Shown: in pieces, positions 1 to 64,000 of the stretch | How the letters are laid out: each line of letters opens with the position of its first letter | Position numbering within the stretch: the first letter of the stretch is position 1 | Origin: Martinezella tropici | GTDB lineage: Bacteria > Pseudomonadota > Alphaproteobacteria > Rhizobiales > Rhizobiaceae | NCBI RefSeq assembly: GCF_008370325.1 | Contig: NZ_VNIP01000003.1 | Coordinates: 372,001 to 436,000 of the forward strand | DNA: 64,000 nt | Reading direction: 5' to 3' | The notes under the pieces: generated by a model | Told to the model about the DNA's origin: nothing | Databases searched by the model: none | What the model saw: only the letters and a program-made list of their open reading frames with translations | Made by a program: the position numbers and the translations under genes

Positions 1-1187
1 CGCATGACGTTGATGGCGTTGACATAGAATTCGCCGGCAATACGGGCAGTCGCCTTATCGCGGGCAAAGGACAACATGCCGACGCCGGGAACAAGGAAGA
101 TCACCGGGTTCGGATCGCGCATGGCAGGCGAGTTATCATGCTTGCAATCATTGTAGTAGCGCGCGTAGTCGGCGCGATAGTCTTCCAGCGCCTTGTCGAG
201 ACTGGCAATCACCGCATCGACATCTGGCTTGGCCGGATCGAAATCGACGATCAACGGCCGGATCTTGGTGCGCAGGAAGTGATCCGGGCAGCTCGTGCCG
301 AGTGCGCCGAGCGGACGAAGGCTCTTCGAGTTGACGAATTCAAGCACGGCGTCCTGATCGTCGAAATCGCCGAGCTTGCGCTCGGCCTTGCCGATGCGGC
401 CGCGGATCTCAGGCATCAGCCGGGCGGCGATGGCACGGCGCTCCGCCTGCGGCAGGCTTTCGGCGACCGCGCCACCGAAAATGGTCTTGCCTTCCGTCTT
501 GGCGGCGAACCATTCGATCGCCTTGTTGATGATCTGAAGCGTCAGCTCGTAGCAGGTCTTGGCATCATTGGCCCAGGTAAAGAGGCCATGGCTTTCCAGG
601 ACGACACCCTTGGCATTCGGATGCGCCTTGACGAAGGCTTCTAGATCGAGGCCGAGCTGGAAGCCGGGACGGCGCCAGGGGAGCCAGCCGATCTCGTCGC
701 CGAAGATTTCGCGCGTCAGTTCGCGCGAGTTCTTCGAGGCGGCGATGGCGATGATGGCATCGGGATGCATGTGATCGACATGGGTGAACGGCACGAAACC
801 GTGCAGCGGAGTGTCGATGGAGGCGGCGCGGGCATTGAGATTGAAGGTGCAATGCGGCAGGAAACCGACCATGCGATCCTCGTCGGCAACGCCCTGATAG
901 ATGTTCTTCAGGCTGTCGAGCTTATCCTGATAAAGTGTCGCGAAACCGTCGAGCTTGATGGTGCCGACATCGCCGCCGGAGCCCTTGACCCAGAGCACCT
1001 TGACCTTTTCGCCGGAGAGCGGATCGGTTTCCATGACCTTGGCCGATGTGTTGCCGCCGCCGTAGTTGGTGATACGCTTGTCGGCACCGAGCAGATTCGA
1101 GCGATAAAGCAGCTTGCCCGGCTCATCCAAGCCGGCTGCATATGCATCATCCCAACGGTTCTTCAGAAGCTGAACGCCAGCCGCCAT
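1..1187 (-). CDS. rhaD: RhaD, rhamnulose-1-phosphate aldolase / lactaldehyde dehydrogenase, N-terminal part
   Basis: The first 395 residues are present and the gene runs off the left edge. It starts at an ATG at 1187 with a GGGAGG ribosome site just upstream. The segment is a class II aldolase domain: histidine clusters HVDHMHPDA and ESHGLFTW provide the expected metal ligands, and GNTSAK is the phosphate-binding loop. In rhizobial RhaD this domain is fused to a C-terminal short-chain dehydrogenase, so one cytosolic protein splits rhamnulose-1-phosphate into dihydroxyacetone phosphate and lactaldehyde and oxidises the latter. The dehydrogenase part lies outside the window, so the fusion is inferred from the family. 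In R. leguminosarum rhaI follows rhaD. It diverges from rhaR and is probably controlled by RhaR through the shared operator region. Confidence 0.9.
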   Translation of the reverse strand, partial: MAAGVQLLKNRWDDAYAAGLDEPGKLLYRSNLLGADKRITNYGGGNTSAKVMETDPLSGEKVKVLWVKGSGGDVGTIKLDGFATLYQDKLDSLKNIYQGVADEDRMVGFLPHCTFNLNARAASIDTPLHGFVPFTHVDHMHPDAIIAIAASKNSRELTREIFGDEIGWLPWRRPGFQLGLDLEAFVKAHPNAKGVVLESHGLFTWANDAKTCYELTLQIINKAIEWFAAKTEGKTIFGGAVAESLPQAERRAIAARLMPEIRGRIGKAERKLGDFDDQDAVLEFVNSKSLRPLGALGTSCPDHFLRTKIRPLIVDFDPAKPDVDAVIASLDKALEDYRADYARYYNDCKHDNSPAMRDPNPVIFLVPGVGMLSFARDKATARIAGEFYVNAINVM

Positions 1188-1279
1188 GTCATCCTCCCTT
1201 GAAATCAAGTCCTACGGGCGGACCGGATCATGATGGAGCCGCCCTTTGTGAGCAGGGTATCGCTCACGTATAGTCACCT

Positions 1280-1298
1280 TGTCAATCGAAAACGATCA
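1280..1298 (-). promoter_or_regulatory. rhaD-side operator and -35 box
   Basis: On the minus strand this reads TGATCGTTTTCGATTGACA. It matches the site at 1334-1352 at 17 of 19 positions in the opposite orientation and ends in a consensus TTGACA -35 box (1280-1285). A weak -10 (GATACC) follows on the minus strand. It is the probable RhaR binding site for rhaD; the protein assignment is inferred from position. Confidence 0.65.
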
Positions 1299-1333
1299 AA
1301 TTCGATAATGCTGCGATGCAATATGAAAGTTTA

Positions 1334-1352
1334 TGATCGTTTGTGATTGACA
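1334..1352 (+). promoter_or_regulatory. rhaR-side operator and -35 box
   Basis: The plus strand reads TGATCGTTTGTGATTGACA, the inverted partner of 1280-1298 with centres 54 bp apart. Its TTGACA (1347-1352) is followed after exactly 17 bp by AATAAC (1370-1375), a 4-of-6 match to a -10 box, 20 bp before the rhaR start. It is the likely site of autoregulation of rhaRSTPQUK. Confidence 0.65.
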
Positions 1353-1394
1353 CATTGTCATATTTGCGAAATAACCGCCAACAAGGAGGAGCCG

Positions 1395-2207
1395 ATGCAC
1401 GAACGTGAACGCCATCGCATTATTCTGAGCGCCGTACAGGAAAAGTCTGTCGTGACGATTCAGGATATTTCCGAGCTGACCGAGGCTTCGGAAGCGACGA
1501 TACGCCGTGATATCGCCGCCCTGCATGTGCAGGGAAAGATCCGGCGCGTGCGCGGCGGCGCGGAATCGATCCATCCTCCTCAGCTCGGCAATCTGGCGGC
1601 GCGGCCCTTCCGCGTATCGGAAGCCGTCAATATCGATAGGAAGCGTGCAATTGCGCGCAAGGCCGCCGAACTCTGCAATCCGGGCGACGCGATCATCATC
1701 AATGGCGGCACGACCACATTCCAGCTCGTGCATTATATTTCTGCCTTCCGGCTGCAGGTGATGACGAATTCCTTCGCCATCGCGGAACATCTGATCAAGC
1801 ATTCGAAGAATATGGTGACGATACCGGGCGGCGCGATCTATCGCGAGCAGAGCCTGATCCTCTCACCCTTCGACAACGATACGATCCGGAATTTCTACGC
1901 GCGCCGCATGTTCATCGGCGCGCAGGGCGTCGGCCCGCTCGGCATCATGGAAGCCGACGCGCTGGTCATCCAGAGCGAGCAGAAGCTCATGCGCCAGGCC
2001 GACGAGCTCGTCGTCATGGTGGATTCGAGCAAATTCCGTCAGCGCTCCAGCCTGATCCTCTGCCCGCTCGAACAGGTCTCGACCATCATCACCGATGACG
2101 GCGTTACCGCCGAGACGGTGCGCATGATCGAGGATGCGGGCATCTCGCTTGTTATCGCAAATGTTTCGGCTCAGGCCGAGGAGGAAGATTCCCCGTCGGT
2201 CGCATAA
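1395..2207 (+). CDS. rhaR: RhaR, DeoR-family regulator of rhamnose catabolism
   Basis: This 270-residue protein has an N-terminal DeoR helix-turn-helix (about residues 1-57, with EATIRRDIAAL as recognition helix) and a C-terminal DeoRC sugar-phosphate sensing domain containing the INGGTTTFQL ligand loop. The ATG at 1395 is preceded by AAGGAGG at ideal spacing; the longer upstream frame lacks a ribosome site. It is the first gene of the rhamnose transport operon, 54 bp before rhaS. DeoR regulators usually repress until a phosphorylated intermediate binds. In R. leguminosarum RhaR is a negative regulator of both divergent transcripts, and the inverted operators at 1280-1352 fit that role. Confidence 0.9.
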   Translation: MHERERHRIILSAVQEKSVVTIQDISELTEASEATIRRDIAALHVQGKIRRVRGGAESIHPPQLGNLAARPFRVSEAVNIDRKRAIARKAAELCNPGDAIIINGGTTTFQLVHYISAFRLQVMTNSFAIAEHLIKHSKNMVTIPGGAIYREQSLILSPFDNDTIRNFYARRMFIGAQGVGPLGIMEADALVIQSEQKLMRQADELVVMVDSSKFRQRSSLILCPLEQVSTIITDDGVTAETVRMIEDAGISLVIANVSAQAEEEDSPSVA

Positions 2208-2261
2208 GACGCACGGCTCAGGCGGGGTGAGCATGGCCTATCAACTTTGGGAGGAACTGAC

Positions 2262-3257
2262 ATGAATATAGCAAAGAAACTGGCGATCGGCGTTGCGCTT
2301 GCCGCCACGCTTTTCGCCGGTGCCGCAAGTGCAAAGGACGTCAAGATCGGTCTCGTGGTGAAGTCGCTGGGCAACGGCTTCTTCGAGGCCGCCAACAAGG
2401 GCGCTCAGGAAGCAGCCAAGGATCTCGGCGGCGTGCAGGTGATCTACACCGGCCCGACCTCGACCACGGCCGAAGGCCAGATCGAAGTGATCAACTCGCT
2501 GATCGCGCAGGGCGTCGATGCCATTGCGATTTCGGCGAACGATCCCGATGCCGTCGTCCCGGCCCTCAAGAAGGCGACGCAGCGCGGCATCAAGGTGATC
2601 TCCTGGGATTCCGGCGTTGCCAAGGCCGGCCGCATCTTGCAGCTGAACCCCTCGTCCAACGAGCTGATCGGCAAGATGTGCCTGACGCTCGCCAAGGATC
2701 ATCTTGACGGCGGCAAGGGCGACTTCGCCATTCTGTCGGCCACGACCACCTCGACCAATCAGAACATCTGGATCGGCGAGATGAAGAAGCAGCTCAAGGA
2801 TTTCCCGGGCCTCAACCTGGTGACGACCGTCTACGGCGACGACCTTTCGGACAAGAGCTATCGTGAAGCCCAGGGCCTCCTGACCTCGCATCCGGAAGTC
2901 AAGGTCATCGTCGCTCCGACCACCGTCGGCGTGCTTGCCGCCTCGCAGGCCGTCAAGGATGCAGGCAAGATCGGCCAGGTCTATGTGACCGGTCTCGGCC
3001 TGCCGTCCGAAATGGCCGGCGCCATCAAGTCCGGCGCAACGAAGGAATTCGCGATCTGGAATCCGATCGATCTCGGCTACTCCGCAACGCAGATCGCCTA
3101 TCGCCTCGTCAAGGGCGAGACCGACGGCAAGCCGGGCAGCGAAATCAATGCCGGTCGCATGGGCAAGATCAAGGTCGGCGAAAACGGCGAAGCCGCCATG
3201 GCCGATCCGTTCGTCTACAATGCGTCGAACATCGATCAGTTTTCCAAGGTTTTCTGA
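2262..3257 (+). CDS. rhaS: RhaS, rhamnose ABC transporter substrate-binding protein
   Basis: This 331-residue periplasmic binding protein of the LacI/ribose-binding fold (peripla_BP_4) has a Sec signal peptide in residues 1-23 that appears to be cut after AGAASA. The mature protein begins KDVKIGLVVKSLGNGFF, a typical opening strand of sugar-binding proteins. The ATG at 2262 follows GGGAGGA; an upstream in-frame TTG at 2247 overlaps that site and is rejected. It captures rhamnose in the periplasm and delivers it to RhaP/RhaQ. A GC-rich hairpin follows the gene, as is common where the binding protein must be made in excess over the membrane components. Confidence 0.92.
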   Translation: MNIAKKLAIGVALAATLFAGAASAKDVKIGLVVKSLGNGFFEAANKGAQEAAKDLGGVQVIYTGPTSTTAEGQIEVINSLIAQGVDAIAISANDPDAVVPALKKATQRGIKVISWDSGVAKAGRILQLNPSSNELIGKMCLTLAKDHLDGGKGDFAILSATTTSTNQNIWIGEMKKQLKDFPGLNLVTTVYGDDLSDKSYREAQGLLTSHPEVKVIVAPTTVGVLAASQAVKDAGKIGQVYVTGLGLPSEMAGAIKSGATKEFAIWNPIDLGYSATQIAYRLVKGETDGKPGSEINAGRMGKIKVGENGEAAMADPFVYNASNIDQFSKVF

Positions 3258-3280
3258 TCGCCAACCGCTTTCGCAGCTCT

Positions 3281-3300
3281 CCGGCGGCGCCAGCCGCCGG
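3281..3300 (+). terminator. Intra-operon hairpin after rhaS
   Basis: A perfect 8-bp stem CCGGCGGC/GCCGCCGG with loop GCCA lies 23 bp after the rhaS stop and has no T-tract. It more likely protects the rhaS 3' end or reduces read-through into rhaT than fully terminates. Confidence 0.5.
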
Positions 3301-3330
3301 ACCTGGTTTCACTGATCCGGTACATAGCTG

Positions 3331-4866
3331 ATGACCACAGTCCTTCAACGCCCTAGAGCGGACGCACCAGCCGCGAACAATCAGGCCATTCTGGAGATGC
3401 GCGGCATTTCCCAGATCTTTCCCGGCGTCAAGGCGCTGGATGGCGTCAGCATTTCGCTTTATCCCGGCAAGGTCACCGCCCTTATCGGCGAAAACGGCGC
3501 GGGAAAATCGACCCTCGTCAAGATCCTGACCGGCATCTACCGTCCGAATGAGGGCGAAATCCTCGTCGACGGCAAGCTGACAGCCTTTCATCACGCGCAG
3601 GCGGCCATCGACGCCGGCGTCACGGCCATCCATCAGGAAACCGTGCTCTTCGACGAACTGACCGTCGCCGAAAACATTTTTCTCGGTCATGCGCCGCGCA
3701 CGTCCTGGCGCACCATCGACTGGAAGACGATGAACAGCCGGTCGAGACAGCTCCTCGAATCGCTGGAAAGCGCCATCGATCCCGCAACCAGACTGAAGGA
3801 CCTCTCCATTGCGCAGCGCCATCTCGTCGCGATCGCGCGCGCTTTGTCGATCGAAGCCCGCATCGTCATCATGGATGAGCCGACCGCCGCCCTATCGCGC
3901 AAGGAGATCGACGATCTCTTCCGCATCGTCGAAGGGCTGAAAGCAAAGGGCAAAGCGATCCTGTTCATCAGCCACAAATTCGACGAGCTCTATGAAATCG
4001 CCGACAATTTCGTCGTCTTCCGCGACGGCCGCGCCGTCGGCCATGGCGATCTGAAAGCGACGCCGCAGGATGAGATCGTGCGCATGATGGTCGGACGCGA
4101 CGTCAAGGACGCCTTTCCGAAAGTGCCCGTCACGATCGGCGCAACTGTCCTCGAGGTCGACAAATACTGTCACCGCACGGAATTCCGCGACATTTCCTTC
4201 AAGCTCAGGCGCGGCGAGATCCTCGGCGTTTACGGCCTGATCGGCGCCGGACGCTCCGAGCTTTGCCAATCGCTGTTCGGCATCACCAGGCCGCTCTCCG
4301 GGCGGCTGACGCTCGACGGACAGGAAATCCACGTGCGCTCGCCGCAGGATGCCATTGCCGCCGGCATCGTCTATGTGCCGGAAGAGCGTGGCCGCCACGG
4401 TCTGGCGCTGCCGATGCCGATCTATCAGAACATGTCGCTTCCTTCGCTCGGGCGCACCTCGCGCAAGGGCTTCCTGAAGGTGGCCAACGAATTTGCTCTC
4501 GCCCGCAAATATGCCGAACGGCTCGATCTGCGCGCCGCTGCCCTGTCCGTGCCGGTCGGCACGCTCTCCGGCGGCAACCAGCAGAAGGTGGTCATCGGCA
4601 AGTGGCTCGCGACGCAGCCGAAGATCATCATTCTGGACGAGCCCACCAAGGGTATCGATATCGGTTCCAAGGCGGCCGTGCACGGTTTCATCAGCGAACT
4701 GGCGGCCGAAGGCCTCAGCATCATCATGATCTCCTCGGAACTGCCCGAGATTCTCGGCATGGCAGATCGTGTGCTGGTCATGAAGGAAGGCCTCTCCGCA
4801 GGCCTGTTCGAGCGCGAGGGGCTGACGCCGGAAACGTTGGTGCGCGCCGCCACGGGCAACGCATGA
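3331..4866 (+). CDS. rhaT: RhaT, rhamnose ABC transporter ATPase (two nucleotide-binding domains)
   Basis: This 511-residue tandem ATPase is of the RbsA/MglA type. The first domain has an intact Walker A, GENGAGKS at residues 53-60, and a Walker B in VIMDEPTAALS. The second domain has the degenerate loop GLIGAGRSE expected in this class but a good signature TLSGGNQQK and Walker B IILDEPTKG. It energises rhamnose uptake at the inner face of the membrane with RhaP and RhaQ. The start is ATG at 3331 without a strong ribosome site. It is unrelated to the E. coli proton symporter also called RhaT. A strong hairpin separates it from rhaP. Confidence 0.92.
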   Translation: MTTVLQRPRADAPAANNQAILEMRGISQIFPGVKALDGVSISLYPGKVTALIGENGAGKSTLVKILTGIYRPNEGEILVDGKLTAFHHAQAAIDAGVTAIHQETVLFDELTVAENIFLGHAPRTSWRTIDWKTMNSRSRQLLESLESAIDPATRLKDLSIAQRHLVAIARALSIEARIVIMDEPTAALSRKEIDDLFRIVEGLKAKGKAILFISHKFDELYEIADNFVVFRDGRAVGHGDLKATPQDEIVRMMVGRDVKDAFPKVPVTIGATVLEVDKYCHRTEFRDISFKLRRGEILGVYGLIGAGRSELCQSLFGITRPLSGRLTLDGQEIHVRSPQDAIAAGIVYVPEERGRHGLALPMPIYQNMSLPSLGRTSRKGFLKVANEFALARKYAERLDLRAAALSVPVGTLSGGNQQKVVIGKWLATQPKIIILDEPTKGIDIGSKAAVHGFISELAAEGLSIIMISSELPEILGMADRVLVMKEGLSAGLFEREGLTPETLVRAATGNA

Positions 4867-4917
4867 GCGTTCTGGCTTTTCTTCGATCAGCCAGAACGCT
4901 TTCTCTGTTTGTTTTTG
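4866..4917 (+). terminator. Strong hairpin with T-rich tail between rhaT and rhaP
   Basis: A perfect 12-bp stem AGCGTTCTGGCT (4866-4877) pairs with AGCCAGAACGCT (4889-4900), followed by a T-rich stretch to 4917. It starts at the last base of the rhaT stop codon and sits inside a 111-bp gap before rhaP. It resembles a rho-independent terminator in mid-operon, so it may be a partial terminator or attenuator. Confidence 0.65.
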
Positions 4918-4977
4918 CCGCATTTATGCGGCGCCGGGTGAGGATACCTGGCTGCAAAATGCTCTAGGGAGGACGGG

Positions 4978-5982
4978 ATGCCACGCATCCTCAAAAAGCG
5001 CGAAACACTGCTCGCCATCATTATCGCGGTGATGATCGCCGGTTTCGCAACGCGCGCGGCCGGCTTTGCCGAGCCCGCCAATCTCGCCAATATCTTCAAC
5101 GACACATCGATCCTCATCATCCTGGCCCTTGCCCAGATGACGGTCATCCTGACGAAATCGATCGATCTGTCCGTCGCCGCGAACCTGGCACTGACGGGTA
5201 TGGCAGTCGCCATGCTGAACGCCGCCTATCCCGATATTCCCTTGATCGCGCTTGTCTTCATGGCGATCCTGATGGGTGCGGTTCTCGGTGCCATCAACGG
5301 CTATCTCGTCTGGGCGCTCGAAATCCCGCCGATCGTCGTCACGCTCGGCACCCTGACGATCTATCGCGGTATGGCTTTCGTGCTGTCGGGCGGCGCCTGG
5401 GTCAATGCGCATCAGTTCACGCCGGTCTTCCTGAACGTGCCGCGCACGCAGCTTCTCGGCCTGCCTGTGCTTGCCTGGATCGGCATCGCGATCGTGCTGA
5501 TGATGTATCTGGTGCTGCGCTATACGCAGTTCGGCCGCTCGGCCTATGCGAGCGGCGGTAATCCGGTGGCCGCCGTCTATGCCGGCATCGATGTCGGCTG
5601 GACGCGCTTCCTCGCCTTCGTTCTTTCCGGCGCGCTTGCCGGTCTCAGCGGCTATCTCTGGGTTTCGCGTTATGCCGTTGCCTATGTCGATATCGCGAAC
5701 GGCTTCGAGCTCGATAGCGTGGCAGCATGCGTCATCGGCGGCATTTCGATTGCCGGCGGAGTCGGTTCGGTGGCAGGCGCCGTCCTAGGCGCCCTCTTCC
5801 TCGGCGTCATCAAGAATGCGCTACCGGTCATCGGCATCTCGCCGTTCACGCAGATGGCGATCTCGGGCACCGTCATCATCCTTGCGGTCGTCTTCAACGC
5901 CCGGCGCGAACGCAACCGCGGCCGCATCATCCTTCGGGATCAGGCCGCAAAAGACACCGCCAGTGAGGGAGCACACGCATGA
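4978..5982 (+). CDS. rhaP: RhaP, rhamnose ABC transporter permease
   Basis: This 334-residue polytopic membrane protein of the RbsC/AraH permease family (BPD_transp_2) has about eight to ten hydrophobic segments spread over the whole length and a basic C-terminus. The conserved GxVNGxxV-type loop appears as GAINGYLVWALEIPPIVVTLGT. The start is the ATG at 4978 preceded by AGGGAGGA. Its ATGA stop/start overlap with rhaQ implies translational coupling, and the two permeases probably form the heteromeric channel for rhamnose. Confidence 0.92.
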   Translation: MPRILKKRETLLAIIIAVMIAGFATRAAGFAEPANLANIFNDTSILIILALAQMTVILTKSIDLSVAANLALTGMAVAMLNAAYPDIPLIALVFMAILMGAVLGAINGYLVWALEIPPIVVTLGTLTIYRGMAFVLSGGAWVNAHQFTPVFLNVPRTQLLGLPVLAWIGIAIVLMMYLVLRYTQFGRSAYASGGNPVAAVYAGIDVGWTRFLAFVLSGALAGLSGYLWVSRYAVAYVDIANGFELDSVAACVIGGISIAGGVGSVAGAVLGALFLGVIKNALPVIGISPFTQMAISGTVIILAVVFNARRERNRGRIILRDQAAKDTASEGAHA

Positions 5983-6995
5983 GCAACGGTTCGCAAGCGG
6001 CGACGGCGGAAAAGCGCGTCATTCCGGATCGCCTCGGCACTCCTTTCAAGCGCATCTTGTCGAGCTGGGAAACACTGCTCTTCGGCGTTGCGGTCGCGAT
6101 CTTCATCTTCAATTCGCTGGCCTCGCCCTATTTCCTCGATCCCTATAACCTCTCCGATGCGACTTTCAACTTCACCGAAAAGGCGATGATCGCCTTTGCC
6201 ATGGCGCTACTCGTCATCGCGGGCGAAATCGACCTTTCGGTCGCAGCCATCATTGCGCTCTCCTCGACGGCAATGGGGGCTGCCGCGCAAGTGGGCGTCG
6301 ACACGCCCGGCCTTGTCGCCATCGGCCTCGGCGTCGGCCTCGTCTGTGGCATCTTCAACGGCTTCCTGGTTTCAGTACTGAAGCTGCCGTCGATTGTCGT
6401 CACTATCGGTACGATGAGCCTGTTTCGCGGCATTTCCTATATCGTTCTCGGCGACCAGGCCTATGGCAACTATCCGGATAGCTTCGCCTATTTCGGCCAG
6501 GGCTATGTCGTCTGGGTTTTCTCGTTCGAATTCGTGCTGTTCATCGTGCTAGCAATCGCCTTTGCGATCCTGCTGCATGCGACGAATTTCGGCCGGCAGG
6601 TCTATACGATCGGCAACAATGATTTCGCGGCGCGCTTCTCCGGCATTCCGGTCGAGCGGGTGAAATTCATTCTCTTCCTGCTGACCGGCATCATGAGCGG
6701 CATTGCCGCCGTCTGCCTCACCTCGCGCCTCGGCTCCACGCGCCCCTCGATCGCGCTTGGATGGGAACTGGAAGTGGTCACCATGGTCGTGCTCGGCGGG
6801 GTATCGATCCTCGGCGGCTCTGGGACGATCGTCGGCGTCGTCATCGCCGCCTTCGTGATGGGCCTCGTCACCTTCGGCCTTGGTCTGCTCAACGTTCCAG
6901 GCATCGTCATGTCGATCTTCATCGGCCTTCTTCTTATCATCACCATCGCGCTGCCGATCGTCGCCCGGCGCATCAAGACCATGAGTTCCAAATGA
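5979..6995 (+). CDS. rhaQ: RhaQ, rhamnose ABC transporter permease
   Basis: This 338-residue permease of the same BPD_transp_2 family as RhaP has multiple transmembrane segments from about residue 30 onward and the equivalent loop [22 protein letters not shown]. It overlaps the end of rhaP by four bases and its stop codon overlaps the start of rhaU by four, so the three are tightly coupled. It is the second half of the channel in the inner membrane. RhaQ begins with a longer polar N-terminus of about 27 residues. Confidence 0.92.
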
Positions 6996-7318
6996 CAGCC
7001 GCCCTCGAACGCCATGCCTTCAAGATGACGCTCAATCCCGGCATGGAAGCCGAATACAGGAAGCGGCATGACGAAATCTGGCCCGAGCTTGTCGACCTGC
7101 TGCATCAGGCTGGTGTCAGCGATTATTCCATCCATCTCGACCGCGAGACGAATACGCTCTTCGGTGTACTGACGCGGCCGAAGGATCATTCCATGGCGAG
7201 CCTGCCAGAGCATCCCGTCATGAAGAAATGGTGGGCGCACATGGCCGACATCATGGCGACCAATCCCGACAATTCGCCCGTTCAGAGCGAGCTCGTCACG
7301 GTCTTTCATCTGCCATGA
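6992..7318 (+). CDS. rhaU: RhaU, L-rhamnose mutarotase
   Basis: This 108-residue cytosolic enzyme of the RhaM/RhaU family interconverts the alpha and beta anomers of L-rhamnose so that the kinase and isomerase get the form they need. Tyr22 and His26 in [10 protein letters not shown] correspond to the active-site pair known from E. coli RhaM, and Trp80-Trp81 match the conserved aromatic wall. The length is that of the family. It overlaps rhaQ and rhaK by four bases each, so it is translated as part of the operon. Confidence 0.92.
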
Positions 7319-8697
7319 ACAACGAGGCAGCCTATCGTCATATCGCGGTCATCGATATCGGCAAGACCAACGCCAAAGTCGTTGTGCTCGATGCAGAGAC
7401 GGGTGCCGAGATTGCCACCATCAAGACTGCGAACAGCGTTTTGAAATCAGGCCCCTACCCGCACTACGATATCGAAGGACTGTGGGATTTCATCATCTCG
7501 GCCCTCAAGAGCTTTGCCGCCACGCCGGGGTTCGACGCCATATCGATCACCACGCACGGCGCATCCGCCGTGATGCTGGCGGCAGATGGCAGCCTTGCCA
7601 TGCCGGTTCTAGACTACGAGCACGGTTATCCCCAAGCCGTTCAGAATGCCTATGCTCAATTGCGGCCGGACTTTAGCGAGACATTTTCGCCCGGGCTGTC
7701 GGTCGGGCTTAATGTCGGCGCGCAGATCCATTATCTGAAAAGCACATTTCCCGCCGATTTCGCCCATGTCGCCACGATCCTGACCTATCCGCAATATTGG
7801 GCCTTCCGCCTGAGCGGTGTCGCGGCCAATGAGGTGACGTCGCTTGGCTGCCACACAGATCTCTGGAACCCAACCACGCAAAGCTACTCTTCTCTGGTCG
7901 ACACGCTTGGCATCCGCGCGCTGATGGCACCGGTTCGTTCGGCTTTCGACGCGCTCGGGCCGGTCTTGCCGCCGCTTGCCGCCGAGATTGGGCAGGCAAA
8001 GGCGGTGCCCGTCTATTGCGGCATCCATGACTCCAACGCCTCGTTATTGCCGCATCTGGTCGAGAACGAAGCCCCCTTTGCGGTCGTCTCGACGGGAACT
8101 TGGGTCATCAGCTTCGGCGTTGGTGGAGATCTGGACCATCTCGATCCCAAACGAGATGCGCTTGCCAATGTCGACGCCTATGGCCGCGCCGTGCCATCGG
8201 CGCGGTTCATGGGCGGCCGTGAGTTCGAGATCCTCCTGACCGAAATCGGCACTGCGCCGGCCAATGCCGTCGAGGGCGCCCTTGAAACGGTGGTCGAGAA
8301 AGGCCTCATGCTACTGCCCAATGTGGTCGAGGGCTCCGGTCCGTTTCCGGGCAGAAAAATGCGATGGATCGGCAACGCGACTGGTTCCGCCGAGCGGCTC
8401 GCAGCCGCCAGCCTTTATCTTGCGCTGATGACGGAGGCCTGCCTCGATCTGATCGGCGCCAAGGGACCGATCTTCGTCGAAGGTCCGTGCGCGCTCAATC
8501 GCGCCTATCTCGTCGCACTGGCTGCAGTAACCGGCAAGAACGTCATTGCTTTGCCGGGTTCGACTGGAACAAGCCAGGGAGCGGCCCTGCTGACGGGAAT
8601 TCGCCCACCTGTCGCCATGAAAAATGTGCCGATCCGCGCGGATTTGCGGGGATTACGACACTATAGGCAGGCCTGGCACGGCGCTTTGGGCGGTTAG
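7315..8697 (+). CDS. rhaK: RhaK, rhamnose/rhamnulose kinase (FGGY family)
   Basis: This 460-residue FGGY carbohydrate kinase has the N-terminal phosphate-binding segment [15 protein letters not shown], followed by TTHGASAVM and a C-terminal ATPase segment with [12 protein letters not shown]. The start is the ATG at 7315 inside the rhaU stop; longer upstream frames run through rhaU. It phosphorylates rhamnulose in the cytosol and closes the operon. In R. leguminosarum the kinase activity is reported to be needed for transport through the ABC system as well as for catabolism, which fits its place in the transport operon rather than beside rhaD and rhaI. Confidence 0.9.
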
Positions 8698-8754
8698 AGC
8701 GGTTCAGCATTTCAGCATTTCAAAGGATCGCCAGACTGCGCCATCCGTTCGCTC

Positions 8755-9582
8755 CTATGCAATGCCGACCTCATCCAGTTCTGCCGCCGCGATCTCCACC
8801 CTCTGGATGGCCGCCTCGACGTGCTGGTCGAGACCGTCCTCAATCAACCACGCAGCCGAGAGGCCTGCCCAGGCAACGATCCATTGCAACAGACGGAAGC
8901 GATCCAGCCCCGCCGCCTTCGAGACGACATTGACCTGACGCGCAAGGCGACCGTGGGATGTTGCGACGGCATGGTCAGGGTTGCAGAACAGATTGGCGTA
9001 GTCGAAGCCGCGCTCGCCCACCAGCCCCTTCGGATCGATCGCGAGCCAGCCTCGCTCGGCGAAATCCAAAATGTTGCCGTGATGAACATCGCCGTGCAGT
9101 GGCACGACATCCTGCGGTTCCGATAACAGCATGCGGGCTGTAGCGGCGGACCGCACGAAGGGCCCTCCCTCGCGCTGCGCCGCTGCCACGAGCGAGCGGA
9201 ATCGATCGGATAGAGGAATGAGTGGCGGCAAGGATATCCCGCGAGGAACGTGGAGCCCCGCGATCGTCTCGCAGATGATGCGGCTTGCTTCGTCGTCCCG
9301 GCCATTCCTTGCCATGTCTGCAAGAGAAAGAGGGCCGGTCGCTCGCTCGAGCAGGATGGCATCGTCCTTGTGCTCGAGGACACATGCAGCACCAACTCCA
9401 TTCCACCAGACCATGAGCTCGGCGCCCGATTTCTCTTCCGGCACGACGGCGATCTTGAGCATGGCTGGCTCGCCATCCCGGCGCACGGGAAAAAGCCGGC
9501 TGGAATGCGTGACGATCGGGATACCATCCGGGATCAGCCGCCAGAGGTCGAAATAAACTCCGGAAATGTCATTCTCGCTCAT
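8755..9582 (-). CDS. Aminoglycoside/hydroxyurea kinase-like protein, APH(6) type
   Basis: This 275-residue kinase resembles the streptomycin 6-phosphotransferase and hydroxyurea resistance kinase family. The catalytic loop is HGDVHHGNIL (Asp165 the probable base), followed by AIDPKGLVGERGFDYANLF with Asp183 as metal ligand, a pattern characteristic of APH(6). The length matches the family. It is monocistronic, convergent with rhaK, with 57 bp between them. Chromosomal members in soil bacteria are often of untested specificity, so resistance to streptomycin is inferred from family only. It may be intrinsic, because nothing mobile is next to it. Confidence 0.82.
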   Translation of the reverse strand: MSENDISGVYFDLWRLIPDGIPIVTHSSRLFPVRRDGEPAMLKIAVVPEEKSGAELMVWWNGVGAACVLEHKDDAILLERATGPLSLADMARNGRDDEASRIICETIAGLHVPRGISLPPLIPLSDRFRSLVAAAQREGGPFVRSAATARMLLSEPQDVVPLHGDVHHGNILDFAERGWLAIDPKGLVGERGFDYANLFCNPDHAVATSHGRLARQVNVVSKAAGLDRFRLLQWIVAWAGLSAAWLIEDGLDQHVEAAIQRVEIAAAELDEVGIA

Positions 9583-9988
9583 GCGGCATCCAGTTCCTCA
9601 AGCACGCCCCAGATGACGACAAGCGGCATCGCTACCGCGGCCGATGAGATATTGGAGGCAACGATTTCCATTTTGGATCCACCCATCATACAGCCATATC
9701 ACTTGGGCTCTGGCCGCGAAGATACAACAACCATCCCTCGTCGAAACGAAGCGAAAAATCGTCAAAATTGTCTTCGCGACGGTTATTTTCTTGCGGAATC
9801 GTCACAATATTCCTACAGAAAATATCCTCATGGGCGCTTTCGAGATCAAAAATGTCCGAAAGCGATCATCGGCTTAGATATCGGTTCTGTCTTCTTGAAA
9901 AGAACGCCACACGGCAGTTTGCGCGTCGAGACAGGCGATTGCGGGCGGGTTCAAAGGGCGCTGCCGCGCCCATCCAAGGAGAGCTAAA
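9583..9988. other. 406-bp intergenic region upstream of the LivK-like gene
   Basis: No convincing gene is seen. The part between 9760 and 9840 is more AT-rich and probably contains the promoter of the binding-protein gene at 9989, but I cannot place -35 and -10 boxes with confidence. Confidence 0.5.
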
Positions 9989-11095
9989 ATGAATCTGAAG
10001 ACATTGACGGCCGCGACCTTCGTCGCTTCGCTGGCCTTTGCACCTCTCGCGCATGCGGACATCACTGTCGGCCTTATCGCACCGCTGACCGGACCGGTCG
10101 CGGCTTACGGCGAACAGGTCAAGAATGGCGCGCAGACCGCTATCGAAGAAATCAACAAGAGCGGCGGCGTTCTCGGCCAGAAGCTCGTTCTGAAGCTCGG
10201 CGACGACGCCGGTGATCCGAAGCAGGGCGTATCCGTCGCCAACGGCTTCGTCGGCGAGAGCATCCGCTTCGTCGTCGGCCCGGTCACCTCCGGCGTTGCC
10301 ATTCCGGTTTCCGACGCGCTTGCCGAAAACGGCATCCTGATGGTTACGCCGACCGCGACGGCTCCGGGCCTGACCAATCGCGGCCTGACGAACATCCTGC
10401 GCACCTGCGGCCGTGATGACCAGCAGGCGACGGTTGCCGGCGAATATGTGGTGAAGAACTTCAAGGACAAGAAGATCGCCATCCTCAACGACAAGGGCGC
10501 TTACGGAAAGGGTCTGGCGGACGCCTTCAAGGCGACCCTCAATAAGGGCGGGGTCACGGAAGTCGTCAACGACTCGCTGACCCCGGGCGAAAAGGACTAT
10601 AGCGCCCTGACGACGAAGCTGAAGCAGGCTGGCGTCGAGGTGATCTACTTCGGCGGCTACCATCCGGAAGCCGGTCTGCTTGCCCGCCAGCTGCACGACA
10701 TCTCCGTCAAGGCACAGATCATCGGCGGTGACGGCCTGTCCAACACCGAATATTGGGCGATCGCCAACGAATCCGCTGCCGGCACGCTCTTCACCAACGC
10801 GGCCGACGCCCTGAAGAATCCGGATTCGCAGAGCGCCGTTGCAGCCCTGAAGGCGCGCAACATCCCGGCCGAAGCCTTCACGCTGAATGCTTATGCCGCC
10901 GTGCAGGTGCTGAAGGCCGGTATCGAAAAGGCTGGCAAGGCAGATGATGCCGAAGCCGTCGGCACTGCCTTGAAGAAGGGCGAGCCGATCGACACCGCCA
11001 TCGGCAAGGTCACCTATGGCGAAACGGGCGACCTGACCTCGCAGAGCTTCTCGCTCTACAAGTGGGAAGGCGGCAAGATCGTTTCGGCCGAATAA
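9989..11095 (+). CDS. LivK/BraC-type branched-chain amino acid binding protein (orphan)
   Basis: This 368-residue periplasmic binding protein of the Leu/Ile/Val family has a Sec signal peptide in residues 1-23 (cut after LAHA), then [26 protein letters not shown], the characteristic N-terminal strand and helix. AAGGAGAG precedes the ATG at good spacing. It would bind branched-chain or related amino acids in the periplasm. No liv permease or ATPase genes are adjacent, and a strong terminator follows, so it is a single-gene transcript that must serve a transporter encoded elsewhere. It is strong evidence for the family and weak evidence for the ligand. Confidence 0.9.
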
Positions 11096-11123
11096 GCCGT
11101 CACGTCATCGCTTCGAAATAGAG

Positions 11124-11150
11124 CCGGGCCACTTGCTGGCCCGGTTTTTT
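11124..11150 (+). terminator. Rho-independent terminator of the LivK-like gene
   Basis: The stem CCGGGCCA/TGGCCCGG with a 5-base loop CTTGC is followed by six T residues, 28 bp after the stop codon. It is a textbook intrinsic terminator between convergent genes. Confidence 0.92.
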
Positions 11151-11175
11151 GTTGTCGATCCTAGGGTACTGCCAC

Positions 11176-12000
11176 TCAACAAACGGTACGGAAGCGCTCG
11201 ATGCAGGTGGAGAGAACCTCCTCACCCGGCCGTTTCCACCAATTGCTCTCAGAGAAGATCTCGACCTCCTGCAGGCCGAAAAAGCCGGCTTTCTCAATCT
11301 CGGCGCGGATGCGCTTGAGGTCGATGACGCCGTCGCCCATCATGCCGCGATCAAGCAGCAGGTCCGTGGTCGGCACGAGCCAGTCGCAGATGTGATGGGC
11401 CAGGATGTGGCCGCCGGCGCCGGCGCGCGCGATCTGCTCATAGAGCTTCGGATCCCACCAGACATGATAGACATCGATGGCGACACCAATGCCATCGCCC
11501 AGGAGATCGCAAATATCGAGCGCCTGCTCCAGCGTGTTCACGCATGCGCGGTCGCCGGCATACATGGGATGCAGAGGCTCGATCGCCAAGGGTATTCCGG
11601 CGCTGCGGGCATGCGGCAGGATCGCGGCAATGCCGTCCGCCACCATTTCGCGGGCATGGGCGATATCCTTCGATCCCTGCGGCAATCCACCGACGACGAG
11701 AACGAGGCAATCGGCATTCAGCGCCGCCGCTTCGTCGATCGCCCGCCTGTTATCGTCGATCGCCGCTGCCCTGCCCTCGGCGCTTGCGGCAGGAAACATG
11801 CCGCCGCGGCAAAGGCCGGTCACCTTCAGCCTATTGTCGGTAACGATGCGAGCAGCTTCGGAAAGCCCGATCTTGTGTACCTGATCGCGCCATGGCGCGA
11901 TGGCGACGATATCCTGCTTCAAGCAGGCCTCCACCGCCTGGCGCATGTCATATTGCTGGCGCACCGTTGCCAGATTGATGGACAGACCGTCTATGGCCAT
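11176..12000 (-). CDS. Sugar phosphate isomerase/epimerase (AP endonuclease 2-type TIM barrel)
   Basis: This 274-residue xylose-isomerase-like TIM barrel has metal-ligand motifs visible as AIEPLHPMYAGDRACV (Glu), VAIDVYHVWWDP (Asp, His), HILAHHICDWLVP (His) and LQEVEIFSE (Glu), an arrangement typical of the sugar-epimerase branch rather than DNA repair nucleases. It is the last gene of a three-gene operon, 27 bp after the DUF993 gene. With a Gfo/Idh/MocA oxidoreductase and a DUF993 aldolase-like protein upstream it probably handles a keto-sugar or inositol-like intermediate; the exact substrate cannot be read from the sequence. Confidence 0.8.
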   Translation of the reverse strand: MAIDGLSINLATVRQQYDMRQAVEACLKQDIVAIAPWRDQVHKIGLSEAARIVTDNRLKVTGLCRGGMFPAASAEGRAAAIDDNRRAIDEAAALNADCLVLVVGGLPQGSKDIAHAREMVADGIAAILPHARSAGIPLAIEPLHPMYAGDRACVNTLEQALDICDLLGDGIGVAIDVYHVWWDPKLYEQIARAGAGGHILAHHICDWLVPTTDLLLDRGMMGDGVIDLKRIRAEIEKAGFFGLQEVEIFSESNWWKRPGEEVLSTCIERFRTVC

Positions 12001-12027
12001 CGTGATAATCCTCCCCGATCTTGTCCG

Positions 12028-13203
12028 TTAGTCGATGCCGACGGTGGCAAGGATCGCCTTCATGCGATAGACGGCCAGGTCGGGATCACGCAGCACGCGG
12101 GCGGCATCCGCCAAACGGAACAGTTCCGACAGATGCTGGATGGAGCGGGCGCTCTGCTGACCGCCGAGCATCTGGAAATGATCCTGGAAACCGTTGAGAT
12201 AGGCGAGGAAGACGACGCCGGTCTTATAGAAGCGCGTCGGCGCCTTGAAGATATGGCGCGATAGCGGGACGGTCGGCGCCAGGATGGCATGGAAGGCGTC
12301 GAGATCGTTCTGGGCAAGCTTTGCAAGGGCTGCGCTCGCGGCGGGCGCAACCGCATCGAAGATACCGAGCAATGCATGCGAATAGCCCTGTTCGTCACCG
12401 GCGATCAGTTCGGCATAGTTGAAATCGTCGCCGGTATACATCTTGACCGACGGATCCAGCCGCCGGCGCATAACGATTTCCTTTTCCGCCGAAAGCAGCG
12501 AAATCTTCACGCCATCGACCTTGGCCGCATTCTGGTTGATGATCGCGATCGCCGTCTCCATGGCACGCATATCGTCGGGCAATCCCCAATAGCCCGCAAG
12601 CGCCGGATCGAACATCGAGCCGAGCCAATGGATGATGACAGGCTCTTTGACCTGCCCGAGAATGCGATCATAAACGCGGACATAATCGTCCGGGCTCCTG
12701 GCCACCGCGGCAAGTGCCCGGCTTGCCATCAGGATGATGCGGCCGCCCTGCCCTTCCACGTAGGCGATCTGTTCCTCGTAGGCGCGGATCACATCGTCGA
12801 TCGTGACATTGGGACCGGGCTGCAGGTGATCGGTGCCGGCGCCATAGGCGATCACGGCATCCGACCGCCCGCGAGCGGCCGACTGCGCATGCGAAATCAG
12901 TTCTTTCGCGCCGGCCCAGTCGAGACCCATGCCGCGCTGCGCGGTATCCATCGCTTCCGCCACACCGAGGCCGAGACCCCAGAGATATTCGCGGAAGGCG
13001 ATAGTGCGCTCCCAATCGATGTTGCGGTCTAGCCAGGGATCGTTGTCGGCAAGCGCGTCGACCACGACATGCGCGGCGGCATAGGCGACGCGATTGAAAT
13101 GATGACCGCCCGCAGGCTTCACAGGTGCAATCAGGGGCTCGTTGGCGGGAGTAAAGGCGGCGATGGTGCCGTCCGCCATCGGCAAGCGAAGGCTTTTCGT
13201 CAT
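12028..13203 (-). CDS. DUF993 protein, dihydrodipicolinate-synthase-like TIM barrel
   Basis: This 391-residue protein matches the pattern of the DUF993 family, which is usually annotated as dihydrodipicolinate synthase-like. Supporting segments are AYGAGTDHLQPG near residue 120, VIIHWLGSMFDPALAGYWG near 190, and VDGVKISLL, whose lysine is placed where class I aldolases of this fold form a Schiff base. No biochemical function is established for the family as far as I know. It lies between the dehydrogenase (12 bp upstream) and the isomerase, so an aldolase or lyase step on the product of those enzymes is a reasonable inference. Confidence 0.8.
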   Translation of the reverse strand: MTKSLRLPMADGTIAAFTPANEPLIAPVKPAGGHHFNRVAYAAAHVVVDALADNDPWLDRNIDWERTIAFREYLWGLGLGVAEAMDTAQRGMGLDWAGAKELISHAQSAARGRSDAVIAYGAGTDHLQPGPNVTIDDVIRAYEEQIAYVEGQGGRIILMASRALAAVARSPDDYVRVYDRILGQVKEPVIIHWLGSMFDPALAGYWGLPDDMRAMETAIAIINQNAAKVDGVKISLLSAEKEIVMRRRLDPSVKMYTGDDFNYAELIAGDEQGYSHALLGIFDAVAPAASAALAKLAQNDLDAFHAILAPTVPLSRHIFKAPTRFYKTGVVFLAYLNGFQDHFQMLGGQQSARSIQHLSELFRLADAARVLRDPDLAVYRMKAILATVGID

Positions 13204-13215
13204 CAGACCAGCCTC

Positions 13216-14373
13216 CTAGCGGGCCGAAAGCGAGGGCACGTCGACCCAGCGACGCTCCGCCCAGCTCTTTTGCGCAAGCTCCGCCAGCTGCACGCCCTTA
13301 GCGCCCTCGCGAAGCGTGAACTTCCACGGCGCGTCCTCGGCCACATGGCACAGGAACTGCTCCCATTGCGCCTTGAAGCCATTGTCGAAGGCCTGCGTGT
13401 CGGGCACCTCTTCCCAGGTATCGAAGAAATTGATCGGCTGCGGCTGATCCGGGTTCCAGACCGGCTTCGGCGTGTTGACGCGATGCTGCGTCCAGCAGCG
13501 CATCAGGCCGCAGACGGCCGAACCATGCGTGCCGTCGACCTGGAAGGTGACGAGATCGTCACGACGGACGCGCACCGCCCAGGAGGAGTTGATATGGGCG
13601 ATGACGCCACCTTCGAGCTCGAACGTGGCATAGGCCGCATCGTCGGCATCGGCGGCATAGGTATTGCCGTTCTCGTCGACGCGGCTCGGAATATGCGTCG
13701 CGCCGAGGCAGCTGACCGACTTGACCTCGCCGAACAGATTGTCGAGCACATAGCGCCAATGCGGCAGCATGTCGAGGATCATGCCGCCGCCATCCTTTTT
13801 GCGGTAATTCCAGGAGGGGCGCTGTGCCTTCACGCCCCAGTCACCTTCGAAGACCCAATAGCCAAATTCGCCGCGCACCGAGAGGATCTTGCCGAAGAAG
13901 CCGCTGTCGCGCAGCATGGCGATCTTCCGCAGCCCCGGCAGGAACAGCTTGTCCTGGACGACGCCGTTCTTGACGCCGCGCCGCTCTGCCGAAGCAGCAA
14001 CCGACAGCGCCTCCTCCAGCGTCTCCGAGATCGGCTTTTCGCAATAGACGTGCTTGCCGGCGGCAATCGCCTTCTCGAGAAGCTCGACGCGCATCTGCGT
14101 CGAGCCGGCATCGAAGAAGATCGTATTGCTGGGATCGGCGAGAGCGGCATCGAGATCGGTCGTCGTCTTCGACAGACCATGCTTGCGGGCGATGGCCTCG
14201 ATTTTTTCTGCATTGCGGCCGACGAGCACCGGTTCGGGCATCAGCCTGTCGCCATTCGACAACTGAACACCGCCCTGTTCGCGAATTGCCAGGATGGAGC
14301 GCACGAGATGCTGATTATAGCCCATGCGGCCGGTAATGCCGTGCATGATGATGCCGATCGGCTTCGTTGCCAT
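13216..14373 (-). CDS. Gfo/Idh/MocA family oxidoreductase
   Basis: This 385-residue NAD(P)-dependent sugar or inositol dehydrogenase has an N-terminal Rossmann fold (IGIIMHGITGRMGYN, a variant of GxGxxG) and the family signature CEKPIS, whose lysine is the catalytic residue, around residue 117. The C-terminal domain includes GGMILDMLPHWRYVLDNLFG, the substrate-side helix with the usual Asp/His pair. It is the first gene of the operon that runs leftward through DUF993 and the isomerase. A 14-bp palindrome lies 20 bp upstream of its start, matching the one before the neighbouring TetR gene, so TetR control is likely. Confidence 0.87.
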   Translation of the reverse strand: MATKPIGIIMHGITGRMGYNQHLVRSILAIREQGGVQLSNGDRLMPEPVLVGRNAEKIEAIARKHGLSKTTTDLDAALADPSNTIFFDAGSTQMRVELLEKAIAAGKHVYCEKPISETLEEALSVAASAERRGVKNGVVQDKLFLPGLRKIAMLRDSGFFGKILSVRGEFGYWVFEGDWGVKAQRPSWNYRKKDGGGMILDMLPHWRYVLDNLFGEVKSVSCLGATHIPSRVDENGNTYAADADDAAYATFELEGGVIAHINSSWAVRVRRDDLVTFQVDGTHGSAVCGLMRCWTQHRVNTPKPVWNPDQPQPINFFDTWEEVPDTQAFDNGFKAQWEQFLCHVAEDAPWKFTLREGAKGVQLAELAQKSWAERRWVDVPSLSAR

Positions 14374-14392
14374 GAGTTCTTCCTCCCGTAAA

Positions 14393-14406
14393 TAACTATA
14401 TAGTTA
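14393..14406. promoter_or_regulatory. TetR operator candidate upstream of the dehydrogenase operon
   Basis: TAACTATATAGTTA is a perfect 14-bp palindrome located 20 bp before the start of the Gfo/Idh/MocA gene. It differs only at one symmetric base pair from the palindrome at 15428-15441 in front of the TetR gene. Confidence 0.7.
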
Positions 14407-14500
14407 CATAACTGGCATGAGGAAGCAATGCTGTCAACGACCATCCTCAATGGTCGCGGCAACAGGGATCTATGACTGTCCGCTTGTCGAGATGGAGTGC

Positions 14501-14552
14501 CTAGAGCACGAAGCCGAAACGCGTACGCGGTTTTCGGATGACATCATGCGCT
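14501..14552. repeat. Rhizobiaceae-type intergenic palindromic repeat
   Basis: An inner hairpin CCGAAACGCG/CGCGGTTTTCGG (14514-14537) is enclosed by outer arms AGAGCACGA and TCATGCGCT that pair with two mismatches. The layout and wording resemble the abundant palindromic intergenic elements of Rhizobium and Sinorhizobium genomes. It lies between the dehydrogenase operon promoter and the end of the TetR gene. Confidence 0.55.
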
Positions 14553-14613
14553 ACCTATTTGATTCCAGCACAGATTCAGTTTTCAGGCCGGTTCGATCTG
14601 AAATCATCCGGCG

Positions 14614-15321
14614 CTAGGGACGCAGATAGGCGAAAATGACGTCGACGATATGCTCGCCCCACCCCTCGATTTCGGCCTTTTCGGAAAGGTTGCGGCGGAA
14701 GATCGTCGAGAGCGTCCAGCGGTTCGTCAGGAAGAACGAGCCGAGTGCCGCAATGCTCATATAGATTTTCACCGGATCGCAATCGGCACGGAAGACACCG
14801 GCTGCAGAACCTCGGTCGAGCAAGCCGGAGATTTCGGCAACGAGCGGCGAATGCAGCTCGAAAATACGCGCCGAGCGCTTCAGGAAGCGCGCCTTGTGCA
14901 TGTTTTCCGTGCTGAGAATTCCGAGGAATTCGGGATGATCCAGGAAATACTGCCAGGTGAAGACGACGAGGTCCCGCATGCCGTCCTCGGGCGAACGGTG
15001 CGTGAGATCGAGCCGCGCCTCCGCCGAGCGGATGGCGATATAGCTACCCTCCAGAACGGCGACATAGAGCGCATCCTTGCCGCCGAAATAGTGGTAGAGC
15101 ATCCGCTTGTTGATCTTGGCGCGCTCGGCAATGGCATCGACGCGCGCGCCGCCATAGCCGCGCTCGGCGAATTCCTTGGTTGCGGCTGCGAGGATCGCCT
15201 TGCTGGTGCGTTCCGCATCCCTGAGGCGAGGCCGTTCCGGAGCAGCGCGCGCGATCGTTTTTTCTGCATTCGCAGGGTCTGCGCTTTTTATGCTGCGCTT
15301 CACAATTTTTGCTTCCGACAT
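14614..15321 (-). CDS. TetR-family transcriptional regulator
   Basis: The 235-residue form starts at 15321, where GGGAG lies 5 bases upstream; an ATG at 15339 with no ribosome site would add six residues. After a basic, lysine/arginine-rich N-terminal extension of about 35 residues comes the TetR helix-turn-helix: SKAILAAATKEFAERGYGGARVDAIAERAKINKRMLYHYFGGKDALYVAVLEG in three recognisable blocks. The C-terminal half resembles the TetR_C_33/RutR-like ligand domain. It is transcribed in the same direction as, and upstream of, the three-gene operon but has its own promoter. Palindromes at 14393-14406 and 15428-15441 suggest that it represses both itself and that operon. Confidence 0.88.
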   Translation of the reverse strand: MSEAKIVKRSIKSADPANAEKTIARAAPERPRLRDAERTSKAILAAATKEFAERGYGGARVDAIAERAKINKRMLYHYFGGKDALYVAVLEGSYIAIRSAEARLDLTHRSPEDGMRDLVVFTWQYFLDHPEFLGILSTENMHKARFLKRSARIFELHSPLVAEISGLLDRGSAAGVFRADCDPVKIYMSIAALGSFFLTNRWTLSTIFRRNLSEKAEIEGWGEHIVDVIFAYLRP

Positions 15322-15427
15322 CATGGCTCCCGGCGGCATTTCATAGGGCTTATGCGGTCTTTCCTCGCGCCGATAAGTAACCGATCATCGCATAAGTTGA
15401 CAGTCCCTGGCGAATCGAGGGTTATAG

Positions 15428-15441
15428 TAACCATATGGTTA
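15428..15441. promoter_or_regulatory. TetR operator candidate upstream of the tetR gene
   Basis: TAACCATATGGTTA is a perfect 14-bp palindrome about 107 bp upstream of the TetR start. It pairs with the site at 14393-14406 and supports autoregulation. Confidence 0.68.
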
Positions 15442-15589
15442 TATCGATTTAAATGGGAATATCGCGGCAAAAGCCTCCGAAAACGAGGGGGTCGCGCTCT
15501 CGCCGGAACTGGCCGGAGAAGCTGCAACGATCTTGCTTTCGGCCCCGGTCCGGCTCTAGAGAGCAATAGGCAACCGGCGGCGGACGAGC

Positions 15590-16801
15590 ATGACTGAAAA
15601 GCAAATCGCAATCATAGGCGGCGGACCTGCGGGGCTGATGGCGGCGGAAACCTTATCCCTGCTCGGTCATCACATCACCGTCTACGACAGCATGCCGACG
15701 GTCGCGCGCAAATTCCTGCTGGCGGGGAAGTCTGGTCTCAACATCACCCATTCGGAAGATTATGGCCTATTTGCCGATCGGTTCGGCGCAGCTTCGACCC
15801 GATTGCGCGCCGCACTCGACGGCTTCACACCCGACGATGTCAGGGCCTGGGCACAGGGCCTGGGAACCGAAACCTTTATTGGCTCATCCGGGCGCGTCTT
15901 CCCGAAAGTCATGAAGGCATCGCCGCTCCTGCGCGCTTGGCTGGCGCGGCTGGAGGCGCGAGGCGTCACCATCCTGACACGGCATCGTTGGTGCGGCTTC
16001 GACGATGGCTGCCTGCTGTTTGAAACGCCGCTGGGACGCGAGGCTGTTCGACATGACGCCGTTCTGCTCGCGCTCGGCGGTGCAAGCTATGCCCGGCTGG
16101 GTTCGGACGCGGCATGGGTCAGCTGGCTCCGCGACAAGGGGATCGATATCGCCGCCTTTCAGCCGGCCAATTGCGGTTTCGACGTAACCTGGAACGCGCC
16201 GTTCAGCGAACGCTTTGCCGGTGAACCCCTCAAGGCCGTCACGGCGACATCGGATGCCGGAACCGTCCCCGGCGAATTCGTCATTTCGAAAACCGGGATC
16301 GAGGGCAGCCTCGTCTATGCGCATGCCGCCTCGCTGCGGGATCGTTTGACGAAAAAGGGTGACGCCTCGCTTATAGTCGATCTTGCGCCGGGCCGAAACG
16401 AGGAGCGCCTGGCGCGTGATCTGGTACGGCAGGATCCCAAAGCCAGTTTCTCCAACCGGCTGCGCAAGGGTGCCGGCATCGAGGGCGTCAAGGCTGGCCT
16501 GCTGCGCGAGCTTGCCGATCCGGCAACGCTCTCTCATCCAGAAAGACTTGCACGCCTGATCAAGGCCCTGCCGATTCCACTGCTGAGACCAAGGCCGATC
16601 GCCGAGGCCATTTCATCGGCCGGTGGCGTCCGTTGGGGTGAGCTCGACGACGGATACATGCTGAAAAAGCTCCCCGGCATGTTCATTGCCGGCGAGATGA
16701 TCGATTGGGAAGCGCCGACGGGAGGCTATCTCCTCACGGCGTGCTTTGCCACCGGGCGTGCGGCAGCCAAGGGCATGGATGCCTGGCTTAAGGGCCGCTG
16801 A
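15590..16801 (+). CDS. HI0933/BaiN-like flavoprotein (TIGR03862 type)
   Basis: This 403-residue FAD protein has an N-terminal dinucleotide-binding motif IAIIGGGPAGLMAAETLSLLG, the conserved ARKFLLAGKSGLNITHSE segment that defines the HI0933 family, and a C-terminal GVRWGELDDGYMLKKLPGMFIAGEMIDWEAPTGGYLLT in which the flavin is closed over. The family is widespread and mostly uncharacterised; related BaiN proteins reduce conjugated steroid bonds, which need not apply here. The start is the ATG at 15590 without a strong ribosome site. It is a single gene, convergent with the epimerase downstream. Confidence 0.85.
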   Translation: MTEKQIAIIGGGPAGLMAAETLSLLGHHITVYDSMPTVARKFLLAGKSGLNITHSEDYGLFADRFGAASTRLRAALDGFTPDDVRAWAQGLGTETFIGSSGRVFPKVMKASPLLRAWLARLEARGVTILTRHRWCGFDDGCLLFETPLGREAVRHDAVLLALGGASYARLGSDAAWVSWLRDKGIDIAAFQPANCGFDVTWNAPFSERFAGEPLKAVTATSDAGTVPGEFVISKTGIEGSLVYAHAASLRDRLTKKGDASLIVDLAPGRNEERLARDLVRQDPKASFSNRLRKGAGIEGVKAGLLRELADPATLSHPERLARLIKALPIPLLRPRPIAEAISSAGGVRWGELDDGYMLKKLPGMFIAGEMIDWEAPTGGYLLTACFATGRAAAKGMDAWLKGR

Positions 16802-16823
16802 TCTAAGCTTGAACGCCTAACTT

Positions 16824-17777
16824 TCAGCCGATCCGGCCTTTCTCCATCAACCAGGCGACCGACTCCTGAACCGCCTGCAGCGACGTATAGCGAGGCCTGT
16901 AACCAAGCAGCCGCTCGGCCTTCGCAATCGAGCAATTCGGGCTGCGGGCAATATGCTCCCAAGTCGCCTGCGCATTCTCCGCCGCCTGCCCTTCCGCCCA
17001 TCTCTCATAGGGCAGAAACTCCAACTTCGGCTCATGTCCGAACCAGCGCGACATGGCCTCGGCGTAGCCTCTCAGCGTCAGCGCACCACCTGAAACCGCA
17101 TGAAAGGCCTCGCCGGTCGAAACGCGCCAATTGGCGATCGCGCCCATGAACATCTGCGCGACGTCATCCGCATGGACATGATGAACCGTCTCCAGGCCGA
17201 AATTCGGAAGTACCAGCGTTTCGCCGCGCGCCAATGTCGAGAATGCCGACAGATTGAAATGCCCGGCCGGATTGAGGGGTGCCCAGCCAGGACCGACAAT
17301 ATGGCCGGGATGGATCAGGGTTGCGGGAAATCCCCTGCGGCGCGCCTCCTCCAGCAAATATGCCTCGATGGTTGCCTTCTGGACGCCATAATCGCCGAAC
17401 GGCCTCTTCGGCGCCTCCTCCGGCGTCGGAACGATGGTCGAAAAGCCATGCGTCCAGATTGTGCCGGTATGCAGGAAATGGCCGACATGGCCGACAAGCG
17501 TCTCCGCCAGATGCCTCGCGCTATCGAGCGTGAAGCAGATCATGTCGATGACGATATCCGGCTTCAATGCGCGGACGGCCGGACCGAAACTGCCATCCTT
17601 CTCCATGGCGGCACGATCCATCACCAGCGTCTCGGCCTCGTTCCAGGCCTTGTTCGGCGAATAGGGCGTGGCCTGTCCGCGGCTGATCGCCACCACTTCA
17701 TGTCCTGCCTCGACCAGTCGCGGCACGAGATAGGTGCCGACATGGCCGGTGGCGCCGATAATCACCGTGCGCGTCAT
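16824..17777 (-). CDS. NAD-dependent epimerase/dehydratase family protein
   Basis: This 317-residue atypical short-chain dehydrogenase has an N-terminal glycine motif VIIGATGHVGTYL and a downstream YGVQK (Tyr/Lys pair of the YxxxK active site, about residue 138), with an upstream Thr/His-rich TGTIWTHG. The C-terminal half is variable, as in nucleotide-sugar epimerases and reductases. It is downstream of the beta-galactosidase gene on the same strand but separated by 180 bp that contain a strong hairpin, so it is probably a separate transcript. The substrate is unknown. Confidence 0.8.
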   Translation of the reverse strand: MTRTVIIGATGHVGTYLVPRLVEAGHEVVAISRGQATPYSPNKAWNEAETLVMDRAAMEKDGSFGPAVRALKPDIVIDMICFTLDSARHLAETLVGHVGHFLHTGTIWTHGFSTIVPTPEEAPKRPFGDYGVQKATIEAYLLEEARRRGFPATLIHPGHIVGPGWAPLNPAGHFNLSAFSTLARGETLVLPNFGLETVHHVHADDVAQMFMGAIANWRVSTGEAFHAVSGGALTLRGYAEAMSRWFGHEPKLEFLPYERWAEGQAAENAQATWEHIARSPNCSIAKAERLLGYRPRYTSLQAVQESVAWLMEKGRIG

Positions 17778-17920
17778 GATATCCTCCCAATCGTCGAGAT
17801 CGAAATCGGCTGCTACCGAAGTTCAAGACATGATCAGCGTGGGAGAATAGGCGCGCGCGCCACTTTGTCACCCTCCCGCTGGAGAAAGTCGTAATTTTTC
17901 CGCGACGACATCGCGATGAT

Positions 17921-17948
17921 CGGCACCCGCTCATAGAAGCGGGTGCCG
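17921..17948 (-). terminator. Hairpin downstream of the beta-galactosidase gene
   Basis: A perfect 11-bp stem CGGCACCCGCT/AGCGGGTGCCG with a 6-base loop lies 9 bp after the GH42 stop codon. No immediate T-tract follows on the minus strand, so it may stabilise the transcript end or act with Rho. It ends the lac-like operon. Confidence 0.6.
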
Positions 17949-17957
17949 AAAGAGTGC

Positions 17958-20099
17958 CTAGCGAAGCTCTATGATGGCGCAACCATAGGCGTCGAGCGAC
18001 AGAGTGCCGGATATCGCCTTGCCGTTATCAAGGAGATTGATTCCGGCCGGGACCTCGCGCAGTTCGGCGCGCTGGTCGAGATAGTTCTGCAGGAAAAGCA
18101 GGCGTCGCTCGTCGTTCTGGCGCATCGTCACTTCGACGCCATCGGGCAGATCGCCGACAAGAGGCGCGATTCCCGCTTCCGCAAAGGTTCGATCGGCAAG
18201 AGCATCCGTCAGTTCCGGCGTCAGATAGGTGCCGAGATAAAGGACCCGGCCCTTGCCGACACGGCGCAGGCTTGCCATCGGCATACCCTCGGCATAACGG
18301 TTCGACCACACCGCAATCACCTCGACATCATCCGTCACCGTCAGGTTCTCGTAGAAATGGGCAGCCTCGATCTCGTGATTGCCAAAGGTAAAGCGGCGAA
18401 CGCGACGATGGGATTCCGCTGGACGGCCAGGTGGAACGACAAGCCCGCCCGACCGCGACATGACGTCGAAAAGCCCGTTGGCGCCGGGTGCGGCAAGGCG
18501 GCCGAAATCCTCGACCTTCACGCCTGTCAATCGCGTCAGTGACGAGCCCGGCGCGGCCTCGCGGATGACATGATTGTTTTCGTCACGCGTGCCGGTGCGC
18601 GCGCCGATGATGACGGTGCCGCCGTCCCGGGCGAAGGCCTCAAGCCGCTCGGTCCAACCGTCCTTCCACATGACCCAATGCGGCACATAGAGCAATTTCA
18701 GTCGCGATAGATCGTCTTCCGGATGGATGAAGCCGCAGGCAATGCCGCGATCGTAACAATATTGATGCAGCTGAACGGCATCGTCCTGCGGGCTCGGCAG
18801 CCCGATCGAATAGGTCTTGTGCGCCTCCTGATTGTCGAAATCCGAGCCGGCGATGCCGACATCCATGCGTACATAGGTGCCGAGGATCTTATCTTTGAGC
18901 GCCGTCATCTCGGTCGCGAAGCGCTTGGCCTCGTCATAACGATGACGGGGCACATCGTCATGATCGATGATGCCCATCCAATAGATTTCCGCGCCGAAAT
19001 GCGCCGGACGCCAGCGGAAGAACATGAGGCCGTCGGCGCCGCGCGCGACGGACGACATGGCCATGCGCCGCATTTCGCCGGGCTCCGGCGTCAGCGTGCA
19101 AAAGCCCGGCTGGCTGCCGAACCCGGACTGCTGCTCGGGCACGATGTAGTTTCCCGAGAACCCGCGGCAGATGTCGAGGTGGAGTGCCTGTACCTTGGCA
19201 TGGTTGCCGATGCGCTGGAATTCGTCATAGAGCATCGGATAGATGTCATAGCCGACGAAATCGAGATCGGCGGAGAACTGCCCACGAAAATCGATATCTC
19301 GAAGACCGCCGAGATTGTGGAAGATGAACCACTCGGACTTGATGGCCCGCAGGATTTCCACCTGATCGTGCTGGAAACGGGCCGTCGCGAAGGCGAGGAA
19401 GCGATGGTAATCCTGGACATGGCCGGGGCTTGGGAAGGTAGGACCGAATTCGATCGGAAGCACGACCTGGCCGAAATCGTCATAGGCCGTCGCCCAAAAA
19501 TCGCCGCCCCAGGCGAAATTGAGCTTGTCGATCGTCCCGTATTTCTCGGCAAGAAAGGCCTGAAACTCCGAAAGCGTCGCCGCAGAGAAGGATTCCGGCA
19601 TGCTGGTGTTGAGCTCGTTGTCGGTCTGCCAGCCGATGACATGGCGATTATCGCGATAGTGCTCAGCCATCGCCTTCGTGATGCGCTTGCTGTGCTCGCG
19701 GAAAACCGGGCTCGCCGTGTCGGCATGCTGGCGTGAACCGTGGCTCATTGTCCGGCCGTTGCCGTCGACGCGAAGGATTTCGGGATGGGCCGCCGTCAGC
19801 CAGCGCGGCGGGGTCGCCGTCGGCGTGCACATGATGGTATCGATGCCATGGCGTGCCAGAACCTCGATGGCACGGTCGAATAGGTCGAAATCGAACGTGC
19901 CGAGCTTCGGCTCGAAAAGATGCCATGCAAATTCGCCGAGACGCACGACATTGAAGCCGGCTTCGGACATGCGCTTGGCATCCCGCTCCCAATAGCCCTC
20001 GTCGACATGTTCCGGATAATGCGGTGCGCCGACCAGAAACCTGTCGGTCTTGATGGTCCGCCATACGGAAAGGTCGTTCTTACTGCTGCTCACTGGCAC
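17958..20099 (-). CDS. Beta-galactosidase, GH42 family
   Basis: This 713-residue cytosolic glycoside hydrolase of family GH42 has a TIM barrel that begins GAPHYPEHVDEGYWERDAKRM. Glu162 in WQTDNELNTS is the acid/base position, and Glu322 in VPEQQSGFG sits where the family nucleophile is expected. MFFRWRPAHFGAE near 360-371 is a further GH42 hallmark, followed by a trimerisation (class I glutamine amidotransferase-like) domain and a small beta domain. No signal peptide is present, so the substrate is imported first, in line with the ABC genes upstream. The start is GTG at 20099, with a second GTG two codons on. The natural substrate may be a plant galactoside rather than lactose. Confidence 0.9.
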   Translation of the reverse strand: MPVSSSKNDLSVWRTIKTDRFLVGAPHYPEHVDEGYWERDAKRMSEAGFNVVRLGEFAWHLFEPKLGTFDFDLFDRAIEVLARHGIDTIMCTPTATPPRWLTAAHPEILRVDGNGRTMSHGSRQHADTASPVFREHSKRITKAMAEHYRDNRHVIGWQTDNELNTSMPESFSAATLSEFQAFLAEKYGTIDKLNFAWGGDFWATAYDDFGQVVLPIEFGPTFPSPGHVQDYHRFLAFATARFQHDQVEILRAIKSEWFIFHNLGGLRDIDFRGQFSADLDFVGYDIYPMLYDEFQRIGNHAKVQALHLDICRGFSGNYIVPEQQSGFGSQPGFCTLTPEPGEMRRMAMSSVARGADGLMFFRWRPAHFGAEIYWMGIIDHDDVPRHRYDEAKRFATEMTALKDKILGTYVRMDVGIAGSDFDNQEAHKTYSIGLPSPQDDAVQLHQYCYDRGIACGFIHPEDDLSRLKLLYVPHWVMWKDGWTERLEAFARDGGTVIIGARTGTRDENNHVIREAAPGSSLTRLTGVKVEDFGRLAAPGANGLFDVMSRSGGLVVPPGRPAESHRRVRRFTFGNHEIEAAHFYENLTVTDDVEVIAVWSNRYAEGMPMASLRRVGKGRVLYLGTYLTPELTDALADRTFAEAGIAPLVGDLPDGVEVTMRQNDERRLLFLQNYLDQRAELREVPAGINLLDNGKAISGTLSLDAYGCAIIELR

Positions 20100-20119
20100 G
20101 ATATCAGGCTCCTGAACTG

Positions 20120-21265
20120 TTATTTATCGAGAATTGGCTTGCGGACGGTGATGGTCCGCTCGTCCTGGCCGGAGAAAAGGTAGATTTCCTTGGGATCGAT
20201 GCTGAGGCCGATCGGCGCATCGTTGGCAATGCCGGCAACATGGCCGATCTGTACGGTGATGTTGCCAGTGCCGCTTTCGGAACCGATGCATTGCAGCGCG
20301 CCGGCATCGACATAGAGAATGGTCTCGCGCCCGAGATGCTCGACGAGACGGACTTGGCCGGAAATCGGAGCGCCCGCGGACTGTCCCGCGGCGATGGAGA
20401 TGTTCTCGGGCCGGATACCGAGGGTGAGCTTTTCTCCCTGCCGAACCGCGCAGCCGGGCGCGAGCTCGACAGCCACCGGCGCTAGGCCGGGCGCGGAGAC
20501 GGTCACGCTATGTCCGGAAACCTGATCGACGGTCACCGTGAAGAAATTCATCCTCGGCGCACCGAGGAATCCCGCCACGAAGAGATTTTCCGGATTGCGA
20601 TAGAGCTCCAGCGGCGAGCCCACCTGCTCGATGATGCCGCGGTTGAGAACCACGATCCGGCTCGCCATCGTCATGGCCTCGACCTGGTCATGGGTGACAT
20701 AGATCATGGTCGCGCCAAGCTCGGCATGCAGGCTGCTCAACTCGACGCGCATCTGCGTGCGAAGTGCCGCGTCGAGATTGGATAGCGGCTCGTCGAACAG
20801 GAAAACATCCGGGGAGCGGGTAATGGCGCGGCCGATCGCGACGCGCTGGCGCTGGCCGCCGGAAAGCTGCTTCGGCCGCTTGTCGAGCTGATCGGTAATC
20901 CTGAGGATCTTGGCGGCGCGCGCCACCGCCGCATCGATCTCCGCCTTCGGCCGCTTGGCCATGCACAGGCCGAAGCCCATATTCTCGGCAACCGTCATAT
21001 GCGGATAGAGCGCATAGGACTGGAATACCATGGCAATACCGCGCTCGCCCGGCTCGGCCGTGGTGACATCGCGGCCATTGATCAGGATTTGGCCGGAAGA
21101 GATCGTCTCCAGCCCGGCGATCGACTTCAGCAATGTGGACTTGCCGCAGCCGGAGGGACCGACCATGACGATGAATTCGCCCTGCTCGACGGAAAGATCG
21201 ATACCGCGCAGCGCATGATAGGCGCCGTAATTCTTGTTGATATGGCGTAGTTCGAGACTGGTCAT
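20120..21265 (-). CDS. Carbohydrate ABC transporter ATPase (MalK/UgpC type)
   Basis: This 381-residue ATPase has Walker A GPSGCGKST at residues 36-44, signature LSGGQRQRVAIGRA, Walker B VFLFDEPLSNLD and the H-loop YVTHDQVEAMTMA, followed by a C-terminal TOBE/regulatory domain of about 140 residues with the GIRPENI motif. It powers the importer formed by the two permeases encoded just upstream. It lies between the second permease (58 bp) and the GH42 gene (20 bp). In the Agrobacterium radiobacter lacEFGZK operon the ATPase gene comes after lacZ; here the order of the last two is reversed. Confidence 0.92.
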   Translation of the reverse strand: MTSLELRHINKNYGAYHALRGIDLSVEQGEFIVMVGPSGCGKSTLLKSIAGLETISSGQILINGRDVTTAEPGERGIAMVFQSYALYPHMTVAENMGFGLCMAKRPKAEIDAAVARAAKILRITDQLDKRPKQLSGGQRQRVAIGRAITRSPDVFLFDEPLSNLDAALRTQMRVELSSLHAELGATMIYVTHDQVEAMTMASRIVVLNRGIIEQVGSPLELYRNPENLFVAGFLGAPRMNFFTVTVDQVSGHSVTVSAPGLAPVAVELAPGCAVRQGEKLTLGIRPENISIAAGQSAGAPISGQVRLVEHLGRETILYVDAGALQCIGSESGTGNITVQIGHVAGIANDAPIGLSIDPKEIYLFSGQDERTITVRKPILDK

Positions 21266-21323
21266 ACTTCTAGGCTCGCAAGGAAAGAATTGGCACTGAG
21301 GGCGGATGTGGCGGATGGAATGC

Positions 21324-22175
21324 TCATCCCTTCACCGCGCCCATGGTGAGTCCGGCAATGAAATGCCGCTGCATCAGGAAAAACATGATGACCGGTGGCA
21401 CGGCGACGACGATGGTGCCGGCGGAGATCAGATTCCAGGCGGAAACCCACTCGCCACGCAGGTTGGCAAGTCCAGCCGTGACGGGCTTGACCGTATCGCT
21501 GATGGTCAGCACCACGGCCCAGAAGTAATCGTTCCACACGAAGGTGAAGATAAGGATCGCAAGCGCCGCCAGTGCCGGGCGCACCAGGGGCACGACGACG
21601 TGAATGAGCGTCTGGAAAGGCGTCGCGCCTTCCGCTCTTGCCGCCTGAAACAGCTCATCCGGCAGAGCGGCGATGAAGTTGCGCATGAACAGCGTCGCAA
21701 AACCCGTCTGGAAGGCGATATGGAAGATGATCAGCGCCACGGGCGTGTCGTAGAGGCCGATGCGCACCATCAGATCGCGCACCGGAATCATCATGATCTG
21801 ATAGGGCAGGAAATTGCCGCCGACGAACAGAGCAAACACCAGCATGTTGCCGCGGAAACGATAGCGCGCCAGCACGAAGCCGGCGAGCGTGCTCAGGACC
21901 AGCACGCCAAGGACGGCCGGCAGGGTGATCATCAGACTGTTGAGGAAATAGCGTGCCATCGGCGTCTGGGTGAAGACGGACGTATAGTTCTCCACTAGGC
22001 CGAACTGCGTCGGCCAACCCCAGAGATTGCCGCCCATGACATCCCGCGTCGAGCGGAACGACGTCAGGATGATGGCAAACAGCGGGCAGAGCCAGAGGAC
22101 AAGGATGGCAAGCACGGCAATGAAATAGAAGCGACGCCGCCAGATGGCATCTTCGGCAATTGGGCGCGGATACAT
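21324..22175 (-). CDS. Carbohydrate ABC transporter permease (LacG/MalG type)
   Basis: This 283-residue integral membrane protein has six predicted transmembrane segments and the EAA loop FQAARAEGATPFQTLIHVVVPLVRPALA around residue 190, which contacts the ATPase. It ends in the typical HFIAGLTMGAVKG. The start ATG at 22175 overlaps the stop of the preceding permease in a TGATG arrangement, so the two are translationally coupled. A longer in-frame extension upstream simply runs through the neighbouring permease gene and is not used. Confidence 0.9.
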   Translation of the reverse strand: MYPRPIAEDAIWRRRFYFIAVLAILVLWLCPLFAIILTSFRSTRDVMGGNLWGWPTQFGLVENYTSVFTQTPMARYFLNSLMITLPAVLGVLVLSTLAGFVLARYRFRGNMLVFALFVGGNFLPYQIMMIPVRDLMVRIGLYDTPVALIIFHIAFQTGFATLFMRNFIAALPDELFQAARAEGATPFQTLIHVVVPLVRPALAALAILIFTFVWNDYFWAVVLTISDTVKPVTAGLANLRGEWVSAWNLISAGTIVVAVPPVIMFFLMQRHFIAGLTMGAVKG

Positions 22176-23059
22176 CAGGCTCCTCTTTCTTCGATGCGAA
22201 TGATGCGGCTGAGATACCAGGCGATGAACACCGCCATGATCACGAACAGGACCGAGGCGATCGCGGCGCCGTAGCCGAAGCGATAGGAGAAGATCGACTG
22301 CTCGAACATCTGGTAGGCGAGCACTTCGGACGAGCCGAAAGGACCGCCTTGCGTCATGACCGAGACCATGTCGAACGAGCGCAGCGCACCGACGACGGTG
22401 ACGGCGATCGCGATGAAGGTGACCTGCGTCAGCTGCGGCAGGACGATATGGCGCAGCATGTTCCATCCTCGCGCTCCATCGACACGACCGGCGCCGATCA
22501 GTTCCTCGCTGAGATTGTTGAGCCCTGCGAGGTAGAGCACCATGCAGAAGGCGATCTGCGGCCAGAGCGCTGCAATCACGATCGCGAAGGTGACGAAATG
22601 CTCGTCCGACAGGACCGCTGGTGCAGTCGCGCCGAAAAAGCCGAAGATCAGCGCCAGCAGACCGAGTTGCGGCGTATAGACCCAGGTGAAGACGACGCCG
22701 ACCGCGACCGAGGCCAGTACCAGCGGAATGAAGAAGAGCGACTTCATGAGCCGCATGCCGCGAATCTTCTGGTTGACCAACAGGGCGATCGCCAGTCCGA
22801 GCGGCGGCGCTGCCATGAACATGACCAGCCAGATGATGTTGTTCTTCAGCGAGACATAGAATTGCGGGTCGTTGAACAGCTCGGCATAATTGCCGAAGCC
22901 GATCCAAGTCATCGGGCTGAAGCCATCCCATTCGTGCAGGCTGATCCAGAGGCTTTCTATCGCCGACCACAGGATCACGACTGAAAAGAGAATGGCCGCG
23001 GGCAATATCAGCAAAGTCGGGGTGAGCCACCAGCGATGGCGGCGCCAAAATCTTATCAT
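22175..23059 (-). CDS. Carbohydrate ABC transporter permease (LacF/MalF type)
   Basis: This 294-residue permease has a short basic N-terminus (MIRFWRRHRWW), six transmembrane segments and the EAA loop GAGRVDGARGWNMLRHIVLPQLTQ near residue 195. It forms the channel together with the product of the next gene. It starts 64 bp after the binding-protein gene. The pair resembles LacF/LacG of Agrobacterium and the wider CUT1 family, which imports oligosaccharides and glycosides. Confidence 0.9.
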   Translation of the reverse strand: MIRFWRRHRWWLTPTLLILPAAILFSVVILWSAIESLWISLHEWDGFSPMTWIGFGNYAELFNDPQFYVSLKNNIIWLVMFMAAPPLGLAIALLVNQKIRGMRLMKSLFFIPLVLASVAVGVVFTWVYTPQLGLLALIFGFFGATAPAVLSDEHFVTFAIVIAALWPQIAFCMVLYLAGLNNLSEELIGAGRVDGARGWNMLRHIVLPQLTQVTFIAIAVTVVGALRSFDMVSVMTQGGPFGSSEVLAYQMFEQSIFSYRFGYGAAIASVLFVIMAVFIAWYLSRIIRIEERGA

Positions 23060-23123
23060 CTTATCCTCTTTTGGTATGGGCAGGCGGAGCAGCAGCCCCG
23101 CCTGCCTGTCGCTGGGAGGAGAG

Positions 23124-24395
23124 TCAGATCTTGTAGATACGCTTGCGCGTACCTTCGAGCCGCTTCAGGATCGCATCGCGCCGCTCGGGCTTCGCCATAA
23201 ACTCCTGGAAGCCGACGAGGCCGGCCTGAGCCATGTCGGGATCGCTGTCACGGTCGTAATATTGCGAGGTACCCTGTACCGTCTTCAGCGTTTCGACGGC
23301 TGCGTTGACGAGCGGGTCCTTGCTCGGCGGCAGATCGTTGCGGGGCGGCACGTTGCCGCCGGGCTCCAGATACGGGCCGAGATTTTCCGGCCGATAGAAA
23401 TAGGCGAGGAATTCGCGTGCACCCTGCTTGTTCTTGGCATTAGCCGGGATATGCACCGAGTTCAGCGAAAACTCCTCGAAACGGCCGATTTTCGAATCGA
23501 TCGTCGGGAAGGGAGCGAAAGCGAGCTGATCGAGCTCTTCCTTCGGGAAAGTGGAGCGGACGAAGGCGCCGAGGTTCATCATGCCAGCCTTCTTTTGCGA
23601 CAGAAGCGCACCCGCTTCTTGCCAGCCGAAGGATGTGTTGTTCGGCGTGAAGAAATCCTGCTTGATCAGGGTTTCCCACATGTCGAACACCGGCTTCAGT
23701 GCCGCATCGAGATAGCTCATCTCGCCGTTCATCAACGCCATGTGCTTGTCGAGGCCGTTTATGCGCAGGTTCATCTGATCGAACCACCCGGCGGCAGGCC
23801 ACAATTCCTTTGTGCCCATCGCGATCGGCGTCAGATTGGCGCTCTTGCATTTCGCGCCGTAGGCCAGGAAATCATCCCAACTTGCCGGCACCGCAGTGCC
23901 GAGCTGGGCGAAGACGTCCTTGCGATAGAACATGCCCCAGAGCGTGCCGCCCGTCGGCAGACCGTATTGCTTGCCGTCGACCGTCACCGAACCGGCCGCC
24001 GCGCCAAGGACGTCCTTGTACTTCTCCTTTTCGAAGAGATCGGAAATATCGTCGAACAGGCCGCGCTTGACGAAGGCGCGCATGCGGTTTCCCGAGAACC
24101 AGAAGCAGATATCTGGCGCCCCGGCGACCAGATAGTTGCGGATCGCGGTTTTGTGCGCCTCATGATCCATATTGTTGATCACGACTTTAACGCCGGCCTG
24201 CTTGCCGAAATCCTCAGCCATCTTGCGCAGGATTGCCAGCGCATCGGCGTTGTTCTCGTCGGAAATGATGTTGATGTCCTGCGCCTGTGCAATGGCAGGC
24301 ATGGGAAAACCGGTGAGCGCTGCGGCGGAAACCGCCCCTGCCCCCTTCAAAAAATTGCGCCGGCTCGCCGGCCTTCCAAGCAAATTGAAAGTCAT
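23124..24395 (-). CDS. CUT1 sugar-binding protein of the lac-like importer (LacE type)
   Basis: This 423-residue extracellular solute-binding protein of family 1 has an N-terminus SRRNFLKGAGAVSAAAL that is a twin-arginine signal followed by a hydrophobic stretch and an AQA cleavage site near residue 38, so it may be exported folded by Tat. The mature part carries the usual DISDLFEKEK and GTLWGMFYRKDVF segments. The ATG at 24395 is preceded by GGGAGGAG. It is the first gene of the operon leading to the GH42 enzyme, divergent from the ROK regulator, with 275 bp between them. Confidence 0.9.
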   Translation of the reverse strand: MTFNLLGRPASRRNFLKGAGAVSAAALTGFPMPAIAQAQDINIISDENNADALAILRKMAEDFGKQAGVKVVINNMDHEAHKTAIRNYLVAGAPDICFWFSGNRMRAFVKRGLFDDISDLFEKEKYKDVLGAAAGSVTVDGKQYGLPTGGTLWGMFYRKDVFAQLGTAVPASWDDFLAYGAKCKSANLTPIAMGTKELWPAAGWFDQMNLRINGLDKHMALMNGEMSYLDAALKPVFDMWETLIKQDFFTPNNTSFGWQEAGALLSQKKAGMMNLGAFVRSTFPKEELDQLAFAPFPTIDSKIGRFEEFSLNSVHIPANAKNKQGAREFLAYFYRPENLGPYLEPGGNVPPRNDLPPSKDPLVNAAVETLKTVQGTSQYYDRDSDPDMAQAGLVGFQEFMAKPERRDAILKRLEGTRKRIYKI

Positions 24396-24641
24396 TTGGA
24401 CTCCTCCCGTTGTGATATCTATCCTCGTCCTTAGCCAGCGGACCGGACGGAATGCGCGGCGGACGCCCCTCTTGCCCTCTACGCAATGGTCGCAAAGAAA
24501 CTGCCGCCGCGATGCATGTGCACCGCCCGGAACCCTCGGTTCGAGAAACCTTGTCCTATTGCTGACTTCTTCGTGCTTGCGCACATGCCGGATGTTGATC
24601 GACAAGTGAAGTTATGCATAAGTCTGAAGCGGGCGCAATAA

Positions 24642-24658
24642 TTAATTTACAAAATTAA
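24642..24658. promoter_or_regulatory. ROK operator candidate
   Basis: TTAATTTACAAAATTAA is a perfect palindrome with 7-bp arms and a 3-bp centre, 12 bp before the ROK start codon. AT-rich palindromes beginning TTA and ending TAA are the usual operator type of ROK repressors such as XylR and NagC. It could repress rokA-like autoregulation directly; its effect on the binding-protein promoter on the other side is inferred. Confidence 0.62.
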
Positions 24659-24670
24659 GAAAGAGAAATC

Positions 24671-25876
24671 GTGAAGCTGAAAGGTGACCAGAGCACTTCG
24701 CGAGCCCTCAACCGGCGGCTCATCCTGAACCTTCTGCGGCAGGAAGGGCCGAAAAGCCGCGCCGAAATCGCAACGATCACCGGCCTCAGCCCAGCAGCGG
24801 TCACCTTCGTCATCGCCGACCTGATCGAGGAAGGACACGTCACCGAAGGCAAGGCCGTGGCCGGACTTTCGGGTCGACGCCCCATACCCGTCGAGATCAA
24901 TTACGCCAACGGGCTAGCGATCGGTTTCAAGCTGATGGTCGGCTCCGTCGAATGCGTCGTCACAGATCTTGCAACCAACCCGCTTGCCTCCCGTCGCCTG
25001 TCCCTTGATGACAACGAGCCGGAAAATGTTGCAACGACGCTGGCCGAAGCCGTACCCCAGCTCGTCAAGGCCGCGGGGCGCCCTCACGCGCGGCTGGCGG
25101 GCATTGGCGTTTCCATGCCTGGTGTCATCGACAACGGCCAGGCCGTCTGCGTGCGCAGCTTTCGCTTCAAGTGGAACAATGTTCCTTTCGCATCGATGGT
25201 CGCGCAAAAGGTCAAGGTGCCGGTCTGGCTCGAGGACGACACGAATGCCTATGCCATTGCCCAACAGCTCTTTGGCCCGGGAAGGCATCATCGCAATATG
25301 GCCGTGCTTGCAATCGGCGTCGGCATCAGCTGTGCCGTCATCGTCGACGGAAAACTCTACCGCGGCGCCCATGGCGCAGCCGGCAAATTCGGCCATACCT
25401 TGCATGAGGAGAACGGCCGGCTTTGCGAATGCGGCAAGCGCGGCTGCCTGATGGCCTATTATTCCGAACCCGCCATGCTCCGCACATGGCGCGAGGCGAC
25501 CGATCGGGATCGTAGCCACAACCTGTCCGACATGCTGGAATCAGCAGAGGCAGGAGATGCGGAGGTCAACAGAATCCTGCGCGATGCCGGCGCCGGGATC
25601 GGCAAGGCGCTCGCCAACCTCGTCAACATCACCGACCCCGAAGTCATCGTCGTCGGTGGCGAGGCCGTTTCGTTCGGCGATGCTCTTTTCGGCCCCCTGG
25701 AAGCCAGCATGGCCGCCCGCACCTTTTTCGCCTCGCCGCCTCTTCTGCCCGATTGGGAAGACAATTCCTGGGCGCGCGGCGCAGCCGCCCTCGTCACCCA
25801 GAAATTTTTCGACTTCGAGACGGTGGACGGAACAACCGGAATGAGCGAACCGGCCACGCCAACCTACCTCGCATGA
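24671..25876 (+). CDS. ROK-family transcriptional regulator
   Basis: This 401-residue repressor-type ROK protein has a winged helix-turn-helix in residues 10-65 (NRRLILNLLRQEGPKSRAEIA and GLSPAAVTFVIADLIEEG) followed by a sugar-kinase-like domain. The zinc site is visible as CECGKRGC; the glutamate that normally follows in catalytic ROK kinases is replaced by methionine, which is consistent with a sensor rather than an enzyme. It starts with GTG at 24671. It diverges from the lac-like operon and is its most likely regulator, with a galactoside or its product as inducer. Confidence 0.88.
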   Translation: MKLKGDQSTSRALNRRLILNLLRQEGPKSRAEIATITGLSPAAVTFVIADLIEEGHVTEGKAVAGLSGRRPIPVEINYANGLAIGFKLMVGSVECVVTDLATNPLASRRLSLDDNEPENVATTLAEAVPQLVKAAGRPHARLAGIGVSMPGVIDNGQAVCVRSFRFKWNNVPFASMVAQKVKVPVWLEDDTNAYAIAQQLFGPGRHHRNMAVLAIGVGISCAVIVDGKLYRGAHGAAGKFGHTLHEENGRLCECGKRGCLMAYYSEPAMLRTWREATDRDRSHNLSDMLESAEAGDAEVNRILRDAGAGIGKALANLVNITDPEVIVVGGEAVSFGDALFGPLEASMAARTFFASPPLLPDWEDNSWARGAAALVTQKFFDFETVDGTTGMSEPATPTYLA

Positions 25877-25964
25877 TCGGCCGCTCTCGAGAGCCCATTC
25901 GGGTGCCAGTCCATCGGGATGGAAAACCGCCGAAGAGAGGATGCATTCCGCAGCGAAGGCTCGC

Positions 25965-26046
25965 TCAGCCTTTGGTGACCCCCGCCGTCAGACCGTCCAC
26001 GAACAGGTTCTGGAAAAACAGGAACAGGAGAGCGACTGGAATTGAG
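25965..26046 (-). pseudogene. C-terminal remnant of a sugar ABC transporter permease
   Basis: Read on the minus strand this encodes SIPVALLFLFFQNLF and then VDGLTAGVTKG followed by a stop, the unmistakable tail of a MalG-type permease. Upstream the homology ends within about 20 bp, there is no start codon, and an in-frame stop appears. The rest of the gene is not present on the other side of the neighbouring inverted-repeat unit. It marks a deletion or rearrangement junction at about 26047-26063. Confidence 0.75.
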
Positions 26047-26063
26047 GCACGCCTCTTATAGAG

Positions 26064-26077
26064 CTAGGCTCAGGACC
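26064..26077 (+). repeat. Left terminal inverted repeat
   Basis: CTAGGCTCAGGACC is the exact reverse complement of 27684-27697. Both ends carry CTAG outermost, which could be a duplicated target site flanking a 10-bp terminal repeat, as in IS5-type elements. Confidence 0.65.
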
Positions 26078-26146
26078 GGTTTAATTGCTTGCGGCAGATG
26101 GAGATTGGTTGTTTTACCGAAGATGGTCTTAGGTGAAAAGTTGCTC

Positions 26147-26503
26147 TCAAGAAATGTTGAAGACCACCCAGGCAAGCAATGCGGATTGAACTACTCCGAG
26201 AAAAATAGGACCCCACGTCGTGCGGGCGTTCCGCAATTGCGTCCCGACATAACCGTCCAATAATTGGAGCAGCGCCGACAGCGCGCTGAGCCAAAGCATT
26301 GCAATCAAAGGAGCCCAGACCCCAGCAGCGATGGTGACGACGGCTATCGGTATGGTGCGGGCTAAGGTGTAAAGGGCAAATATCCGGCTGGATTCGGTTT
26401 GCGACCCGGGGGCAACCAAGGTTGGGCGCACTAGACCGGCGATAGCAAAGAAGGCAGCGCCGAGGACGTTGATGATAGTGACCGTATATAGGGCGGTTAG
26501 CAT
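26147..26503 (-). CDS. Small four-helix membrane protein
   Basis: The 118-residue form starts at the ATG at 26503, which has AGGAGA four bases upstream; an ATG at 26527 without a ribosome site would add eight residues. Hydrophobic stretches at about residues 5-25, 45-65, 68-86 and 100-117 indicate four transmembrane helices, with short polar loops including APGSQTESSR and GTQLRNARTTWG. I do not recognise the family. It diverges from a LysR gene 110 bp away, a layout in which the LysR protein usually controls the partner. Both lie inside the inverted-repeat unit. Confidence 0.68.
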   Translation of the reverse strand: MLTALYTVTIINVLGAAFFAIAGLVRPTLVAPGSQTESSRIFALYTLARTIPIAVVTIAAGVWAPLIAMLWLSALSALLQLLDGYVGTQLRNARTTWGPIFLGVVQSALLAWVVFNIS

Positions 26504-26613
26504 GTGTTCTCCTAGAACCGAAATCATCGCCTTCGCTGCGCTCCGTGTCTCTGCTCGGGCCTTTGTGTCGAATATCGTTTCATAAATCCAATTGATTATT
26601 GTAATAAAGATAT

Positions 26614-27534
26614 ATGCACGAAATCGATCTACGCCGCGTCGACCTCAACCTGCTGGTAGTATTTGAAACCCTCATGCGGCAACGGCACGTCGGCCGCTCG
26701 GGCGAGGCTCTCGGCTTGACCCAGCCGGCGGTGAGCCATGCCCTGTCCCGGCTGCGCCACCTGTTGGGAGACCCGCTTTTCGTGAGGCATGCCGGGGGCG
26801 TCAGGCCAACGCCGCGGGCGGAGGCATTGGATGCGCCGATCGGTCATGCACTGGCGGCTGTGCGCACAGCCTTGGCCGAGGCCAGCACCGTCGCCTTTAA
26901 TCCCGCCCGCGCGGTTCGCACCGTGTCGATTGGGGCCTCAGACTATGCGGACTTGGTGCTGATGCCGGCCCTGATGGCCGAGGTGCGCGCCTCCGCGCCC
27001 GGACTCGACATTCGGCGGCGATCGACCAGCAGGGAGGTCCTGCTTGGCGATCTGAGGCGTCGCGACATCGACCTGGTGATCGGCCCGCTCGCTGCAGCGC
27101 CAGATGGCTTGGTCCTGACGCCCCTCTTCACCGAGCATCTGGTACTGGTGGCCCAAAAAGGCCACCCGGCTCTGGCCGCCGAGATGTCCCTGAAGATGCT
27201 CGCCGAGCTCGAACATCTGCTGGTCTCGCTAGGCGGCGATGCGACTGGCAGTCTTGACCAACGCCTTGGCGAGACCGGCCTTTCCCGGCGCGTCGTAATG
27301 ACCCTTCCGAATTTTCTAGCGGCGCCCTTCATCGTGGGGGCGACAGACCTCGTCGCCCTGCTGGCCGAGCGCGTGGCGCGGAGGCTCGCCGATGCCGCAG
27401 CCATCGCCATTCACCCGCAGCCGGCCCCCGTCCCGACATGGTCCATCGGCCTTGCGCGTCTGGCTGGTGCCGCGCCAGATCCGGCCATAGATTGGATCGC
27501 CGCAAAGGCGGCAAAGGTTGCCGCGACAATCTAG
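26614..27534 (+). CDS. LysR-family transcriptional regulator
   Basis: This 306-residue regulator has the N-terminal helix-turn-helix LLVVFETLMRQRHVGRSGEALGLTQPAVSHALSRLRHLLGDPLFVR in the usual order, and a C-terminal periplasmic-binding-like effector domain of the NodD/SyrM/LinR subgroup (the opening MHEIDLRRVDLNLL is typical of it). It starts at an ATG at 26614 preceded by an AT-rich stretch with little ribosome-site character. It is divergent from the membrane protein gene and probably controls it. The effector is unknown; similarity to NodD-type proteins in the DNA-binding part is not evidence for nodulation. Confidence 0.88.
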   Translation: MHEIDLRRVDLNLLVVFETLMRQRHVGRSGEALGLTQPAVSHALSRLRHLLGDPLFVRHAGGVRPTPRAEALDAPIGHALAAVRTALAEASTVAFNPARAVRTVSIGASDYADLVLMPALMAEVRASAPGLDIRRRSTSREVLLGDLRRRDIDLVIGPLAAAPDGLVLTPLFTEHLVLVAQKGHPALAAEMSLKMLAELEHLLVSLGGDATGSLDQRLGETGLSRRVVMTLPNFLAAPFIVGATDLVALLAERVARRLADAAAIAIHPQPAPVPTWSIGLARLAGAAPDPAIDWIAAKAAKVAATI

Positions 27535-28027
27535 GCTAACCCGCCGATCATCGACGCGCGGGACGCTATGAGCCAACGGAAAATACGGCTCAATTCGCTA
27601 TCTGGCGCTCGCTCAACAAAACAAATCACTCATCACGATCTTCTTCCTGAAGACCATGAATCACATCCCAAACTTATTTAATAGGTCCTGAGCCTAGACG
27701 CCGAGAGGGACAGCAAGCCGCGTTTGTCGGACGACGACGCGACGGAAACAGGCGTCGGCAAGGCTGCGCTGGCGCCGGCGAGTGGGCGATAAAATCGATC
27801 GCATATGTCGATTTCCCCGATCGACATGGCGTCACGTCGACGCAGCAGCGGATCGCGAGACTGTGCCAAGCATGCCAGGCGGTGCCTTGTTGATCGCTCC
27901 CGAACCGCCGACCTCGCATAATCGGCCGCCTAGAATGGGTTTGCATGTTTCGGACATTCGATATTTTGTCACATCCATGTCATGAAATACGTCGACAGCT
28001 CGTGCCAGATCAAAAGCGGGTACCCAG
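27535..28027. other. 493-bp region between LysR and the decarboxylase gene
   Basis: It contains the right inverted repeat at 27684-27697. I see no credible gene: short frames in 27674-27985 have no ribosome sites and no recognisable motifs. The last 100 bp presumably hold the decarboxylase promoter. Confidence 0.5.
27684..27697 (-). repeat. Right terminal inverted repeat
   Basis: GGTCCTGAGCCTAG is the perfect 14-bp inverted partner of 26064-26077. The bases just inside both copies are AT-rich and partly alike, so the true repeat may be slightly longer and imperfect. Confidence 0.65.
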
Positions 28028-30385
28028 ATGGATTATTTCAGACGTTTCAACTTTCTGTTCGCAACACCAACCTTTGACAATGAGGATCTGGAGGGCGCCC
28101 GCTATAATCAGATCGTCGAGGAGATCGAACGCTCCGGCTTTGAAGTGGTGCGGGCGCGCAATCTCGAAGATGCGGAGATCGCCGTACAGACGGACGCCGC
28201 CATCGGCTGCATGCTGGTCGACTGGGGCAAGAAGGGGCTCGAAGGTAAAACTGCCGCTCTCATCAATCTGATGCGCCGGCGCGGTCTGGAATTCCCGATC
28301 ATCCTGCTCATCCGCCGCAAGCGCTTCGAGGATGTGCCGGTCGAAGTCCTCGATTTCATAGACGGCTATGTCTTCCTATCCGAAGAGACGCCCGCCTTTA
28401 TCGCCAAGAGCCTCATCAGCCGGCTAAAGCAATATGCCGAGACGTTGAAGACGCCATTTTTCGGTGCGCTGGTCGATTATGCCGAGGAAGGCAACCACCT
28501 CTGGACCTGCCCCGGGCACAATGGCGGCATCTTCTACAGCCGCAGCCCCATCGGTCGTGTCTTCATGGAGCATCTGGGCGAAGCGGTGTTTCGCGACGAC
28601 CTCGACAATTCCGTGCTCGACCTCGGCGACCTTCTGACCCATGAGGGACCCGCGCTTGCCGCACAGAAGGAAGCGGCAAAGATCTTCGGCGCCGAGAAGA
28701 CCTATTTCGTGCTGAACGGCACCTCCACCTCCAACAAGGTCGCTCTGTCAGCTCTCGTCACCGATGGCGATCTCGTGCTGTTCGATCGCAACAACCACAA
28801 GGCTGCTCATCACGGCGCTCTGATGATCTCGGGCGGCATTCCGGTCTATCTGCCGACCAGACGCAACCTTTATGGGCTGATCGGCCCCATGGATTTTGCC
28901 GAAATGGACGAGGAGGCCCTGCGCGAGCGCATCCGCACCCACCCATTGGTGAAAGATCCGGAGGCTTACAAGAAGCCGCGCCCGTTCCGCGTCGCGGTCG
29001 TGGAGCAGTGCACCTATGATGGCACCATCCACAATGCCGAGATGATCCTCAAGCGCATCGGCCATTTGTGCGATTACATCCTCTTCGATGAGGCTTGGGC
29101 GGGTTTCATGAAATTTCACCCGCTCTATGCCGGACGTTTTGCCATGGGTCTTTCCGACCTCGGCCCGGATGCGCCCGGTATCATCGCCACGCAATCGACC
29201 CACAAGCAGCTCGCCAGCTTCTCGCAGGCCTCGCAGATCCACATGAAGGACCGGCATATCACCGGTCAGAAGCGCCGCGTGGAGCACCGGCGCTTCAACG
29301 AAAGCTTCATGCAGCATGCCTCGACCTCACCCTTCTATCCGCTGTTTGCCTCGCTCGACGTCGGTGCGCAGATGATGAAGGGCCGTTCGGGCGAAGTGCT
29401 CTGGGACGACACGATCCGCCTCGGCATCGAGCTGCGCAAGAAGATCCGCGCCGTGCGCCGCGAATTCGAGGAGAAGGAACATCGTCCGGAGCGCCGCTGG
29501 TTCTTCGAGCCCTTTGTGCCCGACCGGGTGGCGATCCCAGATGTCTCAAGTCCCGGCGCGGTGCACGACGTGCCGTGGGAGAGCGTCGCCACCGATCAGC
29601 TCGCCACCAATCCTGCCTTCTGGCACCTGACACCCGGTGCGGCATGGCACGGCTTTTCGGGGATGGAGCCGGGTTTCGCCATGACCGATCCGAACAAGCT
29701 GACCCTGCTGACCCCCGGTTTCGACCGGGCGAGCGGAAAATACACCGAGCACGGCATACCGGCGCCCGTGGTCGCACAATATCTGCGCGAAAACCGCATC
29801 GTTGCGGAAAAGAACGACCTCAATTCGCTGCTATTCCTCCTTACCCCTGGCGTCGAGGCCAGCAAGGCCGGCACGTTGATCAGCGGTCTTGTCGCTTTCA
29901 AGAAACTCCATGACGACAATGCGCTGCTGGAAGACGCAATCCCGGAATTCTATCGTCGCCGCCCAGGCCGCTATGCAGGCGTGCGCCTGCGCGATCTCTG
30001 CGCTGAGATGCACAATTTCTTCCGCCAGGCCGATGTGAGCGCGCTACAGACGAAGCAGTTTTCCGCCGACCACCTGCCGCCGATGGCCATGTCGCCGCAT
30101 GATGCCGCGCGCTGCCTGGTGCGCAACGATGTGGATTATCTGCCGATCGACGCCATTGCCGGCCGCATCGCAACGACACCCTTCGTCGTCTACCCGCCGG
30201 GGATCGCGACCATCGTGCCCGGCGAGCGCCTGACGGAACAGGCAAAGCCGATGATCGACTATCTCAAGATGTTCGAGACCTGCTTCAACACCTTCCCCGG
30301 CTTCGAGGTAGAGATCCAGGGGCTCTATCGCGAGATCGACGCATCCGGCAAAATCCGGCTCTATACCTACGTCGTCGCGGAATAG
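28028..30385 (+). CDS. Lysine/ornithine/arginine decarboxylase (class III, PLP)
   Basis: This 785-residue decarboxylase of the large prokaryotic type has an N-terminal response-regulator-like wing domain (residues 1-130), then the PLP core with ATQSTHKQLASFSQ in which Lys393 is the Schiff-base lysine, the cofactor segment LFDEAWAGFMKFHP, and a C-terminal domain. It decarboxylates a basic amino acid to the matching diamine (cadaverine, putrescine or agmatine) in the cytosol, consuming a proton. In enterobacteria such enzymes serve acid resistance; rhizobial members may supply polyamines. Which amino acid is used cannot be decided by eye. An acetyltransferase gene follows after 21 bp. Confidence 0.9.
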   Translation: MDYFRRFNFLFATPTFDNEDLEGARYNQIVEEIERSGFEVVRARNLEDAEIAVQTDAAIGCMLVDWGKKGLEGKTAALINLMRRRGLEFPIILLIRRKRFEDVPVEVLDFIDGYVFLSEETPAFIAKSLISRLKQYAETLKTPFFGALVDYAEEGNHLWTCPGHNGGIFYSRSPIGRVFMEHLGEAVFRDDLDNSVLDLGDLLTHEGPALAAQKEAAKIFGAEKTYFVLNGTSTSNKVALSALVTDGDLVLFDRNNHKAAHHGALMISGGIPVYLPTRRNLYGLIGPMDFAEMDEEALRERIRTHPLVKDPEAYKKPRPFRVAVVEQCTYDGTIHNAEMILKRIGHLCDYILFDEAWAGFMKFHPLYAGRFAMGLSDLGPDAPGIIATQSTHKQLASFSQASQIHMKDRHITGQKRRVEHRRFNESFMQHASTSPFYPLFASLDVGAQMMKGRSGEVLWDDTIRLGIELRKKIRAVRREFEEKEHRPERRWFFEPFVPDRVAIPDVSSPGAVHDVPWESVATDQLATNPAFWHLTPGAAWHGFSGMEPGFAMTDPNKLTLLTPGFDRASGKYTEHGIPAPVVAQYLRENRIVAEKNDLNSLLFLLTPGVEASKAGTLISGLVAFKKLHDDNALLEDAIPEFYRRRPGRYAGVRLRDLCAEMHNFFRQADVSALQTKQFSADHLPPMAMSPHDAARCLVRNDVDYLPIDAIAGRIATTPFVVYPPGIATIVPGERLTEQAKPMIDYLKMFETCFNTFPGFEVEIQGLYREIDASGKIRLYTYVVAE

Positions 30386-30406
30386 GCTGGAAAATTCGGA
30401 TTGGTC

Positions 30407-30967
30407 ATGAAGCAGGATAAAACAATCGTCGTTCGTCCATCCCGGGAGAGCGACGTCGATGCGATGTTGGCGATCTATCGCCGCCATATTCACCGGGGCG
30501 TCGAGGCTGGGGTTGATGATAGCGACACGCCGCAACCGGATGACCTGCGCGAACGGCGCAAGAATTTAAAGGACCGCCGCTTCCCGCATGTCGTTGCGAT
30601 CGACGGTGAGAAGGTCGTCGGCTATGCCTATGTGGTGTTGTTCCGCAAGCGCCCGGCCTACCGTTACACGGTCAAGCATTCGATCTATGTGCATCACGAC
30701 CATATCGGCCAGGGCGTCGGGAGCCTGCTCATGCGCGGGCTGATCGACGCCTGTGCTGCGGCCGGCTTCCGGCAGATGATCGGCTATATCGACGCAGACA
30801 ATGTCGCTTCACTCGCACTGCACGAACGCTTCGGCTTCGCCCGCGTCGGCCTATTGCCGGCGGTTGCCTATCGCTACGGCCGCTGGGCTGACACGGTCAT
30901 GGTCCAGCGCTCACTCGCCTCCGGCTCGACCACCCCACCGCCACCGCCGGCCCTCTCCACCCGCTGA
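30407..30967 (+). CDS. GNAT acetyltransferase, phosphinothricin acetyltransferase-like
   Basis: This 186-residue single GNAT domain has an acetyl-CoA binding segment YVHHDHIGQGVGSLLMRGL (residues 103-121), and ASLALHERFGFARVGLLPAVAYRYGRWADTVMVQRSL is the classical PAT/Bar-type C-terminal pattern. The start is the ATG at 30407; a TTG two codons earlier is less likely. It lies 21 bp downstream of the decarboxylase and is probably cotranscribed, so a product amine or an amino acid analogue may be its substrate. The C-terminus carries an unusual proline run, STTPPPPPALS. Confidence 0.83.
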   Translation: MKQDKTIVVRPSRESDVDAMLAIYRRHIHRGVEAGVDDSDTPQPDDLRERRKNLKDRRFPHVVAIDGEKVVGYAYVVLFRKRPAYRYTVKHSIYVHHDHIGQGVGSLLMRGLIDACAAAGFRQMIGYIDADNVASLALHERFGFARVGLLPAVAYRYGRWADTVMVQRSLASGSTTPPPPPALSTR

Positions 30968-31085
30968 AACCAATGAGATCGATGCCGACAAGCATGGCTG
31001 GCGCAAACCATGCTCGTGGCACTTATCGTCATGTTCCACCGATGTGTCTCGCGCCTTCCAGGACCATTTGCGTTCAGCGATCCGA

Positions 31086-31481
31086 TCAGGGCCGTCTTAT
31101 TTCGTCGCGCCGTACCAGCCAGAACAGCAGCAGCAGAACGATCACGACGGGAAGGAAAACCGCCAGGATCGCAACCACCACGCTCCCGAAGGTTCCATCC
31201 GATATGACGTGAGGTGCGATGGAAGCTGTCACGGACAGCCAATAAAGCGGAAGGAGCCATATGACTGCGCCTGACCGCAACAGCATCGCGACGGTAGCAA
31301 GGATCAGCCCGAGCGATCCGACGATGAGATTTACGGTCGCAACTTTCGGGTCAACAAGTCCCGGCGTTTCGATCGCCATGTAATCCGCAACCTTCATCAT
31401 GGCCCGCAACACAAAGACAGTGCCAATGATCATCGCCGCGGTGGCGATCCGATATATCCACTTGGAAACCTTTGTCCTCAC
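31086..31481 (-). CDS. Small four-helix membrane protein of unknown function
   Basis: The 131-residue protein is best started at the GTG at 31481, which has a GAGGA ribosome site six bases upstream. Four hydrophobic segments occur at about residues 12-30, 45-65, 70-90 and 98-122, with a basic C-terminal tail WLVRRDEIRRP. I do not recognise the family. It is convergent with the acetyltransferase gene and has no evident operon partners. Confidence 0.6.
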   Translation of the reverse strand: MRTKVSKWIYRIATAAMIIGTVFVLRAMMKVADYMAIETPGLVDPKVATVNLIVGSLGLILATVAMLLRSGAVIWLLPLYWLSVTASIAPHVISDGTFGSVVVAILAVFLPVVIVLLLLFWLVRRDEIRRP

Positions 31482-31966
31482 ACCGTGTCCTCGTCCTTGA
31501 CTATGGACTTGTACAGGTTTTCCATTCAATTGCGCAACCAAAGGTTTTCCTCAAAGGATTAGCCGCGGGCTCTACCACGGAAAAGAAGGGCGTCTCACCG
31601 GCCAGCCGTGTTGTCGTTGAGGATAGCATGCAGGTTCTAGAATCTATCGGAGGTAGTCGCTGCGCCCCGGCCAGCGATCACGTCGCCGGTCGCTCGTTTT
31701 GGCACACGCCGGGCGACAAATCTCAAGGAGAAACGATCGGTTCCAGACCCAGATATCCTCTTCCATCCGGCACCCCATCGTGGATTTTGCATCGATAAGA
31801 ACGCTCACAGGCGAATGCCGAGTTTTCCCGCATGCCGCGTGAGAAGAAGGCGGCCGTTCTTTTGGATTTGCCGCCCAATAACCATAAGCATCATCTAATA
31901 TATGATATCTCTAAAATTCCCTATGGCTGCTTTGTTCCAACAAAGCAAACATAGGGAGACTTTATA
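31482..31966. other. 485-bp intergenic region before the XRE gene
   Basis: No gene is seen. The segment 31870-31966 is AT-rich and contains a long palindrome immediately before the XRE start, described separately. The 11-mer CATCATCTAAT at 31889-31899 recurs in inverted form just after the XRE gene at 32365-32375. Confidence 0.5.
31921..31954. promoter_or_regulatory. Long palindromic operator before the XRE gene
   Basis: The core TGCTTTGTTCCAACAAAGCA (31928-31947) has perfect 9-bp arms. It is enclosed after 2-bp gaps by CTATG (31921-31925) and CATAG (31950-31954), which also pair, giving 14 of 17 symmetric positions over 34 bp. It lies 12 bp before the GTG start and overlaps the ribosome site, so autoregulation by the XRE protein is likely. 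Confidence 0.7.
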
Positions 31967-32365
31967 GTGGCTCACGATCCAGCCCGCGGCAAACGCGTTC
32001 GAGAGGCTATATCTCGGCGTCAGATCCGGAAAGTACACGCGCTCGCCGCCGAACTAAATGTGTCCGTTGCCGCCGTCTCGCGTTGGCAGAATGGCGGCCA
32101 TACCTCATTGGAAAGTGCTTGTGCGCTTGCCCAACTGCTGGATGTCTCTCTCGATTGGTTGCTACTTGGGCGCGGTACGATGGAGTGGCACAGGGACAGC
32201 ACAATTTCCCAGACTGAGCTTCAATGGGTGCTCGCGCTCCGCAGCCGGTCCACGATGATACAGGCGGGCTTCATCAATCTGCTTCAAGCCATCCCACCAG
32301 AACAGCCTTACGCTGAGCGCAATTGTGCCCGCATTTTCACCTTCCGCTCAACAGCTTCAGGTTGA
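31967..32365 (+). CDS. XRE-family helix-turn-helix regulator
   Basis: This 132-residue regulator has an N-terminal Cro/CI-type helix-turn-helix: RKVHALAAELNVSVAAVSRW and then GGHTSLESACALAQLLDVSLDWLLLGRG, the standard five-helix ending. The C-terminal 60 residues carry no domain that I recognise and are rich in Gln/Arg (ELQWVLALRSRSTMIQAGFINLLQA), possibly for dimerisation. It starts with GTG at 31967, preceded by AGGGAGA. It lies directly upstream of four unrecognised genes on the same strand and is their probable regulator. The large palindrome at 31921-31954 is its likely operator. Confidence 0.82.
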   Translation: MAHDPARGKRVREAISRRQIRKVHALAAELNVSVAAVSRWQNGGHTSLESACALAQLLDVSLDWLLLGRGTMEWHRDSTISQTELQWVLALRSRSTMIQAGFINLLQAIPPEQPYAERNCARIFTFRSTASG

Positions 32366-32500
32366 TTAGATGATGAATATATAAGACATTTCTAATTAGG
32401 GTTTCAAACACAGCACCGGATGATCGGACGGAAAGCGTATTCGGCTTGTGCCGCGGGAGAGACCCTTTGCTTCACTCTCAACGCAAAAGGATTGTTGACC

Positions 32501-33166
32501 ATGTCTACATTGCTGACCATCAACGTGAAGAACTACCAGCCGCAGACACAGAGCTTCTACTTCTTCCAGCAGCCGGCTATCTATACCGGCGGCGGGCAGG
32601 TCTACTCGAACAGCCTTTATTCGCAATCTCTCGGCAACTACGATGCAACCGGCGCGATCCTGACCTTCCAGGTCAATCTGCAATATTATGCCGGCATCCA
32701 GCAGGCGAACACGCCACCGCAGGTTGGTCAATCCTCGGGCTTCGCCTCCGCCAGCCGCGCAATCGACCTTGCCGGCGCCGGCAGCGGCGCGCCGAACGAC
32801 TGGACGACCGCGACAGTTTCGCCGCTCGGCCTTTCCGCACCGATCAACGGCCAGGGCGTACAACCAGGCGCTTTCCGCATCACGACACCGAGCTTCACCT
32901 CGCCGCCCTATTACAATGTCGGCTCGGCGATCGCCGTCAACGGTGGCATCGTGCTCTCCAACTTCGTGCAGGCAAACCCGATGAACAACATCGATTGCCA
33001 GCCCATCCTCAAATACTTTGTCCAGACGGGGGCCTATACGCCGGGCAACGTCATGAACTTCTCGCAGTCCAGCGTGAACGCCGCCCTCTCCGATTTTACC
33101 GGCGGCTACACCATCTGCAACGTCAGCCTGCAAGCCAACGGCAACTGGAGCACCCAGCTCCAGTAA
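32501..33166 (+). CDS. Unrecognised Gln/Asn/Ser/Tyr-rich protein, paralogue 1
   Basis: The 221-residue protein is of unusual composition: no Glu and no His, only two Lys, two Arg and five Asp, and many Gln, Asn, Ser, Tyr, Gly and Pro. That suggests an all-beta, surface or structural protein, yet no signal peptide is present. It is clearly paralogous to the gene at 33310: both have an early FYxFQ segment, an NYDxxGA block before YYAG/IYAG, a central LSPLG block, a PGAF/VGAF block and a late DFT-G segment before the C-terminus. I cannot assign a family. The start is the ATG at 32501; a longer frame from 32420 lacks a ribosome site. Confidence 0.72.
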   Translation: MSTLLTINVKNYQPQTQSFYFFQQPAIYTGGGQVYSNSLYSQSLGNYDATGAILTFQVNLQYYAGIQQANTPPQVGQSSGFASASRAIDLAGAGSGAPNDWTTATVSPLGLSAPINGQGVQPGAFRITTPSFTSPPYYNVGSAIAVNGGIVLSNFVQANPMNNIDCQPILKYFVQTGAYTPGNVMNFSQSSVNAALSDFTGGYTICNVSLQANGNWSTQLQ

Positions 33167-33180
33167 GCCCGGAGCGGCCG

Positions 33181-33262
33181 TGCGGGTGGAGAACCGCGCC
33201 TCCTCACCTTCACCCGCATGCGCCTGCCATCTGATGTTCGCCGCCAGCCAAGGCGGCGAACA
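33181..33262. other. Two nested intergenic hairpins between the paralogues
   Basis: TGCGGGTG (33181-33188) pairs with CACCCGCA (33211-33218), and TGTTCGCCGCC (33235-33245) pairs perfectly over 11 bp with GGCGGCGAACA (33252-33262) around the loop AGCCAA. No T-tract follows, so these look like mRNA stabilisers or partial terminators. Confidence 0.55.
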
Positions 33263-33309
33263 ACCTGAACCCAAATGGCCTGAAGCTTAAACGGGATTGT
33301 GGGAACATC

Positions 33310-34029
33310 ATGAGCAGTTCGTCCTACCAAATCGTCGTTCGGAATCTCTCGCAGACGGCGCAGTATTTCTACGTCTTTCAGAAAAGAGCCGTGTTCGAGC
33401 CGTCCGCGGGTACCATCTACTGCTCTAGCCTCGGCTGCCAATATGTCAGCAATTACGACAACTCGGGCGCGCAGATAATCTTCGGCCTGGATAGACAAAT
33501 CTACGCGGGCGCGATCAGCACTGCAGTGTCGCCGCCGCCACCGCCGCTGCCTACCGCATCGAACGCGTCCGGAACTTTGCGGCTCCTGGTCAGCAAGGCG
33601 ACCGCAAAAAAAGCAATCTCGCTGACGACTGACACAGGCAACAATCCGCCGACCAATTTTACGGAATTGACGCTCAGTCCGCTGGGGTTTTCGCCGCCCA
33701 CCTATCAATCGGGGATCTCGGTTGGAGCTTTTGGCGTCAAGGTGCCGCCCTATACGCCGGCTCCGTATCCCGAGCTCTTTTGCGGCGTCGCTGCATTGTA
33801 CACAGGCGAGAGCGTTGTCCTATCGAGCTTCGTGGCGCCCGTGCCCAACGCCGTGATGAGTTGCGCGCCGGCGCAAGTCTTCTTCGTCAAGACAGGCTAT
33901 CAGCCTATCGCGAGCCTCCTGGCCTATGACGAGAGCAACTCGGCGCGATGTGATTTCACTGCCGGCTTCGCCACGATCACCGCCACCTACAATTCAAACG
34001 GGACGTTTTCAACGACCGGTGGACCATAG
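33310..34029 (+). CDS. Unrecognised protein, paralogue 2
   Basis: This 239-residue paralogue of the 32501 gene aligns over nearly the whole length: QYFYVFQKRAVF against SFYFFQQPAIY, NYDNSGAQIIF against NYDATGAILTF, TLSPLGFSPP against TVSPLGLSAP, VGAFGVKVPPYT against PGAFRITTPSFT, and CDFTAGFATI against SDFTGGYTIC. It has more charged residues than paralogue 1, a central proline run PPPPPL near residue 80, and four cysteines. No signal peptide and no transmembrane segment are seen. The start is the ATG at 33310. Two divergent copies next to each other point to an old duplication and distinct roles. Confidence 0.74.
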   Translation: MSSSSYQIVVRNLSQTAQYFYVFQKRAVFEPSAGTIYCSSLGCQYVSNYDNSGAQIIFGLDRQIYAGAISTAVSPPPPPLPTASNASGTLRLLVSKATAKKAISLTTDTGNNPPTNFTELTLSPLGFSPPTYQSGISVGAFGVKVPPYTPAPYPELFCGVAALYTGESVVLSSFVAPVPNAVMSCAPAQVFFVKTGYQPIASLLAYDESNSARCDFTAGFATITATYNSNGTFSTTGGP

Positions 34030-34288
34030 GCCGAAGCTAGCCGGTTTGTCGGGAACGACTGAACGAGGCGCAAACTGCTTGCGCAAGACCACGGCGCGAG
34101 GCGCTGCCCCGCCGTTTGCCTGAATGCCCCGAGGCTGCCTACGGGCACCTCCCTGAACACTCACAGACACGGCGGACGGCACGAATTCGCTCACCGCCAT
34201 ACCAGGTCCGGCGGCGCGCGCTGTCGGTCAGCGCTCCCCGCATGCGGTGGGGAACGCTCATCTCCTCCTAGCGAAAAGGAAAACCGTC

Positions 34289-34834
34289 ATGCAAAATACC
34301 AAACTACGCAGCCGCATCCTCGCCGCAACGCTCACCGCCCTCGTTGCGCTTGGCGCAACAAGCTCGGCGCATGCCTATTCCATCTATCGCAGTGTCACGG
34401 CCGATGCCGCAACGGGAATTGTCGTTTGGACAGCGGTCAACTTTGGCGTCAGTGGAAATCCGCCGACGTTGTCGTTCTACTATTATCCTAATGATGCGGC
34501 CGCCCTGCTTGCGATGCCGGGCGCCCAATGCTTCGTCAAGGTGGACCTCGGCAATCTTGTCAATCCTCCGCCCGGCACCCAGATTCCAATCGGAAACGGT
34601 ATCCAGTTCAATGCGAATGCCGCCGATAATCCCAGGCCCTTCCCCTGGAATGTTGTCTTCGACAATGTACAACCCGGCCATTGGAGCATCGCAAAGACAG
34701 AGATCCAAAACCCGACATCGTCCAATAACGCGGCAAGCCGCGTGGCGGCGGTAGCCTTCCAGGCCCTTGCCACGACGGCCGGCTCTGGGACCACCGTCGT
34801 CAATGGACAATTGACCAATTGCGCTGCCCAATAG
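34289..34834 (+). CDS. Secreted protein of unknown function
   Basis: This 181-residue protein has a clear Sec signal peptide (basic MQNTKLRSR, hydrophobic ILAATLTALVALGA, cleavage after AHA near residue 29). The mature part is Asn-, Pro- and Ala-rich with two cysteines (Cys74 region AQCFVKVDLG and the C-terminal NCAAQ) that could form a disulphide. AAAAGGA lies eight bases before the ATG. I do not recognise a domain. Its place after the two paralogues suggests a joint exported or surface structure, but no secretion genes are next to it. Confidence 0.75.
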   Translation: MQNTKLRSRILAATLTALVALGATSSAHAYSIYRSVTADAATGIVVWTAVNFGVSGNPPTLSFYYYPNDAAALLAMPGAQCFVKVDLGNLVNPPPGTQIPIGNGIQFNANAADNPRPFPWNVVFDNVQPGHWSIAKTEIQNPTSSNNAASRVAAVAFQALATTAGSGTTVVNGQLTNCAAQ

Positions 34835-34880
34835 ACTTTCCGTGAGAAGGCCCTAATGTTTAAAAACGCAATGATTTTCA

Positions 34881-34914
34881 CCGCCGGTCTTCTTAAAAGT
34901 CCGGCGGCTTTTTC
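34881..34914 (+). terminator. Terminator-like hairpin after the secreted protein gene
   Basis: CCGCCGG (34881-34887) pairs with CCGGCGG (34901-34907) and is followed by CTTTTT. It lies 46 bp after the stop codon and only 16 bp before the next start, so it may attenuate expression of the fourth gene. Confidence 0.6.
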
Positions 34915-34929
34915 ACGGGAGAATTCGAC

Positions 34930-35574
34930 ATGGCAGTGCTTCATCACGCGTTTCGCTGTGCCGTCACGCCAGGCTTCGAACGGACGGTTCTCGACCTATT
35001 GGCAGCATGGGAATCCGCTGACCGGGAAAGACTTTCCACCATGGCGGTTAGCCGTTACGCCGAGCTCGCACAGCGCGAAGATATTAACTCCGCCTTTTAT
35101 CTCGGCCCGGACGGTGCTGCGTCGTCCTGGCTGCAGCCTGGATTCATCAGCCCCGGGCTTGCCGCCCTGGTGACGCTTGCCAAGGACTTCGTTCCAGTGC
35201 CTACCTTGAGCGCCAGCGACGATACGAACCACCATCGGCTGGCAACGCATTTGCCGGCGCTTGGCTGGTCGGCTGACGAGATCGACTTTCTCATCCATGG
35301 GCAGCCTATTGAAACGATGCTTCAGCCTTATGCCAGCTCCACCGATCAATTGAAGGAGGGTAAATTCCGCCACACGGGCGGCTGGACGCCTCCCGGCATG
35401 ACACGAAAGCTGAGGGAGAGCATCGACCGCTTGATCCTTGCTCCGCCTTCGCAGGCCGACGAGGCGGTATGGGCGTGGAACCTACTGAATGAAAGCAAGG
35501 CTCTGGACGATGCGCGTGCAATGCTAGCCCCGCTGAACGACGATGACTGGCTCATATTGTCCATTACTCATTGA
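34930..35574 (+). CDS. Unrecognised cytosolic protein
   Basis: This 214-residue protein has no signal peptide or membrane segment, is moderately acidic, and is predicted to be largely helical (GFERTVLDLLAAWESADRERLSTMAVSRY and LRESIDRLILAPPSQADEAVWAWNLLNES as examples). The N-terminus MAVLHHAFRCAVTPGFE follows GGGAGA at good spacing. I do not recognise a family. It is the fourth gene of the XRE-linked group and is separated from the third by a terminator-like hairpin. Confidence 0.68.
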   Translation: MAVLHHAFRCAVTPGFERTVLDLLAAWESADRERLSTMAVSRYAELAQREDINSAFYLGPDGAASSWLQPGFISPGLAALVTLAKDFVPVPTLSASDDTNHHRLATHLPALGWSADEIDFLIHGQPIETMLQPYASSTDQLKEGKFRHTGGWTPPGMTRKLRESIDRLILAPPSQADEAVWAWNLLNESKALDDARAMLAPLNDDDWLILSITH

Positions 35575-35709
35575 AAACATGCGTGAATGGCGATGCGAGC
35601 CTTGAGGCGAAGTTTCGAACGGGAGCTGAACCATAGCTGAGCGGAAATCGTAAGCGCCGATGCATGCCGTCCGCTCAACGAATACTCGCAGATTCAACCG
35701 CTGTTGCGA

Positions 35710-36627
35710 TTATCCGAAGGATTGCGAAGCAAGGGCAAAAACGACCGGAGAACCTGTGTTCTGGCTCCCATAAGAGGCCGCTTCGGAAGAAACCATTGTC
35801 GTCACGGTGTCGAAGACGGACATGCCGCTTTGCTGGACAAAACCGGCGAATGAGCCCGTACCGAAATGGGTATCGAGCCGGAGAAAACTGCCGACATGCG
35901 CGGCGACATGCGGATGAACGACGGAAATTGCATCTTCCTCGCAATAAGCAACGACGGGGCCGACGACATGACCGCGGCCGAAGCGGCGCCGCATGGAATA
36001 AGCCATCAGCTTCCGACCATCATAAAGACCGTAGCAGATGGAGCTCTCGAACAATCGCAGCAGATGCTGGTAGCGTAGTGTGCCGAAAGCAGGCTCATCC
36101 AGGGCCGCGACGACATCCAGATCGCTGCGCTCGAGCCGCCGCAGCTGAAGCCCCGGTTTGATATTGCCGACTTCAGGCACGGATAGAACCTCACCCTGAC
36201 ACTGAAAGACCGTCTGTTGCGGTATGAACCCGAGCGTTGCGCACATCCGGCGCGCCGCCCTTGTCGCATTCAGCCTTAATCGTTCATGATGGCATTCGGC
36301 CAGCATCCGGTTAACAAGCCACTCCGCCGTACCATTCGTCTGCAGTCGCGGCGCGGTGATCAGCATGCCGAATGTGGCGAAATTCTCTCCGTGTGGAAAC
36401 CACATGGTCGAGCCCGAAACCCTGCCGATTTCGTCAAGCGCCACGAAGCCGCGGCCGACATCGCGCAGGTGCTGCCAGTCCTGCGATCGATGCGGCCACC
36501 CGACCGACATCGAGAGAGCCTGAAGCTGTGACAGAGCGACCTCTGAGATGTCGGCAAAGCGCAGTTCGAATGCATCGACATGCAGTTTTTCGGGTACTTT
36601 TGTATCCATTCGTGGTCCAGCCGCCAT
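35710..36627 (-). CDS. Tandem-GNAT acetyltransferase, paralogue A
   Basis: This protein of about 305 residues is homologous over its length to the gene at 45836: both contain the block GWPHR followed by DW about residues 35-45, a GNAT core, and a second domain with FGRGHVVGPVVA/FGRGEVVGPVVA and FLRLDTHFGTG/FLRVDTGAETG. The second domain resembles the acetyltransferase 18 domain. The start is uncertain: ATG at 36627 has GGAAG upstream, ATG at 36609 fits the paralogue best, ATG at 36699 has no ribosome site. It is divergent from the deacylase gene and starts the catabolic region. The substrate is unknown. Confidence 0.75.
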   Translation of the reverse strand: MAAGPRMDTKVPEKLHVDAFELRFADISEVALSQLQALSMSVGWPHRSQDWQHLRDVGRGFVALDEIGRVSGSTMWFPHGENFATFGMLITAPRLQTNGTAEWLVNRMLAECHHERLRLNATRAARRMCATLGFIPQQTVFQCQGEVLSVPEVGNIKPGLQLRRLERSDLDVVAALDEPAFGTLRYQHLLRLFESSICYGLYDGRKLMAYSMRRRFGRGHVVGPVVAYCEEDAISVVHPHVAAHVGSFLRLDTHFGTGSFAGFVQQSGMSVFDTVTTMVSSEAASYGSQNTGSPVVFALASQSFG

Positions 36628-36844
36628 CCGATCTTCCGGCTGCCATTCCCGCAAGCCGGCATCATGCTTGGCGACCTTAGCCGAGACCGCGCGAAACATT
36701 TCACTGCGTATGCAAACGGCGGCGCAAGAATTGACCGTATGCGCCGCGCTTTCGGCAGGTATTCTTCTGGCGGAGGCTTAACCTTCCTTTGATCGAAACC
36801 TCGCTTGCACAGGCGAGGATAGCAATCGGAGATTGGCAACAGCA

Positions 36845-37969
36845 ATGCAGGCAGCGGACATTCTGGCAAAACTGGTCGGTTTCGATTCCGTCGTCGGAAC
36901 GCCGAATGCTGAAATCGTGGAGTGGATCGGTGCCTACCTGAAGTCCTTCGGCGCCACGGTTGATATCATTAGAGGTCCCGAGGGCGACCGGTCGAACCTT
37001 TTTGCCACCATCGGTCCTCGCGGCGAGCCGGGTTATGTCCTCTCCGGTCACATGGATGTCGTGCCGGCCAACGAGGCGGGATGGGCGAGCAACCCCTTCG
37101 TGCTGCGGGCCGATGGGGAGAGGCTGTATGGCCGCGGCACCAGCGACATGAAGGGCTTTCTGGCCGCGTCTCTGGCGGCGGTGCCGATGCTCGCGGCGAG
37201 CCCCCTCAAGCAGCCAATCCATTTTGCCTTTTCCTATGACGAGGAAGCAGGCTGCCGTGGCATACCGTATCTCATCGCGCGCCTGCCGGAGCTTTGCGAA
37301 ACGCCGCTCGGCGTCATCGTCGGAGAACCCAGTAACATGCGGGCTATCCTCGCACACAAGGGGAAATCAGCCGCCCGCGTCACCCTGAAGGGACGCTCCG
37401 GTCATTCGTCGCGGCCCGATCTCGGTCTCAATGCCATCCATGCCGCCGCCGAGGTTTTGCAGGCCGCCATTTCGACCGCACATTCTGTTGCCCAGGGGCC
37501 ATTCGAAGCAGAGTTCGAACCGCCTTATTCATCGGTCTCGGTCGGCATTATTCACGGCGGGCAAGCCATCAACATCGTTCCGGATCTCTGTACGCTCGAG
37601 GTCGAAGCGCGGGCAATTTCCAGCGTAGACCCGGCAGCATTGCTCTTACCGGTGCGCGGGGCCGCTGCCGCGCTTGAGCATCGGGGCGTTCAGATGCAAT
37701 GGGAAGAGCTGAGCTCCTATCCCGCCCTCTCCCTTCCGCGTGCAGCGCCTCTTGCCGATCTGCTGACGGAGCTGACCGGCATCGAACCACTCGCAGCGGT
37801 GAGCTACGGCACCGAAGCCGGGCTCTACCAGCGCGCCGGCCTCGAGGCGATCATTTGCGGTCCGGGCGATATCGGGCGCGCGCACAAGCCGAACGAATTC
37901 ATCCTCATGGACGAACTCACCGCCTGCCAGGCCATGATCGAGGCTCTCGGCCGTCGTTGCATGGCGTGA
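36845..37969 (+). CDS. ArgE/DapE-like M20 deacylase
   Basis: This 374-residue di-zinc amidohydrolase of the M20 family, acetylornithine deacetylase branch, has metal and catalytic residues visible as GHMDVVP (His69, Asp71), GRGTSDMKGF, the EEAGCRG pair and a C-terminal AHKPNEF. It would hydrolyse an N-acyl amino acid or N-acetyl diamine in the cytosol. Arginine biosynthesis is unlikely here because the neighbours are catabolic dehydrogenases. It starts at ATG 36845, is divergent from the acetyltransferase paralogue A, and leads a run of six genes on the same strand. Confidence 0.85.
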   Translation: MQAADILAKLVGFDSVVGTPNAEIVEWIGAYLKSFGATVDIIRGPEGDRSNLFATIGPRGEPGYVLSGHMDVVPANEAGWASNPFVLRADGERLYGRGTSDMKGFLAASLAAVPMLAASPLKQPIHFAFSYDEEAGCRGIPYLIARLPELCETPLGVIVGEPSNMRAILAHKGKSAARVTLKGRSGHSSRPDLGLNAIHAAAEVLQAAISTAHSVAQGPFEAEFEPPYSSVSVGIIHGGQAINIVPDLCTLEVEARAISSVDPAALLLPVRGAAAALEHRGVQMQWEELSSYPALSLPRAAPLADLLTELTGIEPLAAVSYGTEAGLYQRAGLEAIICGPGDIGRAHKPNEFILMDELTACQAMIEALGRRCMA

Positions 37970-37998
37970 TACCCGCAAGACCGAAGGATGAATAGCCC

Positions 37999-38922
37999 AT
38001 GACGTTCCTCTTCAATTCGGATGCCCGCCGCGGCCATATCTTTCAGCAGGCCTTCGCCCGGGAGCTGCCGGATATCTCGTTTTCCACGGATCCACTGTCG
38101 GTCGATCCAGACGCCGTGCGCTATCTGATAAGCTGGACCGTTCCGGACGACTTGCCACGCTACCGCAATCTCGAAGTTCTGTTTTCCATCGGCGCCGGCA
38201 TCGATCAATTCGACGCGGCACAGATACCCGCTCACGTAAAAATCGTACGGATGGTCGAAGACGGCATCACACGCATGATGCAGGAATATGTGACGCTTGG
38301 CGTCCTCGCGCTCCACCGCAATCTACCGGCTTATCTCAGCCAGCAGCGCCGCCAGGTCTGGAATGCCTTGCCACAGGTTCAGGCCGCCGAACGCCGTATC
38401 GGCGTGCTGGGGCTCGGGAACCTCGGCAAGGCCGTGCTCGAAAGACTGAAGCCGTTCGGCTTTTTGCTTGCCGGCTGGAGCCGCAATCAACGCGAACTGG
38501 AAGGCGTTGCCTGCTTTGCCGGCGAAGCGGGACTCCAGGCCATGCTTTCCGAGACCGATATTCTGATCTGCCTTTTGCCGCTGACCGACGAGACCCGCGG
38601 TTTTCTCAACGCCGACCTCTTTGAGAAACTGCCGCAGGGCGCGGGCCTCGTGCATGCCGGCCGTGGACCGCAGCTCGTTTCGGAAGATCTCCTCGCCGCG
38701 CTCGACAGCGGTCGGCTTGCCGACGCCGTGATCGATGTCACCGATCCCGAACCGCTGCCGGCCGGACATCCGTTCTGGAACCATGAACGCATCCTGCTGA
38801 CGCCGCATATCGCAAGCGTCACCCAGCCCCATAGCGCCGCGCGCGCCGTCATCGATAATATCAAGCGGATCCGGGCGGGTGTGGACCCGCTCGGCCTCGT
38901 CGACCGTCGCCGCGGCTACTGA
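37999..38922 (+). CDS. D-2-hydroxyacid dehydrogenase, glyoxylate/hydroxypyruvate reductase A type
   Basis: This 307-residue NAD(P)-dependent dehydrogenase has a nucleotide-binding motif [17 protein letters not shown] near residue 134. The catalytic triad elements appear as [11 protein letters not shown] (Arg), the region DVTDPEPLP (Glu) and LLTPHIAS (His), all typical of GhrA. It reduces a 2-oxoacid such as glyoxylate or hydroxypyruvate, or works in reverse on a D-hydroxyacid. It lies 29 bp after the M20 deacylase and 22 bp before the cupin, within one probable operon. Confidence 0.87.
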
Positions 38923-38944
38923 TTGCCAACCCGAAAGGAACCCG

Positions 38945-39301
38945 ATGTCCCTCCTCAAGACGATTGACCCTAACCCTTCCTTCGCGCCGCGCGAAAATGT
39001 TGTCGCTGCCGAGCGGTTGATCTCTGGCGATCCGAAGCTCAAGACCTGGGCACAGGACGTTGCCCGCAACGAGACGGTGCACACCGGCGTATGGGAGGCC
39101 ACACCCGGTGTCAGCCGTTCGATCAAGGGCGAAACCTTCGAATTCTGCCATATACTCTCCGGCGTCGTCGAACTGACGCCGGAAGGCGGCGAGCCTGTCG
39201 TCTATAGGGCGGGCGACAGCTTCGTCATGAAGCCGGGCTTCGTCGGAATATGGAAGACGATCGAAACGGTTCGGAAGATCTACGTGACCGTCACTCCCTA
39301 A
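38945..39301 (+). CDS. Cupin-domain protein (DUF861/EutQ-like)
   Basis: This 118-residue single cupin has an ETFEFCHILSGVVELTPEGG barrel strand and the second motif YRAGDSFVMKPGFVGIWKT, characteristic of the cupin_3 family. Members of this family near polyamine and amino-acid catabolic genes are common, but most have no known reaction; a ureidoglycine-type hydrolase role cannot be claimed, because several histidine ligands of the metal-binding cupins are not evident. It may bind or isomerise a pathway intermediate. Confidence 0.8.
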   Translation: MSLLKTIDPNPSFAPRENVVAAERLISGDPKLKTWAQDVARNETVHTGVWEATPGVSRSIKGETFEFCHILSGVVELTPEGGEPVVYRAGDSFVMKPGFVGIWKTIETVRKIYVTVTP

Positions 39302-39341
39302 GTTTTGCTGCCTCGGCACGGCTCCCGAGCCCCGCCCAATC

Positions 39342-39390
39342 CGGTCCGGCCAAAGAATACGCTGCCGGACCGCCCCAAAACGGGTTTTTC
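39342..39390 (+). terminator. Partial terminator between the cupin and aldehyde dehydrogenase genes
   Basis: A 9-bp stem CGGTCCGGC/GCCGGACCG with a 13-base loop is followed 10 bp later by GGGTTTTT. It lies in a 169-bp gap, so the downstream genes may have a promoter of their own. Confidence 0.42.
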
Positions 39391-39470
39391 CGCCGCGCCG
39401 GCCGACGCGATCGGATCAAGCTACTTCACCGATCCTATAGCATCTCGGTAAATTGACCGGAGATATCATT

Positions 39471-40934
39471 ATGGACCTGAGCTTCGATCCCGACAGTCTT
39501 TCGCTTCCCGTCGGGCATTTCATCGGCGGGCATTTCAATGCCGCGAGCGGTGTCATTCCGATGCACCGTCCCTCCGATGGCAAGGCCTATGCCGAATGCC
39601 CGATCGCGGACGCCACCGTTGTCGACCAGGCCGTTCAAACGGCCAAGGCCGCATTGAAGGAAAGTAATTGGGGCGGCGTCCGCCCGCGCGAGCGCCTGAA
39701 TGTGCTGCACCGCTGGGCGGACCTCATCGAGCAGGAAGCCGAAACGCTCGCTCGGCTGGAGGCTGTCGCTTCGACGCGACCCGTCGGCCAGCTTGTCGAT
39801 GGCGATATCGCGATTTCAGCGGAGCAGATCCGCTTCTTCGCCGAATTCGCCGACAAGGAAGGCAGCGACCTCGTGCCGACCGACGACGGCAATTTCGGCA
39901 TGATCATGACGGAGCCCTATGGGGTGGTGGGCGCCATCACGCCCTGGAATTTTCCGATCAACATGGCCGCCTGGAAACTCGGGCCGGCGCTGGCCGCTGG
40001 AAACGCCGTCGTCCTGAAGCCGTCCGAAATGACGCCGTTTTCATCCATCTATCTGGCTGAGCTCGCCGTGCGTGCCGGCCTTCCCGCCGGCCTGATCAAT
40101 GTCGTGCTCGGTGACGGCGTGACGACCGGCCAGGCGATCACCGGCCATCCCGATATCGCCAAGATCAGCTTTACCGGTTCGACCCGGGCTGGATCCGCCA
40201 TCATGGAGAACATCGCCCGCACGGGTGTAAAGCCGATGACGCTGGAACTCGGCGGCAAGAGCCCGCAGATCGTCTTTGCCGATGCGGACCTCGACAAGGC
40301 GGCGGCGGCCATTACGGCCAGTATCATTGGCAATGCCGGCCAGGCCTGCGTCGCCGGATCGCGGCTCATGGTGGAAAAAAAGATAGCGGCCGGACTGATC
40401 GATGCCATCCGGAACCGGATGAAGGGTGTTGTCCCAGGTCCTACCTGGGATGCTGCGAGCCGGTACTCCCCCATCATCTCGGAAAAGCAGAGACAGCGCA
40501 TCGATGCGATCGTCTCCGCCACTATCGAAGCCGGGGGAGAATGTCTTGCAGGCGGTACGCTCATGGACGCACCGGGCTATTTCTATGCCCCGACACTGAT
40601 GGCCGGAGTCGATCAGAACTCTCCGGCTATTACCGAGGAGATCTTCGGTCCCGTGCTGACTCTCCAGACATTCGAGGACGAAGAGGAAGCCCTACGGCTC
40701 GCTGACCATCCGAGCTACGGGCTGGCGGCAGGCCTCTTCACCCGCGACCTCTCGCGCGCCATCCGGCTGACCCGCCGTCTGCAGGCGGGCACCATATGGG
40801 TCAACCGTTACAGCCGTTCCCGCGACCACATCCTGCCGACCGGCGGCTACAAGCAATCCGGCATCGGCAAGGACCTCGGCCGCGAGGCATTTCAGGCCAA
40901 TCGCAAGAGCAAGAGCGTTTTGATCAATCTTTGA
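39471..40934 (+). CDS. Aldehyde dehydrogenase (PuuC/betaine-aldehyde type)
   Basis: This 487-residue NAD(P)-dependent aldehyde dehydrogenase has the catalytic Cys293 in GNAGQACVAGSRL, general base Glu259 in ELGGKSP, and the N-terminal GAITPWNFPINMAAWKLGPALAAGN cofactor region. The start at ATG 39471 follows GGAG at eight bases; an in-frame ATG 18 bases upstream is not supported. Aldehydes formed by amine oxidases or aminotransferases are typical substrates, in line with the PuuB-like oxidase and omega-aminotransferase encoded nearby. The exact aldehyde is not known. Confidence 0.9.
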   Translation: MDLSFDPDSLSLPVGHFIGGHFNAASGVIPMHRPSDGKAYAECPIADATVVDQAVQTAKAALKESNWGGVRPRERLNVLHRWADLIEQEAETLARLEAVASTRPVGQLVDGDIAISAEQIRFFAEFADKEGSDLVPTDDGNFGMIMTEPYGVVGAITPWNFPINMAAWKLGPALAAGNAVVLKPSEMTPFSSIYLAELAVRAGLPAGLINVVLGDGVTTGQAITGHPDIAKISFTGSTRAGSAIMENIARTGVKPMTLELGGKSPQIVFADADLDKAAAAITASIIGNAGQACVAGSRLMVEKKIAAGLIDAIRNRMKGVVPGPTWDAASRYSPIISEKQRQRIDAIVSATIEAGGECLAGGTLMDAPGYFYAPTLMAGVDQNSPAITEEIFGPVLTLQTFEDEEEALRLADHPSYGLAAGLFTRDLSRAIRLTRRLQAGTIWVNRYSRSRDHILPTGGYKQSGIGKDLGREAFQANRKSKSVLINL

Positions 40935-40945
40935 GGACAGCGAAC

Positions 40946-41986
40946 ATGAAAACCTACAAGATTGCTTTGATCCCGGGTGACGGCATCGGTCGTGACATGA
41001 TCGCCGCCGGCTGGTCGGTTCTGCAAAAGGCGGCGGGCGCCGGCGGCTTTATGCTCGACGGCACCGAATTTCCCTGGTCCTGCGCCTTCTACAAAGAAAC
41101 CGGCGCTATGATGCCCGCCGATGGCATCGCAACGCTGCGCGGTTTCGATGCCATTCTGCTCGGAGCCGTCGGCTGGCCGGCCGAAGTGCCGGATGCGGTA
41201 TCCCTGCACGGGCTATTGCTGCCGATCCGCAAGAACTTCGTGCAATATGCCAATATTCGCCCTCATCGCCTGCTGCCGGGCGTCCAGGGGCCGCTCAAGG
41301 CGTCAGCCTTCGACATTCTCTGCATCCGCGAAAATACCGAGGGTGAATATTCCGGCGCCGGCGGCCGCATCCATCAGGGCACGCTCGACGAAGTCGCGGT
41401 CGAGACGTCGATCTTCACACGCAAGGGCGTCGAGCGCATCTTGCGTTTCGCCTTCGAGCAGGCAAGGACCCGGCGCGGCAAGCTCGCCTCGGTAACGAAA
41501 TCCAATGCCCAGAAGCATTCGATGGTCTTCTGGGACGAAATCACCCGACAGCTCGCGCAGGATTACCCGGACGTCGAAGTCACGAGCTATCACATCGATG
41601 CCATGGCAGCCCGTATGGTCATGGCACCGGAAACCCTCGACGTCGTCGTCGCATCCAACCTCTTCGGCGACATCCTCACGGATCTCGGCGCAGCAATCCA
41701 GGGCGGTCTCGGTTTCGCGGCATCGGCCAATATCAACCCCGAGCGGAGCGCTCCGTCAATGTTCGAACCGGTGCACGGGTCCGCGCCCGATATTGCGCAT
41801 CTCGGCATCGCCAACCCGATCGCAACGGTATGGTCCGGCGCCATGATGCTTCAACATCTGGGCGAGCAGGATGCGGCAAATGCCGTCATGGCAGCGATCG
41901 AAGCGACGACCGCAAGCGGCATCGGCACGGTTCCGGGCAAAGACCGGACCGATGCGATCACCGCAGCACTGCTCGCCGCAATCTGA
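40946..41986 (+). CDS. Tartrate/D-malate dehydrogenase-type beta-decarboxylating dehydrogenase
   Basis: This 346-residue enzyme of the isocitrate/isopropylmalate dehydrogenase family begins KIALIPGDGIGRDM and has the substrate loop RENTEGEYSGAGGRIHQG, Tyr/Lys catalytic elements in VTKSNAQKHSMVFWDE, and the metal-binding SNLFGDILTDLGA. The wording matches tartrate dehydrogenase/TtuC and D-malate dehydrogenase better than leucine enzymes. It would oxidise and decarboxylate a 2-hydroxyacid such as tartrate or D-malate to a 2-oxoacid. It lies 11 bp after the aldehyde dehydrogenase and 21 bp before the second one. Confidence 0.87.
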   Translation: MKTYKIALIPGDGIGRDMIAAGWSVLQKAAGAGGFMLDGTEFPWSCAFYKETGAMMPADGIATLRGFDAILLGAVGWPAEVPDAVSLHGLLLPIRKNFVQYANIRPHRLLPGVQGPLKASAFDILCIRENTEGEYSGAGGRIHQGTLDEVAVETSIFTRKGVERILRFAFEQARTRRGKLASVTKSNAQKHSMVFWDEITRQLAQDYPDVEVTSYHIDAMAARMVMAPETLDVVVASNLFGDILTDLGAAIQGGLGFAASANINPERSAPSMFEPVHGSAPDIAHLGIANPIATVWSGAMMLQHLGEQDAANAVMAAIEATTASGIGTVPGKDRTDAITAALLAAI

Positions 41987-42007
41987 AGTCTTATCGAGGA
42001 TCCGAAC

Positions 42008-43465
42008 ATGCAAAATCTGAAAGTGCCATCTCTGTTCCGCCAGCAGGCGCTGATCGGAGGCGACTGGCTTCCCGCCCGCTCGGGCAAGACCGTTGCCGTC
42101 GTCGATCCGGCAACGCAGGCCATTATCGGAACGGTGCCTGATATGGGCGGCGACGAGACGCGGGCAGCGATCGAGGCCGCCGAGGCGGCCTATGGTCCCT
42201 GGAAGAAGCGCACGCACGCCGAGCGCGCGGCGCGGCTGGAAGCCTGGCATGATCTGATGCTCGAGCATATCGACGATCTCGCGCTGATCCTGACGATCGA
42301 ACAGGGTAAGCCGCTTGACGAAGCTCGTGGCGAAATCCGCTACGGCGCCTCCTTCGTCAAATGGTTCGCGGAAGAAGCCCGCCGCATCGGCGGCCAGACC
42401 ATCCCCTCACCGACGCCCGACCGGCGCATTGTCGTGCTGAAGGAACCGGTCGGCGTTTGCGGCATCATCACGCCCTGGAATTTCCCGAATGCGATGATCA
42501 CGCGCAAGCTCGCGCCGGCGCTCGCCGCCGGCTGCACGGTCGTCGTGAAGCCTTCCGAATTCACCCCCTACTCGGCTCTAGCGCTCGGCGTGCTTGCAGA
42601 CATGGCCGGCATCCCGGCTGGAGTCATCAATATCGTCACCGGCATGCCCTCCGAAATTGGCGCCGAGATTCTTGCCAATCCGACCGTGCGCAAGATTTCC
42701 TTCACCGGCTCCACACCCGTCGGCTCGCTGCTGATGCGCGGAGCCGCGGCCAGTATCAAGCGGCTTTCCCTCGAGCTTGGCGGCAACGCTCCTTTCATCG
42801 TCTTTGATGACGCGGATCTCGATCTTGCCCTGGAGGGAGCGATCATTTCCAAATTCCGCAACGGCGGCCAGACCTGCGTCTGCGCCAACCGCATCTTGGT
42901 CCAGGCCGGTGTCTACGATGCCTTCGCCAAGAAGCTCGCCGACCGCGTCGATGCCATGAAGGTCGGGCCGGGCACCGAAGCCGGCGTTGCGATCGGTCCG
43001 ATGATCAACGAAGCGGCGATCGCCAAGATCAACCGCCATGTCGACGACGCGCTTTCGAAGGGCGCAACGATCGTCACAGCCAAGCGGGATCTGCCGACCG
43101 GCCCACAATATGCGGCGCCGATCGTCCTGACAGGAGCAACTGTTGCCATGCAGCTCGCCGCCGAGGAAACCTTTGGACCGGTCGCGCCGCTCTTCCGCTT
43201 CGAGACCGAAGACGAGGCAATCGCCATCGCCAATGGCACACCTTACGGGCTTGCGGCATATTTCTATACCGAAAGCCTGAAGCGCGCGTGGCGGGTGGGC
43301 GAAGCGCTCGAATTCGGTATGGTCGGACTCAATACCGGCTTGATCTCCACGGAGGTCGCACCGTTCGGCGGTGTCAAGCAATCGGGCCTCGGGCGCGAAG
43401 GCTCGCAGCTCGGCATCGAGGAATATCTGGAAACAAAGGCCTTCCATATCGGTGGCCTCAGCTGA
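42008..43465 (+). CDS. Succinate-semialdehyde dehydrogenase-like aldehyde dehydrogenase (GabD type)
   Basis: This 485-residue aldehyde dehydrogenase has Cys290 in NGGQTCVCANR and Glu256 in SLELGGNAP. The double cysteine CVC, the entry loop EQGKPLDEARGEIRYGASFVKWFAEEARR and the C-terminal GLNTGLISTEVAPFGGVKQSGLGREG are hallmarks of GabD-type succinate-semialdehyde dehydrogenases. Its product would enter the TCA cycle. It is the last gene of the six-gene run and is followed by an intrinsic terminator. It implies that a four-carbon or five-carbon omega-amino acid, such as GABA, could be an intermediate. Confidence 0.9.
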   Translation: MQNLKVPSLFRQQALIGGDWLPARSGKTVAVVDPATQAIIGTVPDMGGDETRAAIEAAEAAYGPWKKRTHAERAARLEAWHDLMLEHIDDLALILTIEQGKPLDEARGEIRYGASFVKWFAEEARRIGGQTIPSPTPDRRIVVLKEPVGVCGIITPWNFPNAMITRKLAPALAAGCTVVVKPSEFTPYSALALGVLADMAGIPAGVINIVTGMPSEIGAEILANPTVRKISFTGSTPVGSLLMRGAAASIKRLSLELGGNAPFIVFDDADLDLALEGAIISKFRNGGQTCVCANRILVQAGVYDAFAKKLADRVDAMKVGPGTEAGVAIGPMINEAAIAKINRHVDDALSKGATIVTAKRDLPTGPQYAAPIVLTGATVAMQLAAEETFGPVAPLFRFETEDEAIAIANGTPYGLAAYFYTESLKRAWRVGEALEFGMVGLNTGLISTEVAPFGGVKQSGLGREGSQLGIEEYLETKAFHIGGLS

Positions 43466-43484
43466 ACTCCTGCGTTTCAGGCTG

Positions 43485-43516
43485 AAAAGGGTCGCAAGCG
43501 AGACCCTTTTCTTTTT
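43485..43516. terminator. Rho-independent terminator between convergent units
   Basis: AAAAGGGTC (43485-43493) pairs with GACCCTTTT (43502-43510) and is followed by CTTTTT. The A-rich left side makes it usable in the other direction too, for the convergent oxidase gene ending at 43554. Confidence 0.88.
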
Positions 43517-43553
43517 CGCCGATGATTTCGTCAAAACGCGCCGCCGGCTGATA

Positions 43554-44828
43554 TCACTGAAATCTGTCGAGCGTTTTGTAATACAAGCCGACCAGGGGCA
43601 GGAACCACGGCTTGCCGAAATGGCCGGGAATAGCCGGCCAATCGAGCCCCTTGAGCGGATTGCGGTCGGGCCTTCCCAGAATCGCATCGGCAATGGTCAT
43701 GCCGAGATGCGTGGAAAGCTGCGCGCCATGACCTGAATAGCCCATGGCGTACCAGATGCCATCATGATAGCCGGCGCGCGGATAGCGATCCTTGGTGATA
43801 TCGACGAGACCGCCCCAGCAATAGTCGATCTCGACCCTGGCGAGCTGGGGAAATATGCGGGCGAGGCTTTCGCGCAATATCGCACCGCTCCTGGCGTCGG
43901 AACGCTGGTCCGACGTTGCGGAGAACCGGGCGCGCCCTCCAAAGATCAGCCGGTTATCGGGTGACAGGCGCCAGTAGTTGCCGATGTTCATCGTATTCAC
44001 GCAGGTGCGGTTGCCGGGCATTGCCGAGGCAACTTCTCCGTCCGTCAAGGGCCGGGTCGCGACGATGAAACTGCCGACGGCCATGATGCGGCGGCGGAAG
44101 TAGCTGAAATTGGCTGTCGTATAGGCGCCGGTGGCGATCATGACCTGATCTGCCGTGACGGTGCCTCTACTGGTCTTGAGGACGTGCCGGCCGCCGACCT
44201 GGCTGCGTTCCGTCACGGCAGCGCCCTCCACGATGACCGCACCGCGTCGTTTGGCAGCCTCGGCCAGTCCGACAACATAGCGGCCCATATGCATCATGGC
44301 GCTTTTCTTCGAAAGCATCGCGCCATGGAACGGCGAACCGATCTCGTCCTTGAGATCGGTCGCTGAAAGCAGCGCGGTATCGGGATCGACCTCGGCATGC
44401 ACTGCTTCGAAATTCCTGGCCAGGCTCTCGAAGTGCTGCGGCTTGGAGGCAAGCTTCAGCTTGCCCGCGCGACGGAAATTGCAGTCGATCCCCTCTTCCG
44501 CGATGATCGCTTCGAGCGTGTCGATCGAAGCATCGAATGCGCGATAGAGCGCGATCGCCCGCTCCTTGCCCAATTCCGCCTTTGCCGCGATGTAACTATG
44601 CGCCAGACCATTGTTCAGATGGCCGCCGTTGCGCCCGGAGGCGCCGAAGCCGACGGTTTCGGCCTCCAGAACGAGGACCTTCGCGCCCGCCATGGCGAGC
44701 TGGCGGGCGGCGCCAAGCCCGGTGAAGCCGCCGCCTACGACGACGACATCATAGTGCCCTTCGACGGGACCGGCAGCCGCACCCGCAAAGCGGGGCGCCG
44801 TATCGTGCCAATAAGAGAAATATTTCAT
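43554..44828 (-). CDS. FAD-dependent amine oxidoreductase, PuuB/DAO type
   Basis: This 424-residue flavoprotein of the D-amino-acid oxidase fold has a dinucleotide-binding N-terminus DVVVVGGGFTGLGAARQLAMAG at about residue 28, then GASGRNGGHLNNG, the pattern of gamma-glutamylputrescine oxidase (PuuB) and related amine oxidases, and a C-terminal GYSGHGAQLSTHLG that closes the flavin site. It would oxidise a secondary or primary amine to an aldehyde and hydrogen peroxide or reduced acceptor. It is the second gene of a two-gene operon, 14 bp after the HAD gene, convergent with the aldehyde dehydrogenase operon. Confidence 0.88.
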   Translation of the reverse strand: MKYFSYWHDTAPRFAGAAAGPVEGHYDVVVVGGGFTGLGAARQLAMAGAKVLVLEAETVGFGASGRNGGHLNNGLAHSYIAAKAELGKERAIALYRAFDASIDTLEAIIAEEGIDCNFRRAGKLKLASKPQHFESLARNFEAVHAEVDPDTALLSATDLKDEIGSPFHGAMLSKKSAMMHMGRYVVGLAEAAKRRGAVIVEGAAVTERSQVGGRHVLKTSRGTVTADQVMIATGAYTTANFSYFRRRIMAVGSFIVATRPLTDGEVASAMPGNRTCVNTMNIGNYWRLSPDNRLIFGGRARFSATSDQRSDARSGAILRESLARIFPQLARVEIDYCWGGLVDITKDRYPRAGYHDGIWYAMGYSGHGAQLSTHLGMTIADAILGRPDRNPLKGLDWPAIPGHFGKPWFLPLVGLYYKTLDRFQ

Positions 44829-44842
44829 CTGGCCGCCCCTTC

Positions 44843-45511
44843 TCAGAGCCCCACGACACCGGGCAGACCGGAAATGTCGGCGATTTCGACATAGCCGTAA
44901 TAAGGATTGGCCGGTTCGTGACCGCGGTTGACCCAGACCTTGTTCTTGATGCCGAGATCATGAGCCGACATGAGGTCGTAGCGGAAGGAAGACGAGCAAT
45001 GCAGGATATCTTCCGGGCCGCAACCCAGCATGTCGAACATGTATTCGAAGGCCTGGAAGCGGGGCTTATAGGCATTGGCCTGCTCGGCCGTATAGACGGC
45101 GTGGAAGGGCGCCCCGAGCTTTGCGACATTTGACATGATCTGGCTATTCATCGCGTTCGACAGGATGACGAGCGGAATTTCCTTCGCGACCTTGGCGAGA
45201 CCAGCCGGAACGTCGGCATGCGGACCCCAAGTGGGTACGCGCTCATAAACCATCCTGGCGTCTTCTTCCTTGAAAGCGACACCGTTGCGCTTGCAGGTCC
45301 GCTCGAGCGAATTGTGCACCACGTCCGCATAGGGCTTCCAGTCCCCCATGATCTCGTCGAGCCGGTAAGCGGCAAAGTTCTTGATGAACTGCAGCATCGC
45401 CGGCTCATCGAGACGATCGCCATAGAGGTCGCGGGCAGCTTCCGCCATCTGGAAATTGGTCAGCGTGCCGTAGCAATCGAAGGTGATATATTTCGGGCGG
45501 AAGGTGGTCAT
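44843..45511 (-). CDS. HAD hydrolase, haloacid dehalogenase type II family, copy 1
   Basis: This 222-residue HAD protein has nucleophile Asp12 in YITFDCYGTL, motif II Ser in VILSNAMNS, Lys in AYKPRF, and the late acidic motif around SSSFRYDLMSAHDLG. By eye, the asparagine that positions water in true L-2-haloacid dehalogenases (in their SSNAWD motif) appears replaced by phenylalanine, so dehalogenase activity is doubtful. The start is the ATG at 45511 with AAGGA eight bases upstream; a longer upstream frame is rejected. It is the first gene of a short operon with the PuuB-like oxidase. Confidence 0.84.
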   Translation of the reverse strand: MTTFRPKYITFDCYGTLTNFQMAEAARDLYGDRLDEPAMLQFIKNFAAYRLDEIMGDWKPYADVVHNSLERTCKRNGVAFKEEDARMVYERVPTWGPHADVPAGLAKVAKEIPLVILSNAMNSQIMSNVAKLGAPFHAVYTAEQANAYKPRFQAFEYMFDMLGCGPEDILHCSSSFRYDLMSAHDLGIKNKVWVNRGHEPANPYYGYVEIADISGLPGVVGL

Positions 45512-45835
45512 GCGCTTCGTCCTTGCGTGCTGCCCCTCGAGGCGATTGGTGGAGAACAAGATAATAGGATTGCTTTCGGCACCGGAGCCCACTGATTTTG
45601 CGAGGTTCGGAGCAGAAAGTTTCGTATAGCGGCGTTCGTTTGGCATTTGCTTGCAGAGGCGATAGATAAAGACGCCTTTCGCTCCCCACCTTCGCGACCG
45701 CCGTCAGCGAGGTAACGGCATAAGATGCGGCAAGGGCGAGCAGCTACGGCGAAAGATACCGTCAAGGACATCGCCTTCAGATAATCTTCCGGCACCGACC
45801 CTCCGACACTTGGACAAAGAAATGCGAGGAGCGCC
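45512..45835. other. 324-bp divergent promoter region between the HAD gene and acetyltransferase B
   Basis: It contains the promoters of the leftward HAD-oxidase unit and the rightward acetyltransferase unit. I could not identify a clear operator palindrome or -35/-10 pair. Short frames here have no ribosome site. Confidence 0.5.
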
Positions 45836-46675
45836 ATGCAGGAGCGACAGATAGAAATCAGGCCTTTCGGTCCCGAACATTTGGACGTTGCGGTCCGCCT
45901 GTCCCAGGAGGCCGGCTGGCCTCATCGCCCGGATGACTGGAAAGTCGCCCTGGACCTGAGCAAAGGTGTCGTTGCGATCGGCGCTGATGATGAGGTCGTC
46001 GGCACCACGCTCCTAACACCCTACGGAACCGACTGCGCCACGATCAACATGGTGATCGTCGCTGAAAGCATGCGCGGCCGCGGACTAGGACGCCGTCTCA
46101 TGGAGGCCGCGTTGGCTCTCGCGGATAATCGTCCCCTGCGCCTCATCGCGACCGCCGATGGTCTGCCCCTCTATGAAAAGCTGGGGTTTCGTCAGACCGG
46201 CGCCGTCCTCCAGCACCAAGGCCCTGTCGCGGCAACTGCGAAGCCGGGAAACACCGAAGCGGCGACCATGGCCGATATCCTGGCGATTAAAGCTCTCGAC
46301 CGCGAGGCTTTCGGTGCCGATCGTTCCGCTCTCATCGCGCGGTTTGCGGATCTGGGTGAATTCGCGGTCATCCGCCGCGACGGCAAAGTCGCCGCCTTCG
46401 CCTGCCTTCGTCCCTTTGGCCGGGGCGAGGTCGTGGGGCCGGTCGTCGCCCCAGACATCGAAGACGCGAAATCGCTTCTGTCTCACTTCATGAGCCGGAA
46501 AACCGGCGCCTTCCTGCGCGTCGACACCGGCGCGGAAACCGGTCTTGGACCGTGGCTCGCCAGACATTCGCTCTCCCATGTCGGTGGCGGCATCACCATG
46601 GCGAACCCCGTTATCAAGCGCAGCAATGCCTCGACCGTCACCACTTTCGCCCTCGCCAACCAGGCGCTCGGCTGA
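45836..46675 (+). CDS. Tandem-GNAT acetyltransferase, paralogue B
   Basis: This 279-residue protein is homologous to the gene at 35710-36627. The first GNAT domain carries the acetyl-CoA loop VIVAESMRGRGLGRRLMEAAL (residues 63-83) with an intact RGRGLG, which in paralogue A is degenerate (LQTNGTAEWLV). The second domain includes PFGRGEVVGPVVAPDIEDAKSLLSHFM and FLRVDTGAETGLGPWL. It is 13 bp upstream of the aminotransferase gene, so it is probably part of the same transcript. Acetylation of an amine intermediate is possible; the M20 deacylase at 36845 could reverse it. The substrate is not identified. Confidence 0.82.
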   Translation: MQERQIEIRPFGPEHLDVAVRLSQEAGWPHRPDDWKVALDLSKGVVAIGADDEVVGTTLLTPYGTDCATINMVIVAESMRGRGLGRRLMEAALALADNRPLRLIATADGLPLYEKLGFRQTGAVLQHQGPVAATAKPGNTEAATMADILAIKALDREAFGADRSALIARFADLGEFAVIRRDGKVAAFACLRPFGRGEVVGPVVAPDIEDAKSLLSHFMSRKTGAFLRVDTGAETGLGPWLARHSLSHVGGGITMANPVIKRSNASTVTTFALANQALG

Positions 46676-46688
46676 TCCGGAGAAGACC

Positions 46689-48065
46689 ATGTACAGCAAT
46701 TCCCTCATCGAGCTCGATCGTGCCCATCTGGTGCATCCGGTAGCCTCCTATCGCGGCCATGAGCAGCAAGGCGTACGGGTGCTTTCCTCCGCCAAGGGAG
46801 CGACGATTACCGATGCTCAAGGCCGCCAGTTGATAGATGGTTTCGCGGGGCTTTGGTGCGTCAACGCCGGCTACGGTCACGAAACGATCGTGGAGGCGGC
46901 GGCTCGCCAGATGCGCGAGCTTCCCTATGCGACGGCCTATTTCGGCCTCGGCAGTGAATCGGCCATCCGCCTTGCCGCCGAGCTCGCCGAACGCGCGCCC
47001 GGCGACCTCAACCACATCTATTTCACGCTGGGTGGCTCGGATGCCATCGACAGTACCGTCCGCTTCATCCGGTACTACTGGTTTGCGCGCGGCCAACCGC
47101 AGCGCGATCAGTTCATCTCGATCGAGCAGGGCTATCATGGCTCTTCGACGGTCGGCGCCGGGCTGACTGCCCTACCCAACTTCCATGCCGGCTTCGGCGT
47201 TCCGCTCGACTGGCAGCACAAGATTCCGTCGCCCTATCCTTATCGCAATCCCGTTGGGCAGGATGCAAACGCCATCATCCAGGCGTCTCTCGCGGCGCTC
47301 AGGGCGAAGGTCGACGCGATTGGAGCAAACCGAGTCGCCGCCTTCTATGCCGAACCGATCCAGGGCTCGGGCGGGGTGATCGTCCCGCCCAAGGGATGGA
47401 TGAAGGCCATGCGGGATCTCTGCAAGGAGCTCGATATTCTCTTCGTTGCCGACGAAGTGATCACCGGCTTCGGCCGGACGGGCCCGCTTTTCGCCTGTTC
47501 CGAAGACGAGATCGTTCCCGATTTCATCACCACGGCGAAGGGGCTCACCTCCGGCTATGTTCCGATGGGTGCGGTCTTCATGGCGGATCACGTCTATCAG
47601 GTCATTGCCGATGGGGCGGGAGCCTCTGCCGTCGGTCATGGCTACACCTATTCCGCTCATCCGGTCAGCGCGGCAGTCGGGCTGGAAGTATTGAAACTTT
47701 ACGAAGGCGGGCTGCTCGAAAACGGCATAAAGGCCGGCGCGAGGCTGATGGCCGGCCTCGAAAGCCTGAGAGATCATCCCCTGGTGGGCGACGTCCGCGG
47801 TCGCGGCATGCTGGCTGCGATCGAACTGGTCGTAGACAAGGCCGCCAAGACGCCGCTGCCGGCGGAGGCCCAACCGTCACGCCGGATTTTCGACCGGGCC
47901 TGGGAAAACGGCCTGGTGATCCGTGCCTTCGCCAACGGCGTGCTGGGTTACGCCCCGCCGCTTTGCTGCACCGACGCCGATATCGACGCGATCATCGAAC
48001 GAACGGAAAGGACGCTTGATCAAACGCTCGAAGATCCCGACGTCCGCCGGGCGCTCAAGGACTGA
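46689..48065 (+). CDS. Class III omega-aminotransferase
   Basis: This 458-residue PLP enzyme has Lys284 in TTAKGLTSGYVPMGA as Schiff-base lysine and the cofactor aspartate in FVADEVITGFGRTG. GYHGSSTVGAGLTALPNFHAGF and HGYTYSAHPVSAAVGLEVLK are typical of the omega-amino acid:pyruvate aminotransferase branch. It would transfer the terminal amino group of a diamine or omega-amino acid to pyruvate or 2-oxoglutarate in the cytosol, giving an aldehyde for the dehydrogenases encoded at 39471 and 42008. GGAG precedes the ATG. Confidence 0.9.
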   Translation: MYSNSLIELDRAHLVHPVASYRGHEQQGVRVLSSAKGATITDAQGRQLIDGFAGLWCVNAGYGHETIVEAAARQMRELPYATAYFGLGSESAIRLAAELAERAPGDLNHIYFTLGGSDAIDSTVRFIRYYWFARGQPQRDQFISIEQGYHGSSTVGAGLTALPNFHAGFGVPLDWQHKIPSPYPYRNPVGQDANAIIQASLAALRAKVDAIGANRVAAFYAEPIQGSGGVIVPPKGWMKAMRDLCKELDILFVADEVITGFGRTGPLFACSEDEIVPDFITTAKGLTSGYVPMGAVFMADHVYQVIADGAGASAVGHGYTYSAHPVSAAVGLEVLKLYEGGLLENGIKAGARLMAGLESLRDHPLVGDVRGRGMLAAIELVVDKAAKTPLPAEAQPSRRIFDRAWENGLVIRAFANGVLGYAPPLCCTDADIDAIIERTERTLDQTLEDPDVRRALKD

Positions 48066-48295
48066 ACCCGCCAAGGCCCGGGACCGATATATCGCGAGCA
48101 GGCGTTTTTCAGAATTTTGTGCCGCATCGCTAGTCCGATTCGGCGCAAACAGCGCGGTCGAAGTGCCAAACTTATCCTTAATGAAGGTTCATCCCGGCAA
48201 ATTCGGGAGCATCAGAAAACAAGTGGGCCTGGGAACAGCATAATCTTCCGCAAGGCGGCCGCCCGGCGCCGCCAGCAAGCAGACTGGGGTAAGAC

Positions 48296-49012
48296 ATGAC
48301 CAAGTCATTGACAGAATTCAAATATATGAGCTTCGACGTTGTCGGAACGCTCATCGACTTCGAAGGCGGCCTGAAAACCTGCCTCAGCGAAATTGCAGCT
48401 GAGGCGAATGTGACGATCGACGGCGAGGAGGCGCTAGCGCTCTATCGAGCCGCGCGCTACGCCGACGATGCCGATCTGTTTCCCGATGATCTCGTGCGTG
48501 TCTATCTCGCCATCGCCCCGAAACTCGGTTTGCCGGCCGACGAGGTCTATGGTCAGCGCCTGCGCGATTCCGCTAGACAATGGAAAGCCTTTCCCGACAG
48601 CGCCGAAGCCCTGGCGCAGCTTGCCGGCAAATATCGGCTGATCGCCATGACGAACGCCCGCCGCTGGGCCTTCGAACATTTTTCGGCGGAACTCGGCCAT
48701 CCCTTCCATGCTGCCTTCACAGCCGACGACACCGGCACTGAAAAGCCGGATCCGGCCTTCTTTCACAAGGTTTTCGACTTCGTGGCCGACGAGAATGCCA
48801 GCAAGGACGACATTCTCCACGTGGCGCAGAGCCAGTATCACGATATCGGCGTATCCCGCCAATTGGGGATGACGAATTGCTGGATCCAGCGCCGTCACGC
48901 ACAGGCCGGATACGGCGGCACGATCGAACCGGCCGAATTCACCACGCCGGACTTCCACTTCAAATCCATGGCCGAACTCGCCGAAGCCGTGGGGGCGCCG
49001 CAGGCGGCCTAA
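48296..49012 (+). CDS. HAD hydrolase, haloacid dehalogenase type II family, copy 2
   Basis: This 238-residue HAD protein has nucleophile Asp14 in YMSFDVVGTLIDF, motif II Thr/Asn in IAMTNARRW, Lys in TEKPDPAFF, and the distal acidic region HVAQSQYHDIGVSRQLGM. As in copy 1, the dehalogenase asparagine position looks altered (glutamine). It is distinct enough from copy 1 not to be a recent duplicate. It is 230 bp after the aminotransferase and 64 bp before the ABC binding-protein gene. A phosphatase or other hydrolase role in the same pathway is more likely than dehalogenation. Confidence 0.82.
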   Translation: MTKSLTEFKYMSFDVVGTLIDFEGGLKTCLSEIAAEANVTIDGEEALALYRAARYADDADLFPDDLVRVYLAIAPKLGLPADEVYGQRLRDSARQWKAFPDSAEALAQLAGKYRLIAMTNARRWAFEHFSAELGHPFHAAFTADDTGTEKPDPAFFHKVFDFVADENASKDDILHVAQSQYHDIGVSRQLGMTNCWIQRRHAQAGYGGTIEPAEFTTPDFHFKSMAELAEAVGAPQAA

Positions 49013-49076
49013 CCAGCCAGCACCATCATCGCATCCAATAAAAAGCAGACTGCCAACCAGAAAAAAGGGGAATGAC

Positions 49077-50687
49077 ATGAACGACAAGATCATGAACTGG
49101 ACTGCCTCGGATGACGCAATGGTCGAAAATGCCATTCGCCGAGGCGCCACCCGCCGCGAACTTCTCACCATGCTTCTGGCCGGTGGCGTCGCCATGTCGG
49201 CGGGCGGCCTGGTGCTTGGCCGGGCATCGAATGCCGTTGCGGCCACGCCCAAATCCGGCGGCAATCTGAAAGCGGCCGGCTGGTCGTCCTCGACCGCCGA
49301 TACGCTGGATCCCGCCAAGGCATCGCTGTCGACCGACTATGTGCGCTGTTGCTCGCTCTACAATCGCCTGACCTTCATCGATAAAGCCGGCGTGACGCAG
49401 ATGGAGCTCGCCGAAAGCATCGAAAGCAAGGATGCCAAGACCTGGACGGTCAAGCTGCGCAAGGGCGTGACATTCCATGACGGCAAGGAGCTGACGGCCG
49501 ACGATGTCGTCTTCTCGCTCAAGCGCCACCTCGACCCCGGCGTCGGCTCGAAGGTCGCCAAGATTGCCGCGCAGATGACCGGTTTCAAGGCTGTCGACAA
49601 GTCGACGGTCGAAATCACCCTGGCCGATCCGAATGCCGACCTGCCGACCATTCTCGCCCTGCATCACTTCATGATCGTCGCCAACGGCACGACCGACTTC
49701 TCGAAGGGCAATGGCACCGGAGCCTTCGTTCTCGAAACCTTCGACCCGGGCAATCGCTCGGTCGTGGTGAAGAACAAGAACTACTGGAAGTCCGGCCAGC
49801 CCTATCTCGACTCCTTTGAATTCTTTGCTATCAGCGACGATAATGCCCGCGTCAATGCGCTGCTTTCGGGCGACATTCACTACGCCGCTTCGATCAATCC
49901 GCGTGCCATGAAGCTGATCGACGGGCAGTCGGGCTTTACGCTGTCGAAAACGACCAGCGGCAATTATACCAATCTCAACATGCGTCTCGACATGACGCCG
50001 GGCAACAAGAAGGACTTCATCGATGGCATGAAGTCCCTGGTCAATCGCGAGCAGATCGTCAAGTCAGCCCTGCGCGGCCTTGGCGAAGTTGCCAATGATC
50101 AGCCCGTTTCCCCCGCCAATATCTATCACAACAACGATCTGAAGCCGAAGGCCTTCGATCCGGACAAGGCCAAGTTCCACTTCCAGAAGGCCGGCGTGCT
50201 CGGACAATCCATTCCGGTGATAGCCTCGGACGCGGCAACTTCGTCGATCGACATGGCGATGATCATCCAGGCGGCCGGCGCCGACATCGGCATGAAGCTC
50301 GACGTCCAGCGCGTTCCTTCCGACGGCTATTGGGATAATTATTGGCTGAAAGCGCCAATCCATTTCGGCAACATCAATCCGCGTCCGACACCAGACATTC
50401 TTTTCTCACTTCTTTATGCTTCGAATGCACCGTGGAACGAAAGCCAATACAAGTCGGAAAAATTCGACAAGATGCTTATCGAAGCGCGCGGTTTGCTGGA
50501 TCAGGCCAAACGCAAGCAGATCTACGCCGAAATGCAGGTGATGATTGCTGAAGAAGCAGGGACCATCATCCCGGCCTATATCTCGAATGTGGATGCACTT
50601 TCGGGCAAGGTGCACGGATTGGAAGCCAACCCGCTCGGTGGCATGATGGGTTATGCAATGGCGGAGTATCTGTGGCTTGATGCCTAG
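49077..50687 (+). CDS. Dipeptide/opine-type ABC transporter substrate-binding protein
   Basis: This 536-residue family 5 extracellular binding protein has a Tat-like signal (GATRRELLTMLLAGGVAMSAGG, cleavage near ASNAVAA, residue 56). The characteristic WTVKLRKGVTFHDGKELTADDVVFSLKRHLDP block lies near residue 125. The family binds peptides, opines, nickel or polyamine-like compounds. AAAGGGG precedes the ATG. It provides uptake for the catabolic region, so its ligand is probably the substrate of the pathway. A strong hairpin follows the gene. Confidence 0.9.
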   Translation: MNDKIMNWTASDDAMVENAIRRGATRRELLTMLLAGGVAMSAGGLVLGRASNAVAATPKSGGNLKAAGWSSSTADTLDPAKASLSTDYVRCCSLYNRLTFIDKAGVTQMELAESIESKDAKTWTVKLRKGVTFHDGKELTADDVVFSLKRHLDPGVGSKVAKIAAQMTGFKAVDKSTVEITLADPNADLPTILALHHFMIVANGTTDFSKGNGTGAFVLETFDPGNRSVVVKNKNYWKSGQPYLDSFEFFAISDDNARVNALLSGDIHYAASINPRAMKLIDGQSGFTLSKTTSGNYTNLNMRLDMTPGNKKDFIDGMKSLVNREQIVKSALRGLGEVANDQPVSPANIYHNNDLKPKAFDPDKAKFHFQKAGVLGQSIPVIASDAATSSIDMAMIIQAAGADIGMKLDVQRVPSDGYWDNYWLKAPIHFGNINPRPTPDILFSLLYASNAPWNESQYKSEKFDKMLIEARGLLDQAKRKQIYAEMQVMIAEEAGTIIPAYISNVDALSGKVHGLEANPLGGMMGYAMAEYLWLDA

Positions 50688-50701
50688 CGGCCGTTGAACC
50701 T

Positions 50702-50727
50702 CCCCGGACGGCGAAGGCCGTCCGGGG
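50702..50727 (+). terminator. Hairpin between binding protein and permease
   Basis: CCCCGGACGGC (50702-50712) pairs perfectly over 11 bp with GCCGTCCGGGG (50717-50727) around the tetraloop GAAG. No T-tract follows. It is likely to stabilise the binding-protein mRNA and limit permease expression. Confidence 0.6.
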
Positions 50728-50781
50728 GCTTCCGCCTTGCGAACGCCGTTCGTTTCACAGATCGCCGCAGGAGCATTGCCT

Positions 50782-51732
50782 TTGAGATCCGAGGTCTCCA
50801 TTCTTGTCCTAAACCGGCTCTTCATCGCGGTCATCACCTTGCTGATCGTGTCGTTCGCCGTCTTCTTCGCAACCAGCATGCTGCCGGGAGACACCGCCTC
50901 CATCCTGCTCGGCCAGGCGGCGACGCCAGAAGCGGTTGCCGGCCTGCGCAAGGCGATGCATCTCGACGAGCCCGCGATCCTGCGATTCTTGCAATGGCTT
51001 TTCGGCCTGATGAGGGGCGATCTCGGCACGTCCTATGCCAACAATATGCCCGTTGCGGAGTTGATCGGTCGCCGCCTGGTGGCGACGCTGGAGCTTGCCG
51101 CCATCACGACGCTCGTCTCGGTCCCGCTTGCACTCCTGCTTGGCATTACCTCGGCCATGCTTCGCGGCTCCTATTACGATCGGATCGTCACGATCATTTC
51201 CATCGGCGTCATATCGGTGCCGGAGTTCATGGTCGCAACGCTTGCCGTACTGCTGTTCGCCGTTTATCTGCGCTGGCTTCCGGCACTGTCTTCCATCAAC
51301 CAGGCGCATACGGTTTTCGATCTTCTGAAGATCTACGCAATGCCCGTCATCACGCTCACCTTCGTCATCTCAGCCCAGATGATCCGCATGACCAGGGCGG
51401 CTCTGATCGAGACGCTGAAGACACCCTATGTGGAAATGGCCCTGCTCAAGGGCGCCTCGCGCGGTCGTATGGTGTTCAGGCACGCATTGCCCAATGCGCT
51501 GGGGCCAATCGTCAACGCGGTCGCGCTGTCGCTCTCCTATCTCGTCGGCGGCGTGATCATCGTCGAGACCATCTTCAACTATCCCGGCATCGCCAAATTG
51601 ATGGTGGACGCCGTAGCGACCCGCGATCTCCCGCTCATCCAGAGCTGCGCGATGATCTTCTGCCTCGGTTATCTCCTGCTGATCACCATGGCCGATATCG
51701 TCGCAATCCTGTCAAATCCGAGGCTGCGATGA
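50782..51732 (+). CDS. Dipeptide-type ABC transporter permease (DppB type)
   Basis: The 316-residue form begins at a TTG at 50782 with AGGAG eight bases upstream; a TTG at 50737 would add fifteen residues but has no ribosome site. The N-terminal helix VLNRLFIAVITLLIVSFAVFFATSMLPGD is typical of DppB, followed by five more transmembrane segments and the EAA loop EMALLKGASRGRMVFRHALPNALGP near residue 215. It pairs with the next gene's product to form the channel; the two overlap by four bases (ATGA). Confidence 0.88.
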   Translation: MRSEVSILVLNRLFIAVITLLIVSFAVFFATSMLPGDTASILLGQAATPEAVAGLRKAMHLDEPAILRFLQWLFGLMRGDLGTSYANNMPVAELIGRRLVATLELAAITTLVSVPLALLLGITSAMLRGSYYDRIVTIISIGVISVPEFMVATLAVLLFAVYLRWLPALSSINQAHTVFDLLKIYAMPVITLTFVISAQMIRMTRAALIETLKTPYVEMALLKGASRGRMVFRHALPNALGPIVNAVALSLSYLVGGVIIVETIFNYPGIAKLMVDAVATRDLPLIQSCAMIFCLGYLLLITMADIVAILSNPRLR

Positions 51733-52580
51733 CCACGAACAGCTTGGCTTCCCGCACCCCTTCCCTTCTCGGCTATAATGTCAGCCTTGTAGGCATCGTG
51801 GCTTTCGCCATCATTCTTGGCTGGACGATCGTCGCATTGTTCGCACCCTATATGCTTCCCTATTCCGTCGGCGATATCGTCGACACGGACTATTTCGGCC
51901 CCATAAGCCGGCAATTGTGGCTCGGCTCGGACTATCTCGGCCGTGACATGTTCTCGCGCGTTTTGATGGGCGCCCGCTATACGGTCGGCATTTCATTGGC
52001 CGCGGTCGCGCTATGCTGCTTTTGCGGCGTGACGCTCGGCATGATCGCCGCTGTTGTCGGCGGATGGTTCGACACGATCCTGAGCCGGTTTCTCGATGCC
52101 CTGAACTCCATTCCAAGCAAGCTTTTCGGCCTAGTCGTCGTTGCCGCCGTCGGCTCGTCCATTCCGGTGCTGATCATCACTCTCGGCGTCATTTACACGC
52201 CCGGTGCCTATCGCTTTGCCCGCGCGCTCGCAGTCAACATCAACACGATGGATTTCATCACGGTTGCCCGCACCCGTGGTGAAAGGGTCGGCTACATTAT
52301 CGGCTCGGAAATTCTGCCGAACATTATTCGCCCCGTTCTGGCGGATTTCGGCCTGCGCTTCGTCTTTGTCGTTCTGCTGTTGTCCGGTCTTTCCTTTCTC
52401 GGCCTCGGCCTGCAGCCGCCCTATGCCGACTGGGGAGCGCTCGTCCGCGAAAATATCGGCGGGCTGCCCTTCGCCGCGCCGGCCGTGCTCGTGCCCTCCT
52501 TTGCCATTGCCAGCCTCACCATCAGCGTCAACCTGCTGATCGACAACCTGCCGCGCAGGATCAGGGACAGGAGCGCATGA
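51729..52580 (+). CDS. Dipeptide-type ABC transporter permease (DppC type)
   Basis: This 283-residue permease has the DppC N-terminus (LVGIVAFAIILGWTIVALFAPYMLPY), then LGSDYLGRDMFSRVLMGAR, a signature of this subfamily, and an EAA loop FITVARTRGERVGYIIGSEILPNIIRPV at about residue 178. It overlaps the preceding permease and the following ATPase gene by four bases each, so the three are coupled. Confidence 0.9.
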   Translation: MTTNSLASRTPSLLGYNVSLVGIVAFAIILGWTIVALFAPYMLPYSVGDIVDTDYFGPISRQLWLGSDYLGRDMFSRVLMGARYTVGISLAAVALCCFCGVTLGMIAAVVGGWFDTILSRFLDALNSIPSKLFGLVVVAAVGSSIPVLIITLGVIYTPGAYRFARALAVNINTMDFITVARTRGERVGYIIGSEILPNIIRPVLADFGLRFVFVVLLLSGLSFLGLGLQPPYADWGALVRENIGGLPFAAPAVLVPSFAIASLTISVNLLIDNLPRRIRDRSA

Positions 52581-54238
52581 CGATGGCCAATCTCGTTGAA
52601 ATCAAGAATCTGAAGGTCGAGGCGACGACCGACTCCGGTCGCATCGTCGAGATCATCAAGGGCGTCAGCTTCAATATCGCCAAGGGCGAGATTGTCGCAC
52701 TCATCGGTGAAAGCGGCTCGGGCAAGACGACAATCGCGCTGACGCTTATGGGACATGCACGCGAGGGCTGTCGCATCTCCGGCGGTACGATCGAAGTCGA
52801 TGGGCAGGACATGGCCGCCCTCTCCGAAAGCGAACGCTCGAAGGTCCGCGGCACAACGGTCGCCTATATTCCGCAAAGCGCGGCGGCCGCCTTCAACCCG
52901 GCGACGAAGATCATGGAGCAGGTGATCGAGGTCACCCGCATTCACCGGCTGATGGCTCCCGAACAAGCGCGCCAGCGCGCGATCGAGCTTTTCCGCGCGC
53001 TATCGCTGCCGAATCCGGAGACGATCGGCGAGCGATATCCGCATCAGGTTTCCGGCGGCCAGTTGCAGCGGCTGGCAGCGGCCATGGCCCTGATCGGCGA
53101 GCCCAAGCTGGTCATTTTCGATGAACCGACCACCGCACTCGACGTGACGACGCAGATCGACGTGCTGAAGGCGTTCAAATCCGTCATCCGTGCCGGCGAT
53201 ATTGCCGGCGTCTATGTTTCGCACGATCTGGCGGTCGTCGCCCAGATCGCCGATCGCATCGCTGTACTGAAGGGCGGTGAAATCCAGGAACTGGCGGGGA
53301 CGGAAACAATTCTTGCCCGGCCGAGCCATCCCTATACGCGCGAGCTGCTGGCAGCCTTCGAGCCGAAACAGGCCATTCGCGACAGCAAAACAGGCGGGGC
53401 GGCTGCATCTGTGCTGAGGATCGACAATCTCGTGGCGGGCTATGGCGATATCCAGGCCAACGGCCTACCGGCGGTCTGCGCGGTTCAATCCGTGAGCCTT
53501 GCGGTGGAGAAGGGTAGAAATCTCGGCATTATCGGCGAATCCGGATGCGGAAAATCAACGCTGGCGCGTGCGATCGCCGGTATATTGCCTGCGGTGGCCG
53601 GCACCATCGGCTTCAACGGCAGCGACATGAACCGCGCCGCGAAATTGCGCTCGCGCGATCAGCTGCGGGAGATGCAGATCGTCTTTCAATATGCCGATAC
53701 GGCACTCAATCCAGCAAAATCGATCGCCGATATTCTCGAGCGGCCCCTGGCCTTCTATCATGGGATGGATCGCAAGGCTCGGGAGGCCAGGGTCGACGAA
53801 TTGCTCGACATGGTGCGATTGCCGCGTGCTCTTCGCTATCGCTATCCGTCGGAATTGTCAGGTGGTCAGAAGCAGCGCGTGAATTTCGCCCGCGCGCTTG
53901 CCGCCGAGCCGCGCCTGATCATTTGCGATGAAATCACATCCGCTCTCGACACTGTCGTTGCGGCGGCGATCATCGACCTGCTCAAGGAACTGCAGCGTGA
54001 ACTGCATTTGTCCTACATCTTCATCAGCCACGACCTGTCGGTTGTCGAAGCGATCTGCGACGAGATCGTCGTGATGTATGACGGCAAAAAAGTTGAACAG
54101 ATTACGCGCGAAGCCGCAAATGCGCCCCGCCACCCCTATTCCCAGCTGTTGTTCGGATCCGTTCCGAAGCTTGATCCGACCTGGCTGGACAATCTCGTCC
54201 AGGATCCGGAACTCAAGCGTGAATATGGCCATGGCTAG
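52577..54238 (+). CDS. Fused dipeptide-type ABC ATPase (DppD-DppF)
   Basis: This 553-residue protein has two ABC ATPase domains in one chain. Domain 1 has Walker A GESGSGKTT near residue 39, signature VSGGQLQRLAAAMAL and Walker B LVIFDEPTTALD. Domain 2 has Walker A GESGCGKST near residue 321, signature LSGGQKQRVNFARAL and Walker B LIICDEITSALD; the usual DEPTSALD is changed to DEITSALD. In most systems these are separate DppD and DppF genes, and fused forms occur in rhizobial peptide and opine transporters. It ends the long rightward operon that begins at 45836. Confidence 0.9.
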   Translation: MTMANLVEIKNLKVEATTDSGRIVEIIKGVSFNIAKGEIVALIGESGSGKTTIALTLMGHAREGCRISGGTIEVDGQDMAALSESERSKVRGTTVAYIPQSAAAAFNPATKIMEQVIEVTRIHRLMAPEQARQRAIELFRALSLPNPETIGERYPHQVSGGQLQRLAAAMALIGEPKLVIFDEPTTALDVTTQIDVLKAFKSVIRAGDIAGVYVSHDLAVVAQIADRIAVLKGGEIQELAGTETILARPSHPYTRELLAAFEPKQAIRDSKTGGAAASVLRIDNLVAGYGDIQANGLPAVCAVQSVSLAVEKGRNLGIIGESGCGKSTLARAIAGILPAVAGTIGFNGSDMNRAAKLRSRDQLREMQIVFQYADTALNPAKSIADILERPLAFYHGMDRKAREARVDELLDMVRLPRALRYRYPSELSGGQKQRVNFARALAAEPRLIICDEITSALDTVVAAAIIDLLKELQRELHLSYIFISHDLSVVEAICDEIVVMYDGKKVEQITREAANAPRHPYSQLLFGSVPKLDPTWLDNLVQDPELKREYGHG

Positions 54239-54260
54239 CTGGAAATAGCTGAGACACTCG

Positions 54261-54737
54261 TTACATGGGAAACAGACTGGTCAGCGGCATGTGCGCCTTG
54301 ACGATCGGCGACTTGAGCACCACGAAGCTGAAATACTTGTCGATGCCGATATCCATGTCGGTCAGGCGTTCCATGATCGTCTGGTATTCTCCGATACCGG
54401 CCGTTACGAACTTCAGCATATAGTCGTAGCCACCTGAGACGAGGTGGCATTCGACCACCTGATCGACCTTCTCCACCGCCGAGAGGAAGCGTGCGAAGTC
54501 GATCTGCCGGTGGTTCTTGAGCGTGACTTCCGTAAACACGGTCAGTGTCTGGCCCAGTTTGCCGATATTGATCTGGGCCGAATATCCCTCGATATAGCCT
54601 TCCTGCTGCAGCTTCTTGACCCGCATCAGACAGGGGCTCGGCGACAGGTTGACCAGCTCCGCCAATTCGACATTGGTGATGCGGCCGTTCTTCTGAAGTT
54701 CGTACAGGATCTTGATGTCGATACGGTCGAGCTTCAT
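54261..54737 (-). CDS. Lrp/AsnC-family regulator
   Basis: This 158-residue regulator has the winged helix-turn-helix LDRIDIKILYELQKNGRITNVELAELVNLSPSPCLMRVKKLQQEGYI and an AsnC ligand-binding (RAM) domain with VVECHLVSGGYDYMLKFV. It starts at an ATG at 54737. Lrp-type proteins of this length sense an amino acid. It is convergent with the ABC operon (22 bp) and divergent from the FAD oxidase gene at 54963, so it could control either the catabolic region on its left or the oxidase on its right. Confidence 0.88.
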   Translation of the reverse strand: MKLDRIDIKILYELQKNGRITNVELAELVNLSPSPCLMRVKKLQQEGYIEGYSAQINIGKLGQTLTVFTEVTLKNHRQIDFARFLSAVEKVDQVVECHLVSGGYDYMLKFVTAGIGEYQTIMERLTDMDIGIDKYFSFVVLKSPIVKAHMPLTSLFPM

Positions 54738-54962
54738 CGGCAAATCTTTCCCATATGAGGCAGCATTTTATGCTGCGAATTCTCCAAGATCGAGCATAAC
54801 ACCATGGTCCATCTTGTCTATTTCATTCTGCATGAACCGAGCCGGCACAATCAGCCGCTTGGTTCGTCATGAGCAGAATCTTATGCCGCGTGGCGCGGTT
54901 GTGCGGCAGCTTCATGTCCGATCATTTCGCTATGCTGTCGGCTCGATAGGAGACCCGCATCC

Positions 54963-56288
54963 ATGCCTGCACCGCTCACCCTTGTCGAAAACTCTCCCGA
55001 ATTGCCGGCCTCTGCCGATGTCGTCGTCATCGGAGCCGGGATTGTCGGCGTTTTTACGGCCTATTATCTGGCGAAACGGGGCCTCAAAGTCGTTCTCCTC
55101 GAAAAGGGCCGCGTCGGTGCCGAACAATCCAGTCGAAACTGGGGCTGGTGCAGGCAGCAGAACCGCGACGCCCGCGAGCTGCCGATGGCAACGAAAAGCC
55201 TCGAGCTCTGGGACCAATTCGCTGCGGAAACCGGGGAGAACACCGGTTTTCGCCGCTGCGGCCTCTTCTATCTGAGCAATCGCGAGGAGGAGCTTGCCGG
55301 ATGGGCTCGCTGGCGCGACTTTGCCCGCGGTGTCGGCGTTACCACGCATATGCTCGACGGCGCTCAAGCCAGCGAGCGCGGCAAGGCAACCGGACGCAGC
55401 TGGAAGGGCGGCGTCTTTTCGCCGACGGATGGCATTGCCGATCCGGCCAATGCCGCTCCGGCGGTCGCTCGCGCCCTGATGAAGCTGGGCGGCTGCCTGC
55501 GCCAGAACTGCGCAGCGCGCGGCATAGAAACCGAAGGCGGAAAGCTCTCCGCCATCGTTACCGAGGAAGGCACGATCAGGACCAGGATTGCCATCCTGTC
55601 CGGCGGCGCCTGGGCCTCGTCCTTCTGCCGCCAGCTCGGCGTCCGCTTCCCGCAGGCGTCGATCCGTTCATCGATCCTATCGGTCAGCGCCGGCGACGGC
55701 GAGCTCCCGGATGCTCTTCATACCGCGTATGTTTCGGTGACGCGCAGAGGCGACGGCGGCCATACGCTGGCGATCAGCGGGCGTGGCCGCGTCGATCCCA
55801 CGCCACAAAACATGCGGTTCGGGGCTCAGTTTCTGCCGATGTTCATTCGCCGCTGGCGCGCACTTTCCCTGGGCGGGTTCGAGGGCTTTCGCAGCGGCCA
55901 TGAAAACCTGTCGCGCTGGCGCCTGGATCGGCCGACACCGATGGAGCGGATGCGCATCCTCGATCCGGCGGTCGACAGAGGCACGATCCAGCTTACCTAT
56001 GACCGCGCGGTCGAATTGCTGCCTGCCATCGCAAGCCGCCGCATTACCGCAAGCTGGGCCGGCTACATCGATTCGACGCCGGATGGCGTGCCCGGCATAG
56101 GCGAGATCGCAACCATACCAGGCTTTGTGCTGGCCGCCGGTTTCAGCGGTCACGGCTTCGGCATCGGACCGGGAGCCGGCCACCTGATCGCCGATATCGT
56201 CACCGGTGCCGCGCCGATAGTCGACGCGAAACCCTATCATCCCGACCGCTTCCTGCAATCCGCATGGGGCAAGGTCGCCGACTTCTGA
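54963..56288 (+). CDS. DadA-like FAD-dependent oxidoreductase
   Basis: This 441-residue flavoprotein of the DAO fold begins with ADVVVIGAGIVGVFTAYYLAKRGLKVVLLEKG and has the conserved block EQSSRNWGWCRQQNRDARELP, found in a subgroup of rhizobial oxidases, and a C-terminal GFSGHGFGIGPGAGHLIADIVTG. It would oxidise a D-amino acid or an N-substituted amino acid. It starts the rightward pair with the LysR gene 59 bp downstream and is divergent from the Lrp gene, 225 bp away, which may be its regulator. Confidence 0.87.
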   Translation: MPAPLTLVENSPELPASADVVVIGAGIVGVFTAYYLAKRGLKVVLLEKGRVGAEQSSRNWGWCRQQNRDARELPMATKSLELWDQFAAETGENTGFRRCGLFYLSNREEELAGWARWRDFARGVGVTTHMLDGAQASERGKATGRSWKGGVFSPTDGIADPANAAPAVARALMKLGGCLRQNCAARGIETEGGKLSAIVTEEGTIRTRIAILSGGAWASSFCRQLGVRFPQASIRSSILSVSAGDGELPDALHTAYVSVTRRGDGGHTLAISGRGRVDPTPQNMRFGAQFLPMFIRRWRALSLGGFEGFRSGHENLSRWRLDRPTPMERMRILDPAVDRGTIQLTYDRAVELLPAIASRRITASWAGYIDSTPDGVPGIGEIATIPGFVLAAGFSGHGFGIGPGAGHLIADIVTGAAPIVDAKPYHPDRFLQSAWGKVADF

Positions 56289-56347
56289 AATAGACCGTCC
56301 GTGCTAGACTTCGCCGACAACCGAACCAGACAACACGGAATTTCTTG

Positions 56348-57256
56348 ATGCAGGCCCGTCAGCTCGAAGTCTTCTGCATGCTCATGCGATCTGGAACGGT
56401 GACCGGCGCTGCCGCCATGCTCAATATTACGCAGCCGGCGCTGAGCCAGATCTTGCTGCATGCCGAAGACCAGCTGGGGTTCAAACTCTTCAACCGCGTG
56501 CGCGGCAAGCTGGTCCCCACACGCGAGGCCGAAGAACTATATCCGGAGGCCGAGCGCATCTTTTCCGAGCTCGGCGCGCTTCGGCGCCGAACGACCGACA
56601 TGCGCTTCGGGCGGACGGGGTTGATCAGGATCGCCGCAACAACGCCGCCTGCCATGTCGATCGTTCCCAAGGCACTTCTCGCCTTCAGGACCACCTATCC
56701 GGATATCGTCGTCCGCTCGCTGATCGCGCCGCTGATCAATGTCGTGGACATGATCCGCAATGGCGATGCCCCGCTCGGCATCGTCATGAACAACATTGCG
56801 CGCCCCGGCATCGATGTCGAAACGCTCGGATATGCCGAACTCATCTGCATCGTGCCGGAAGGGCACCATCTTGCCGCGCGCGACAGTATAACCTTCGCCG
56901 ATCTTCAGAACGAGACCCTGATTTCCTACCGCGCCGACACCTTCCCTGGCCAGCTGCTTGCCAATGCCGCGGCAACCGAAAATCAGTCATTCAATCCCGC
57001 GATCGAGATCGATATCTCCATTACCGCCTTGCCTTTTGTCCGCAATGGCTTTGGTGTCGCAATCGTGGATGGCCTCCTGCCGTGGGAACAGTTTCCCGGT
57101 CTCGTGCGCCGGCCGCTGCTGCCGCGAAAGACGGTACCAATCGCGCTTTTGACCAGCCGGGACCGCCCCTTGACGGGCAGCCATCTTACGATGCGCGACT
57201 ATCTGCGCCAGGCCTGTGCCGGCGTGCTGAAGGATGGCGACGCCGTGCCGGAGTAA
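56348..57256 (+). CDS. LysR-family transcriptional regulator
   Basis: This 302-residue regulator has the N-terminal helix-turn-helix MQARQLEVFCMLMRSGTVTGAAAMLNITQPALSQILLHAEDQLGFKLFNR and an effector domain opening IRIAATTPPAMSIVPKALLAF. It belongs to the GltC/CbbR-like group; NocR and OccR of Agrobacterium, which sense opines, fall in the same broad group. The ATG at 56348 is preferred to the TTG just before it. It follows the DadA-like oxidase on the same strand and is convergent with the oxidase-hydantoinase operon. It may regulate one or both. Confidence 0.87.
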   Translation: MQARQLEVFCMLMRSGTVTGAAAMLNITQPALSQILLHAEDQLGFKLFNRVRGKLVPTREAEELYPEAERIFSELGALRRRTTDMRFGRTGLIRIAATTPPAMSIVPKALLAFRTTYPDIVVRSLIAPLINVVDMIRNGDAPLGIVMNNIARPGIDVETLGYAELICIVPEGHHLAARDSITFADLQNETLISYRADTFPGQLLANAAATENQSFNPAIEIDISITALPFVRNGFGVAIVDGLLPWEQFPGLVRRPLLPRKTVPIALLTSRDRPLTGSHLTMRDYLRQACAGVLKDGDAVPE

Positions 57257-57287
57257 AATCGCGCCCATATGATCAAAGCGAGCCTGG

Positions 57288-58658
57288 TCACTTCTCATTG
57301 ATCCAGGGTCCGATCGGCAGCGGACGAACAGGCGCCTGCTCACGCAGGCGACCGACCTCGCAGACGGGGATTCCCGCACGCTCCGCAATCAGTTCGGCGC
57401 CGGCGAGCTGACAAAACCGTCCCTGGCATCGTCCCATACCCACGCGCACCATTGACTTCACCCGGTTTGCCTCACTTCCGGCATAGTCGACGCTTTCACG
57501 CAGATCGCCGGCGCTGATGCCTTCGCAACGGCAAACCATCGTTTCATCGGAAACGGAGCGGACCATGCCGGCGGGCCAGGGAAAGGCGCGGGCGATGGCG
57601 CGAGCAAAGCGTTCGTAGCGGGCGAGCCGCCGGAGATCCCGTGCCGGATTAGGATAAGGTAATCCCATATCGGCAAGGCAGGCGCTTGCGGCAAGCCGTC
57701 CTGCAACTTCCGCGCCATCGGCGCCAAGGATTCGCAGCCCGTCCCCGGCAAGATAGACGCCATCGGCAGACCGGCCCATTCGATCCGCCTGCGGCAGCCA
57801 TTGGGCCCAGCCCGGATCGTAATCGAACCTGCATTGGGCTAGGCCGGCAAGTTGGGTTTCGGCCCTCAAATGCCAACCAATGCCGACCATATCGCATTCG
57901 GTGTGGTGGTCGAGCCCGCCAGCATCCCGCCAGCGAACGGCGGCCGGTCCGGTCTCGTCGCTAATGATATCCGTCAGCGTCACACCCGCGCGATATATCA
58001 GGCCGAGTTTCATCCGCATCGCCAGGCCCCGCAGGACCAGGACCGGCCTTGCCATCATGCCTGGAAGGGCAAGGATCTGGTTTCGAACGGAAGAGGTATC
58101 GAGAACGGCCGCAACATTCGCTCCAGCCTTCAGAAGCTGGATCGCAACGAGGGTCAGCAGCGGCCCGGAACCCGCCAGAACGATCCTTTGCCCCAAGGCG
58201 ATGCCTTGCGCCTTCAGCGCGATCTGCGCGGCTCCGAGACTGTAGACGCCGGGCGCCTGCCAGCCGGATACCGGCACCAGACGGTCGGTCGCACCGGTTG
58301 CGAGTATCAGCCGGTCATAGACGAACTCCCGGCGACCGGCTGGCGTCAGCACCTGCAGCATATTGGCGGCGAGCGCCATCGCTGAGCTTTGCGGATGGTA
58401 GTCGACCTCTCCGCGCGCCACCATGCGATCGAAGAGAGAATGAAGGGCAAGGGCTTTGCCGGCCTCCGATCCATAGAGCTGCTCGGCCGACCGCGTAAAA
58501 CCCTCCGGGGGACGACGATATATCTGGCCGCCCGCCCTCATCCCCTCATCGATGACGACGGGCCGGATACCGGCGGCCACCAGAAGCTCGGCTGCGCGTA
58601 TGCCCGCCGGACCTGCCCCGACAATCACCGTTGCCTTCTGGTCATTCGCCACCGTCAT
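57288..58658 (-). CDS. Alpha subunit of a three-component FAD/[2Fe-2S] oxidase (OoxA/HcnB type)
   Basis: This 456-residue protein has an N-terminal FAD/NAD-binding Rossmann motif ATVIVGAGPAGIRAAELLVAAG, a central NAD(P)-like domain, and a C-terminal BFD-like [2Fe-2S] domain with CRCEG and, further on, GMGRCQGRFCQ, four cysteines in all. This domain order is that of octopine/nopaline oxidase subunit A, hydrogen cyanide synthase HcnB and D-hydroxyproline dehydrogenase. It overlaps the small ferredoxin gene by four bases. The substrate is expected to be an N-substituted amino acid or imino acid; the family does not fix it. Confidence 0.87.
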   Translation of the reverse strand: MTVANDQKATVIVGAGPAGIRAAELLVAAGIRPVVIDEGMRAGGQIYRRPPEGFTRSAEQLYGSEAGKALALHSLFDRMVARGEVDYHPQSSAMALAANMLQVLTPAGRREFVYDRLILATGATDRLVPVSGWQAPGVYSLGAAQIALKAQGIALGQRIVLAGSGPLLTLVAIQLLKAGANVAAVLDTSSVRNQILALPGMMARPVLVLRGLAMRMKLGLIYRAGVTLTDIISDETGPAAVRWRDAGGLDHHTECDMVGIGWHLRAETQLAGLAQCRFDYDPGWAQWLPQADRMGRSADGVYLAGDGLRILGADGAEVAGRLAASACLADMGLPYPNPARDLRRLARYERFARAIARAFPWPAGMVRSVSDETMVCRCEGISAGDLRESVDYAGSEANRVKSMVRVGMGRCQGRFCQLAGAELIAERAGIPVCEVGRLREQAPVRPLPIGPWINEK

Positions 58659-58978
58659 GGCCAATCTCCCGGCGCCTGGGTCATCAGGGACATGCCGTTG
58701 CCGACGAGGGTCGAACAGGCGCGCAGGTGGGTTCCATCCTGTTGCCAGACCCAGCAGTCCTGGCAAGCGCCCATCAGGCAGAAGCCCGCCCGCCCTTCCG
58801 GCCCGAATTCGGATTGCCGAAGAACCGGCGAGAATGTCAGCATCGCCGTCAACACCGTATCGCCGACCAAGGCTTCCCGTTCCATGCTGTCAAGCAGGAA
58901 GCGGACGGGTTGCCGACCTTTCTCGGCGAGGCGGACGATACGCCCCACTTCTCCAGCCGGACGCTGACCCTTGCTCAT
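58655..58978 (-). CDS. Small [2Fe-2S] subunit of the oxidase (HcnA/SoxH-like ferredoxin)
   Basis: This 107-residue 2Fe-2S_4 domain protein has cluster cysteines in GFCLMGACQDCWVWQQ and a later LRACST. It carries electrons within the oxidase complex formed with the product of the next gene (57288-58658). Its start overlaps the hydantoinase B stop by four bases and its stop overlaps the alpha subunit start by four, so three genes are coupled. The length is typical of HcnA and the small subunit of opine oxidases. Confidence 0.88.
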   Translation of the reverse strand: MSKGQRPAGEVGRIVRLAEKGRQPVRFLLDSMEREALVGDTVLTAMLTFSPVLRQSEFGPEGRAGFCLMGACQDCWVWQQDGTHLRACSTLVGNGMSLMTQAPGDWP

Positions 58979-60963
58979 TCGGCCGCCTCTTTGACCGGAA
59001 GACGAACCTCAGGCATTTCCGGGAACCGGGCGCGAACATCGGCAAAAGCCGCAGCAACGCCCTCACGTCCGGCACGTCCCTTCATTCGGCGAAAAATCTC
59101 CGTCTTGGTGAAGAACCGCCAGTGGATCGGAAGACAGGCTAGAATATCCGTGAGCAGGTTGTAGGCAGTGGGTGTCCACTGTGCCTCGTAACCGTCTCGC
59201 TCCGCGCCGTAATGGAAGTGGGCAGTCGGACCCGTGCGCGATGCCCTGAGACGGGACGTTTCGGCTTCATCCACTTTGCCGTCACGGATGACCACGCCGT
59301 AATCGCGCTCGGCGGCATCAAGGGAAACATAGCCGCGCTCCACATCCTGCAGCACACGCCAGGCCTCGCGCTCAAGCGGATTTCCGCGACCGCCGCCTCC
59401 GGCCGAGCGGATCTCAAGCACGTCTCCCGGCTGCAGGACGGCGGTATCGATATTGCCGAGCCGGCGATAATCCTCACGCCCCGGGTTCAGCACCATGTCG
59501 GACAGCCCCGCCGCCTTGCCGCCGAGCAGCCCCCAGGGACGGAAGAAACTGCGGTCGCGGTTGCGGGCCGTGATACGGCTTCCGGGCGCGAACACGCGGA
59601 ACGCCATTTCGGTCGCAAGGCCCCCACGCCAACGGCCAGCACCACCGCTGTCTTTGGCAAGCCCGTATTTGACGAACTCGATCGGCACTTCTGTTTCCGT
59701 GATTTCGATCGGCGTGTTCTTCAAATAGGCGGCATCGGCACCCGAACCGTTGGTTCCGTCACGATGCGGCATCCCGCCGCCGCCGCCGACCACCGGATTG
59801 ACGGCGGCGATTACGCTGCGGCCCGTCCGTTCGTCCGTGGTCATGACGTTGACGATGCAATTATTGCCGGCCGGTGCCGCAGGCAGCAATTCGGGAACCG
59901 CCTGACAGAAGGCGCCGAAGATCACGGACCGCAAGCGCGCGCAGGTCAGCGAACGCATGCCGACAGCCGCCGGTGATACCGGATTGAGAACGCTCCCTTG
60001 CGGCGCAATGCAGGTGAAGGGGCGGGTCAGCCCCGTGTTGAGCAGGATCTTGGGGTTCAGCGTGTAGAGAATGTAATAGACGCCGACCAGCAGCATGGTG
60101 TGGCGCGGATCGCCGCCCGACGGAACGTTCAGCGACGAGCCGAGCTGCGGATCGGATCCGGTAAAATCGAGGATCGCCTCATCGCCCCTGATCGTCAGCG
60201 TCAGCTTCAGGCGGCAAGGATTGGCCTCGACGGAATCCTCGTCGGCATAATCGGCGAATTCCCAAGTGCCATCCGGCATTGTCCGCAGGAGATCACGCGC
60301 CTGCGCTTCGGCGTGATCCAGAAGCACCTCTGTGCCTTCGAGAAATGCCTGCTTGCCGAATTTCTCGACCATGGCCAGGATCTTGCGCTCACCGGTGTTG
60401 AGCGCACCGACCAGCGCCTTGATGTCGCCGATGTTGAGATCGGGTTTGCGGACATTCGTAGCCATGATTTCCAGGATGTCGTCGTCGAAGACACCTTCGT
60501 TGACCAGCTTCATCGGCGGAAAGCGAATGCCTTCCTGGTGTATCTCCGTCAACGCGCGTGACAGGGAGGCCGGTACGGCACCGCCCATGTCGGTGTTGTG
60601 GATATGCCCGCCGGTCCAGGCGATGATCTCGCCGTCATAAAAAACGGGCTTCCAAAGGTGCGTATCCGGTGCGTGCGTGGCCACGAAGCAGGAATAGGGA
60701 TCGTTGGTAAAAGCAACGTCGCCCGGCTTGTAGTCCCCGATCATTTCGATGGCCCGGGTATAGGTAAGTCCCGGATACCATGTTGCGCCAAGACCCATCG
60801 GAACGCCGAAGGTTTCACCCTTGCGATTGATCAGCATAACGGTGAAATCCTCCGTCTCTTTGACGAAGGCCGAATGGGCCGTCCGCTGCAGCGTATAGGC
60901 CATGTTTTCGGCGGCAGCCCTGGTATGGTTGGCAAACACTTGAAGGTTCGAACGGTCAAACAT
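58975..60963 (-). CDS. Hydantoinase B/oxoprolinase family subunit
   Basis: This 662-residue protein of the HyuB/acetone-carboxylase alpha-like family has AFTNDPYSCFVATHAPDTHLWKPVFYDGEIIAWTGGHIHNTDMGG in three recognisable blocks near residues 80-130, including the metal-ligand region HIHNTDMGG. Family members are usually 500-600 residues; the last 100 residues here (from about 560) are an extension I do not recognise. With subunit A it would hydrolyse a cyclic amide such as a hydantoin or 5-oxoproline using ATP, or carboxylate a ketone. It starts at ATG 60963. Confidence 0.87.
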   Translation of the reverse strand: MFDRSNLQVFANHTRAAAENMAYTLQRTAHSAFVKETEDFTVMLINRKGETFGVPMGLGATWYPGLTYTRAIEMIGDYKPGDVAFTNDPYSCFVATHAPDTHLWKPVFYDGEIIAWTGGHIHNTDMGGAVPASLSRALTEIHQEGIRFPPMKLVNEGVFDDDILEIMATNVRKPDLNIGDIKALVGALNTGERKILAMVEKFGKQAFLEGTEVLLDHAEAQARDLLRTMPDGTWEFADYADEDSVEANPCRLKLTLTIRGDEAILDFTGSDPQLGSSLNVPSGGDPRHTMLLVGVYYILYTLNPKILLNTGLTRPFTCIAPQGSVLNPVSPAAVGMRSLTCARLRSVIFGAFCQAVPELLPAAPAGNNCIVNVMTTDERTGRSVIAAVNPVVGGGGGMPHRDGTNGSGADAAYLKNTPIEITETEVPIEFVKYGLAKDSGGAGRWRGGLATEMAFRVFAPGSRITARNRDRSFFRPWGLLGGKAAGLSDMVLNPGREDYRRLGNIDTAVLQPGDVLEIRSAGGGGRGNPLEREAWRVLQDVERGYVSLDAAERDYGVVIRDGKVDEAETSRLRASRTGPTAHFHYGAERDGYEAQWTPTAYNLLTDILACLPIHWRFFTKTEIFRRMKGRAGREGVAAAFADVRARFPEMPEVRLPVKEAAE

Positions 60964-60969
60964 GGGCCG

Positions 60970-63051
60970 TTACTCCGAAAAGGTGAGATGAAGGTTCAGG
61001 TGGCGGTCGATCGTTACCTGTGTGCCGGCCGGAATGGCGAAGGTCGTGTCATCCTGGGCCACGACGGCAGGGCCGCTGAAGCGCCCGCCTGGATGCAACT
61101 GGTCCCGCCGGTATAGTCCGATCCATTCGAACGCCTTGCCGGTATAGACCGGTATTTCGCGCTCGGGTTCGGCCATGCCGGCAATCTCCTCGAGGTCGAC
61201 GGTCGTCCGCAACGCCGGTCCGGCGCCGATGGCAGACAGACGGAGATTGACGATCTCGATCTTGCCGTCCGGGTCGGCAAAATCATAGAGACGGGCGTGC
61301 ATGGCATGGAACGCCTCTTCCATTGCGGCAAGATCGCCTTCCGCCACCCAGGCCGCTCGCAGCGGAACCTCGATTTCAAAGCTTTGGCCGACATAGCGCA
61401 TGTCGGCGGAGATCCGCAGTTCGGCAGGTCCTTCGTGCCCCTGCTTGATGAGCCAGCTTCGCCCTTCGGCCGACAGCGCCTCCGAAGCATCGCGCAGCAA
61501 CGACACGGCTTCCGGCGACAGATGCGTGAAGACCGTTTTGATAAAGTCACCGCGCAGATCTGCGACCAGACCGCCGAGAGCCGATACCACCCCCGGACGC
61601 GGTGGCCCGATGACCTTCGCCATGCGAAATTCGCGAGCGAGGAACGCGCCCAGCATGGGGCCGCCACCGCCGAACGGCATGAGGGTAAACTCCCGCAAAT
61701 CGACTCCGGCCCGCGATGCCAGCTTTTCCACCTCGACGAACATCTCCGAGATCGCAATATCGAGAATGGCCTGTGACACCTCTTCAACCGAGCGCCCGAT
61801 ACGCTCGGCAAGTTTTGCGACGGCTGCACGCGCCAGCCCGGCATCGATCCGTAGCTGACCGTAGGCCATCTCGCTGTGCCCCAACCAGCCGCAGACGGCC
61901 ATGGCATCGGTCACGGTCGCCTGCGCGCCACCCCGGCCATAACAGGCGGGACCGGGCGTCGAGCCGGCCGATTCCGGCCCTACCCGCAGGACGCCATGGG
62001 CGTCGATGCTCGCAATGGAACCGCCGCCGATGCCGATGGAGCTCACCGAAACCGAGGGAATGTGAAGCGGGAACTCGCCGATCAATTCGCCCGTCCCGAA
62101 TTGCGGCTCGCCATCGATGATCAACGCGAAGTCTGCCGAGGTGCCGCCGATGTCGAGGGTGAGAACATGCTTCTCACCGGCCAGGCGCGCCAGCCAGGCG
62201 GCGCCGATCACGCCCGAGGCCGTGCCGGAAAGCAGCATCTGGACGCAGGAACGCTTTCCTTCCGCCGCATTCATCACGCCGCCGTTCGATTTCGTTAGCA
62301 GGGCCGGCGCCTTCACTCCGCGCGATGTGAGCTTGTCTTCGAGAGCCGTTAGATAACCCGAAACCCTCGGATGGACATAGCCATTGAGGATCGCCGTCGT
62401 CGTCCGCTCGTATTCGCGAATGACCGGCCACACTTCCGAGGACGTGAAAACGAAGAGATCGGGTGCGAGCTTTTCGATTTCGTTCTTGACCGCCGTTTCC
62501 TGAGCGTCGTCGCGCCAGGAATGCAGAAAGGATATGATGATGCCCGCCGCACCCTTCGCCCTTGCTGCCGCCACGGCCGCGGTAACCGCCTTCATATCCG
62601 GCGCCTGCGCTTCGCTGCCATCGGCCCGCAACCGCGCGGGAATGCCGAAGATCATGTCGCGTGCGATCAGCTGTTCCGGCCGCGAGCAGAAGAGAGAATA
62701 GACGTCAGGCATTCGCAGCCGGGCGAGTTCGATGACATCTTCGAAACCGGCATTCGTCAGGAGCGCGAGCGACACACCGCGCCTCTGGATGACGGTATTG
62801 ATACCGACTGTGGTGCCGTGAACGAAGCGACTGATTGCCTCCGGCTCCAATCCCTCGCGCTTGGCAAGCAACGAAAGCCCGGTCATCAATTCCGCGCCCG
62901 GATCATCGGGCGTCGTCAGCACTTTTAGCGACGCAACGCGACCGGAGCGGCTTTCCAGCGCGCAGAAATCGATGAAGGTGCCGCCGATATCGACGCCGAT
63001 CTTCCAATCCTGCTGCGAAGCCCCTCGAGTTTGCCCTGTCGTGTCCGCCAT
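60970..63051 (-). CDS. Hydantoinase A/oxoprolinase family subunit
   Basis: This 693-residue ATP-binding subunit has GVDIGGTFIDFCALE at the N-terminus and HVLTLDIGGTSADFALI as the second actin-like phosphate loop, followed by RVGPESAGSTPGPACYGRGGAQATVTDAMAV, a HyuA hallmark. The start is the ATG at 63051, preceded by AAAGGA; a frame running to 63168 has no ribosome site and crosses the operator region. It is the first gene of the four-gene leftward operon HyuA-HyuB-ferredoxin-alpha subunit. Activity on hydantoins, N-methylhydantoin or oxoproline is inferred from the family only. Confidence 0.89.
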   Translation of the reverse strand: MADTTGQTRGASQQDWKIGVDIGGTFIDFCALESRSGRVASLKVLTTPDDPGAELMTGLSLLAKREGLEPEAISRFVHGTTVGINTVIQRRGVSLALLTNAGFEDVIELARLRMPDVYSLFCSRPEQLIARDMIFGIPARLRADGSEAQAPDMKAVTAAVAAARAKGAAGIIISFLHSWRDDAQETAVKNEIEKLAPDLFVFTSSEVWPVIREYERTTTAILNGYVHPRVSGYLTALEDKLTSRGVKAPALLTKSNGGVMNAAEGKRSCVQMLLSGTASGVIGAAWLARLAGEKHVLTLDIGGTSADFALIIDGEPQFGTGELIGEFPLHIPSVSVSSIGIGGGSIASIDAHGVLRVGPESAGSTPGPACYGRGGAQATVTDAMAVCGWLGHSEMAYGQLRIDAGLARAAVAKLAERIGRSVEEVSQAILDIAISEMFVEVEKLASRAGVDLREFTLMPFGGGGPMLGAFLAREFRMAKVIGPPRPGVVSALGGLVADLRGDFIKTVFTHLSPEAVSLLRDASEALSAEGRSWLIKQGHEGPAELRISADMRYVGQSFEIEVPLRAAWVAEGDLAAMEEAFHAMHARLYDFADPDGKIEIVNLRLSAIGAGPALRTTVDLEEIAGMAEPEREIPVYTGKAFEWIGLYRRDQLHPGGRFSGPAVVAQDDTTFAIPAGTQVTIDRHLNLHLTFSE

Positions 63052-63128
63052 ATTCGTTCCTTTCCTTTGCCTGTCACGAAACTGGCATGGACGGATCGGC
63101 AAGGTCCAAGAGCGAAAATGCCAAAGGT

Positions 63129-63182
63129 CATAAGCCGGACTTATGCTCTGCCGATCGGCAACACCCATAGGCCGGACTTATA
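63129..63182. promoter_or_regulatory. Two tandem 17-bp palindromic operators
   Basis: CATAAGCCGGACTTATG (63129-63145) and CATAGGCCGGACTTATA (63166-63182) agree at 15 of 17 positions, with centres 37 bp apart. Copy 1 is perfectly symmetric in its 6-bp arms. They lie between the hydantoinase operon and the divergent oxidase gene and are likely the binding sites for a shared regulator. Confidence 0.68.
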
Positions 63183-63263
63183 GGCGCAGCGTGATCCCGA
63201 CTTTGACAGCGGCAAGCCGGCTCGGACAAGGTGGAGATTGTTTTCAGTCTCTGGAGATCCTCA

Positions 63264-64000
63264 ATGGATGCTATCGTGCTGGGCGGCGGGCTCATGGGAG
63301 CCGCCTCCGCCTTTTTTCTCGCCCGGCGCGGCATCCGCGTGACGCTTATCGAACGCAATCGGGTCGGGAGCGGCGCCACGGTGGCGTCATTCGGCAACAT
63401 CAGGCGAAGCGGCCGGTATATTCCGCAATTGCCGCTTGCTGACCGCTCGCTTGCCCTGTGGGGACAGGCCGAGGCCATGCTCGGGCGCGACGTGGAATTC
63501 CGCGCAACCGGCCACCTGCGGCTGGTGTTCAGCCAGGAAGGGCTTGCGGCGATGCGATCCTTCATCAAGGAGGCTCGACCGTGGGGACTGCAACTGGAAG
63601 AGCTGACCGCAAAGGAAGTGCGGTCGCGCTTTCCCGGCCTTGGCCCCGACGCGATTGCCGCATCCTTTTCCCCGAACGATGGAAGCGGCAACCCGCGTCT
63701 TATTGCGCCGGCTTTCGCAAGCGCTGCCCAAAAGCTGGGGGCTGCCATCGTCGAAAATGTCGGCATCGGGGCCATTAGAAGACGTGACTACGGATTTCAG
63801 GTCGAAACGTCGAAGGGCTCGCATGAGGCCTCGATGTTACTGAACACGACGGGTGCCTGGGGTGCGCGCGTCGCGGGCCTGTTCGGAGAGACGGTCCCGA
63901 TTACAGCCAGAGGTCCGCAAATGGGAGTGACCGAACCTCTCCCCCATCGCATTCTCCCGGTCGTCGGCGTCTGGGCGCATGATCACGGCGGCGGTTACCT
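63264..64000 (+). CDS. FAD-dependent oxidase, beta subunit-like, N-terminal part
   Basis: At least 245 residues are present and the gene runs off the right edge. The N-terminus MDAIVLGGGLMGAASAFFLARRGIRVTLIERN is a FAD-binding Rossmann motif, followed by GSGATVASFGNIRRSGRYIPQLPLADRSLALW, the pattern of OoxB/HcnC and sarcosine oxidase beta-type proteins. The start is ATG at 63264 with GGAG nine bases upstream. It is divergent from the operon that encodes HyuA, HyuB, the ferredoxin and the alpha subunit. It is probably the substrate-oxidising subunit of the same three-component oxidase. Confidence 0.85.
   Translation, partial: MDAIVLGGGLMGAASAFFLARRGIRVTLIERNRVGSGATVASFGNIRRSGRYIPQLPLADRSLALWGQAEAMLGRDVEFRATGHLRLVFSQEGLAAMRSFIKEARPWGLQLEELTAKEVRSRFPGLGPDAIAASFSPNDGSGNPRLIAPAFASAAQKLGAAIVENVGIGAIRRRDYGFQVETSKGSHEASMLLNTTGAWGARVAGLFGETVPITARGPQMGVTEPLPHRILPVVGVWAHDHGGGY

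What the first reader, a model, noticed from the sequence alone, without database searches (positions are those of the whole stretch)
31921..35574. XRE-controlled cluster of four unrecognised proteins, two of them paralogues
An XRE gene with a large palindromic operator is followed on the same strand by two paralogous proteins, a Sec-secreted protein and a helical cytosolic protein. None shows a domain I recognise. Paralogue 1 has no Glu and no His and only nine charged residues in 221, which is extreme for a bacterial cytosolic protein and typical of surface or structural proteins, yet it has no signal peptide. Intergenic hairpins separate the genes and suggest staged expression. The set could be a secreted fibre, lectin-like or toxin-like module, or a developmental coat. 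This is my leading candidate for an undescribed system.
Basis: partly seen in the sequence, partly recalled or inferred. Interest (0 to 1): 0.72.

Follow-up and report, generated by a model that had tools for sequence, protein, structure and literature searches.

The report
RhiA-family gene cassette in Rhizobium
The cluster is a movable set of genes built around two distant relatives of RhiA, a protein that root-nodule bacteria make around plant roots and whose job is still unknown, and it shows that RhiA belongs to a wider family of swappable gene sets.

Summary
In detail: an XRE gene with a 40-base palindrome, two paralogues, a Sec-secreted protein and a cytosolic protein, one strand, 31918-35574. 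Apart from XRE none has a significant match in Pfam, NCBIfam or PHROGs. But the paralogues are not without kin: they are distant members of the RhiA family (Rhizobium leguminosarum rhiABC, function unknown). A RhiA model run over the whole own genome at E <= 1 finds exactly three places: the two window paralogues and a third copy elsewhere. Profile comparison agrees and beats every shuffle. Context agrees independently: the secreted protein's homologue lies near a rhiA homologue in 10 of 10 plasmid records that carry it. XRE-P1-P2 recurs in other Rhizobiales; the pair is ancient, often on plasmids, and in Rhizobium johnstonii 3841 lies between fixABCX and fixNOQP. A covarying RNA hairpin follows P1. 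The genes form interchangeable cassettes: RhiA-like protein or pair, usually a small exported protein, swapped regulators. What the cassette does is not shown; my best guess is a cytosolic binding protein plus an exported partner used against or with eukaryotes. New variant of a known but unsolved kind.

The parts
31918..31957 (+). Near-perfect palindrome (19-nt arms) overlapping the likely ribosome-binding site of the XRE gene; putative operator and/or RBS-masking hairpin
   Evidence: RNA fold z -6.1 in the window and -5.8 in L004, between -2.8 and +1.2 in the other 11 loci folded
31967..32365 (+). XRE (Phage_CI_repr / HTH_3) regulator, 132 aa
   Evidence: Pfam PF07022 E 5.6e-9; upstream of P1 on the same strand in 15 of 21 named loci, in one of them (L022) 0.9 kb away
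32366..32500 (+). Leader between XRE and P1 with an inverted repeat AGGGTTTC...GAGACCCT seen by eye; no consensus structure found by RNAalifold
   Evidence: 0 pairs predicted; single folds
32501..33166 (+). P1: RhiA-family protein, 221 aa, no signal peptide, all-beta apart from two short helices
   Evidence: AlphaFold2 mean pLDDT 91.2
33179..33220 (+). Conserved RNA hairpin just after the P1 stop codon
   Evidence: 13 pairs, 96.4% of cells paired, 5 pairs with changes on both sides, 11 sequences
33235..33262 (+). Second hairpin (11-nt arms), weaker conservation
   Evidence: helix 2, 74.8% of cells paired, 2 pairs with changes on both sides
33310..34029 (+). P2: second RhiA-family protein, 239 aa, no signal peptide
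   Evidence: sister group of P1
34289..34834 (+). SEC: small exported protein, 181 aa; signal peptide about residues 1-29 (34289-34375, read by eye), mature part begins YSIYRS
   Evidence: home-made signal-peptide test
34881..34907 (+). Hairpin between SEC and HEL
   Evidence: 11-nt arms, 91% complementary; conservation not tested
34930..35574 (+). HEL: mostly helical cytosolic protein, 214 aa, no known family
   Evidence: AlphaFold2 mean pLDDT 72.3 from 4 sequences

Best explanation
The cluster is a Rhi-type cassette: a tandem pair of RhiA-family beta proteins (P1, P2) with an XRE regulator, followed by a small exported protein (SEC) and a helical cytosolic protein (HEL). Shown by computation: homology of P1 and P2 to RhiA, the old P1/P2 duplication, the recurrent linkage, purifying selection, the covarying hairpin after P1. 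Inferred: XRE represses its own promoter and the cassette until a signal arrives; P1 is the main product and P2 a minor partner, perhaps as a hetero-oligomer; P1/P2 stay in the cytosol, as RhiA does; SEC acts outside the inner membrane; together they serve contact with eukaryotes (plant, alga, insect or grazer), most likely as a binding (lectin-like) protein stored in the cell and released on lysis, with the exported protein as its partner. Identity as a RhiA-family cassette: about 0.9. Mode of action: about 0.3.
For: RhiA model (A4) on the own genome at E <= 1: three matches, the three P1/P2-type genes and nothing else (E 4.6e-5, 0.038, 0.07). On 398 phylum genomes 6 hit at E <= 0.001: the own genome and G297 through P1-type genes, G526 and G469 through intermediates, G334 and G509 through nearer RhiA relatives. 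hhalign P1-RhiA score 60 against at most 27 in 100 column shuffles, P2-RhiA 53 against 23, intermediates-RhiA 82 against 26.5; SEC and HEL profiles as negatives score below 17. Tree: P1, P2, RhiA and intermediates fall into four groups. P2 follows P1 in 18 of 21 named loci, XRE precedes it in 15 of 21; in the genus 28 of 148 genomes have the family, 25 of the 28 with P1 and P2 as neighbours (my reading). SEC: 10 of 10 plasmid records with a homologue have a RhiA homologue within about 2.5 kb on the same strand; HEL: 5 of 6. A second exported family (L005_C) is shared by Rhizobium P1-P2 loci and a Pantoea locus with two RhiA-like genes (40% over 102 residues). dN/dS against L004: P1 0.03, XRE 0.09, P2, SEC, HEL 0.17-0.22. 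P1 CAI 0.653, above 38 of 41 background ORFs; other cluster genes 0.35-0.45. RhiA is a highly expressed cytoplasmic protein not detected in the supernatant (PMC2275737, passages); rhiABC is induced in three rhizospheres (PMC3333776, passages).
Against: The RhiA model's E-values for the two window genes are weak (0.038 and 0.07); the link leans on profiles, intermediates and gene context. The fold of RhiA was not predicted, so a shared fold is untested. The window cluster lacks a RhiB (Collar) gene and a LuxR regulator. No third exported gene in 3 of 18 P1-P2 loci (L007, L014, L022), and an interrupted one in 3 more (L011-L013). Solo P1 genes exist (L018-L020, own third copy). Codon adaptation is a poor marker: RhiA of 3841, described as highly expressed, has CAI 0.36, and P1 of pRL10 and the own third copy rank only 23 and 20 of 41. 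The palindrome is not conserved, so XRE control is unproven. P1 has a non-significant PHROGs match to a virion structural protein (E 0.026). Nothing here tests binding, toxicity or a eukaryotic target. [quoted passage not shown]
Confidence: 0.55

Rival explanations
1. Intracellular storage or crystalline inclusion protein: P1 (low charge, rich in Asn/Gln) packs in the cytosol as a nitrogen store or inclusion, P2 and HEL help assembly.
For: P1 has 9 charged residues in 221, 20 N and 22 Q; P1 looks well expressed by codon use; weak profile similarity to a polyhedrin, E 0.56, not significant.
Against: Does not explain the exported partner found in 15 of 18 P1-P2 loci (3 of the 15 interrupted); no hit to an inclusion body family; RhiA served as a marker of the cytoplasm in PMC2275737.
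Confidence: 0.2
2. Small-molecule sensor or buffer: RhiA-family proteins bind a plant or quorum signal in the cytosol and the exported protein is a periplasmic partner; regulators differ because each host senses its own signal.
For: Regulators swap: XRE here, a CRP-like gene with a convergent cyclase-domain gene in Agrobacterium and a CRP-like gene in G629, LuxR-type and response regulators in Azotobacter, a response regulator at the own third copy (read by eye), LuxR-type by the rhi operon.
Against: No ligand pocket was analysed; the fold searches gave no binding family.
Confidence: 0.2
3. Phage-derived or tailocin-like fibre module.
For: XRE is CI-like; RhiB of the rhi operon has a phage tail collar domain; P1 has a weak, non-significant PHROGs match to a virion structural protein (E 0.026).
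Against: No match of P1 or P2 in 50,697 phage records, no relative among 86 candidate stretches of viral contigs, no BFVD fold match at E <= 0.001.
Confidence: 0.05
4. Toxin-antitoxin or immunity cassette, with XRE as antitoxin and HEL as immunity protein for exported SEC.
For: XRE upstream of a small operon; HEL lies next to SEC in the window and in the 8 other loci that hold it; HEL and SEC evolve faster than P1.
Against: HEL has no signal peptide while SEC is exported; SEC occurs without HEL (L043, L047) and a partial HEL in R. lusitanum without SEC or RhiA in the record; no PADLOC scan was made.
Confidence: 0.1

Closest known systems
RhiA of Rhizobium leguminosarum / R. johnstonii (rhiABC, pRL100169-171)
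   Same: Homologous by profile over nearly full length, no signal peptide, low charge (10.8% in RhiA, 4.1% in P1), followed by further genes the last of which (RhiC) has a leader that looks exported, plasmid-borne in Rhizobium
   Different: 20% identity in the profile alignment; tandem pair P1-P2; XRE instead of RhiR; no RhiB (collar) gene; SEC does not match RhiC by BLAST
Second RhiA lineage (NXC24, Vaf10, 11515TR, NZLR24, Ciceribacter)
   Same: Same SEC protein (44-74% identity) and, in three of the five loci, same HEL (53-70%) in the same order
   Different: RhiA (in two loci with a second RhiA-like gene) in place of P1/P2, an extra upstream gene (X) in four of the five, and a longer helix-turn-helix regulator in the three annotated ones
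P1-P2 pair of R. johnstonii 3841 pRL10 (RL_RS28385, RL_RS28390)
   Same: 82% and 57% identity, tandem order
   Different: No XRE gene found within 6 kb; lies between fixABCX-nifA-nifB and fixNOQP; third gene is the L005_C type, interrupted
Phaeobacter and Parasedimentitalea plasmid loci
   Same: P1 70%, P2 35-36%, tandem order, exported third protein
   Different: Third protein of another family (Pha_C); no XRE gene found within 6 kb

Membership tests
RhiA protein family | Sequence homology to RhiA | tested here: met
   single-sequence E-values of the window genes weak
RhiA protein family | No export signal (cytoplasmic protein) | tested here: met
   P1 and P2 start with MSTLLTINV and MSSSSYQIV, no hydrophobic leader (read by eye); location itself not tested
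RhiA protein family | Same three-dimensional fold | not tested
   P1 modelled; RhiA not modelled, the two prediction jobs went to P1 and HEL
rhiABC operon | RhiB homologue with phage tail collar domain | tested here: not met
   No Collar hit in the five window proteins; RhiB of 3841 scores E 1.6e-14
rhiABC operon | LuxR-type regulator RhiR beside the operon | tested here: not met
   The regulator in the window cluster is XRE; in 3841 a LuxR gene lies next to rhiC
rhiABC operon | Small exported protein after the RhiA gene(s) | tested here: met
   SEC with signal peptide (home-made test); no match to RhiC by BLAST
AidA/PixA inclusion body family (family recalled, no call names it) | Match to its Pfam model | tested here: not met
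   No such hit for P1 or P2 at E <= 10 or for the 30 members of A1 at E <= 1
Phage tail or fibre protein | Homologue in phage genomes or PHROGs | tested here: not met
   PHROGs only E 0.026 and 0.075
Known lectin fold | Structural match to a solved lectin | tested here: inconclusive
   best VIA-align Z 4.9, 2.9 A over 86 residues (PepT2 domain), no Foldseek match at E <= 0.001

The most novel reading that the evidence does not exclude
RhiA, P1 and P2 define a wide, mobile family of bacterial cassettes in which a cytosolic beta-sandwich-like protein, perhaps of a fold not yet solved, is paired with interchangeable exported proteins and interchangeable regulators, and used as a released binding or antifeedant weapon at contact with plants, algae, insects or grazers; the copy between fixABCX and fixNOQP would give it a place in symbiosis.
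Probability: 0.2. Interest if true: 0.75.

Novelty: new variant of a known kind. Interest (0 to 1): 0.5.

Why it matters
RhiA has been described as a highly expressed protein of unknown function (PMC2275737). Linking it to a larger family, with recurring partners and swappable regulators, and to a pair inside the nif-fix region of a model strain, gives several new handles (conserved residues, partner genes, hosts from Serratia to Phaeobacter) by which its function can be tested directly.

Tried and rejected
Family libraries gave nothing significant for P1, P2, SEC, HEL: Pfam, NCBIfam, PHROGs. PDB sequence search with profiles of P1/P2, HEL, SEC and RhiA: best E 0.56, none, none, 0.11. Fold searches of P1 (PDB, VIA-align, BFVD) and HEL (model pLDDT only 72) gave no Foldseek match at E <= 0.001; this proves no new fold. 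Rfam: nothing at E <= 1 over 31800-35700. RNAalifold on the XRE-P1 leader predicted no pairs, so the repeat seen there is left as an observation.

Terminator reading of the intergenic hairpins rejected (not above shuffles); a processing or stabilising hairpin after P1 is favoured by covariation. In that call's shuffle control over both helices the measure 'further pair types' was reached by 389 of 500 shuffles and 'pairs with a change on both sides' by 13 of 500, the other three by 0 or 1; the control does not keep relatedness.

Nitrogen-fixation context for this strain: a search of the own genome with the Fer4_NifH model found four short matches of 36-40 positions, best E 3.2e-6, and rings in all 14 control genomes too, so it gives no sign of a nif region; the genome is 95% complete. 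The position between fix genes on pRL10 is not a feature of the window.

Dropped rows: P2 of L023 and L012 are interrupted and were left out of alignments A1 and A6 and of the tree; dN/dS values of P2 against L023 cross the interruption and are not used. Counts 'of 21' use the named loci only, a scan by short peptides that finds close relatives. Alignment A10 and its pair count use the window and 10 of the 18 named P1-P2 loci; L007, L009, L012, L013, L016, L017, L022 and L023 were not given; L016 and L023 fold into hairpins of other sequence. The tree uses a selection of 40 proteins and the program warns of long branches.

Literature: search listings, and passages only in PMC2275737, PMC4949626 (a reference list), PMC13133039, PMC3333776, PMC6969944, PMC4149787, PMC5977203; Cubo 1992 (PMC206112) is not held and is known here only through these. 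pRL100201/100202 as old names of P1/P2 on pRL10 are my guess from the numbering; a search for them found 0 papers.
Full report
What is there. On the + strand lie XRE (31967-32365), P1 (32501-33166), P2 (33310-34029), SEC (34289-34834) and HEL (34930-35574). P1 and P2 are paralogues with 31% identity. P1 has no Glu, no His and 9 charged residues in 221. The palindrome in front of XRE has 19-base arms (31918-31936, 31939-31957), occurs once in the window and in none of 100 shuffles, and overlaps the likely ribosome-binding site. It is kept in L004 but not clearly in the other 11 loci folded, so it may be an operator or an RNA hairpin, and its role is unproven.

No known family at first sight. 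Pfam, NCBIfam and PHROGs recognise only XRE; the nearest for P1 is a virion structural family at E 0.026, not significant. The P1 model is confident (mean pLDDT 91.2, nearly all beta), yet no solved or viral structure matches it well (best VIA-align Z 4.9, 2.9 A over 86 residues).

Relatives. One scan of the species genomes by short peptides gave 21 loci with P1 relatives. P2 follows in 18 of 21, XRE precedes in 15 of 21 (in L022 0.9 kb away), SEC plus HEL follow in 3 of 21. In PLSDB 101 of 72,556 plasmid records carry P1/P2-type genes: Rhizobium 45, Serratia 29, Phaeobacter 21, Agrobacterium 3, three others; 79 of the 101 are typed conjugative. In the genus 28 of 148 genomes have the family, 25 of the 28 with P1 and P2 as neighbours (my reading; in one of the 25, G629, a further gene lies between them, in another, G599, P2 is in pieces); G646, G660 and G663 have P1 alone or with a distant fragment. 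In an even sample of the order 1 of 199, the own genome, with P1 as a single query; of the phylum 4 of 398 with the profile. A third P1 copy lies on contig C31 of the own genome, beside what reads as a response regulator and a long sensor-like protein. One genome of the genus holds P1 at the coordinates of pRL10 (G572), so the window is taken to be Rhizobium. On pRL10 of R. johnstonii 3841 P1-P2 lie between fixABCX-nifA-nifB and fixNOQP.

The link to RhiA. SEC homologues on plasmids led to it: NXC24 carries 'protein rhiA' directly before the SEC homologue. All 10 plasmid records with a SEC homologue also carry a RhiA homologue within about 2.5 kb on the same strand, RhiA homologues being found in 46 records in all; so do 5 of the 6 with HEL (R. 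lusitanum is the exception). A second exported family, L005_C, present in 11 of 21 loci (three of them interrupted), has its homologue after two RhiA-like genes in Pantoea (40% over 102 residues). Sequence then confirmed it: hhalign gives P1-RhiA 95.0% probability over 196 columns, P2-RhiA 92.9%; two intermediates from distant genomes match both sides (97.6% to RhiA; 96.7% to P1/P2). Against 100 column shuffles each, real scores (60, 53, 79, 56, 82) exceed the shuffled maxima (20 to 27); the unrelated profiles of HEL and SEC score below 17. A RhiA model searched through the whole own genome at E <= 1 returns three places, exactly the three P1/P2-type genes, though two of them only at E 0.038 and 0.07. 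The tree separates P1, P2, RhiA and the intermediates; P1 and P2 each contain Rhizobium, Methylobacterium, Phaeobacter-group and Agrobacterium members, so the duplication is old and the pair was inherited or moved together (P1 group support 88/80, below the starred level; long branches warned of).

Modularity. Read together, searches show one or two RhiA-family genes, then in most cases a small exported protein. Of the 18 P1-P2 loci, 15 have one (3 SEC, 11 L005_C of which 3 interrupted, 1 other; L007, L014 and L022 none, with a home-made signal-peptide test). The third-slot families (SEC, L005_C, Pha_C, At_C, RhiC) do not match each other by BLAST at E 0.01. Regulators differ: XRE (Rhizobium, Methylobacterium, Pararhizobium at 40%, and a 35% relative between two intermediate copies in G526), a CRP-like gene (Agrobacterium, G629), LuxR-type and response regulators (Azotobacter), LuxR (3841 rhi operon). 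In Serratia and Azotobacter P1 carries about 90 further residues.

Expression signs. P1 evolves slowly (dN/dS 0.03 against L004; XRE 0.09; P2, SEC, HEL 0.17-0.22). Its codon adaptation (0.653) exceeds 38 of 41 background ORFs of the window, while the other cluster genes exceed 1 to 8 of 41. The control fails: RhiA of 3841, described as highly expressed, has only 0.36; and P1 of pRL10 and the own third copy exceed only 23 and 20 of 41. So codon use is a hint, not a proof. Right after P1 a 13-pair hairpin is kept in 11 aligned sequences, 96.4% of cells paired, 5 pairs changed on both sides; with no terminator-like T-run it is more likely a stabilising or processing element that sets P1 above P2.

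How it may work. RhiA is described as a highly expressed cytoplasmic protein of unknown function, not detected in the supernatant (PMC2275737, passages); rhiABC is induced in pea, alfalfa and sugar beet rhizospheres (PMC3333776, passages), under RhiR control (PMC4149787, PMC5977203, passages). PMC13133039 reports no Pfam domain in RhiA and RhiC (passages). [quoted passage not shown] By homology and partners I infer that P1/P2 are cytosolic, that XRE keeps the cassette off until a signal, and that SEC works outside the inner membrane. A role at contact with eukaryotes fits the hosts (plants, marine aquaculture and algae; insect-associated Serratia from recollection), but no call tests it. Rivals: storage or inclusion protein, ligand buffer, toxin-immunity set; the phage-fibre reading is made unlikely.

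Novelty. In the listings and passages seen I saw no description of P1/P2 or of their link to RhiA; the library lacks most subscription papers. I rate it a new variant of a known, functionally unsolved kind.

Noticed in passing
L085 (G526) 3916-7147: Two distant RhiA-like copies flank an XRE gene (35% to the window's) and are followed by a protein with a DUF4347 domain (E 5.2e-10).
   Followed up: partly
L086 (G469) 4162-5363: A distant RhiA-like gene is followed by a protein with a putative adhesin Stv domain (E 1.4e-12).
   Followed up: partly
L030 5090-11141; L087 2226-8445: CRP-like regulator, P1, a small gene (its leader looks exported in L030), P2 and, convergent, a long protein, in L030 annotated with an adenylate/guanylate cyclase domain, in L087 presumed alike: perhaps a cAMP-type version of the cassette.
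   Followed up: no
L028 7001-7945; L029 6989-7939: P1 domain followed by about 90 extra C-terminal residues on Serratia and Azotobacter plasmids; the Serratia copy read lies among conjugation genes.
   Followed up: no
L011, L012, L013 about 7582-7979; L023 6794-7491: Interrupted third-slot or P2 genes: the cassette decays in some lineages while P1 stays intact.
   Followed up: no
L040 3883-6648: Strain Vaf10, reported to lack rhi genes in its Sym cluster (PMC6969944, passage), carries a second RhiA lineage with SEC and HEL on another plasmid.
   Followed up: partly
L047 4001-7857: A RhiA-SEC cassette lies shortly before a DarT ADP-ribosyltransferase and macro-domain pair.
   Followed up: no
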